A stretch of DNA of 40,792 bases from an uncultured Clostridia bacterium. GTDB taxonomy: Bacteria; Bacillota; Peptococcia; Peptococcales; Peptococcaceae. The DNA is taken from NCBI GenBank assembly GCA_944391625.1, contig CALXUG010000025.1, positions 1 through 40,792 of the forward strand. The letters are read 5' to 3'. The first letter of the stretch is position 1; the number at the start of each line of letters is the position of its first letter. The translations under genes were made by a program, and so were the position numbers. Under the pieces are notes generated by a model. It was given only the letters and a program-made list of their open reading frames with translations, was not told the DNA's origin and did not search any database. Shown here piece after piece: positions 1 through 40,792 of this stretch.

Positions 1-59
1 TGACCGATTGTACCGATGTTTACATGCGGTTTGGTACGTTCGTATTTTTCTTTTGCCAT
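1..59 (-). CDS. tuf: Elongation factor Tu, N-terminal fragment (cut by window edge)
   Basis: Only the first 19 codons are inside the window. They read MAKEKYERTKPHVNIGTIG, the highly conserved EF-Tu N-terminus just before the GTP-binding P-loop. EF-Tu is the GTPase that delivers aminoacyl-tRNA to the ribosome. The ATG at 59 follows a strong AGGAGG about ten bases upstream. A canonical promoter lies about 70 bases upstream, so this copy can be transcribed alone. It is not directly downstream of fusA here. Whether it is the only tuf copy cannot be told from this window. Confidence 0.95.
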   Translation of the reverse strand, partial: MAKEKYERTKPHVNIGTIG

Positions 60-128
60 TTTCTTTTCTTCCTCCTCAAAAAGTTAAATATTTATGTTGA
101 AACATTATAAAGCTTCTTATCTCGTTCT

Positions 129-157
129 ATTTTATCGTATTCGCCTTTTGCTGTCAA
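129..157 (-). promoter_or_regulatory. Sigma-A type promoter of tuf
   Basis: On the minus strand there is a perfect -35 TTGACA (152-157), a 17-base spacer and a -10 TAAAAT (129-134). This leaves an untranslated leader of about 60 bases before the tuf ATG. It is one of the strongest promoter matches in the window, as expected for tuf. Nothing else gene-like lies between 60 and 313. Confidence 0.85.
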
Positions 158-313
158 TACTTAACACCACCGCCCTTCTTGCTGTTTTGACGGGGTTTAA
201 AAGCCATAAAAGAACGGCCGCTTACTTTTTGTTATAGTATAATAATGTCTTCTTTGTTTATAAGATAACCACTATCTCACTTACCATTTCAAGAATTTGA
301 AATTTAACAGTTA

Positions 314-859
314 CTAAAAAGTTTCTAATTCAGATACAAATGTCATTTTTTTTAATATGTTCGCAGGAAATTTTCCCAGCACATCTGTATTATAAGTAGT
401 TACCATCGTATTATACTCACTTTGCCGTATATTTTGGTTGCATGCAGCCAAATCACTGCGGAGACCAAGGCGATAACGATTATCCGCACTGGATAATTGA
501 CATTCTGCCAACACATAATCCATTCGTTCTGTAGCAGTAGTCAATAATTGATTTGCCGCCGACTTTTCTTTCACAGTATCGGCATCTTCCATGGCAGTAA
601 GCGCATTTTCCAGATCAATTAAGGCTGCATCATCTACATATAAATATTGTTCCGCTACCACCATTAAATTGCGAGCTAATTCTTCTCTTACATCTAATTG
701 CTGTTGAATGCTATACTCGTCCTCTCCTTCTATAAAATATCGTTCTACTGGATATGCTGCTGCTGTTAAAGAACGATGAGAGCCAAATAAAGTGGCCAAT
801 ATTACTATCATAACAGTAATACAGACAGAAACTGTTCTGTTTTTTAATAACGCCTTCAT
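314..859 (-). CDS. LemA-like membrane-anchored protein
   Basis: A 181-residue protein with one N-terminal hydrophobic segment (about residues 9-26) and a helical, charged remainder. The C-terminal third matches the LemA family pattern: a YN-x-x-V-x-x-YN-x-D motif, then FPANIL, ending in aromatic and acidic residues. LemA proteins are single-pass membrane proteins of unclear function with a helical domain outside the cytoplasm. The N-terminal half is divergent from classical LemA, so the family call rests on the C-terminal part. It starts 38 bases after the telA-like stop and is the last gene of the xpaC-telA-lemA-like unit. An AAGG sits about 12 bases before the ATG, a mediocre ribosome site. 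Downstream (286-303) is a perfect 7-bp inverted repeat without a T tract, so no clear terminator. Confidence 0.6.
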   Translation of the reverse strand: MKALLKNRTVSVCITVMIVILATLFGSHRSLTAAAYPVERYFIEGEDEYSIQQQLDVREELARNLMVVAEQYLYVDDAALIDLENALTAMEDADTVKEKSAANQLLTTATERMDYVLAECQLSSADNRYRLGLRSDLAACNQNIRQSEYNTMVTTYNTDVLGKFPANILKKMTFVSELETF

Positions 860-897
860 AGTTTATCACAACCTTGTCAATGAAATTCTTGCTCCCC

Positions 898-2010
898 TTA
901 CTGTGGCCTATGTTCTATCTGTTGCAGTGCCAATTCCGTTTCTTTTCGTTGCTGAATGCTATTTTCTTGAATCTGCATAACTTCACTCAATGTCATAAGC
1001 AATTGTTGGCTGGTACGTTGCAGCACCTCAAAATCAACGATACGACTATTATTTTCTTTAGCTGCATCTACCAGCCCTCTTTTCAATAGTTCTGTATGCT
1101 GCTCTAATGCTGCAGCAGTCATTTCAGATAAAGCGGCCTGTGTTTTTCTTGCCTGGTGAGCATTTTCCATTCCTAATGCCAATATCATTTGATTTTTCCA
1201 AAGCGGAATCGTATTGGTTAATGCTGTCTGAATTTTTTCAACCATCTTTGCGTCATGGTTTTGCAACAGTCTGGTCTGCGGACCCATTTGCATAGAAATC
1301 ATTCTACTCAATTCCAAATCATGAATTTTTTGTTCAAATTGTTCACAGTAATTAACCATATCATCATAACGTTGTATATCTTCTATAGCTCCTGTCATTT
1401 CCGCTCTTTGCTGCAATACTTTCAAATCTGCAGTATAAACCTGCTCTAACTTTTTTTCCCCTGCCATAATATACACTGTCAGCTTTTTATAACAAGCGCT
1501 GTTTAAGTTATACAAATGATCCAGCACCGCAATATCCTTCAGCAAAATAATTTGCTGTTGTTCCAGCAATCCAGCTATTTTTTCAACATATTTCTCAGCC
1601 TTTTTATACCGTTCCTTAATTTTAACAATTTGTTTTTCTTTTTTTTGAAAAAATCGGCTCCAAAAACTCTTTTGTTCAGGCACTGGAACAAACGTAACAT
1701 CTTTTAAAGCAAATACTAAATCAGATAATAACGTTCCCACTTCCCCCTGATCTTTTCTCTGCACTTGATGTAAAATACCATCAGAACAAGCAGCAATTTC
1801 TTCTTGTACATTGGCCCCATAATTTAACATTTGATTGACATTTTGCATATCAATTTGTGCGGCAAGTTTTAAAACCAATTGCCTTTCTTCAGCACTTAAT
1901 GCAGCTGCATGCAAAATATTTTCTTTTTGTACTTCTTCGTTGTTTCTTATTTTTTCCACAGCATTATCAACTTGCGGCTCCAGTATCTGTTGAGAGAACC
2001 TGCTCTCCAT
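898..2010 (-). CDS. telA: TelA/KlaA-family toxic anion resistance protein
   Basis: A 370-residue, strongly helical and Gln/Glu/Lys-rich cytoplasmic protein. It resembles the TelA family, whose members were found through tellurite resistance but also affect responses to cell-envelope-active agents; the biochemical role is unknown. No membrane segment is seen. The reading frame extends upstream to 2133, but that part lies over the end of the xpaC-like gene. The ATG at 2010, 20 bases after the xpaC stop and preceded by an AGAAGGGA-type site, is preferred. In Firmicutes TelA is commonly paired with an XpaC-family protein, as here. The gene is likely transcribed from the promoter at 2754-2782. Confidence 0.8.
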   Translation of the reverse strand: MESRFSQQILEPQVDNAVEKIRNNEEVQKENILHAAALSAEERQLVLKLAAQIDMQNVNQMLNYGANVQEEIAACSDGILHQVQRKDQGEVGTLLSDLVFALKDVTFVPVPEQKSFWSRFFQKKEKQIVKIKERYKKAEKYVEKIAGLLEQQQIILLKDIAVLDHLYNLNSACYKKLTVYIMAGEKKLEQVYTADLKVLQQRAEMTGAIEDIQRYDDMVNYCEQFEQKIHDLELSRMISMQMGPQTRLLQNHDAKMVEKIQTALTNTIPLWKNQMILALGMENAHQARKTQAALSEMTAAALEQHTELLKRGLVDAAKENNSRIVDFEVLQRTSQQLLMTLSEVMQIQENSIQQRKETELALQQIEHRPQ

Positions 2011-2029
2011 CTGCACTCCGTCCCTTCTC

Positions 2030-2695
2030 TTACAATAAATCCTGCATATTTGGCGGAACTTCTGCCAGTCCTTCCCGCTGCAGCATTTCTTCCAATACCG
2101 TAATATCGGCTGAAATATCCAGAGCGTTTGCACTAAATAAACTATCTAACTGTTTTTCAAAAGCTATTACGATTGTACCCATAATAGATTCTATTCGAAC
2201 CATGGTAGCTGTAATATTTTTTCCCCGAACGCTTTGAGAGGCAGCTTCTACATAAGACTCCAATAATTTTAACGTCGTTGGAAGATAGTAGTTCATGAAT
2301 TTACGTATCTTCGTTCCCTTTTCGGGATTCTTTGCTACATGCTCAAAAATATCTTTTGCCAAAGATATCAATCGTTCTACTTTTTCACACATTTTTCTGT
2401 TCTTTATTTTGGTGTTTAACATCTTCATCTGCTGTATTGCATCTTTTCCCTGCAATAATAATCCATCCAGTTCTGCATCTCCTGTAGGAACATACATAGA
2501 GGCTGCTTCTTCTACCTCTACCCATTTTCCTCTCCAAATCAAGCCAGTTAATTTATAAATGATGAACGACCATAAAGTTAACCAGATAAAATGACTTATC
2601 TTGTACATGGGCATACATGTCGCCCAAAAAATCCATACCACAGCAACACTATAAACTGGCACTACTGATTTTTTTCTGATTTTTGCCATAGCCAT
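2030..2695 (-). CDS. xpaC: XpaC-family membrane protein (5-bromo-4-chloroindolyl phosphate hydrolysis family)
   Basis: A 221-residue protein with two N-terminal hydrophobic stretches (about residues 12-28 and 33-50), then a soluble, mostly helical domain. It fits the XpaC family, named for a Bacillus locus affecting hydrolysis of a chromogenic phosphate; the true activity is not established. It is the first gene of the unit and is followed after 20 bases by telA. Two start codons are possible. The ATG at 2695 is only 3 bases from the AAGGA site. The second ATG, at 2689, is 9 bases from it and may be the real start. Confidence 0.75.
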   Translation of the reverse strand: MAMAKIRKKSVVPVYSVAVVWIFWATCMPMYKISHFIWLTLWSFIIYKLTGLIWRGKWVEVEEAASMYVPTGDAELDGLLLQGKDAIQQMKMLNTKIKNRKMCEKVERLISLAKDIFEHVAKNPEKGTKIRKFMNYYLPTTLKLLESYVEAASQSVRGKNITATMVRIESIMGTIVIAFEKQLDSLFSANALDISADITVLEEMLQREGLAEVPPNMQDLL

Positions 2696-2753
2696 TCTTC
2701 CTTTCTTAGTATCTTTCTCTCAAATGACATCTTGCATTTATATGTTTTTTCTG

Positions 2754-2782
2754 GTTATATTCCTTTTTTCCCTGCTTTACAA
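2754..2782 (-). promoter_or_regulatory. Promoter of the xpaC-telA-lemA-like operon
   Basis: Minus-strand TTGTAA (2777-2782), a 17-base spacer and TATAAC (2754-2759). It sits between the terminator of the upstream orphan gene and the xpaC start, leaving a leader of about 50 bases. Confidence 0.55.
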
Positions 2783-2802
2783 GCTTTTATGATTATATAC
2801 CA

Positions 2803-2837
2803 AAAGCCGCATTTCTCATAAAAAAGAAATACGGCCT
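2803..2837 (-). terminator. Rho-independent terminator after the 264-aa gene
   Basis: A stem of about 14 bp with two G-U pairs around an 8-base T-rich loop, followed on the minus strand by TTTT. It lies about 70 bases past the stop of the unrecognised gene and separates it from xpaC. Confidence 0.7.
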
Positions 2838-2909
2838 TATTTTCTGCTACTCAAGTTTGTCATATTTTCTACAATTAACATTTTCTCTCAAATACAAGTA
2901 CTCGGTTTA

Positions 2910-3704
2910 TCATGACCCATGATTACGATATATACAACGTGCTTCTAGTATGGTTTCTTTACGTATGCGCAAACACCCTTGTTCCCGTACTATACGCAAA
3001 CAAATATCAATGGACAACACTTTATAGCTATTATACTCTCCGTAAACGGTCAGAAAAAATGTAAAATCTTCCCTCTCTTTTTGAATAATTTTATCCACTA
3101 TTTCAAAATCAAATATTACCAATCCATCTAATACATGAGCCCATTTATATGCGTACAACTCTCTAGGCAACTCCTCGTCTTTTGCCTGTTCAGCTGTCAA
3201 ATCATATAACAATACCGCATCTTTATTACTAATCGCACATAAATAGGTTTTTAAAACAGTAAGCTCATCCTGTTGAAATAGCGCCCATTTTAAACTATTA
3301 TTTTTATGATTGTAAATTTCACCATCCCATATTCTTTGTAAATGTATAGATGTATGCGCATGAATCCATCCTGTATTTGTTTTGTATTTATAATTTTGCC
3401 GGACAGAATCACCTAACAATCCCAATGCCTGCATATACGTAATTTTACTATTCTCATTGCGCTCAAGCCATTCTCTAATTTCTACGCCCTTACTCAAATA
3501 TCGTTGTTGGATCAACCCCTCCGGTGTAAATTTTAAGTAAAACCATTGCCCTGATTGTTTTCCCTTTTCACAAATCAATAATTCACAAAAACCTGCCAAT
3601 CGATCTTCTGTTACAAAACAATCATAGTGCTCCGCTTTTTCTTTATTTTGCAATTGATGACGATAATTCTCAAAACATATGATATTCTCCTTTTTTTGTC
3701 TCAT
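2910..3704 (-). CDS. Unrecognised 264-residue protein
   Basis: I do not recognise this family. The protein is soluble in appearance: no signal peptide, no membrane segment, many aromatic residues (Trp, Tyr, Phe) and mixed beta/alpha character. Six cysteines are spread along it without an obvious metal motif. It has an excellent ribosome site (AGGGGGA, about 6 bases before the ATG), its own weak promoter and a terminator, so it looks like a real single-gene unit. It is AT-rich, like the neighbouring xpaC and telA genes and unlike the mfd/glpK end of the window. It lies between rpsU (divergent in function) and xpaC. No function is proposed. Confidence 0.75.
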   Translation of the reverse strand: MRQKKENIICFENYRHQLQNKEKAEHYDCFVTEDRLAGFCELLICEKGKQSGQWFYLKFTPEGLIQQRYLSKGVEIREWLERNENSKITYMQALGLLGDSVRQNYKYKTNTGWIHAHTSIHLQRIWDGEIYNHKNNSLKWALFQQDELTVLKTYLCAISNKDAVLLYDLTAEQAKDEELPRELYAYKWAHVLDGLVIFDFEIVDKIIQKEREDFTFFLTVYGEYNSYKVLSIDICLRIVREQGCLRIRKETILEARCIYRNHGS

Positions 3705-3752
3705 TTAGTTCCCCCTTTTTTCTTAAAAGTGGTGCAATAACTCTATAAATTT

Positions 3753-3761
3753 ATTGTATCA
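3753..3761 (-). promoter_or_regulatory. Possible extended -10 promoter of the 264-aa gene
   Basis: Minus-strand TGATACAAT is an extended -10 (TG-n-TACAAT). No convincing -35 is present at the usual distance. It would leave a leader of about 45 bases before the ATG at 3704. Confidence 0.35.
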
Positions 3762-3952
3762 CAAAATAAGACAAATATTGTTTTAGATTCTCGCAACTTT
3801 CGCGTAATTAGTTGTAACGTTTCACTACTTTTACAAATAAAACATGAGCATACAATATATTTGCCCTCAATTTTTTAAGGACAGCAACAGTTTAGCGTTC
3901 ACATTTTTTCATTATAGTTTTGTAATCAGTCCTACATTTTGTAGTACGTACG

Positions 3953-3983
3953 CAAAAAAGGGATACCAAATTATCTGGTATCC
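3953..3983 (-). terminator. Rho-independent terminator of rpsU
   Basis: A perfect 9-bp stem (GGGATACCA with TGGTATCCC) and a 7-base loop, followed on the minus strand by TTTTTTG. It begins 20 bases after the rpsU stop. The remaining bases up to the 264-aa gene hold only that gene's promoter region. Confidence 0.9.
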
Positions 3984-4002
3984 CTCTCCATCACAGAAAA
4001 AA

Positions 4003-4188
4003 TTAGAAAGATTTTCTCTTATTATTTTTTCTAGCTGCTTCAGATTTCTTTTTACGTTTTACGCTTGGTTTTTCATAATGTTCGCGTTTACGGCATTCTG
4101 CTAAAACGCCAGATTTCTGACAGGAACGTTTAAATCTCCGAAGAGCACTATCTAAAGATTCAGTTTTTCCAACATGTACTTCTCCCAC
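4003..4188 (-). CDS. rpsU: 30S ribosomal protein S21
   Basis: A 61-residue, very basic protein with the S21 signature: the [12 protein letters not shown] helix, then [21 protein letters not shown]21 binds the small subunit near the 3' end of 16S rRNA and helps mRNA start-site recognition. The start is GTG, 8 bases after a strong AGGGGAGGGA site. The gene has its own promoter (4269-4297) and terminator (3953-3983), so it is probably monocistronic although it follows the HIT gene. Confidence 0.95.
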
Positions 4189-4268
4189 TGTTCTTCCCTC
4201 CCCTCAATACTACACAGCCGTCAGAACCACAGCTGTTATAGGAGACCTTCAAATAAAACATCTGTATT

Positions 4269-4297
4269 ATTATACTAGATATTTCTCAAATAATCAA
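4269..4297 (-). promoter_or_regulatory. Promoter of rpsU
   Basis: Minus-strand TTGATT (4292-4297), a 17-base spacer and a perfect TATAAT (4269-4274). It lies just before the end of the HIT gene and gives a leader of about 75 bases. Confidence 0.75.
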
Positions 4298-4301
4298 GAA
4301 C

Positions 4302-4643
4302 TTATCCTGCCGGCCACAACATTTCTCGACCGCCCATTAAATGGAAATGCAGATGCATTACAGTTTGACCGCCCTGAACACCGCAATTATTGACCACACG
4401 ATATCCTTCATCGGCAATCCCTAAGTCTATCGCAATTTTCTGAATCGTCAACATAAGCTTACCCAGTAATTTCTGATCTTCTTCAGTAGCCGCATTTAAG
4501 CTTTCAATATGTTTTTTAGGAATTACTAGAACATGTACCGGAGCCTCTGGATTTAAATCACGAAAAGCCAATACATCGTCATCTTCATAAACGATTGTTG
4601 AAGGTATTTCTTTATTGGCAATTTTACAAAAAATACAATCCAC
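4302..4643 (-). CDS. HIT-family nucleotide-binding protein (HinT-like)
   Basis: A 113-residue histidine-triad protein. Family members hydrolyse nucleoside phosphoramidates and acyl-adenylates. The N-terminal CIFC, the core DLNPEAPVHVLVIPKKHI and the catalytic H-x-H-x-H triad (HLHFH, His97, His99 and His101) are all present, and the length is typical. The frame is open nine bases further upstream, but that GTG is part of the ribosome site itself. The GTG at 4643 is 8 bases from AGGAGG and is preferred. It has its own promoter 75 bases after mtaB. Confidence 0.92.
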   Translation of the reverse strand: MDCIFCKIANKEIPSTIVYEDDDVLAFRDLNPEAPVHVLVIPKKHIESLNAATEEDQKLLGKLMLTIQKIAIDLGIADEGYRVVNNCGVQGGQTVMHLHFHLMGGREMLWPAG

Positions 4644-4673
4644 CTGTTTCACCTCCTGTACAGTTCTTTTAAT

Positions 4674-4702
4674 ATTTTACAGACTAACAGACATAAAAGC
4701 AA
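4674..4702 (-). promoter_or_regulatory. Promoter of the HIT gene
   Basis: Minus-strand TTGCTT (4697-4702), a 17-base spacer and TAAAAT (4674-4679), in the gap between mtaB and the HIT gene. Confidence 0.55.
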
Positions 4703-4717
4703 GATGCAAAATATAAT

Positions 4718-6025
4718 TTAATCAATAATTTTTCCTTTTAGGAGTTTTCCTTCTATCTTTTCTAACAAAACGGAAACAATTGTATTTTTTTGACAAGGCC
4801 CGTTAATACTGATATGAAGATAATTATCTGTATGACCTAGCCAATTCCCCTGTGCATCTTGTTCTTCTATTAATACGTCTACAGGTTGTCCAATATGCTG
4901 TTCCATATAGGCTAGCATATTTTTTTCCGCAACAGCCTGCATCAATTTACTACGCCGTTCTTTTTCATCGTTACTGATTTGATTGGGATAGGTTGCAGCT
5001 GGCGTTCCTTCCCGTGGTGAATATTTAAAAATATGCATACTGCTGAATGCTATGTCATCGCAAAACTGCAAGCTATTTTTGAATTGTTTTTCTGTTTCTC
5101 CCGGAAAGCCCACCATCAAATCTGTGCTTAATGCAATATCCGGGACAGCTTGGCGAATTCGTTCCATTTCCGCTCGATATTGTCCGGTATTATAAGGCCG
5201 GTGCATTTGTTCTAAAACGCTATCGTCACCTGCTTGTAATGGCAAATGTAAATGCCGGCACATTCGGCGATTTTTAGCAATCAATGTGAGCAAATGATCA
5301 TCAATTTCCGTAGGTTCTACTGAGCTAAGTCGAATCCGTTCAAAAGAAGTTTCTTGCAATAACATTTCACACAAATCTGCTAACGTATGCGTTCCTGTTT
5401 CTTTCCCGTAAGCACCTAAATGAATCCCTGTTAAAATAATCTCACGAAATCCTGCCTGTTCCAGTTTTTTTGCTTCCTGCAACGTATTTTCCATGGTACG
5501 ACTGCGTAATGGCCCTCTTGCATAAGGAATTATACAATAGGTACAAAACTGCTCACAGCCTTCCTGAACCTTTAAGTAAGCACGAGCTTTTTGTATCACA
5601 CGTTCCATAGAAATTTCTTCAAAATCAGTCAGTTGTTCCTTATCCTCTACCAACCGCTGCTGTGTTCCTGCAAATTGTTCCACCGTATCTACAATCAGAT
5701 GTCGCTTATTAGTTCCAAGAATAATATCAACATCTTCAATTTTCGCTACATCATCAGGAGAAGTTTGCGCATAGCAGCCAGTCACCACTACAACTGCCTG
5801 TGGATTGATATGCTTGGCACGCCGAATCATCTGCCGCGATTTCCGATCGCCTGCATGAGTCACCGTACAGGTATTGATTACATAGACATCGCAATATTGC
5901 TCAAAATCTCCTAGCTGGTACCCTTTATTGACAAACAGAGCTGTCATTGCTTCTGTTTCGCTTTGATTTACTTTACACCCTAATGTATGAAAACCAACTA
6001 TCTTTTTTTGCTCTTTTTGTTCCAA
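4718..6025 (-). CDS. mtaB: tRNA N6-threonylcarbamoyladenosine methylthiotransferase MtaB
   Basis: A 435-residue radical-SAM enzyme that adds a methylthio group to t6A37 in ANN-decoding tRNAs. Domains in order: an N-terminal MTTase domain with cluster cysteines Cys17, Cys53 and Cys84; a radical-SAM core with the C-x3-C-x2-C motif (Cys157, Cys161, Cys164); and a C-terminal TRAM domain (about 370-430). The HTLGCKVNQ N-terminus and GCEQFCTYC favour the MtaB (YqeV) branch over MiaB or RimO. The start is TTG, 8 bases after AAAGGAG; no ATG is near. It has its own promoter and follows the rpsI terminator. Confidence 0.93.
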   Translation of the reverse strand: MEQKEQKKIVGFHTLGCKVNQSETEAMTALFVNKGYQLGDFEQYCDVYVINTCTVTHAGDRKSRQMIRRAKHINPQAVVVVTGCYAQTSPDDVAKIEDVDIILGTNKRHLIVDTVEQFAGTQQRLVEDKEQLTDFEEISMERVIQKARAYLKVQEGCEQFCTYCIIPYARGPLRSRTMENTLQEAKKLEQAGFREIILTGIHLGAYGKETGTHTLADLCEMLLQETSFERIRLSSVEPTEIDDHLLTLIAKNRRMCRHLHLPLQAGDDSVLEQMHRPYNTGQYRAEMERIRQAVPDIALSTDLMVGFPGETEKQFKNSLQFCDDIAFSSMHIFKYSPREGTPAATYPNQISNDEKERRSKLMQAVAEKNMLAYMEQHIGQPVDVLIEEQDAQGNWLGHTDNYLHISINGPCQKNTIVSVLLEKIEGKLLKGKIID

Positions 6026-6091
6026 ATCAGATGCTCCTTTCTTTTTGCATCAACTACATTGATAGCATACAACAATGCACTATACGTTCTG

Positions 6092-6121
6092 ATTTTAAGA
6101 TAAAAGATGCTGTTTTTTCAA
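6092..6121 (-). promoter_or_regulatory. Promoter of mtaB
   Basis: Minus-strand TTGAAA (6116-6121), an 18-base spacer and TAAAAT (6092-6097), directly after the rpsI terminator. Confidence 0.55.
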
Positions 6122-6143
6122 TATGGCATATCCATTCTTTTGT

Positions 6144-6177
6144 AAAAAAAAGACCCAAACCAATGTCTGGGCCTTTT
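6144..6177 (-). terminator. Rho-independent terminator of rplM-rpsI and the ribosomal superoperon
   Basis: A GC-rich stem (AGGCCCA with TGGGTCT, one G-U pair) followed on the minus strand by eight T. It lies about 20 bases past the rpsI stop and closes the long translation gene block. Confidence 0.85.
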
Positions 6178-6197
6178 CATCCAATAAAATACAGCTA

Positions 6198-6599
6198 TTA
6201 ACGTTTGGAGAACTGTGGAGCTCTTCTTGCACCTTTTAAGCCATATTTTTTTCTTTCTTTCATACGTGGGTCTCTTGTTAAGAAACCTGCTCTTTTCAAA
6301 ACTGGACGATATTCTGGGTCAGCTTTCAATAAAGCTCTTGCAATACCCAGACGAACAGCGCCAGCTTGACCTGTTGTACCGCCACCATGTGCATTTACCA
6401 AAACATCAAATCTGCTTTCTGTTTCAGTTAATACCAGTGGTTGTCTGATAATCATTTCTAAAGTTTTTTTACAGAAATAATCTTTAGAATCTTTTCCATT
6501 GACTACAATCTGACCATTACCCGGTACCAGTCTTACTCTGGCAACAGAGGATTTACGACGGCCTGTACCGTAGAACTGCACTTTTTCATTGTTTGCCAT
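6198..6599 (-). CDS. rpsI: 30S ribosomal protein S9
   Basis: A 133-residue S9 with [14 protein letters not shown] near the N-terminus, [20 protein letters not shown] in the middle and the basic tail RAPQFSKR that reaches the P-site tRNA. The ATG follows AAGGAGG. It lies 14 bases after rplM, and the pair forms the usual L13-S9 operon. Confidence 0.97.
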
Positions 6600-6613
6600 T
6601 GTTCATTTCCTCC

Positions 6614-7051
6614 TTAACCGATGATTTCCAGTACTTCTGGTTTCTGAGCCTGATGTTTGTGGTCAGCACCAGCATATACGAACAATTTAGTATACATTTT
6701 TCTTCCCAGACGGTTATGTGGCAGCATGCCTTTTACTGCTGTTTCCATAGCCAAAACTGGTTTTTGAGCCATTAAATCTTTATATGTGGTAGAACGAAGA
6801 CCGCCAGGATAACGACTGTGACGGCGGAACAATTTCTGATCTAACTTTTTCCCTGTCAAAACAGCTTCCTTAGCATTGATTACAATTACATAATCTCCGC
6901 AATCAACGTTTGGGGTAAATGTTGGTTTGTTCTTTCCTCTTAAAACTGCAGCAACCTGAGAAGCTACACGACCCAGTGGTTTACCGGCTGCATCTACTAC
7001 ATACCATTTTCTATCAACCTCAGTAGGTTTTGCCATATAGGTGGTACGCAT
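6614..7051 (-). CDS. rplM: 50S ribosomal protein L13
   Basis: A 145-residue L13 with the conserved [23 protein letters not shown] and [12 protein letters not shown] segments. L13 is an early assembly protein of the large subunit. The ATG follows GGAGGGA. It is the first gene of rplM-rpsI and has its own promoter and a structured leader about 100 bases long, so this pair can be expressed apart from the upstream block. Confidence 0.97.
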
Positions 7052-7155
7052 TGTATTCCCTCCTTAGAATATCGACAATTACAGATAATAAATGAGTTTA
7101 TATAGTTAGGATCCGGGGCTCTGGATCATAGACTAACAATATCTCAAAAACACAC
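7052..7155 (-). promoter_or_regulatory. Structured leader of rplM-rpsI (candidate L13-type autoregulatory leader)
   Basis: This is the transcribed region between the promoter at 7162-7190 and the rplM start. It contains a hairpin at 7105-7137: GTTAG, a 5-base bulge, GATCC, an 8-base loop, GGATC, CTAAC. A second, longer inverted repeat (7087-7097 with 7154-7164, 10 of 11 pairs) encloses it, but its outer arm overlaps the -10 box, so it may act only partly in RNA or as a DNA site. Firmicutes are known to carry an L13 leader RNA at this place. The match here is by position and structure only. Confidence 0.45.
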
Positions 7156-7161
7156 TCATAT

Positions 7162-7190
7162 ATTTTAACCCATGCTATAGCCACTGTCAA
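7162..7190 (-). promoter_or_regulatory. Strong sigma-A promoter of rplM-rpsI
   Basis: Perfect -35 TTGACA (7185-7190), a 17-base spacer and TAAAAT (7162-7167). The -35 box includes the truA stop codon. Confidence 0.85.
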
Positions 7191-7933
7191 GGGTAAAATA
7201 CACTTTTTAAATATAATCCACTGGCCGGCGCAGTTCTACCTGCTAAATGCCGCTTTTGATTATCCAATACCACCGGAATGATATGCAATGGTTTTCTTCC
7301 TTTTCCAATATCTAATACCGTACCTACCATAATCCGCACCATATTATACAAGAATCCATTACCATACACATCAAAAATCAACCAATCTCCATCTCGACGC
7401 ATATGCATATAATAAACGGTACGCACAAAATTTTTCACAGTACTTCCCGCTGAACAAAAGCCTTGATAGTTATGAGTTCCTTCCAATAATTTGCATGCTT
7501 GCAGCATTAATTCATCATCCAGTTTACCAGGATAACGGTAAAAGTATTGATTGCCAAACACAGTTATTTCATCGCTGTTCCAAACCTTATACTGATAATG
7601 CTTCCCTAAAGCACATTTTCTGGAATGGAATTCCAGACTTACTTCCTCTGTAGATAGGATATAGACATCCTGCGGCAAGTGCTGATTAATGGCATTTGCC
7701 AGTTTATCTACAGGAATTCTTGATTCTGTATAAAAATGTACCACTTGTCCCAAAGCATGCACACCACTATCCGTTCTGCCAGCACTATGCACCCTTGTCG
7801 GTTCCTTTAACAGTCCTCCAATAGCTTCTTCCAATACTTCCTGCACAGTAGGAATATTATCCGGATCCAATTGTGCTTGAAATCCATAATATCGACTGCC
7901 ATCATATTGAACCACGGCTTTTATATTACGCAT
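7187..7933 (-). CDS. truA: tRNA pseudouridine(38-40) synthase TruA
   Basis: A 248-residue enzyme that isomerises uridines 38-40 in the tRNA anticodon stem. The catalytic aspartate lies in AGRTDSGVHA (Asp55). The N-terminal VVQYDGSRYYGFQ and C-terminal GNGFLYNMVRIMVGT motifs are both present. The frame is open 17 codons further, into ecfT, but the ATG at 7933 has a GGAGG at proper distance and lies 10 bases after the ecfT stop. The order ecfA1-ecfA2-ecfT-truA is as in Bacillus. Confidence 0.96.
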   Translation of the reverse strand: MRNIKAVVQYDGSRYYGFQAQLDPDNIPTVQEVLEEAIGGLLKEPTRVHSAGRTDSGVHALGQVVHFYTESRIPVDKLANAINQHLPQDVYILSTEEVSLEFHSRKCALGKHYQYKVWNSDEITVFGNQYFYRYPGKLDDELMLQACKLLEGTHNYQGFCSAGSTVKNFVRTVYYMHMRRDGDWLIFDVYGNGFLYNMVRIMVGTVLDIGKGRKPLHIIPVVLDNQKRHLAGRTAPASGLYLKSVFYP

Positions 7934-7943
7934 ACTTCCTCCA

Positions 7944-8741
7944 TTAAATAAATCTGCTTGTAAATGCGCCTGCCACCATTCCAATACATAAAACAGCAGC
8001 TACATAATCCCGTTTTGTGTACTGCAACGCTTTTAATCTGGTTCGATTTTCTCCGCCGTGGTAACAACGAGCCTCCATAGCCATAGCCAGTTCATCAGCC
8101 CGTTTTACAGCATTTAAAAAGAGCGGCACCAGCAAAGGAATCATGGCCTTGGCTCTCTGGACTAAATTTCCACTTTCAAAATCTGCACCACGCGCAGCCT
8201 GCGCTTTCATTATCTTTTCTGTTTCCTCAATTAAAGTAGGAATAAACCGCAATGCAATTGTCATCATCATCGCAAGTTCATGGGCAGGCACTCCAAAACG
8301 CTGAAACGGTTTGAGCAAGTGCTCTATACCATCTGTTAATGAAATAGGCGTTGTGGTTAATGTTAATATGGAAGTTACACTAACCAGTAAGATTAATCTC
8401 GTTCCCATAAAAATTGCCTGATGGATACCTTCTTTTGTAATTTTGAAGATTCCAAATTGCCACATTATCTCGCCGGGTGTCATAAACATCTGTAAGATTA
8501 CAGTTAAACTCACGATGAAGATGATTGCTTTTATACCTCGAAAAAAGAATTTTACAGGAATTTGCGATGTCAAAACAACAACAAAGGACAACAACAACAT
8601 AAATCCCAATCCAAAAAAATTATTGACAACAAATAAAGATATCATATATATCAAAACTGCTATAATCTTTGTACGAGGATCCAATGAATGCAAAAAAGAA
8701 TGACCAGGCAAATACTGACCAATTGTAATATCTTTTAACAT
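7944..8741 (-). CDS. ecfT: ECF transporter transmembrane component EcfT
   Basis: A 265-residue integral membrane protein with several hydrophobic helices (about 25-60, 70-88, 110-130 and near the C-terminus). It carries the two coupling motifs that contact the ATPases, AARG (182-185) and ARC (224-226). EcfT joins EcfA1/EcfA2 to exchangeable substrate-binding S components for vitamins such as riboflavin, folate or biotin. No S component is in the window, so this is the shared group II module. The start overlaps the ecfA2 end by 7 bases and has an AAGGGGGA site. Confidence 0.95.
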   Translation of the reverse strand: MLKDITIGQYLPGHSFLHSLDPRTKIIAVLIYMISLFVVNNFFGLGFMLLLSFVVVLTSQIPVKFFFRGIKAIIFIVSLTVILQMFMTPGEIMWQFGIFKITKEGIHQAIFMGTRLILLVSVTSILTLTTTPISLTDGIEHLLKPFQRFGVPAHELAMMMTIALRFIPTLIEETEKIMKAQAARGADFESGNLVQRAKAMIPLLVPLFLNAVKRADELAMAMEARCYHGGENRTRLKALQYTKRDYVAAVLCIGMVAGAFTSRFI

Positions 8742-9610
8742 GTAGTGTCCCCCTTACGTTCTGATAAGGCAGTCAAAATTTCTTTTTTTACTTCATTGAC
8801 ATTAAACAAATCGGTACGAACATGGAATCCACGCTCTTTTAGACGCAACAGCAATTTTGTTAAGGTAGGAACACCCACACCAATCTGTTCTAATTCAACT
8901 GGATGAGAGAAAACCTCTTGCGGCGTTCCGCTCAACTTAATTTGTCCATGCTCCATAACAATCATTTTTTGTGCATACCGGGCAATATCATCCATACTAT
9001 GTGAAACCATAACAATCGTCATTCCCTGCCGATGCAGCATTGCAATCAGTTCCAGAAATTCCTGACGGCCTCTGGGGTCCAAACCCGCTGTGGGCTCATC
9101 TAAAATCAAATATTTGGGTTGCATAGCCAATACACCTGCAATTGCAACTTTTCGTTTTTCTCCTCCACTCAACTCAAAAGGGGATTTATTACGAAAATTT
9201 TCATAATCTAAATTTAATAATTCCATTGTGTGCTGTACACGTTCTTTTATTTCCTGCTCTGACAAACCTAAGCTGCGTGGACCAAAAGCAATATCATTTT
9301 CCACAGTTTCTTCAAATAACTGATATTCTGGATATTGAAAAACCAGTCCAACCTGCATCCGCAGTTCTTTTAATTTTGCCCTAGACTCTTTTTGGTTGAT
9401 ATCCACGCCATCCACTAAAATTTCACCCTCAGAAGGCTTCAGCAAACCATTTAGATGCTGAATAAGGGTGGATTTGCCCGAACCGGTATGACCTACGATC
9501 CCGAGAAATTCACCCTCATCTATTTTTAAACAAATATCCTGAAGCGCATGGTTTTCTGCTGGCGAACCTTTTTGATAAATATAGGTTACATGCTTCACTT
9601 CCAAAGACAT
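8735..9610 (-). CDS. ecfA2: ECF transporter ATP-binding protein EcfA2
   Basis: A 291-residue ABC ATPase. Walker A is GHTGSGKST (40-48), the Q-loop region is VFQYPEYQLFEETV, the signature is LSGGEKRKVAIAG and Walker B is YLILDEPTAGLDP. Glu instead of Gln in the signature motif, the Q-loop form and second position in the operon point to the EcfA2 (A') subunit. It overlaps the end of ecfA1 by 16 bases and ecfT by 7, suggesting translational coupling. Its own ribosome site is weak. Confidence 0.95.
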   Translation of the reverse strand: MSLEVKHVTYIYQKGSPAENHALQDICLKIDEGEFLGIVGHTGSGKSTLIQHLNGLLKPSEGEILVDGVDINQKESRAKLKELRMQVGLVFQYPEYQLFEETVENDIAFGPRSLGLSEQEIKERVQHTMELLNLDYENFRNKSPFELSGGEKRKVAIAGVLAMQPKYLILDEPTAGLDPRGRQEFLELIAMLHRQGMTIVMVSHSMDDIARYAQKMIVMEHGQIKLSGTPQEVFSHPVELEQIGVGVPTLTKLLLRLKERGFHVRTDLFNVNEVKKEILTALSERKGDTTC

Positions 9611-10428
9611 AACTCTGTCACCATTTCCTCTATTGTCATGATATCTGCTGCAATATTCTTGTTTTCTTTATGTAACAATGCTGCCAATTCCGCAATAGGC
9701 GGAATATCCAGCTGCATTTCTTTTAACAAATCAACTTGTGTAAATACTTCTTTCGGTTTTCCCGACAACACAATTTTTCCATGTTCCATTATCACAACAC
9801 GATCAGCTTGAACTGCTTCTTCCATAAAATGCGTAATATTAATGACTGTTAAACCTTCCTGCTTATTCAGATAATGTATCGTGTTCATTACTTCCTGCCG
9901 TCCAATAGGATCCAGCATAGCAGTTGGCTCATCAAAAACAATATACTTCGGTCGCATAGCAATAATCCCGGCAATCGCAACACGTTGTTTCTGTCCACCT
10001 GATAATAGATGAGGACCTTTATCCTTAAATGCAGTCATTGCCACTGCATCCAAAGCTTCATCTACTCTCTGACGAATAATTGCAGGCTCTATCCCCATAT
10101 TTTCCGGACCAAATGCAACATCTTCCTCAACAGTTGTAGCAACTAATTGGTTGTCTGGATTTTGAAATACCATACCTACCATTTGCCGTATTGTCCATAA
10201 GTCTGCTTCGTTTGCTGTATCGACAGCGTCAACTTCAACTGTCCCGGCAGTTGGTAACAAAAGAGCATTTAAATGCTTCGCCAATGTAGACTTACCGCAT
10301 CCATTATGCCCTAACACAGCAATATGTTCTCCTTCATGAATTTCCAGAGAAACATCATCCAATGCTTTGACTTCTTCTTTTGTTGATTCCTTGTAAAAAA
10401 TATGTGTTAAATGATCAATCTTAATCAT
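9595..10428 (-). CDS. ecfA1: ECF transporter ATP-binding protein EcfA1
   Basis: A 277-residue ABC ATPase with Walker A GHNGCGKST (40-48), Q-loop VFQNPDNQLVATTVEEDV, signature LSGGQKQRVAIAG and Walker B YIVFDEPTAMLDP, as in EcfA1. It begins 61 bases after rplQ, past a 12-bp hairpin. The ATG at 10428 is not preceded by a recognisable Shine-Dalgarno sequence, unlike nearly all other genes here, so its translation may be low or coupled in another way. Confidence 0.95.
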   Translation of the reverse strand: MIKIDHLTHIFYKESTKEEVKALDDVSLEIHEGEHIAVLGHNGCGKSTLAKHLNALLLPTAGTVEVDAVDTANEADLWTIRQMVGMVFQNPDNQLVATTVEEDVAFGPENMGIEPAIIRQRVDEALDAVAMTAFKDKGPHLLSGGQKQRVAIAGIIAMRPKYIVFDEPTAMLDPIGRQEVMNTIHYLNKQEGLTVINITHFMEEAVQADRVVIMEHGKIVLSGKPKEVFTQVDLLKEMQLDIPPIAELAALLHKENKNIAADIMTIEEMVTELCLWK

Positions 10429-10448
10429 TGTTATATTTGGGAAACAGT

Positions 10449-10477
10449 AGAAGCCAGGAATTTGGTTCCTGACTTCT
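10449..10477 (-). terminator. Hairpin between rplQ and ecfA1 (possible partial terminator)
   Basis: A 12-bp stem with one G-U pair and a 5-base loop, 13 bases after the rplQ stop. The following minus-strand bases (ACTGTTTCCC) are only weakly T-rich. It may reduce read-through from the abundant ribosomal transcript into the ecf genes, or stabilise an mRNA end. Confidence 0.5.
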
Positions 10478-10489
10478 ATGCCCTTCTCC

Positions 10490-10828
10490 TTATACCAATT
10501 CTACAATAGCCATTGGTGTGCCATCACCACGACGGTATCCTGCTTTTACTACACGAGTATAACCACCCTGACGATCTTCGTATTTTGGAGCAATTTCGTC
10601 AAACAATTTTTTAGCTACATCTTCTTCAGTCAAATAAGCCAAAGCCTGACGATAAGCATGCAAGTTGCCAGCTTTACCTAAAGTAATCATTTTTTCAACA
10701 ATTCTTCTTACTTCTTTTGCTTTCGCTTCAGTTGTTTCAATCTTGCCATACTTTAATACAGATGTAGTCATATTTCTTAACAGCGCACGACGCTGAGAAC
10801 TATTACGTCCCAAATTTCTATGAGGCAT
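10490..10828 (-). CDS. rplQ: 50S ribosomal protein L17
   Basis: A 112-residue L17 with the conserved start [19 protein letters not shown], the segment [15 protein letters not shown] and [14 protein letters not shown]17 sits near the peptide exit side of the large subunit. The ATG follows AAAGGAGG. It lies 31 bases after rpoA, the usual end of the alpha operon. Confidence 0.97.
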
Positions 10829-10859
10829 TCCGGTTCCTCCTTTACTACAAAATTCACTT

Positions 10860-11807
10860 TTATTCTTCAGTGGATCTTAAGCCTAAGCCCAAAGCTTCCA
10901 TTTTTTGCTGAACTTCTTCCAGGGATTTTTTACCCAGATTACGAACTTTCATCATATCGTCTTCTGTTTTCTGTGTTAATTCAGAAACAGTATTGATACC
11001 AGCACGTTTTAAACAGTTATAGGAACGAACAGACAGATCTAACTCTTCGATAGTCATATCTAAAATCTTATTCTTTTCCTCTTCCTCTTTTTCGACCATA
11101 ATTGGAACATGATCCATACCATCGGTCAAACCTACAAATAATTTTAAATGATCACTTAAAATTCTTGCAGCCAGACTAACTGCATCATCAGGTTTGATGC
11201 TACCATTACTCCACAATTCAATCGTCAGCTTATCATAGTCAGTCCGCTGACCAACACGAGTATCTTCCAGATAAAAGTTAACCTTGTGAATAGGAGTATA
11301 AATAGAATCAATCGGAATCGTTCCTATCGGCTGTTCTTCCTTTTTGTTTTTTACAGAAGAAACATAACCACGGCCGCGTTCTACTACCATCTCAATATAT
11401 AAACGACTTTCATCATCCAAAGTAGCGATATGTAAATCCCCATTTAGGATTTCAATCGCTTCCGTTGTGATAATATCCTCAGCAGTTACTTCTCCTGGGC
11501 CATTAGCATCAATTATGATAATCTGAGGTTCATCAGTATCTGATTTTAACGCCAAGGATTTGATGTTTAAAATAATGTCTGCGACATCTTCTACTACACC
11601 AGGTACAGTAGAAAATTCATGCAGTACACCATCAATTTTAATGGATGTAACCGCTGTCCCCGGTAAAGAAGACAGTAAAATACGTCTTAAGGAGTTCCCC
11701 AGTGTTGTACCATAGCCTTTTTCTAATGGTTCAACAACAAACTTACCATAAGTGTTATCGTCACTCATCGCAACACACTCAATATTTGGCTTTTCAATCT
11801 CAATCAT
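10860..11807 (-). CDS. rpoA: DNA-directed RNA polymerase subunit alpha
   Basis: A 315-residue alpha subunit. The N-terminal domain (about 1-230) carries [22 protein letters not shown] and the dimerisation and assembly region. A Glu/Lys-rich linker follows, and the C-terminal domain (about 250-315) has [16 protein letters not shown] and [11 protein letters not shown], which contact UP elements and activators. The length is typical. AGGAGG precedes the ATG. It lies 51 bases after rpsD. Confidence 0.98.
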
Positions 11808-11858
11808 ATTTCAACCTCCTACTTATACTCAGTATAACCTAAGAGTAATGATTATCAA

Positions 11859-12485
11859 TTATTTGGAGTACAACTCAACAATCATCTGTTCTTCAACTGG
11901 TATATCAATATCTTCTTTGCTTGGCATTCTTACAACTTTAGCAGACAGATTGTCTACATCTAATTCTAACCATGCAGGAGGATTTTTAGAACCGAAACTA
12001 TCAGCCAATTCTTTAATCAAAGCAGAACTTTTGCTTGCTTCTTTCAACTGAATTACATCGCCAACTTTTAATTCCATAGATGGAATATTTGCTTTTTTAC
12101 CATTTAAAGTGAAATGATTGTGGCGAACAAATTGTCTTGCCTGATTTCTGGAGGACGCAAAACCTGCACGATAAACAATATTATCAAAACGAGTTTCTAA
12201 TAATACTAACAGATTTTCACCTGTAACGCCTTTTTTACGTTCAGCTTTATCAAAATAGGTTTCGAACTGACCTTCCAGTACGCCATAAATACGACGAGCT
12301 TTTTGTTTTTCTCTTAACTGCATGCCGTATTCGCTTTGTTTACTTCTGCGCTGACCATGCTGGCCAGGAGCATAACTTCTTTTTTCCATTGCACATTTGC
12401 CGGAGTAGCAACGATCACCTTTCAAAAACAGTTTCACGCCTTCTCTACGGCACAAACGGCAAACAGGACCTGTATATCTAGCCAT
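11859..12485 (-). CDS. rpsD: 30S ribosomal protein S4, zinc-binding form
   Basis: A 208-residue S4. The N-terminus has the zinc-binding pattern C-x2-C-x13-C-x4-C (Cys9, Cys12, Cys26, Cys31) of the C+ form. The S4 RNA-binding domain follows ([22 protein letters not shown]). S4 nucleates 30S assembly. An extension of 17 codons into rpsK is open, but [14 protein letters not shown] is the usual S4 start and is chosen. It lies 16 bases after rpsK. Confidence 0.97.
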
Positions 12486-12501
12486 TCCTCTATTGCACCT
12501 C

Positions 12502-12900
12502 CTAGACTCTTCTACGTTTTGGTGGACGACAACCATTATGAGGAATTGGAGTTACGTCCTTAATCATACTTACTTCCAAACCAGCAGCCTGTAAAGAACG
12601 GATAGCCGCTTCTCTACCAGCGCCTGGGCCTTTTACATAACATTCAACTTCTCTTAAGCCATGTTCCATAGCAGCTTTCGCAGCTACATCTGCAGCAGTC
12701 TGTGCAGCGTACGGTGTACTTTTTCTGGAGCCTTTGAAGCCCATTCCACCAGCACTAGCCCAAGATAAGGCGTTACCATTCATATCAGTAATGGTAACGA
12801 TTGTATTGTTAAATGTAGATTTGATATGGGCGATACCCTTATCAACATTTTTACGTTCTCTGCGTTTTACACGAGTATTAGCAGTCTTTGGTCTAGCCAT
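12502..12900 (-). CDS. rpsK: 30S ribosomal protein S11
   Basis: A 132-residue S11 with [32 protein letters not shown] and the C-terminal [15 protein letters not shown]. It lies on the platform of the small subunit near the E site. The ATG has an AAGGGG site. Spacing is 15 bases after rpsM and 16 before rpsD. Confidence 0.98.
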
Positions 12901-12915
12901 TTAACATATCACCCC

Positions 12916-13284
12916 TTATTTCTTACGTTTTGCGCCTACAGTTTTGATTTTACCTTTACGTGTTCTTGCATTTGTTTTGGTTCTCTGACCTCTTACAGGC
13001 AGACCTCTACGATGTCTTACACCACGGAAGCAGCCGATTTCAGACAGACGTTTGATGTTCAAAGAGATTTCACGGCGCAGGTCACCTTCAACCTTCATTT
13101 TGCCGATGATGTCTCTTAATTTTTGTACTTCTTCTTCAGTCAGATCACGTACTCGTGTGTCAGGATTGATACCTGCTTCTGCGATAATTTTTTCAGAAGT
13201 AGCTTTGCCAATACCATAGATATATGTCAAGCCGATTACGACTCTCTTTTCTCTTGGTAAGTCAATACCAACGATTCGTGCCAT
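12916..13284 (-). CDS. rpsM: 30S ribosomal protein S13
   Basis: A 122-residue S13 with [15 protein letters not shown], a helix-hairpin-helix-like region ([13 protein letters not shown]) and the basic tail [14 protein letters not shown] that reaches the P-site tRNA. The ATG at 13284 is preceded by GGGAGGTG at good spacing and is preferred over one three codons upstream. Confidence 0.97.
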
Positions 13285-13318
13285 TTGATGCACCTCCCTG
13301 AAAAGCTCTATTTATAAA

Positions 13319-13435
<117 letters not shown>

Positions 13436-13470
13436 TTATACCCTCCTTATAGGAAATAGGAAGTATCTTA

Positions 13471-13686
13471 TTACTTAAACCGATAAGTGATCCGGCCACG
13501 GCTCAGATCATACGGAGAGAGTTCCACTGTTACTCTGTCCCCCGGCAAAATTTTAATAAAATTCATTCTGATTTTACCAGAAACATGAGCCAAAACCTTA
13601 TGGCCATTTTCTAATTCAACCTGAAACATTGCATTTGGTAGGGGTTCTACTACTGTACCCTCTACTTCAATAACATCCTTAGACAT
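13471..13686 (-). CDS. infA: Translation initiation factor IF-1
   Basis: A 71-residue single OB-fold protein with [37 protein letters not shown] and [15 protein letters not shown], typical IF-1 in length and motifs. It binds the A site of the small subunit during initiation. It lies 34 bases after map, with GGAGG before the ATG. Confidence 0.98.
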
Positions 13687-13720
13687 ATGAGATAGCCTCC
13701 TTACATTATACCTTTTCCCT

Positions 13721-14467
13721 TTATAGTTCTGTTAAAATCAATGGGCCTTCTTCTGTTACTGCAACAGAATGTTCAAAATGAGCAGATAACTGCTTATCAT
13801 TTGTAATTACTGTCCATCTGTCTTTCAAAACAGAAACATTATGAGTACCGACATTAACCATTGGTTCAATGGCTAAACAATAACCAGCTTTAAGCTTTGG
13901 TCCATCTCCCGGATTCCCATAATTAAGAATTTGCGGTTTCTCATGCATGGCACGGCCAATTCCATGGCCACAGTAATCTCGCACCACAGAAAAACCATTG
14001 TTTTCCACATGAGTCTGCACAGCACAAGATATATCGGAGAGCCTGTTTCCAATAACGGCCTGCTCAATCCCTTTGTACAGACTTTCTTCTGTGACCTGCA
14101 ACAATTTTTCTGCGGCTTCAGAAATTTCTCCAATTGGCAACGTTCTGGCTGCATCACCATGATATCCATTTAAAATCGCTCCGATATCAATACTGATAAT
14201 ATCACCATTATTTAACAGTTCTAAACTTGGAATCCCATGTACTACAACATGATTAACGGACGTACAGATTGATGCCGGAAAACCACGATACCCCTTAAAC
14301 GAAGGAACCGCTCCTTGGGATATAATGTAATCTTCCGCAATCTGATCCAGTTCTTTGGTACTAGTACCCTGTTTCGCCGCTTTAGCAAGTTCTTCATGCG
14401 TTCGCGCTACAACTTTACCTGCATCGCGCATATATCGAATTTCTCTAGGAGATTTCGAACGAATCAT
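13721..14467 (-). CDS. map: Methionine aminopeptidase, type I
   Basis: A 248-residue metalloprotease that removes the initiator methionine. The five metal ligands of the pita-bread fold are visible: Asp94, Asp105, His168, Glu201 and Glu232, with the catalytic His77 in VNHVVVHG. The ATG lies 3 bases after the adk stop, so translation is probably coupled. The adk-map-infA order is standard. Confidence 0.97.
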
Positions 14468-14470
14468 AAC

Positions 14471-16389
<1,919 letters not shown>

Positions 16390-16390
16390 G

Positions 16391-16837
16391 TTAAATCACC
16401 TCTACTCGGCCACCAGCTGCTTCAATTTTTTCCTGTGCGGATTTACTGAAAGCATTTGCTTTTACAGTGAATGCTTTTGTAACTTCGCCATTGCCCAGGA
16501 TTTTAACGCCACCGTTTTTCACCTGTTTTACGATGCCATTGTCAAACAACAATTCTGGTGTAATTTCAGTATTCGCCTCAAACCGTTCCAAACGATCCAG
16601 ATTTACTTCTGTGTATTCCACTTTAAATACCGCATTTGTAAATCCTCTTTTTGGCATACGACGCTGTAATGGTGTCTGACCACCTTCAAAAGCTGGACCT
16701 TTACCGCCACCAGAACGAGCCTTTTGACCTTTATGACCTTTACCGGCTGTTTTACCTAAACCGGAACCAATACCTCTACCTTTACGCTTTGGAGCCTGTT
16801 TGGACCCTTCAGCAGGTTTTAGCTCATGGAGTTTCAC
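16391..16837 (-). CDS. rplO: 50S ribosomal protein L15
   Basis: A 148-residue L15 with the glycine/lysine-rich N-terminal extension ([20 protein letters not shown]) and GFEGGQ-like [17 protein letters not shown]. The start is GTG, 9 bases after GGAGG. It lies 24 bases after rpmD and is virtually joined to secY. Confidence 0.97.
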
Positions 16838-16861
16838 TTAAAAACACCTCCTATATTAAGC

Positions 16862-17041
16862 TTATACTTCTTCAACACTCACTAAGTGATTGACTTTTGC
16901 AATCATACCTCTGATAACAGCTGTATCGTCCTGCACTACAGAACTATTTGTTTTCTTGAGGCCGAGGGCTTTTACAACATTTCTTTGTCTTTCAGATGAA
17001 CCGATTACACTTTTCACCAAAGTAATTTTTAACTGTGCCAT
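16862..17041 (-). CDS. rpmD: 50S ribosomal protein L30
   Basis: A 59-residue protein read directly between rpsE and rplO. It begins [14 protein letters not shown] and contains [13 protein letters not shown] and the C-terminal [17 protein letters not shown], all L30 signatures. It lies 13 bases after rpsE, in its normal spc-operon position. Confidence 0.96.
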
Positions 17042-17054
17042 CTCAGAATCCCCC

Positions 17055-17555
17055 TTAACCTAAGATTTCCTCAATGGTTTTTCCACGCAGTTTTGCAACA
17101 TCTTCTACTCTTTTCATAGCGCTTAAGCCCTGCATAGTAGCTTTTACAATGTTCAAACTTGTGTCAGAACCCAGAGATTTTGCTAAGATATTTTTAATAC
17201 CTGCCAATTCCACAACCGCACGAACGGAACCACCGGCAATAACCCCAGTACCTTCAGAAGCTGGTCTTAACATTACACGGCCTGCACCGAAACGACCAAC
17301 GATTTCATGTGGAATAGTACCATTTACTACAGGTACCTCAATCAAATTTTTCTTTGCATCCTCGATGCCTTTACGGATTGCTTCAGGTACTTCGTTTGCT
17401 TTCCCCATACCAACACCAACAATACCGTTTTCATTACCTACAACAACCAGAGCACTAAAGCTCATACGGCGACCACCTTTTACGGTTTTCGCTACACGGT
17501 TAATCTGCACAACTTTTTCTTTTAATTCGTAGTTGTTAGCATCTATTCTTGCCAA
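17055..17555 (-). CDS. rpsE: 30S ribosomal protein S5, TTG start
   Basis: A 166-residue S5 with an N-terminal double-stranded RNA-binding-type domain ([25 protein letters not shown]) and the C-terminal domain ([18 protein letters not shown]). S5 contributes to decoding accuracy. The frame has an ATG at 17576, but that ATG lacks a ribosome site, and AAGGAGG falls inside the extra codons. The TTG at 17555, 8 bases after it, gives [16 protein letters not shown], matching the usual S5 start and length. It lies 24 bases after rplR. Confidence 0.95.
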
Positions 17556-17579
17556 TACCTTTCCCTCCTTCGCCATTGA

Positions 17580-17933
17580 TTAGAAGTCAAGACCGGCCTC
17601 TCTAGCTCCATCAGCCAGAGCTTTGATACGACCATGATAAAGGTTACCACCCCGGTCAAAAACAACCTTATCTATGCCTTTTTCAAGTGCTTTTTTCGCT
17701 ACAGCTTCACCAACTGCTTTTGCAGCATCTGTTTTAGTACCATCAACTTTTACATCTAAAGTAGAAGCGGATACCAGTGTATTTCCTACAGCATCGTCAA
17801 TAATCTGTGCATAAATATGCTGTGTGCTTCTAAATACTGCTAAACGTGGTCTTTCTGCTGTTCCCTTGATTTTGTTTCTTGTTCTCCAGTGTTTTTTCTG
17901 GCGAATCGCTCTTCTAGGGGTTTGCTTAATCAC
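17580..17933 (-). CDS. rplR: 50S ribosomal protein L18
   Basis: A 117-residue L18, a 5S rRNA-binding protein. It shows [39 protein letters not shown] and the C-terminal [11 protein letters not shown]. The start is GTG, 9 bases after GAGGAG. It lies 51 bases after rplF. Confidence 0.97.
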
Positions 17934-17984
17934 GTTACTTCACTCCTCTCATTGGAGCTGGCCCTCTATCTAGAGGAACGGCTA

Positions 17985-18521
17985 TTATTTACCGCCAGAT
18001 TTACCAGCTTTCAATTTAACAACTTCACCTGCGTAACGAACCCCTTTACCTTTATATGGTTCTGGTTCACGTACAGCACGGATATTTGCTGCCAGGCTAC
18101 CAACTTTTTCTTTATCAATCCCTTTTACAACGATCTGTGTAGGGCTAGGAACTTCAATTTCCATTCCGTCTTCCGGTTCAAATTCAACAGGATGAGAATA
18201 GCCAACCTGCATCACTAATTTTTTACCCTGCAACTGTGCTCTGTAACCTACACCAACCAGTTCCAGGCTCTTGGAATAACCCTGAGTTACCCCAACAACC
18301 ATATTATTTAACAGTGTACGAGTTAATCCCCACAGAGCATTTTTGCTTTCATCTGGGCAAATAACTTTTACCTGGCCATTTTCCTGTTCCAGGATCATAT
18401 CAGGATGTAACTGTTTTTCTAACTGACCTTTTGGACCTTTTACAGTCACATAATTACCTTCAGCAATTGTTACTTCTACGCCGTCAACAATGCTAATAGG
18501 AAGTTTACCAATTCGGGACAT
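17985..18521 (-). CDS. rplF: 50S ribosomal protein L6
   Basis: A 178-residue L6 made of two repeated domains. It starts [11 protein letters not shown] and contains [33 protein letters not shown] and the C-terminal [20 protein letters not shown]. It lies near the factor-binding site of the large subunit. It is 32 bases after rpsH. Confidence 0.98.
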
Positions 18522-18553
18522 TTTTGCACCTCCTGAACTACCAGTTTTTTATC

Positions 18554-18952
18554 TTACCATACGTAGCAGATAACTTCTCCGCCCAAACCAAGTTTACGCG
18601 CTTCTTTATCTGTCATGATTCCTTTAGAGGTAGAGATAACAGCGATCCCCAAACCACCTAATACTTTAGGAATCTCGTCTTTTTTGCAATATACTTTCAA
18701 ACCAGGTTTACTAATACGTTTCAAGCCAGAAATAACTTTTTCACGATTAGGACCATATTTCAAGTATACACGGATAATACCCTGTTTTCCATCTTCAATT
18801 TGCTCATAATCTTTGATGAAACCTTCATTTTTCAGGATTTCAACTAAAGCAATTTTGGTTTTGGAAGCAGGAATTTCTACTTTCTCGTGCATAACCATAT
18901 TTGCATTACGAATTCTTGTTAAAAAATCTGCAATTGGATCTGTCATTACCAT
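18554..18952 (-). CDS. rpsH: 30S ribosomal protein S8
   Basis: A 132-residue S8 with [21 protein letters not shown] and the C-terminal [21 protein letters not shown]8 binds 16S rRNA centrally, and in some bacteria represses the spc operon. The ATG at 18952 is 9 bases from GGGGG; a second ATG two codons later is less well placed. Confidence 0.97.
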
Positions 18953-18982
18953 TTACAGCGACCCCCTTCCATACATTAGGTT

Positions 18983-19162
18983 TTACCAGCTGGATTTTGT
19001 TACACCAGGTAGTTGGCCTTTATAAGCTAATTCACGGAAACATACTCTGCAAAGACCGAATTTACGCATATATGCATGTGGACGTCCGCAAACCTTACAT
19101 CTATTTACTTCTCTTACTTTGTATTTAGGTGCTCTGCGCACCTTCATGGATGTTTTTGCCAC
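18983..19162 (-). CDS. rpsZ: 30S ribosomal protein S14, zinc type
   Basis: A 59-residue protein read directly between rplE and rpsH. It has two Cys pairs (Cys22/Cys25 and Cys38/Cys41), and the [19 protein letters not shown]-terminal region is diagnostic of the short zinc-type S14. The start is GTG, 7 bases after AGGAGG. It is 19 bases after rplE, its standard position in Firmicutes. Confidence 0.96.
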
Positions 19163-19181
19163 AGGATTACCTCCTACTCAA

Positions 19182-19721
19182 TTAACTTGCGAATGGCATA
19201 CCCAGAAGTTTCAACAGTGCTCTGCCTTCTTCATCAGTTTTTGCTGTTGTTGCAAAAACAATTTCCATACCTCTGAGTTTATCAATTTTATCATATTCGA
19301 TTTCTGGGAAAATCAACTGTTCTTTTAAACCCAGGCTGTAATTTCCCCGGCCATCGAAAGATTTTGGAGAAACGCCTCTGAAATCACGAACACGTGGCAG
19401 CGCTACATTCAGTAGTCTGTCAACAAACTCATACATACGGTCGCCCCGCAGAGTAACTTTTACACCAACTGGCATACCTTCTCTTAATTTGAAACCAGCA
19501 ATAGATTTTTTTGCTTTGGTTACAACAGGTTTCTGACCGGTGATCAGAGTTAAATCATTTAATGCAGCGTCCAGAGCTTTTGGATTCTGTACAGCTTCGC
19601 CTAAACCAATATTAACAACAATTTTGTCCAATTTTGGAATAGCCATTACGTTTGCATATTTGAACTGTTCTTGTAAGCCAGGTACTACTTCATTCAGATA
19701 TTTATCTTTTAATCTAGCCAT
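19182..19721 (-). CDS. rplE: 50S ribosomal protein L5
   Basis: A 179-residue L5 that binds 5S rRNA and contacts P-site tRNA. It shows [19 protein letters not shown], the [19 protein letters not shown] segment and the C-terminal LLGMPF. GAAAGGAGG precedes the ATG. It lies 35 bases after rplX. Confidence 0.98.
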
Positions 19722-19756
19722 TACAATGTAGCCTCCTTTCCTTAAAAGACTATCAA

Positions 19757-20071
19757 TTAAAGTGCTTTACCACATTTACGGCAAACACGAATTTTTTTAC
19801 CATTTTCAAAAGTATGCGCTACTCTAACACCTTTTTTGCATGTGCTGCAGAAAGGCATCACATTGGATACATGAATAGCTGCTTCTTTTTCAATAATACC
19901 ACCCTGTGGCATTTTCTGTGTTGGTTTTGTATGACGTTTTACAATAGCAACGCCTTCTACAACAACTTTATCCTGGCTTGGAATTACATGAATTACTTTA
20001 CCAGTTTTTCCTTTATCTTTACCAGCGATAACAATAACTTCATCGCCTTTTTTTACGTTCATTTTCGCCAC
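19757..20071 (-). CDS. rplX: 50S ribosomal protein L24, with zinc-ribbon cysteines
   Basis: A 104-residue L24 with the KOW motif ([20 protein letters not shown]) at the N-terminus. The C-terminal part carries two C-x2-C pairs (Cys75/Cys78 and Cys97/Cys100), likely a zinc ribbon. The start is GTG at 20071, 8 bases after GGAGG. The longer frame begins with a TTG that directly touches that site and is rejected. It lies 26 bases after rplN. Confidence 0.95.
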
Positions 20072-20097
20072 TATTTTCACCTCCAAGGCTATGCGGT

Positions 20098-20466
20098 TTA
20101 CAGCACTTCAGGAGCCAGAGATACAATTTTCATGAAATCTCTATCCCGCAGTTCTCTGGCCACTGGCCCAAAGATACGAGTTCCTTTCGGACTTTTATCA
20201 TCTTTGATGATAACCGCTGCATTTTCGCTAAAGCGAATGTAAGAACCATCAGGTCTGCGAACAGATTCTTTTGTTCTAACAACTACTGCTTTTACTACAT
20301 CACCTTTCTTGACAACGCCACCAGGTGTTGCTTCTTTAACAGCAGCAATAATGATATCTCCTACAGATGCATAACGACGTCCTGTGCCTCCCAGTACGCG
20401 GATGCACAGTAATTCTTTCGCACCAGTGTTGTCACCGACTTTCAGTCTGGTTTCTTGCTGGATCAT
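20098..20466 (-). CDS. rplN: 50S ribosomal protein L14
   Basis: A 122-residue L14 with [19 protein letters not shown], the [20 protein letters not shown] signature and the C-terminal [12 protein letters not shown]. It forms an intersubunit bridge. GGAGGTAA precedes the ATG. It lies 48 bases after rpsQ. Confidence 0.98.
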
Positions 20467-20514
20467 CTCAGGTTACCTCCTTCCGGCAACATCTCGTTGT
20501 AAACACCACACAAC

Positions 20515-20775
20515 TTATACGATTGTAGCCTTTTCAGTAATTTCAACAACACGCCATCTTTTATCTTTACTCAGTGGACGTGTTTCCATAATTTTTACTT
20601 TATCTCCCACTTTGCAGGCATTTTCTTCATCATGAGCTTTATATTTTTTGCTCATTTTTGTGATTTTGCCATACAGAGGATGACGGAAATGGCTTTCGAC
20701 AGAAACTGTAACAGTTTTGTCCATTTTATCGCTTACTACGACACCGTAGCGAACTTTACGATTTCCTCTTTCCAC
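20515..20775 (-). CDS. rpsQ: 30S ribosomal protein S17
   Basis: An 86-residue OB-fold S17 with [18 protein letters not shown] and the loop [20 protein letters not shown]. The start is GTG, 7 bases after GAGGAGG. It lies 22 bases after rpmC. Confidence 0.97.
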
Positions 20776-20797
20776 GTTGTAACCTCCTCACTCGAGC

Positions 20798-20998
20798 CTA
20801 GGCCTGTTCTTTAATTTCACGTTCCCGCAAGATTGTTTTTGCTTTCGCAATATCCTTACGGATTTCTTTAATCTTCATTGGATTTTCTAATTGGCCAGTA
20901 GCCATTTGGAAACGCAAATTAAAAAGTTCTACTTTGAGATCTACAACCTTCTTTTCCAGTTCAGCTGTACTTAAATCTCTCAATACATTAACCTTCAT
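20798..20998 (-). CDS. rpmC: 50S ribosomal protein L29
   Basis: A 66-residue helical L29 with [32 protein letters not shown] and the C-terminal [10 protein letters not shown]. It lies next to the tunnel exit, where chaperones and SRP dock. Its start overlaps the rplP end by 11 bases, which suggests translational coupling. Confidence 0.97.
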
Positions 20999-21416
20999 TT
21001 ACGTCACCGCCTTCTCGTTTTACAAATTTACATTTTACAGGTAATTTGTGCATCGCTAAACGCAAAGCTTCTCTGGCAACTTCTTCAGAAACGCCGGACA
21101 GCTCGAACATAACTCTACCTGGTTTTACTACAGCTACCCAGTAGTCTGGAGAACCTTTCCCGGAACCCATACGTACTTCAGCAGGTTTTGCTGTAACTGG
21201 TTTATCTGGGAAAATTTTAATCCAAACTTTCCCACCACGTTTGATATAACGTGTCATAGCAATACGGGCAGCTTCAATCTGACGGTTGGTAATCCATGCA
21301 CCTTCCAAAGCCTGCAAACCATAATCACCATATGTTACTTTTGTACCTTTATGTGCTTCACCTTTTAAGCTTGCACGATGTGGTCTACGCCATTTTACTC
21401 TCTTTGGCACCAACAT
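20988..21416 (-). CDS. rplP: 50S ribosomal protein L16
   Basis: A 142-residue L16 with [34 protein letters not shown] and the loop [20 protein letters not shown] near the A site. It begins 2 bases after the rpsC stop with AAGGAGG upstream. Confidence 0.98.
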
Positions 21417-21418
21417 GA

Positions 21419-22084
21419 TTAGTTGCCTCCTTCCTTAGCTTGAGCATTTTTCGCTTCAGGAAGAACTTCCCCTTTGTAGATCCAAACTTTTACACCGATT
21501 TTACCATAAGTTGTATCTGCTTCTGCGAAACCGTAATCAATGTCGGCACGTAATGTGTGCAGAGGCACTTTGCCTTCGCTGTACCATTCTGTACGAGCGA
21601 TATCAGCGCCGGCCAAACGACCAGAGATTGCAATTTTAATACCTTCAGCACCGGATTTCTGTGCTCTGCCTACAGCCTGTTTCATAGCTCTGCGGAACGC
21701 TACACGTCTTACCAACTGAGCTGCAGTTGCTTCTGCAACCAACTGTGCATCTGCTTCAGGTCTTTTTACTTCCTGGATATTGATGTTAACCTGTTTACCG
21801 GTCATTGTTTCCAGTTCTTTACGCAATTTTTCGATTTCAGAACCCTTTGCACCAATAACAATACCAGGTTTTGCAGTATGAATTGTTACTCTCAGTTTTG
21901 TATTACCGGTTCTTTCAGTGATAATTTCAGAAACGCCACTTTCAAATAATTTGGCCTTTACAAACTTACGGACCTTCAGATCTTCATGGAGGAGTTCTAC
22001 ATAATTCTTATCAGCATACCATCTAGCGTCCCAGTCTTTAATGACGCCGATACGCATTCCTTTAGGACTTACCTTTTGACCCAC
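21419..22084 (-). CDS. rpsC: 30S ribosomal protein S3
   Basis: A 221-residue S3 with [14 protein letters not shown], a KH domain ([14 protein letters not shown]) and the C-terminal domain with [20 protein letters not shown]. It lines the mRNA entry channel. The start is GTG, about 7 bases after AAGGAGGG. It lies 14 bases after rplV. Confidence 0.98.
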
Positions 22085-22098
22085 TGAGTGATCCCTCC

Positions 22099-22431
22099 TT
22101 ATTTTTCGCTAACCATTACAGTAATATGGCTTGTTCTCTTACGGATACCATCTGCTCTGCCCATTGCTCTAGGTTTGAATCTTTTCAAAGAAGCTCCCTG
22201 GTCAACATAGGCTGTGCTGACATATAACTCATCAACATTCATATTGTAGTTATGTTCAGCATTTGCTACAGCAGATCTTAATACTTTTTCTACTAATGCA
22301 GCACCTTTATGAGGTGTAAATTTCAAAATCGCATATGCTTCTCCAACGCTTTTGCCACGAATCAAGTCAACGACCTGACGAGCTTTTCTAGGAGAAATTC
22401 TAACGAATTTAGCGACAGCTTTCGCTTCCAT
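22099..22431 (-). CDS. rplV: 50S ribosomal protein L22
   Basis: A 110-residue L22 with [20 protein letters not shown] and the extended hairpin region [18 protein letters not shown], whose tip narrows the peptide exit tunnel and is a macrolide-resistance site. It lies 22 bases after rpsS. Confidence 0.98.
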
Positions 22432-22453
22432 TGCTAAACCCCCTCTCTCATTT

Positions 22454-22738
22454 CTACTTCAAGGAAGTTGACCGTTCGGTGTGGTCACCGTGGCCTTTAA
22501 AAGTACGTGTTGGCGCAAATTCGCCCAGTTTATGACCAACCATATCTTCAGTTACATAAACAGGCACATGTTTGCGGCCATCATGAACAGCAATTGTATG
22601 ACCAATGAATTCTGGGAAGATTGTAGAACTACGGGACCAAGTCTTGATAACTTTTTTGTCACCAGACTCGTTCATAGCCACGATTCTGTTGTACAACTTC
22701 TCTTCAACGAAAGGTCCTTTTTTCAATGATCTACTCAT
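22454..22738 (-). CDS. rpsS: 30S ribosomal protein S19
   Basis: A 94-residue S19 with [35 protein letters not shown] and [16 protein letters not shown]. It binds the small-subunit head with S13. It lies 27 bases after rplB. Confidence 0.98.
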
Positions 22739-22765
22739 GAGGATAATTGCCTCCCTTCGCGCAAG

Positions 22766-23599
22766 TTACTTAGACTTACGTGACTTAACGATATATTTAT
22801 CATTTACATTATTTTTCTTACGAGTGTTACCGCCATGTGCAGATTTACCCCATGGGCTAACTGGACATTTACGGCCTACAGGCGCACGGCCTTCACCACC
22901 ACCATGTGGATGGTCATTCGGGTTCATTACAGAACCACGTACGGTAGGTCTTACACCCATCCAACGGGTACGACCAGCTTTACCAACATTGATGATTTCA
23001 TGTTCCAGGTTACCTACCTGACCAACAGTAGCGCGGCAAGCAGTCAGAACCAATCTCATTTCGCCGGATGGCAATCTTAAATGCGCATATTTTTCTTCTT
23101 TCGCCATTAACTGAGCGGAAGTACCAGCAGCACGGCACAACTGAGCGCCTTTCTGCGGTTTTAATTCAACGTTGTGAATTACGGTACCAACTGGAATATT
23201 AGCGATTGGTAAGCAGTTACCAACTTTAATATCGGATTCAGGACCAGATACGATTGTATCCCCTACTTTTAAACCGTTTGGTGCAATAATATATCTTTTT
23301 TCACCATCCGCATAATTTAACAGTGCAATACGTGCAGAACGGTTTGGATCGTATTCAATCGTAGCAACTCTGGCTGGAATATTATCTTTATTACGTTTAA
23401 AGTCAATTACCCGGTACTGTCTTTTGTGACCGCCGCCATGATGACGAACAGTGATGCAACCATGTGCATTTCTACCGGCTTTTTTCTTCATAGGAGCCAG
23501 TAAAGATTTTTCTGGTTTGCTTGCTGTGATTTCTTCAAATGTAGAAACGGTCATCTGACGTCTACCAGGAGAAGTAGGCTTAAAACTTTTTACTGCCAT
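22766..23599 (-). CDS. rplB: 50S ribosomal protein L2
   Basis: A 277-residue L2, needed for subunit joining and close to the peptidyl transferase centre. It contains [18 protein letters not shown] and [20 protein letters not shown] with the conserved histidine loop. Length is normal. It lies 40 bases after rplW. Confidence 0.98.
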
Positions 23600-23639
23600 T
23601 GCAGTTCCCTCCTTCTGGATCTATCAAAATTATTTCAGA

Positions 23640-23924
23640 TTACAGGCCTTCAAAAACCTCAATATGATCGCCTTCAGCTAATTGAACAATAGCTTTTTTA
23701 TAATCAGAAGTTTTGCCTTCATAACGGCCCATACGTTTCATTTTGCCTTTTACACGCAGTGTGTTGACATCAACAACTTTTACTTTGAAGATTTCTTCAA
23801 CAGCTTTTTTGATTTCAATTTTGTTTGCGCTTAAAGCAACTTTGAAAACATACTTATTATGTTCCATCAAAGAAACTGATTTTTCAGTTACGATAGGCTT
23901 GATAATAATATCGCGTGCTTCCAT
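23640..23924 (-). CDS. rplW: 50S ribosomal protein L23
   Basis: A 94-residue L23 with [17 protein letters not shown] and [20 protein letters not shown]. It forms part of the chaperone docking site at the tunnel exit. Its ATG shares one base with the rplD stop (TAATG), with GAGGAGG upstream inside rplD. Confidence 0.97.
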
Positions 23925-24547
23925 TATGCCAGCACCTCCTCAACCTTAGCGATTGCATCTTTTGTGATGATCAGCTTGTTGTGGGCTAACACATCATATA
24001 CATTAACGGATGCAGCTGCAACTGGTGTAACCCCTTCAATATTACGAGCAGATTTCATTACGTTTTCATCTACTTCAGCGGTAACAACTAATGCTTTTGC
24101 ATCAACTTTTAATGCATCTAAAACTTTAACCATTTCTTTTGTTTTTGGCTGGTCAAAGTTCAGGCTATCTAATACAATAATATCATTTTCTGCCACTTTA
24201 CTGGAAAGTACAGATCTCAATGCAAGACGTCTTTTTTTCTTTGGAATGGAATAGCTATATTCTCTTGGTTTTGGCCCGAAAATGATAGCACCGCCACGCC
24301 ACAGTGGAGAACGAATAGTACCAACTCTGGCACGACCAGTTCCTTTCTGTCTCCATGGTTTGCGGCCGCCGCCTCTCACTTCTCCTCTGGATTTGGTGCA
24401 GTGAGTACCCTGGCGCCAGCTAGCCATTTGCATTACAACAGCTTCATGTACAACGCTTTCATTTGGCTCAATGCCGAATACTGCATCATTTAATTCAATT
24501 TCACCAACCTGAGCGCCTTCTACATTTAATAAAGCTACTTTTGGCAT
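23924..24547 (-). CDS. rplD: 50S ribosomal protein L4
   Basis: A 207-residue L4 with the extended loop [19 protein letters not shown] and [18 protein letters not shown], which reaches the exit tunnel. L4 can regulate the S10 operon in some bacteria. The longer frame adds nine codons, but [11 protein letters not shown] at 24547, after AAAGGAGG, gives the usual start and length. It lies 30 bases after rplC. Confidence 0.97.
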
Positions 24548-24577
24548 TTGTAGTTTCCTCCTTTCTTGCGACACTTA

Positions 24578-25204
24578 TTATTTCGCTTTTACAGCACTTT
24601 TAATAGTAATCATAGATTTGTTAGGACCAGGTACAGAACCTTTTACTAACAGTAAATTACGTTCAGCATCCACTTTTACGATCTGCAGGTTCTGAACTGT
24701 GATTTTCAAACCACCCATACGACCTGGCAATGGACGACCTTTAAATACATGGTTTGGACCCAATGCGCCCAAAGAACCGGAACGGCGATGATATTTAGAA
24801 CCGTGACCCATAGGCCCTCTGGATTGGCCGCAGCGTTTGATACTGCCCTGGAAACCTTTACCTTTGCTGATCCCAGTAGCATCAACAATATCCCCAGCTT
24901 CAAAAATGTCAGCTTTAATTACCTGACCCAGCTGATATTCACCAGCGTTATCCACGCGGAATTCTCTTAAAAATCTCATAGGTTTTGCCTGCGCTTTTGC
25001 AAAATGACCTTTCTGAGGTTTGTTTGCACGCACTTCTTTAATTTCGTCAAACCCTATCTGAATAGCTTCATAGCCATCATTGTCATTTGTTTTGGTTTGG
25101 ATGACTGTGCAAGGGCCTGCTTCGATAACAGTTACAGGAATTGCTTTACCTTCTGGAGTGAAGATCTGAGTCATACCAATTTTTTTACCTAAAATGGCTT
25201 TCAT
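24578..25204 (-). CDS. rplC: 50S ribosomal protein L3
   Basis: A 208-residue L3 with [18 protein letters not shown] and the central loop [18 protein letters not shown] that reaches the peptidyl transferase centre. AAGGAGG precedes the ATG. It lies 29 bases after rpsJ. Confidence 0.98.
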
Positions 25205-25233
25205 CTTGCCACCTCCTTACTCTTAGCAAACGA

Positions 25234-25542
25234 TTATAATTTGATTTCGATTTCAACGCCGGATGGTAAATCCAAACGCATCAGAGCTTCAACAGTTTTC
25301 TGATTATGATCAAAAATGTCAATCAGACGTTTATGTGTTCTCATTTCGAACTGTTCTCTGGAGTCTTTGTTTACATGAGGAGATCTCAAAATTGTAAACA
25401 CGTTCTTTTCGGTCGGCAGTGGAACCGGACCGGAAACTTTGGCTCCTGTTTTCTTCGCTGTTTCAACAATTTTCTGTGCAGACTGATCCAGTAATTTATG
25501 ATCAAATGCTTTCAAGCGAATTCTGATTTTCTGTTTTGCCAT
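25234..25542 (-). CDS. rpsJ: 30S ribosomal protein S10
   Basis: A 102-residue S10 (NusE) with [18 protein letters not shown] and [19 protein letters not shown]. It works in the ribosome and in NusB-dependent antitermination. It is the first gene of the S10 operon, with AAGGAGG before the ATG and a promoter about 125 bases upstream. Confidence 0.98.
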
Positions 25543-25660
25543 GTTTTTCCCTCCTTCGCGCCCGATTAACGGACATTCTCCACGGAAATTACCTAGAACA
25601 CGGTGTCTGGCGTGTCGCCGCGCCTAGCAACCTTCCGCTTCATCGCCTGTCTTACGCAAC
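25543..25660 (-). promoter_or_regulatory. Leader of the S10 operon
   Basis: About 115 transcribed bases between the promoter and rpsJ, clearly more GC-rich than the surrounding gap and with several short self-complementary segments. It also holds a 16-codon reading frame (25593-25643, [16 protein letters not shown]) without a good ribosome site. No terminator-like hairpin with T tract is present. S10 leaders of several bacteria are autoregulatory; I cannot assign this one to a known class. Confidence 0.4.
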
Positions 25661-25666
25661 TCCTAA

Positions 25667-25695
25667 ATATTATCATACTGAATAATCAATTGCAA
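25667..25695 (-). promoter_or_regulatory. Promoter of the S10-spc-alpha superoperon
   Basis: Minus-strand TTGCAA (25690-25695), a 17-base spacer and TAATAT (25667-25672), in an AT-rich context. The rest of the gap up to 25900 shows no gene; a lone minus-strand TATAAT at about 25838 lacks a -35. Confidence 0.7.
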
Positions 25696-25900
25696 GATTT
25701 TTTTTCTAAAAAAATGTTTTTCTTACCTTCTTTTTCATTATTTCTGCTTATAGTTTTCACTTGACAGATAGCTGTCCATTCATCCCTTTACACAATAACT
25801 ACATATACTGCTCTTACACGTATATCACGTACATTATAATAGGAAGTAATTCAGCCAACGCAAGTATTCTTCTATTTTTCCTGCAATCATTGCTGCACGC

Positions 25901-25940
25901 AAAAAGTCTGCAGTGCTTTTGTATACACTACAGACTTTTA
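25901..25940 (-). terminator. Terminator of the TRAP operon
   Basis: A 14-bp stem (AAAAGTCTGTAGTG with CACTGCAGACTTTT, one G-U pair) around a 10-base loop, ending in TTTTT on the minus strand, 12 bases after dctM. A T run on the other strand makes it roughly symmetrical. Confidence 0.85.
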
Positions 25941-25952
25941 CTGTTTTGATAA

Positions 25953-27215
25953 CTATACAATCATGCCAGGTATAAACAAAGGAAGATATACAATCAGCAA
26001 GAACACAAACAACAAACCCAGCAGATAAGGTACAACTGCTTTGGCAATCAATTCAATTGGTTTCCCTGTGATCCCCGACGCCACAAATAAATTGATAGCA
26101 ACAGGCGGTGTGATCATCCCAATGGCAATCCCCACTACAAACAAAATACCAAAGTGAATCAAATCAATACCTAAACTTTGCACCAACGGCAAAAATACAG
26201 GAGTCAGAATAATAATGGCGGAAGAAGTTTCCATAAACACACCGGCAATAATGATTACCAAAGCAATCATAAACAACAATACGTACTGATTCGTGGACAC
26301 TCCAAGAATACCGCCCGCAATTGCTTCCGGAATTTTATAGCTGGCTAATACCCAACCAAACGGACCGCTGCAAGCAATAATAATCATAATAACTGCCGAC
26401 GTTTTCGCACTGCCCGCCATAATTTCAAACAGCTTCTTAAAGGTCATATCCCGATATATCAAAAAAGATACCAACAGCGCATATACAACTGCAACTGCAG
26501 CAGCCTCAGAAGCTGTAAATTTACCGGAGAAAATACCGCCCAAAATAATCATCGGCATTAACAAACCGGGGAATGCCCGCATAAAAGTGAGCAGCACATT
26601 TTTCAACGAAAATTTTGCACCCTTCGGATAATTATGTTTATACGCCTGCGCCAAAGCAATGATAATCAAAATGACACCCATCAAAACACCGGGAAGAAAA
26701 CCATTGGTAAATAACCGACTTAAACTTTCGCCGGAACTGACCGCATACAGCACCATAGGTACAGATGGCGGGATAACCACACCAATGGTTCCTGCAGCTG
26801 CAATCAAAGCCGCCGCTGAATCTTCATCATAACCCCGTTCTTTTAATTGGGGAATTAAAGTAGAACCCACCGCAGCAGTAGTAGCTGCACCAGATCCGGA
26901 AATAGCAGCAAAGAACATACCGGTTACAACCGACACAATGGACAAACCGCCTTTGATCATACCCAAAAATGATTCGGCAAACTCTACCAAATATTTAGAA
27001 ATGGCGCCCTGCGCCAATAAATCACCGGCCAAAATGAAAAAAGGAACAGCAATTAACGGAAAAGAATTGGTACTGGCAAACATACGCTGCGCAATCATTC
27101 CCAATCCAACATCACCGGCAGTCATAACAGCCATAGCTGCCAGCATAATGGCAAAGGCTACCGGAATCCCTACCAGCAATGCAACAAGAAAAACACCAAA
27201 TAATAGAGCTGCCAT
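25953..27215 (-). CDS. dctM: TRAP transporter large permease subunit (DctM-like)
   Basis: A 420-residue, very hydrophobic protein with about 11-13 membrane helices of the DctM family. Typical motifs include ISGSGAATTAAVGS in the first half and GMITPPVAINLFVASGI in the second. It forms the sodium-driven channel of the tripartite transporter that takes up organic acids. The ATG overlaps the dctQ stop by one base (TAATG), with AAAGGGGG upstream. Confidence 0.94.
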   Translation of the reverse strand: MAALLFGVFLVALLVGIPVAFAIMLAAMAVMTAGDVGLGMIAQRMFASTNSFPLIAVPFFILAGDLLAQGAISKYLVEFAESFLGMIKGGLSIVSVVTGMFFAAISGSGAATTAAVGSTLIPQLKERGYDEDSAAALIAAAGTIGVVIPPSVPMVLYAVSSGESLSRLFTNGFLPGVLMGVILIIIALAQAYKHNYPKGAKFSLKNVLLTFMRAFPGLLMPMIILGGIFSGKFTASEAAAVAVVYALLVSFLIYRDMTFKKLFEIMAGSAKTSAVIMIIIACSGPFGWVLASYKIPEAIAGGILGVSTNQYVLLFMIALVIIIAGVFMETSSAIIILTPVFLPLVQSLGIDLIHFGILFVVGIAIGMITPPVAINLFVASGITGKPIELIAKAVVPYLLGLLFVFLLIVYLPLFIPGMIV

Positions 27216-27703
27216 TACAGTTTACCCCCTTTTTCCTGCAGAATCTGCAAAATTGCATCAACCGCATGAATAATCATCAACCCAAATCCGATTGGTATAG
27301 ACATATACATATATTTCATCGGTATCCGCAAAGCAGGTGCCAACTGCGCCTGTTTTCCTGCATAAACAAAACCATAATAAACAATGGCACAAAACGCCAG
27401 GATACAAATTACATGTACAATGATTCGTATGATTCGCTGTACTTTCGGCGAAAACAGTCCATGCACAAAAGTAATGGAAATATGTGTACCCGCTTTATAT
27501 ACACAACTGGCGCCCAAAAAAGTAGACCAGATGAGCAAATAACGATTTAACTCCTCGCTCCACTGCAATGCGCTGCCCGCAGTACGGCAAATAATCTGCG
27601 CTGTGGTTACAAGTACCATAACACCCAACATAATCACAATAAGCACCAAACAGATTTTATCAATGATATCGCTGAATTTTTTAAAGCCATTCGCAAAACC
27701 CAT
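27215..27703 (-). CDS. dctQ: TRAP transporter small permease subunit (DctQ-like)
   Basis: A 162-residue protein with four predicted membrane helices (about 15-37, 52-68, 91-112 and 132-153). It has the family pattern R-x(7)-WSEELNRYLLIW between helices 1 and 2. DctQ binds DctM and is needed for transport. It starts after AAGGAG, and is separated from dctP by about 145 bases that contain two hairpins. Confidence 0.9.
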   Translation of the reverse strand: MGFANGFKKFSDIIDKICLVLIVIMLGVMVLVTTAQIICRTAGSALQWSEELNRYLLIWSTFLGASCVYKAGTHISITFVHGLFSPKVQRIIRIIVHVICILAFCAIVYYGFVYAGKQAQLAPALRIPMKYMYMSIPIGFGLMIIHAVDAILQILQEKGGKL

Positions 27704-27726
27704 TTCAATACAACTCCTTATGTATA

Positions 27727-27758
27727 AAATGATTTATGCAAAACCAGATAAATCATTT
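27727..27758 (-). repeat. Perfect AT-rich hairpin upstream of dctQ
   Basis: An 11-bp perfect inverted repeat (AAATGATTTAT with ATAAATCATTT) around 10 bases. It lies just upstream of the dctQ ribosome site and has no T tract. It might protect the 5' end of a processed dctQM mRNA or bind a regulator. Confidence 0.5.
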
Positions 27759-27804
27759 CTGTGCATTCATTCGGCAAAACAACCATTTGCAGTGTTTCGC
27801 CGAT

Positions 27805-27836
27805 AAAAATGCAAGGCAAGTTGCCCTGCCTTGCAT
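27805..27836 (-). terminator. Terminator-like hairpin between dctP and dctQM
   Basis: A perfect 10-bp stem (ATGCAAGGCA with TGCCTTGCAT), an 8-base loop and TTTT on the minus strand, 12 bases after dctP. It would let dctP be made in excess over the permeases, with partial read-through. Confidence 0.75.
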
Positions 27837-27848
27837 CATTACTACATA

Positions 27849-28871
27849 TTATTCAGCTACAGCAGCCTGAATTCTTGCCAGATAATCAGCATATTCCGGA
27901 TATGCGTCATACACAGGCTGTACCGCTTCTCTGAAGCTTTCCAGATCCGGTTCTTCTACAACTTCCATACCATTGTCTTTCATTTCCTGCAACTGTGCAG
28001 CTTCGTTTTCGGCTGTCCAGTTTCTTTCATATACAGCAGCCTCCTGCGCAGCATCTTTAAAGATGGTCTGTACATCTTCCGGCAGTTCATTGAATTTTTC
28101 CAAACTCATGGTGATAATCGCTGTGGAATAAGAATGACGGGTCAATGTTGCATATTTCTGATTAGATTCCCACAAAGTATAAGAACAAATTACATTGATT
28201 GGGTTTTCCTGCCCTTCAATTGCACCATTCTGCAATGCGGTCAATGTTTCTGTCCAAGCCATTGGACTGGCATTAGCACCCAGTGCTTCAAATGTTTTTG
28301 CATATACTTCATTTTCCATAACACGCAGCTTTAAACCCTGCATATCAGCTACAGTTGTTACCGGTTTTACACTGTTGGTTAAGTTACGGAAACCACGTTC
28401 TGCATAAGCCAGACCTTTTAAGTTGGCATTTTCCAGAGTTGCCAGCAGTTCCTGACCAACTTCACCGTCTAAAACTTTATGCGCTTCTTCATTGCTGCCA
28501 AACAAAAATGGCATATCCAATACACCCATATCATTGGAGAAATTAATAAACGGACCGCTGGTTACAATGCCCAATTCCAATTCGCCAGCAGCCATGCTTT
28601 CCAGCAAGGTAGCTTCATCGCCCAATTTATTATCCGGATAAATTTCAATCTGATAAGCGCCATCTGTTTTTTCTTCTACAATCTCTTTAAATTTTTCAGC
28701 TGCAATCTGGAAACTGTCTTTTTCATTTACAGTTGTCGCCAGTTTCATTACAACAGGCTCTCCGCCAGCATTTGCATCTTTCTCTGCATCGCTGCCGCCG
28801 CCACAAGCTGTTAAAGTAAAGGCCATGGCACATACGGTCAACGCTGCAACCCATTTACGTGCTTTTTTCAT
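27849..28871 (-). CDS. dctP: TRAP transporter solute-binding lipoprotein (DctP-like)
   Basis: A 340-residue extracytoplasmic binding protein. It has a lipoprotein signal peptide (basic MKKARK, hydrophobic core, lipobox LTAC with Cys23). The DctP fold follows, with LATTVNEKDSF at the start of the mature domain, the GLKLRV segment whose conserved Arg183 salt-bridges a carboxylate, and a FRNLTN segment. The substrate is probably a C4-dicarboxylate or another organic acid, not resolvable from sequence. The frame continues 25 codons upstream over the promoter; the ATG at 28871 after GGGGGA is preferred. Confidence 0.93.
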   Translation of the reverse strand: MKKARKWVAALTVCAMAFTLTACGGGSDAEKDANAGGEPVVMKLATTVNEKDSFQIAAEKFKEIVEEKTDGAYQIEIYPDNKLGDEATLLESMAAGELELGIVTSGPFINFSNDMGVLDMPFLFGSNEEAHKVLDGEVGQELLATLENANLKGLAYAERGFRNLTNSVKPVTTVADMQGLKLRVMENEVYAKTFEALGANASPMAWTETLTALQNGAIEGQENPINVICSYTLWESNQKYATLTRHSYSTAIITMSLEKFNELPEDVQTIFKDAAQEAAVYERNWTAENEAAQLQEMKDNGMEVVEEPDLESFREAVQPVYDAYPEYADYLARIQAAVAE

Positions 28872-28930
28872 TGGTAAATCTCCCCCATAAATAAATATCA
28901 TTTTGGACATCAGTATCTGTCCATGCACAG

Positions 28931-28959
28931 AGTATAGCACCGTCATTCCCAGAAGTCAA
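28931..28959 (-). promoter_or_regulatory. Promoter of the TRAP operon
   Basis: Minus-strand TTGACT (28954-28959), a 17-base spacer and TATACT (28931-28936), about 55 bases before the dctP start. Confidence 0.75.
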
Positions 28960-28961
28960 TT

Positions 28962-29010
28962 ATCTGTACAATAAAAGTTTCAAAAAATTCAAAATAGTTA
29001 TAGTACAGAT
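28962..29010. promoter_or_regulatory. Inverted repeat upstream of the TRAP promoter (candidate operator)
   Basis: ATCTGTAC at 28962-28969 and GTACAGAT at 29003-29010 form a perfect 8-bp inverted repeat with centres 41 bases apart, about four helical turns. The nearer arm abuts the -35 box. Each arm contains GTAC, resembling half sites of GntR-type regulators, but no regulator gene lies nearby. The rest of the gap to 29090 shows nothing further. Confidence 0.4.
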
Positions 29011-29090
29011 GAAATCAAATAATTTCCACAAATAAATTTATTGGTTTGCATATGGACCAAAACACCGCACAGCATAATTTACCGACAATA

Positions 29091-29141
29091 AAAGATACTG
29101 CAAAAAATGGCCCCTGCAAGGTCATTCTTCACAGTATCTTT
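29091..29141 (-). terminator. Long terminator hairpin after the nitrilase gene
   Basis: Outer arms AAAGATACTG and CAGTATCTTT pair perfectly. On the minus-strand RNA the inner part continues with several G-U pairs to a stem of about 22 bp around a 7-base loop. TTTTATT follows. The G-U pairs work only in the minus-strand RNA, which agrees with termination of the glpK-nitrilase unit. Confidence 0.7.
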
Positions 29142-29215
29142 AAATTAGTTCCGTTCTCAAACCACATCTTAAATGCCTGCGTGATTATTCCCGGTTCTGC
29201 AAAACATCTCTGACA

Positions 29216-30034
29216 TCACTGTCCGTTAATACGATATAAATCGGTACGCCGATTGTATATAGACGGATTTTTCTGCCGTACAGCCTCTAAATATTCCAAA
29301 TCAATTTCTGCCAAAATAATACCGGGTTTGTCAGATGCGCGGGCAATCACCGTACCCCATGGGTCAACCACCATACTGTTGCCATAAGCAGTAAACTTTT
29401 CTTTTACGCCGGTCTGGTTCGGCGCAATCAAATAGCAGCCGTTTTCAATGGCTCTGGCACGTAAAATTGGCTCCCAGTGATCTTTTCCTGTAGGCATGGT
29501 AAAATTAGCAGGCAAGAAAATAATCTGTGCGCCCTGCAGCGCCATCAACCGAAACAATTCAGGAAAACGCATATCATAACAGATAGCAAACCCCAAATGC
29601 CCCAATTCAGTTTCCACAGTAACAATCTGATGCCCAGGCTCCTTGCGGTCGGACTCCCGCACACTGCTGCCGTCAGGCAATGTCATATCAAAATTATGCA
29701 GTTTACTATAGCGGGCAGCAATCTGCCCTTCTGGATTTACCAGTACCGACGTATTATAGGTGCGCACTCCGTCAGGATTGACCTCACTGATGCTGCCGCC
29801 ATGAATCCAGATATGATGCTCTTTTGCTTTCTGCATAAAAATCTCCGTTGTAGGGCCGGGAATGGGCTCCGCATACATCGGTTCCTCACTGAGAATATTG
29901 ACAACCTCGGGAAATGCTACCAACGCAGCACCTTTAGCCGCCGCTTCATCAATAAAATCGCTTATCTGCCGCCAATTCGCCTCTTTATCATTTTGTGTAT
30001 CCATCTGCACAACCGCAACCGTAAACTTTTTCAT
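29216..30034 (-). CDS. Nitrilase-superfamily carbon-nitrogen hydrolase (omega-amidase / Nit1-like)
   Basis: A 272-residue enzyme with the Glu-Lys-Cys catalytic triad: Glu43 in FPEVVN, Lys111 in YSKLHNFD and Cys152 in ICYDMRFPE. The KLHNFD and CYDMRFPELFR segments are closest to the Nit branch (deaminated glutathione amidase, omega-amidase), which repairs or hydrolyses amide side products. Substrate is uncertain. The ATG at 30034 follows AGGAGG and is preferred to one seven codons upstream. It starts 81 bases after glpK without a clear promoter, so it may be cotranscribed with it. Confidence 0.85.
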   Translation of the reverse strand: MKKFTVAVVQMDTQNDKEANWRQISDFIDEAAAKGAALVAFPEVVNILSEEPMYAEPIPGPTTEIFMQKAKEHHIWIHGGSISEVNPDGVRTYNTSVLVNPEGQIAARYSKLHNFDMTLPDGSSVRESDRKEPGHQIVTVETELGHLGFAICYDMRFPELFRLMALQGAQIIFLPANFTMPTGKDHWEPILRARAIENGCYLIAPNQTGVKEKFTAYGNSMVVDPWGTVIARASDKPGIILAEIDLEYLEAVRQKNPSIYNRRTDLYRINGQ

Positions 30035-30115
30035 AGCCTGCCTCCTGTTCCTCATAAACCAACCTTGCCGCCCGTCAAAAACTACTGTACCAATCTTTCC
30101 GTAAGAATCTTTCTT

Positions 30116-31597
30116 TTATTCCGCCCACTGCATCGCTCGCTTTACAGCCTTTTGCCAGCCATAACAGTTTTCTTCCCGCACAGCTTGCTCCATCTGCGGG
30201 AAAAACTGCCGCTCTGCATGCCATTTTTCTGCAATTTCTTCTTTACTGTTCCAATATCCTACCGCCAAACCTGCCAGATAGGCCACGCCCAAGGCGGTGG
30301 TTTCTGTAATCGCAGGCCGTTTCACCTGACAATTGATAATATCCGCCTGAAACTGCATCAAAAAATTATTACGGCAAGCGCCGCCGTCTACTTTTAATTC
30401 GGTCAGCGGCTGACCGGCGTCTTCTTCCATAGCTTTCAGCACATCATTGGTCTGATAAGCAATCGCTTCCAGTGCAGCCCGTATCATATGGCTGCGGCCG
30501 GTACCCCTTGTCAGTCCCGATATGCTGCCTCTGGCATACATATCCCAATAAGGCGCGCCCAAACCTACAAAGGCCGGCACCAGATAAACACCGCCGTTAT
30601 CTTCCAGCGCAGCAGCATAGCTTTCACTCTCCGCCGCCGTTTCAATCAAATGCAGCTCATCCCGCAGCCATTGAATCACAGCGCCGCCCACAAAAATAGA
30701 GCCTTCCAACGCATATTCCACCTGATTATCCATGGTAGCAGCAATGGTTGTAATCAATCCCTGTTTGCTGCTGATAAACTGCTGACCAATGTTCATCAGC
30801 AAAAAACAGCCGGTGCCATAGGTATTCTTTGCCGATCCCTGTTCAAAACATGCCTGCCCGAACAGCGCCGCCTGTTGGTCGCCGGCAATACCGGATATGG
30901 GCACCTGCGCCCCTTCACTTTGCACATAGCCGTAAATTTCTGAAGAATTGCACACTTTCGGCAGCATACAAACAGGAATATCAAACCGCTGCAACAGCTT
31001 TTCATCCCATTGCAAATCTCGGATATTATATAACATGGTGCGGGACGCATTGGTATAATCGGTGACATGCACCGCACCGTTGGTCAGTTTCCAGACCAGC
31101 CAGCTGTCTACTGTGCCAAAAAGCAGTTCCCCCTTTTTCGCACGCTCCCGCGCACCGGGTACATGGTCGAGAATCCAGTTAATTTTAGTAGCAGAAAAAT
31201 ATGCGTCGATAACCAATCCGGTGTTGGCGCGGATGTAATCCTCCCAGCCCTCTGCCTTTAGCTGCTCACACAAATCTGCCGTTCTGCGGCATTGCCAGAC
31301 AATGGCATTATAAATAGGTTTGCCTGTTTCCTTTTCCCAGACAATGGTAGTTTCCCGCTGATTGGTAATACCAATACCAGCTACATCGGCCATGGTAATA
31401 CCGGCCTTAATCAAAGCCTCCTGCAGCACCCCATATTGAGTAGCCCAAATCTCCATCGGATCATGCTCCACCCAGCCGGGCTGCGGATAAATTTGCCCAA
31501 ACTCCTTTTGCCCCACTGCCACAATAGTTTGCTCATGGTCGAACACAATGGCTCTGGAACTGGTAGTTCCCTGATCTAATGCTACAATATATTTCAT
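30116..31597 (-). CDS. glpK: Glycerol kinase
   Basis: A 493-residue FGGY-family kinase that forms glycerol-3-phosphate from glycerol and ATP. It shows [20 protein letters not shown] at the N-terminus, [19 protein letters not shown], the ATP-binding [11 protein letters not shown] and the C-terminal [18 protein letters not shown]. Length is typical. Two codons upstream a TTG opens the frame, but it touches the GAGGAA site; the ATG at 31597 is better spaced. No glpF or glpD neighbour is present. Confidence 0.96.
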
Positions 31598-31639
31598 AAA
31601 CAATTCCTCACTTTTATTGATTTCTTCTTATTTCTTTTC

Positions 31640-31668
31640 ATAATACCATTACAAAAAAGAAGTTGCAA
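31640..31668 (-). promoter_or_regulatory. Promoter of glpK
   Basis: Minus-strand TTGCAA (31663-31668), a 17-base spacer and TATTAT (31640-31645), about 40 bases before the glpK start. No catabolite-response (cre) box was recognised around it. Confidence 0.65.
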
Positions 31669-31704
31669 TAATAGAATCTGACAGAATCCACCTGCAACAA
31701 ACGC

Positions 31705-31776
31705 AAAAAAGGCCGCCCGCAAACACTCTGTTGAAACTCTTTTTCAACGTGCTGTTTGTGCAGCAGCCTTTTTTAT
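31705..31776 (-). terminator. Terminator after sigH, active-looking on both strands
   Basis: Outer arms of about 20 bases pair imperfectly. Inside them is a perfect GTTGAAA/TTTCAAC hairpin. T runs flank the structure on both strands (GGCCTTTTTT on minus, GCCTTTTTTA on plus). It lies about 100 bases past sigH and about 40 bases before the glpK promoter, and separates the two units. Confidence 0.75.
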
Positions 31777-31878
31777 TCTATTTTGTTCCTATAGCGGCAA
31801 CAGCAATATTTTATGACGGACTATTATACAGACCATCTCTATTACCAATCACCATCGTTACAACATGGATTCTGTTTT

Positions 31879-32517
31879 TTAAATACTGTCTACGCAAAAG
31901 TTCAGTGCTTTCGATTTGTTCACTTTTTTACGAATCCGCTGCACTGCATTGTCCACCGATTTATTTTCAAGCTGCAAGGCAAGGGTAATCTCATTATAAG
32001 ACATTCCCATCATGCGCATAATCAATACGTTTAACTCCATTTTAGAGAGCAGGGAGGCAATCTTCTGCATAATTTCTGCATAAGTTTCCCGCTCCACAAC
32101 TGTATTTTCCGGCGATACAATTTCACCGCTGGAATCCCGTTCAATCAGATAAGCCGCTTTCCCTTCAATCTGCTCGTCGTTTTCATTGTAGTTGGACATG
32201 GATACTGCATCATTCAATACCATATGTTTTTTACGGTTAGAACGTTTTACACAAGAATCCAGTTCCCGTTTGATGCAGAGATAAGCAAAGTTTTTAAATT
32301 GTTTTCCGCTTTCCGGTTTATATCCCTTTACGCTTTGCACAAAGCCGATCATGGCTTCCTGCATCAAGTCATCCCGTTCACCGTCTTTTAAATAGTATTT
32401 ATCACAAATGTAACTCATCAATCCCTGGTACCGTTTTAGCAGATGTTCCATAGCTGCTTCGTTTCCCTGTTGCGCTGCTTCAATAATTTCTTGCTCAGGC
32501 TTATCTGCAAACTCCAT
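31879..32517 (-). CDS. sigH: RNA polymerase sigma factor of the SigH family
   Basis: A 212-residue sigma-70-family factor. Region 2 contains LLKRYQGLMSYICDKYY and DDLMQEAMIGFVQSVKGYKP, with FKNFAYLCIKRELDSCVKRSNRKKH as -10 recognition. Region 4 (about 150-205) has the helix-turn-helix MSYNEITLALQLENKSVDNAVQR. The pattern matches SigH (Spo0H), which directs early stationary-phase, competence and sporulation genes, and the length is close to the Bacillus protein. Context is unusual: 12 bases after cysK, with AGGAGG before the ATG. Confidence 0.88.
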   Translation of the reverse strand: MEFADKPEQEIIEAAQQGNEAAMEHLLKRYQGLMSYICDKYYLKDGERDDLMQEAMIGFVQSVKGYKPESGKQFKNFAYLCIKRELDSCVKRSNRKKHMVLNDAVSMSNYNENDEQIEGKAAYLIERDSSGEIVSPENTVVERETYAEIMQKIASLLSKMELNVLIMRMMGMSYNEITLALQLENKSVDNAVQRIRKKVNKSKALNFCVDSI

Positions 32518-32529
32518 TCTAAATTCCTC

Positions 32530-33456
32530 CTAATTTGTTTCCCGAAATAATTCGGTCGATAAGTAACGCTCACCTGTATCCGGCAATATTACTACAATGC
32601 GTTTTCCTGTATTTTCTGGACGGCTGGCCACTTGTTCCGCAGCCAAAAGCGCCGCTCCCGAAGAAATGCCTGCCAAAATGCCCTGGGTTTTTGCCAGCAT
32701 TCTGGCTTCTGCCATGGCTTCATCTCCATCAATCATCAACACTTCATCAACCAGTGATAAGTCAAGAATAGATGGAATAAAACCGGCGCCGATTCCCTGT
32801 ATTTTATGCGCCCCTTTTGGGTGGCCATTGATGACTGCTGACTGCAATGGTTCTACACCGATTATTTGTATCTCTTTATTGTACTCTTTTAAACCTTTGG
32901 CGATTCCTGTAATGGTGCCTCCGGTGCCAATGGCGGCAACCACAATATCCACTTTGCCGTCGGTATCCGCATAAATTTCCTGCGCAGTAGACAAATAATG
33001 GGCTTCCGGATTGGCTTGATTATCAAATTGTCCGCACATATAGCTTCCCGGTATTTCCTGCAGCAATGCTTCTGCTTTGGCAATGGCGCCGGACATACCA
33101 TCAGCCGCCGGTGTCAGCACAATGTCCGCACCGTAGGCTTTCAGCAAGCTCTGCCGTTCCTGGCTCATATTTTCCGGCATGGTCAAAATCATTTTATAGC
33201 CCTTCACTGCTGCCATTAAAGCCAAACCTACACCGGTGTTTCCGCTGGTTGGTTCTATAATGGTTGCACCAGGAGCAATGGCGCCTTTTTTTTCTGCATC
33301 CAGCAGCATGTAAGCGCCTACCCGATCCTTAATGCTGCCGCCCGGATTAAAGGATTCCACTTTTGCTGCAATTTCCGCTTTTATTTCCGGATTGGACAGA
33401 TGCAGCCGAACCAGTGGTGTACGGCCAATCAATTCTCCAATATTATCATAAATCAT
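32530..33456 (-). CDS. cysK: Cysteine synthase (O-acetylserine sulfhydrylase)
   Basis: A 308-residue PLP enzyme that makes cysteine from O-acetylserine and sulfide. The PLP lysine is Lys43 in NPGGSIKDR, the substrate loop is PTSGNTGVGLA, the phosphate loop is GTGGTITG, and GISSGAALLAA lies near the C-terminus. A GTG three codons upstream also opens the frame; the ATG at 33456 is chosen for its spacing from AAAGG. It is followed closely by sigH. No T-box was found in its leader. Confidence 0.95.
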   Translation of the reverse strand: MIYDNIGELIGRTPLVRLHLSNPEIKAEIAAKVESFNPGGSIKDRVGAYMLLDAEKKGAIAPGATIIEPTSGNTGVGLALMAAVKGYKMILTMPENMSQERQSLLKAYGADIVLTPAADGMSGAIAKAEALLQEIPGSYMCGQFDNQANPEAHYLSTAQEIYADTDGKVDIVVAAIGTGGTITGIAKGLKEYNKEIQIIGVEPLQSAVINGHPKGAHKIQGIGAGFIPSILDLSLVDEVLMIDGDEAMAEARMLAKTQGILAGISSGAALLAAEQVASRPENTGKRIVVILPDTGERYLSTELFRETN

Positions 33457-33525
33457 GTCTATCACCCTTTACATTAACGTCATCGTATGACTCTCTATAT
33501 CCTACAGAAATCTCTCTTTACCGAA

Positions 33526-33554
33526 ATTATGATTACTTTTCAATCAAAAAGCAA
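33526..33554 (-). promoter_or_regulatory. Second possible promoter of cysK
   Basis: Minus-strand TTGCTT (33549-33554), a 17-base spacer and CATAAT (33526-33531). It is weaker than the one at 33604-33631 but closer to the gene. Confidence 0.35.
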
Positions 33555-33603
33555 TCATATAAAATTTCTAAAATGCTCTTATAAACTAGTATCAGTGTAC
33601 GCG

Positions 33604-33631
33604 ATTATATATGGAAATGCAAGTATCCCAA
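33604..33631 (-). promoter_or_regulatory. Possible promoter of cysK-sigH
   Basis: Minus-strand TTGGGA (33626-33631), a 16-base spacer and a perfect TATAAT (33604-33609). The leader would be about 140 bases. The AT-rich surroundings make chance matches likely. Confidence 0.45.
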
Positions 33632-33793
33632 ATGATTTTTTACTATTTCCCAAAGATTATACAAAAAACAGACTAAATTTTGCACTTTTCTTGACAATTT
33701 CCACAAAATCTACAGCGCTCTTTTATTTTTATCAATTATTTTCTCAATCATATTATCTTACCAAATTTACATTGTGGTGGATTCGGTCCCAAA

Positions 33794-34198
33794 AAGCTAA
33801 CAAAACCATTGCTGCGTTAGCTATTTTGTTAGCTATTATTTTTCTCTCAACCAATAGGGTTACAGCAAACAAAGCTAACAAACTAACATAGCTAACCATT
33901 TTTTAAGGGTATATAAGAAAAAAATAAAAAGAAATACATTATATTTTATTTATATTGACATTTATATTTATATTATATTTTATCCATATTTATATTTACA
34001 CTTACATTTTTATATTTACACTTATATTTATATTTTTTTCATTTATATTTTTTAAATAACAATTAGATTTTACTTTTTGTTTTATTTTTTTCTATAGGGG
34101 CTCCCCCCTCCAAATTACGTTAGCTATGTTAGCTTTGGCTTAACCAATATGGTTTGCCGGTTATTTTTACGTTAGCTAATCTGTTAGCTATTGTTAGT
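33794..34198. repeat. Two clusters of GTTAGCTW repeats flanking an AT-rich core (origin-like or mobile-element relic)
   Basis: Left cluster: AAGCTAAC at 33794 and 33872, TAGCTAAC at 33889, and GTTAGCTA at 33816 and 33828. Right cluster: GTTAGCTA at 34119, 34171 and 34183, and GTTAGCTT at 34128. Degenerate GTTAGT copies occur at 33882 (reverse) and 34193. Each cluster also has one AACC-N5-GGTT palindrome (33849-33861 and 34142-34154). Between them, 33938-34090 is nearly pure A/T with only a few G, including a 20-base unit in tandem (33991-34030, 18 of 20 identical). A GGGG...CCCCCC block lies at 34097-34108. No convincing gene lies in 33466-34320. The layout (iteron-like repeats beside an easily melted core) resembles a replication origin, but no initiator gene is present. 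Confidence 0.6.
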
Positions 34199-34271
34199 TT
34201 TTCTGCATCAATTCTTTGATATGTTGTTGTTTCTGCTTTTTATACTGCCATGTTGTTATAATTGCACAATA

Positions 34272-34316
34272 AAAAACAGGAAGACATCATCTGTTTCCAG
34301 ATTACATCTTCCTGTT
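34272..34316 (-). terminator. Terminator of the Sel1-repeat gene
   Basis: Outer 11-bp perfect stem (AAACAGGAAGA with TCTTCCTGTTT) with an inner ATCTG-GAAA-CAGAT hairpin, followed by TTTATT on the minus strand, 10 bases after the stop codon. Confidence 0.9.
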
Positions 34317-34326
34317 TATACGCTTT

Positions 34327-35079
34327 TTATTCTTCTGTTTCTAATGCTTCTTTTGCTTCTACAATTCCGGCATCTGCTGCTTTTTGATACCATTCTCTGG
34401 CTTTTTCAGCATCTTTGGCAATTCCTTCACCGTTGGCATAGCACTGCGCCAACAAAAATTGAGCGTCCGGCATATATTCAGCGGCCTCTAATAACAATTG
34501 CACTGCTTTCTCTTTATCCTGTTCTACGCCTTCGCCTTCAAAATAGGAAATTGCCAGATTCATTTTGCCTGCAGGATGGTCAGCCTCTGCTGCGCTTTGA
34601 AACCATTTTACAGCCTCTGCATAATCCTGCTCCACACCCATGCCCTGGCTGTAGCAAATACCCAGATTTACCTGCGCCTCCAAAGAACCACGCATAGCAG
34701 CTTTTAAATACCATTCGGCAGCTGCTTCCAGATTTTGTTCTGTTCCCTGACCAAAGGTATAGCATTCGCCAAGAAACTGCTGGGCAATGATATGTCCCTT
34801 CTGCGCAGCAATTTTAAAGTTTTCAAACGCTTTTTCCAGATCCTGTTCTACGCCGTCGCCATTGTAGTATCGGCCGCCCAGCAAATAGCAGGCATTCAAA
34901 TTGCCCTGCTCCGCCGACTTCTGATACCAGTAGATGGCTTTTTCGATATCCGGCTCTACCCACTTGCCTTGCTCATAGCACATAGCCAAATTAAACTGGG
35001 CGCGGGCAAAACCTTCGCTTGCCGCTTCTTCCAGTTCTTTCAGTTTTTCTTTACTATCAATCAATTCAGCTTGCTGCAT
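34327..35079 (-). CDS. Sel1-like repeat (TPR-type) protein
   Basis: A 250-residue protein made almost wholly of about six 36-residue Sel1 repeats (from residue 24 onward), each with the A-x2-LG-x2-Y-x-G-x-GVEQD-x-EKA-x-x-W(Y/F)-x-x-AA pattern. Such alpha-solenoids mediate protein contacts. No signal peptide or membrane segment is present, so it is probably cytoplasmic, and the partner is unknown. It follows the foldase gene by about 70 bases; AAGGGAGGG precedes the ATG. A perfect palindrome CAGATAGGTATCTG (35116-35129) lies upstream, beside a TATAAT-like box. Confidence 0.9.
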   Translation of the reverse strand: MQQAELIDSKEKLKELEEAASEGFARAQFNLAMCYEQGKWVEPDIEKAIYWYQKSAEQGNLNACYLLGGRYYNGDGVEQDLEKAFENFKIAAQKGHIIAQQFLGECYTFGQGTEQNLEAAAEWYLKAAMRGSLEAQVNLGICYSQGMGVEQDYAEAVKWFQSAAEADHPAGKMNLAISYFEGEGVEQDKEKAVQLLLEAAEYMPDAQFLLAQCYANGEGIAKDAEKAREWYQKAADAGIVEAKEALETEE

Positions 35080-35147
35080 GCATAGCCCTCCCTTGTTCCG
35101 ATTTTGCTTCTGCTTCAGATAGGTATCTGTTTATTATAATTTGACTA

Positions 35148-36194
35148 TTACTCTGCTGCTGCATCATCAGCAGGCGCATCGGCAACATCAGTCTGTTCTG
35201 CATCAGCTGCATCTGTTTGTTCTGCATCGGTATTATCGGCAGCAGCATCCTGACCGGTAGAAATAGTTTCCGGTACAGATGTTTCGTCAATCAAAATTTC
35301 AATTTTGGCATCTTCCATCAAGCTGGCAGCCAGATTATTTAAACCGTTTGCATAAATACCCTGTAAAATACTATCGTATTTATTTTCAGGATTTTCTAAC
35401 AGATTTACATCAGACTGTTTGTCTTCTACCAAAATGATGTGGTAGCCAAATTCACTTTTTACAGGTTCTTTAGAATATTCTCCAACTTCCAGTTCCTGCG
35501 CTGCTTTGCTAAATTCATCCACCATTTTAGATGTTGTTAAACCGGTTACAGCAAAATAACCCAGTTCACCGCCGTCGACAGCAGAACCTGTATCGTCAGA
35601 ATTTTCTTTTGCTAAAGTGGCAAAATCAGCGCCGCCGTCCAGCTGGGCAATCAGGTCAATGGCAACCTGTTCTGCATTTTCCTTTTCAGAACCAACCAGA
35701 ATATGTTTTGCTTTAATGACATCCACTGTTTCAGGATTGTTCACTATATCCTGCAGCAGTTTACTCTGCAACATATATTCTTTCCATGCATCTTTGTAGT
35801 ATTCCATGGTCATACCGGACTGTACAACCGCCTGCTCAAAATCAGCCTGGCTGCCGCCAAAGCTGTCGGCTACCGACTGATTAATGGCTTCATTAAGTTC
35901 TTCATCGGTTACACTCAAACCACGCTTTTCAGCTTCCTGCGCCAATAATTCCTGGGCAATCAGATTATCCAAAACAAAATTGCGGCTTTCCACTTTTAAG
36001 GTTTCGTCAGAAACATCAGCGCCATACATCTGATACTTCTGCATGATCTGTGTATAATTGACATCCAGTGTTTCCTGAGAGATAGGTTCACCGTTTACGG
36101 TGGCCACTGTGCCATCCGGCACGTTATTGCCGCAGCCTGTCAAACCTGCAAGCAAAAATGTACCTAAAACCAATACTGCTAATTTCTTTTTCAT
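35148..36194 (-). CDS. SurA/PrsA-like peptidyl-prolyl isomerase lipoprotein
   Basis: A 348-residue secreted foldase. It has a lipoprotein signal with lipobox LTGC (Cys21), a SurA-type N-terminal chaperone domain (about 25-150, starting VATVNGEPISQETL), a parvulin domain (about 159-258, KAKHILV to FGYHIILVED) and a very acidic, Ala/Asp-rich C-terminal tail with repeated DAEQTD. It helps proteins fold after Sec export. The ATG at 36194 follows AAGGAG; the frame is open nine codons further. It sits 75 bases after mfd with its own promoter; pth-mfd-foldase is a common Firmicute order. Confidence 0.92.
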   Translation of the reverse strand: MKKKLAVLVLGTFLLAGLTGCGNNVPDGTVATVNGEPISQETLDVNYTQIMQKYQMYGADVSDETLKVESRNFVLDNLIAQELLAQEAEKRGLSVTDEELNEAINQSVADSFGGSQADFEQAVVQSGMTMEYYKDAWKEYMLQSKLLQDIVNNPETVDVIKAKHILVGSEKENAEQVAIDLIAQLDGGADFATLAKENSDDTGSAVDGGELGYFAVTGLTTSKMVDEFSKAAQELEVGEYSKEPVKSEFGYHIILVEDKQSDVNLLENPENKYDSILQGIYANGLNNLAASLMEDAKIEILIDETSVPETISTGQDAAADNTDAEQTDAADAEQTDVADAPADDAAAE

Positions 36195-36251
36195 TGTGTT
36201 CTCTCCTTCGATTCTTTGCAATTAAGCTGCTATTATATTTCATACCCCGTT

Positions 36252-36280
36252 ATTATAGCAGAATGCCCGTTATTGCACAA
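36252..36280 (-). promoter_or_regulatory. Promoter of the foldase gene, overlapping the mfd stop
   Basis: Minus-strand TTGTGC (36275-36280), a 17-base spacer and a perfect TATAAT (36252-36257). The -35 is built from the last codons of mfd. Two TAACGGG copies flank the -10. Confidence 0.6.
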
Positions 36281-39200
36281 TGGCAACCATATCTAATAAA
36301 ATATCTTTCATTAAATCTAAACATTTTTCAGCTGATGTGCTGCCCACTGTAATGCGCACCACCAGCTCGCCGCCATCGTTGCCGTAGGTCAATTGCCGTT
36401 TATATTTTTTGATTAATTCTAATAGCTTGGGCATATCCATATTGGTGTCCGGCATGAAAAGGGCAGTGACAATACCGCCTTTTTGCTTAAGGCTGCGGAT
36501 TCCAATCTGCTGGCAATAAATTTTCAGCTCAGCCACTCGCAGCAAATTCCACGTTTCATTGGGAATATCGCCAAATCGGTCTATCATTTCATCTTCCAGC
36601 AAGTGAAGCCGATTGATTAGTTTGGCCTGCTGAATGCGTTGATAAAAGCCCAGCTTCACAGCGCTGTCCCGAATATAATATTCAGGAATAAAGGCGCTGA
36701 CCTGCAAGTCAATTTCTACCTCCTGCGGTTTGCCGGTTTTTTCGCCTTTTAATGCGCGAATGGCTTCATCCAGCATGGTGCAGTACAAATCAAACCCCAC
36801 CGCTGCCACATGGCCATGCTGTTCGGCGCCAAGCAAATTACCGGCACCCCGTATTTCTAAATCCCGCATGGCAATTTTAAAGCCGGATCCCAGCTCGGTA
36901 TATTCTCTAATGGCAGCCAGCCGTTTTTCGGCTAATTGGCTCAGTGTTTTGTCTTTTTTATAGGTCAGATAGGCGTAAGCAATGCGATTGCTGCGGCCTA
37001 CCCTGCCTCGCAGCTGATATAGCTGCGCCAGCCCCATTTTGTCCGCCTCGTCTACAATCATTGTATTGGCGTTGGAGATATCCAAACCGGTTTCAATGAT
37101 GGTGGTGCAGACTAACACATCGGCCTGATAGTCGATAAAGTCCATCATAATCTGTTCCAGCTGATGTTCCTTCATCTGTCCATGGCCCACCAGAATACGG
37201 GCTTCCGGCACCATGATGCTGATTTCTTCTGCCAGCTGCTCAATGTCTTCAATTCGGTTATGCACCACATAAACCTGCCCGCCGCGGCCCAATTCTCGCC
37301 GAATGGCATCCTTCATCAGTTCCGGCGTTTTTTCAACAATATAGGTCTGAATTGGATAGCGATCCTGGGGCGGCGTTTCGATGACGCTCATATCCCGAAT
37401 GCCCACTAAGGACATATGCAGGGTACGCGGAATCGGTGTGGCGGATAAGGTCAGCACATCCACCAAAGAACGCAGACTTTTGATTTTTTCCTTATGGGTG
37501 ACACCAAAACGCTGTTCTTCATCCACAATCAACAATCCCAAATCATGAAACTGAATGGTTTTGCCCAATAATTTATGAGTTCCCACTACAATATCTACTG
37601 TGCCGTTTTTTAACCCCTCTGCAGTTTCTTTTTGCTGTTTGGGTGTACAGAACCGGCTGAGCATATCCACCCGCACGCCATAGGGCTGAAACCGCTCGGC
37701 AAAGGTATTATAATGCTGCTGCGCCAATACAGTGGTCGGCACCAAAACGGCAACCTGTTTTCCATCGTTTACCGCTTTAAAGGCAGCACGAATGGCCACT
37801 TCTGTTTTTCCATAGCCCACATCGCCGCAAATCAGCCGATCCATCACAGTAGGCGACATCATATCTTTTTTGACATCTTCAATGGCTTTTAGCTGGTCCT
37901 CGGTTTCCACATAAGGGAAGGCGTCTTCAAATTCCTTTTGCCATTGGTCATCGGGCGAAAAAGCAAATCCTTCTTCGCTTTGCCGCCGGGCATAAATCTG
38001 CAGTAAGCCTTCGGCAAGCTTTTCAACGGAAGCTTTTACTTTATTTTTGGTGCGCTGCCATTCATTGCCGCCCAATTTGTTGACTTTGGGGACAATGCCG
38101 TCGTTCACTGCATATTTTTGCAGCAGGTCAAACTGCTCTACAGGAATGTACAGCTTGCCGTCATCCGAATATTTGACGATCAGATAATCGCGTTCTACAT
38201 CCTGCACTTTCAGGCGCTCAATGCCCATATAACGGCCGATACCATGACCCATATGCACAACATAATCACCGATTTTCAAATCATCCAGCTGAGAAATTTT
38301 TTGCCCGTCTTCCTGGAAGAATTTTTTATTTACCCGTTTTTTCTGCTGCTGAAATACTTCTGTTTCACTGACAAATACCAGCCGACTTTGCGGGAACCGC
38401 GCGCCATGGCTGATGTTGCCGTATGCCAGATAAATTTGCCCTGCATCAACTTGATATCGGTCTGCTATCCAGCTGCATAAAATATCATGGTCACTGAGCA
38501 TTTGCTGTAAACGCAATGCTTTTGCAGCAGATGTAAGTAAAATGAAAATGCAATATTTCTGTTCCTGCCAGGTTTGCAGTTCCTCCACCAGCAGCTGCGG
38601 ATTGCCAAAGAAGGAAGATATATTCTGGCAATCCAAGGGCATTTTATCAGGATATTGCTGAAACACAGACGCTTTTGGCAGCAACGAAAAACAAACATGG
38701 GAAACTGCCCCAACCATAGGAATCAGCTCATCCATATTGAAAAAGTATTCCGCCTGACCGGGCAATACGCTGCCTTTTAACAGCAGTTCGCTGAATGTCT
38801 GCCGCCGTTCTTTCTCCAAATATTCCTGCGCTTCTTGTATGCGGTTCATCTCGTCCAGCACAAGCATTTTTTCATGGCCCAAATAGTCCAGCAGGCTGGC
38901 GTTTTCCTGATAGAAAAATGTCTGGTATTGCTCCATGCCGGTGAAGTAGAGGTTCTGCTGCAATCTCTCCAGCAGTTCTCCGATTTTGTTCTGCAGCCGT
39001 TCTACCGGCTCTCGGTCTTTTCGTTTTGACAGCTGCCCCACCTGTTTATGAAACTGCTCCCGAATGTTCCGCAGTCCCGCTTCTTTATTCTGCGCCATCA
39101 GGAAAAATTCCCGCCCCGGAACAATCCATACCTTGCTGACTTTTTCAATGGAGCATTGGCTGTCTGTTGCAAAGAATCGAATAGAGTCTATCTCATCATC

Positions 39201-39809
39201 AAAAAATTCCAAGCGCAGAGGATTTTCATAATAAGGAGAATAGATATCAAAAATACCGCCCCGCACAGAAAACTGCCCCTGCCGTTCTACCTGCTCCACC
39301 GCTTCGTAGCCAAAGTTTACCAGATGGGCTTTCAGCTGCTGCTGTTCCAGCACCATGCCCACTTCCAGCTGCAGCAAGCCTTGCAGAAAATCTCCTACAG
39401 GCAGCAGTTTTTTACTTAAACCTTCTATCGTCGTAACAACTGCAAATTTTTTATCCCGTTCTAATATCAAATGGGACAGAACCTCCAGCCGTTTTTGTTC
39501 CAACTCTCCGCTTTGGGCAATTACTTCGTAAGGAATCATTTCCAGCGCAGGAAAATACACCACCTCATAAGACGGCAATAATTGCGCCAAATCTTCCCAC
39601 AACTCTTTGGCCCGTTTTTGCGTATCGCAAACGACAAGTAAATTTCCCTGCGCCCTTCGTTGTGTTAAAGAAGCCATCACCAAGGTCCGCTGGCCCTCAT
39701 ACAATCCATACACAACAGCTTCTCCTGCAATGGAAAGCTGCTCCTGTACCTTGCCAATTTCAGCATCATTCTGTAAAAAATCTATCAGTGCTGTTGCTTT
39801 GGCTTCCAT
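36270..39809 (-). CDS. mfd: Transcription-repair coupling factor Mfd
   Basis: A 1179-residue DNA translocase that removes stalled RNA polymerase and recruits nucleotide excision repair. Domains in order: a UvrB-like N-terminal region (about 25-230, with [11 protein letters not shown]), the RNA-polymerase-interaction (CarD-like) domain at about 506-570 ([18 protein letters not shown]), the RecG-like motor with Walker A GDVGYGKT (662-669) and DEEQ (763-766), the TRG region with [29 protein letters not shown], and the C-terminal D7 domain. Length is normal. It lies 53 bases after pth. Confidence 0.98.
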
Positions 39810-39862
39810 AATATGCAGTCACCCCAGTTTTGTTATTTTTTTATTATGCAAAAATTGCACAT

Positions 39863-40429
39863 TTAACCTTTTGTTTTTACATTATATTGATTCATGGCCG
39901 GCCCGATTCCTTCATCAAGCCATTTTTTTACCGCATCTACCGATATGGCTACAGCATGCTCAATATTTTTTTTATCTGCTCCGCTGAAAGGAGTCAGCAC
40001 ATAGTCTTTTGTATTATAGGAGCCGCGCCCAATACCAATTTTTAACCGGTCAAAATCATTGGAATTCAAATGGGCGATGATATTTTTGATTCCATTATGA
40101 CCGCCAGCGCCTCCGCCTTGTTTAAACCGAAGCTGGCCGGGCGGTAAATCCAAATCATCATGAATGACCAACAGATCATCTATGCGGTCTTTATAATAAT
40201 TTAGCAACTCCATCACTGCCTGTCCGCTAAGGTTCATATAGGTTAACGGCTTCACCAGCAGAATCTTTTCATTATCCCAGTTGGCAATTTGTGTCAGAGC
40301 CTGGCATTGTTTTTTTTCTACTGCGGTATGCAGTTCATCAGCAATGGCGTCCACCACCATAAAGCCTACATTGTGTTTTGTCTGCGCATATTCTTTCCCC
40401 GGATTTCCCAAACCAATTATCATTTTCAT
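39863..40429 (-). CDS. pth: Peptidyl-tRNA hydrolase
   Basis: A 188-residue enzyme that frees tRNA from prematurely released peptidyl-tRNA. It contains GLGNPGKEYAQTKHNVGF (with Asn9 and the catalytic His19), KPLTYMNLSGQAV, the HDDLDLPPG motif with the catalytic-dyad Asp, and GGGAGGHNGIKNII. The ATG at 40429 is preferred over a start 15 codons upstream because AAGGAGG precedes it. Confidence 0.97.
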   Translation of the reverse strand: MKMIIGLGNPGKEYAQTKHNVGFMVVDAIADELHTAVEKKQCQALTQIANWDNEKILLVKPLTYMNLSGQAVMELLNYYKDRIDDLLVIHDDLDLPPGQLRFKQGGGAGGHNGIKNIIAHLNSNDFDRLKIGIGRGSYNTKDYVLTPFSGADKKNIEHAVAISVDAVKKWLDEGIGPAMNQYNVKTKG

Positions 40430-40504
40430 AATGCTGCTTGCCTCCTTAGTCTTATTTGAGCAAATAAAAGCCATTGGTCTATCATAAAATTCCTAAAACA
40501 AACA

Positions 40505-40580
40505 CAGCAAAGCCGAGGAACCTGAAAGATTCTTCGACTCATTGATTGCCTGTATTTTTATGTACTTCAAGATTTTGCTG
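40505..40580 (-). promoter_or_regulatory. Leader of pth with alternative pairings
   Basis: The leader between the pth promoter and gene can form a 9-bp hairpin with one mismatch (arms around 40512-40540) followed by a T-rich stretch. The sequence right after it, TTTGCTG (plus-strand CAGCAAA 40505-40511), is also perfectly complementary to CAGCAAA near the leader 5' end (40574-40580). This gives two mutually interfering structures, but the T tract is interrupted and regulation is unproven. Confidence 0.3.
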
Positions 40581-40586
40581 CTGTTT

Positions 40587-40615
40587 ATTGTACCATACTT
40601 TTCCGGTACTACCAA
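40587..40615 (-). promoter_or_regulatory. Promoter of pth-mfd
   Basis: Minus-strand TTGGTA (40610-40615), a 17-base spacer and TACAAT (40587-40592), giving a leader of about 150 bases before pth. Confidence 0.6.
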
Positions 40616-40650
40616 ATATAATTTCGATTTTCAAAATTTTTTTCCTCTTT

Positions 40651-40678
40651 TATCACCATAAAAATATCACCATAAAAA
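40651..40678. repeat. Perfect 14-bp tandem duplication upstream of the pth promoter
   Basis: TATCACCATAAAAA occurs twice back to back, about 35 bases upstream of the -35 box. It may be a slippage duplication or a repeated protein site. Confidence 0.7.
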
Positions 40679-40760
40679 AGTTGCTGCAAAAAATTATTTT
40701 TCATAACCATCAAAAACGGGTTCTTTGTCAATAGTTGGGGTAAAGAAAAAAGTTGAGAAT

Positions 40761-40790
40761 AAGAGGCAGAGGAAAAAACATCTGCCTCTT
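40761..40790. terminator. Hairpin at the right edge, probably the terminator of the gene beyond
   Basis: A perfect 10-bp stem (AAGAGGCAGA with TCTGCCTCTT) around a 10-base loop. On the minus strand TTATTCTCAACTTTTTT follows, a delayed T tract. The plus-strand continuation is cut off, so direction is uncertain. Confidence 0.6.
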
Positions 40791-40792
40791 AA

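Follow-up and report, generated by a model that had tools for sequence, protein, structure and literature searches.

Repeat unit in the gap between cysK and a Sel1-repeat gene

The window (the whole stretch of DNA that was analysed, 40,792 nucleotides) carries a repeat-rich unit between cysK and a Sel1-repeat protein gene, both of which lie outside it. The homologous stretch found in a genome search corresponds to window positions 33791-34202 (about 410 bp), and the borders of the unit are formed by an outer AAAAAGCTAAC at about 33790 and by GTTAGTTTTT ending near 34202. The features are as follows:

32530-33465, minus strand: cysK (PALP family; PF00291, 1e-76), flanking the unit
33790-34202, plus strand: whole unit, a candidate orphan origin of the iteron type; its homology with the six other copies stops at the outer iterons
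33794-33896, mixed strands: left iteron cluster of six GTTAGYT, at 33794-33801 (-), 33816-33823 (+), 33828-33835 (+), 33872-33879 (-), 33880-33887 (-, GTTAGTTT) and 33889-33896 (-); the six slots align across copies
33849-33861, plus strand: left conserved box AACCAATAGGGTT, in every copy with small changes
33910-34092, no strand: AT-rich core (9.8% G+C), presumed melting region
34079-34097, plus strand: conserved core edge, a T-tract then CTATAG, from the alignment of copies
34119-34200, plus strand: right iteron cluster, GTTAGYT at 34119, 34128, 34171, 34183 and 34193, in one orientation
34137-34155, plus strand: right conserved box GGCTTAACCAATATGGTTT, kept across copies in the alignment
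34327-35079, minus strand: Sel1-repeat protein gene (PF08238, 2e-66), flanking the unit

The original prediction had described nine GTTAGCTW and two GTTAGTTT variants in two clusters, and our counts and positions confirmed this: GTTAGCTW occurs at 33794(-), 33816(+), 33828(+), 33872(-), 33889(-), 34119(+), 34128(+), 34171(+) and 34183(+), and the variants at 33880(-) and 34193(+). All nine copies in the 40.8-kb window fall in 33794-34190, compared with a mean of 2.67 and a maximum of 6 per window in 100 shuffled windows. The strands agreed with the mixed orientations claimed for the left cluster and the single orientation claimed for the right one, in which a further slot near 34160 is degenerate in the window copy (GTTATTT). 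Also as described, each cluster holds one AACC-N5-GGTT palindrome (33849-33861 and near 34142-34154), and the core is A-rich up to about 33938, T-rich beyond, and contains a 20-bp tandem repeat at 33985-34037. It was likewise correct that no initiator, primase or integrase gene adjoins the window copy. We rejected an RNA element, as covariation was unconvincing in the consensus folds of the two ends and Rfam yielded nothing relevant, with no match in window positions 33400-34400 reaching the gathering score; the weak folds of the ends are explained by the inverted iterons.

Copies of the unit in the genome and the gene at C16

We searched the genome (G000; 2.97 Mb in 74 contigs) with the window unit as the query and found six further copies, at C51, C4, C55, C10, C31 and C16. 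Thus, there are seven copies in total, namely six orphans, with the window copy among them, and the initiator-linked copy at C16. The features described for the gap held, with the correction that the unit is a dispersed repeat and not confined to one locus. In the genome-wide search for GTTAGCTW clusters that had been proposed as a check, the 8-mer is not enriched overall (97 matches compared to 110 for the reversed control pattern), but its clusters occur only at the seven copies, one of them behind a replication helicase gene, so it is the clustering that matters.

The alignments showed that the copies share, in the left half, AAAAARCTAAC at the outer end, the left iterons, the AACCAATAGGGTT box and the A-tract edge and, in the right half, the T-tract/CTATAG edge, the right iterons with GGCTTAACCAATAGGGTT and GTTAGYTTTTT at the outer end. 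Between the A-tract and T-tract edges, the cores of different copies cannot be aligned. Outside the outer iterons homology ends, except in the left flank of C4/C10 and the right flank of C10/C55, where its extension past these iterons points to local duplication in those pairs. Neighbouring genes are unrelated and orientations are mixed. The left end of the C55 copy is cut off by the contig end inside the left iteron cluster (C55:15660-15667), where the unit repeat probably broke the assembly; with this flank cut, we count C55 as an orphan because the 96%-complete assembly has a single DUF927 gene. A tree of the copies was poorly supported and did not place C16 as the root. Near some copies we also observed a different repeat family, about 150 bp long, which forms one long hairpin (-72.8 kcal/mol as RNA) and has 46 matches in G000 at 74-100% identity; it is found at L016:5670-5852 (C10:14169-14351), at C31 and C4 and in 40 or more further places, and at C10, C31 and C4 it adjoins the origin unit about 50-100 bp to the left. 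A group II intron match (L014:2039-2115) lies about 4 kb from the C4 orphan.

The C16 copy begins where the gene for a 679-aa protein ends, at its TAA stop codon. This protein has the DUF927 core (PF06048, 3e-35), a conserved Walker A motif (FGKT, 348-351) and a C-terminal Cch helix-turn-helix domain (PF18662, 6e-14; residues 565-659), as expected of a DUF927/Cch-type initiator helicase. Over nearly its whole length it matched PHROG 8841, 'DNA primase/helicase' (8e-150), and it also matched the PDB entries 8tch, 'Pathogenicity island protein' (3e-20), and 5dgk, 'Active helicase' (2e-13); its score against the NCBIfam Cch1 equivalog, 71 bits, is below the cut-off of 700. The gene for this SaPI-Rep-like, MCM-like helicase is the sole DUF927 gene in G000, and a divergent helix-turn-helix regulator gene adjoins it. 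By eye and by domain search, no integrase, primase or phage structural gene was seen from about 15,000 to 52,000 on the contig, and for this reason the C16 initiator itself may be a silent relic. A known defence system was dropped as an explanation, because the helicase had no PADLOC match and the regulator genes gave only generic helix-turn-helix matches. Adjoining the rep-linked origin, the SpF66 sRNA family has two matches in tandem beside small membrane-peptide ORFs (L018:5305-5850), an arrangement resembling a duplicated type I toxin-antitoxin locus.

Origin plan behind homologous helicases

Two of the seven other genomes of the genus, G004 and G005, carry one helicase homologue each (about 45% identical), and in both the helicase stop codon is followed by an iteron cluster, an AT core and a second iteron cluster, with different iterons. 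In G004, GTGAGAC iterons (TGTCTCAC/GTGAGACA) form the two clusters, and the boxes are GGCTTAATGAATATGGTTT and GGCTTAACAAATAGGGTTT, the latter comparable to the right box GGCTTAACCAATATGGTTT of the window. The iterons of G005 are G-runs (GGGG), with CAGCTTAACAAACAG and TCGCTTAACCATTAG. Each cluster in these two genomes thus has one extra box, of the GCTTAA(C/T) type, related to the left box AACCAATAGGGTT of the window. Related GCTTAAC-type boxes, again one per cluster, are present in the origin of the closest viral relative, L231 (helicase 40% identical). The iterons of L231 are AATTCC, accompanied by GGCTTAATGAAG and TCGCTTAATAAAC, and its genes are arranged as in a phage replication module, an ATPase and a primase coming first, then the helicase, the origin and a nuclease-like gene (functions assigned by eye). 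Eight phage/plasmid records showed the origin plan in the same position after the helicase gene, with one small gene intervening in phiRg507T2_3, and a CTATAG-like core edge was also found in the phage origins of AC844P1 and MT835739.

Iteron arrays were evaluated by comparing 6-mer counts in the gap after the helicase gene with those in dinucleotide shuffles. An array was significant at all eight phage/plasmid loci and at the G004 locus (0/300 shuffles in each case). The same held for 18 of 20 viral contigs, so that 26 of the 28 gaps behind phage, plasmid and viral-contig helicase genes carry one. Control stretches inside the same helicase genes had no such array, with at most four copies of any 6-mer. 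The G005 gap did not reach significance (21/300), and its origin is the weaker case; in that genome only the rep-linked copy itself was found, together with a match of 43 bp within the AT core. An S24-type repressor gene is divergent from the chromosomal G005 helicase gene with its own origin (L088:4930-8360), and no evident phage genes lie nearby. Since C16 and G005 both combine a regulator and a helicase gene without phage genes, a stand-alone regulator-initiator-origin module is present on the chromosome of two congeners, with different neighbours. Congeners keep the plan but have entirely different iterons (GTTAGCT, GTGAGAC and GGGG runs, with AATTCC in the nearest viral relative), which helps to find such origins by position instead of by sequence.

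The SaPI Rep protein recognises iterons directly downstream of its own gene through its C-terminal domain, and Cch, which contains DUF927, is related to SaPIbov1 Rep (PMC7581432). Passages in PMC6092414, and Ubeda et al. as cited in PMC7581432, describe the plan of SaPI/PICI origins. The C16 copy resembles these origins in lying immediately 3' of a Rep-type helicase gene, and iteron sequence varies between SaPI/PICI elements as it does here. In contrast, the window copy has no adjacent rep gene, six orphans occur in one chromosome, each cluster has an extra GGCTTAACCAATAGGGTT-type box, and neither C16 nor the orphan loci showed the integrase, primase, packaging genes (terS) or attachment sites of a whole PICI. 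DUF927/MCM-like helicases of Firmicutes phages (phiRg507T2_3, AC844P1, Jekyll, THSA-485A, Epona and others) likewise have iteron clusters and an AT-rich stretch downstream, but these origins are single copies in replication modules, whereas in G000 a solitary chromosomal helicase gene is accompanied by dispersed orphans. The Cch/Cch2 helicases of SCC elements share DUF927, the Cch helix-turn-helix (PF18662) and repeats directly downstream of the gene (PMC7581432); the C16 protein is far under the Cch1 cut-off, and no ccr recombinase was seen nearby.

We conclude, with a probability of roughly 0.86, that the gap holds an orphan origin of the SaPI/PICI/Firmicutes-phage type and that its matching initiator is most likely the one at C16. 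The original prediction of a replication-origin plan is thus supported in kind by the C16 copy behind a phage/SaPI-type initiator helicase gene and by the recurrence of the plan in sister genomes and phages. Since this plan matches the published SaPI/PICI origins, the window unit is best read as such a plan without its initiator gene, and 'surviving origin' was the right kind of description; of the lost element that had been imagined around it no trace was seen, no other element gene lying near any orphan. By analogy with these systems, the C-terminal helix-turn-helix of the initiator would bind the GTTAGYT iterons on both sides of the core, the bound protein would load helicase rings, and the AT core would melt and let forks start. 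The C16 initiator could act in this way in trans at the window copy and the five other orphans, and without an initiator the window copy should be silent. With six orphans and one copy behind the matching initiator gene, a single protein could in principle serve seven sites on the chromosome.

Iteron preservation and alternative explanations

The complete copies have 11-13 intact GTTAGYT iterons each, with 11 in the rep-linked C16 copy. Read off the alignments, about 66 of the 68 iteron slots in the orphans are intact; the window slot near 34160 and one in C51 (the second) are broken. In the spacers the columns differ by about 40% on average, and column identity is 89% in iterons compared to 61% in spacers, a contrast that is partly circular because the consensus supplied the labels. 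If the slots had drifted at the spacer rate (about 0.13-0.2 per lineage), only about 26-42% of them would still be intact, which suggests that the iterons have probably been under selection for most of the divergence time of the copies. Selection may have acted on the orphans themselves, as decoys or as origins used in trans, or on whole elements whose other genes were lost recently. Beside the orphans, however, we recognised no fragments of rep, integrase, primase or phage structural genes, and tblastn found no rep remnants within several kb, which makes the recent decay of six elements a less comfortable explanation. An origin of this class behind its own initiator is known; six orphans with nearly all iterons intact are new.

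A profile search did not find the unit in the seven sister genomes of the genus. Among 46 genomes of the class and 398 of the phylum, only G000 matched the profile (the 397 others of the phylum were negative under stricter filters), and we therefore rejected a conserved host site. The single exact-pattern match among GTDB species genomes was in a Lysinibacillus MAG, in apparent coding sequence with no iteron cluster around it. Absence of the repeats from relatives that have the flanking genes had been named in advance as grounds for abandoning the original prediction; cysK and Sel1 are indeed present in the sisters, yet this counts against a conserved host function only and leaves the reading as a mobile-element origin untouched.

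The strongest alternative agrees with our reading on the identity of the origins and differs on their present function: the orphans would be inert relics of integrated phages or satellites that once carried them, with nothing acting on them now. We put this at a little short of even odds. It is simple, the initiator and the plan are of phage type, the unit is absent in the sister species, and the lone C16 initiator is itself without phage genes. The intact slots exceed what drift would leave, however, and all six orphans are trimmed to the same outer iterons with no other element gene fragment. A contrary proposal, in which a lone phage-type initiator and seven origins have been kept, with the six orphans under selection, as a multi-site network of auxiliary origins or as a decoy array against related phages or satellites, seems to us rather unlikely; in the network form, induction would let the initiator fire or hold several sites of the chromosome simultaneously.

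The decoy form of that proposal, taken on its own, is improbable. Here, the orphans would titrate or handcuff the initiators of incoming elements with GTTAGCT iterons and so protect the host. Extra iterons in trans inhibit iteron plasmids, and the iterons are kept while the cores diverge, in six dispersed copies in intergenic gaps. Against it, no virus with a GTTAGCT origin was found: searches for a source phage or plasmid, by BLAST in collections of both and by pattern scans in viral contigs, gave nothing, or chance and simple-repeat matches. Our literature search revealed no such system for SaPI-type origins.

One initiator with seven cognate origins in a single genome would be a clean natural case of an initiator separated from its target. 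Two questions become testable with it: can the initiators of mobile elements fire loci of the host chromosome in trans, and are element origins retained by hosts as decoys?

We consider it highly improbable that the unit is a MITE whose end repeats are transposase-binding sites. The dispersed copies, their common outer inverted end (AAAAARCTAAC...GTTAGYTTTTT) and their occurrence in both orientations relative to neighbouring genes would fit, but by eye the flanks have no consistent target duplication, the ends align while the interiors do not, and no autonomous partner with these ends was found in G000. Moreover, the start of one copy coincides with the stop codon of a replication initiator gene, and the plan follows homologous initiators with different repeats. 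The large operator for cysK and its sigma-factor neighbour (sigH) and the chromosome-organising site, both offered in the original prediction and favoured by dense repeats resembling protein-binding sites upstream of cysK, can practically be dismissed, because the neighbouring genes of the copies are unrelated and their orientations mixed, the plan matches a known class of origin, and the unit is absent in 7/7 sister genomes although cysK and Sel1 were found in sisters.

The two flanking genes are not adjacent in the sisters, where Sel1 follows dctP and cysK lies between a sigma factor gene and a nitrilase-like gene. Around both the window and the C31 sites these genomes have a rearranged gene order, and therefore no empty site can be read from them. 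The rearrangement relative to three sister species extends over window positions 25953-36221: in the sisters Sel1-prsA-mfd comes directly after dctMQP and cysK is next to other genes, and the orphan origin of the window sits at one of several gene-order breakpoints.
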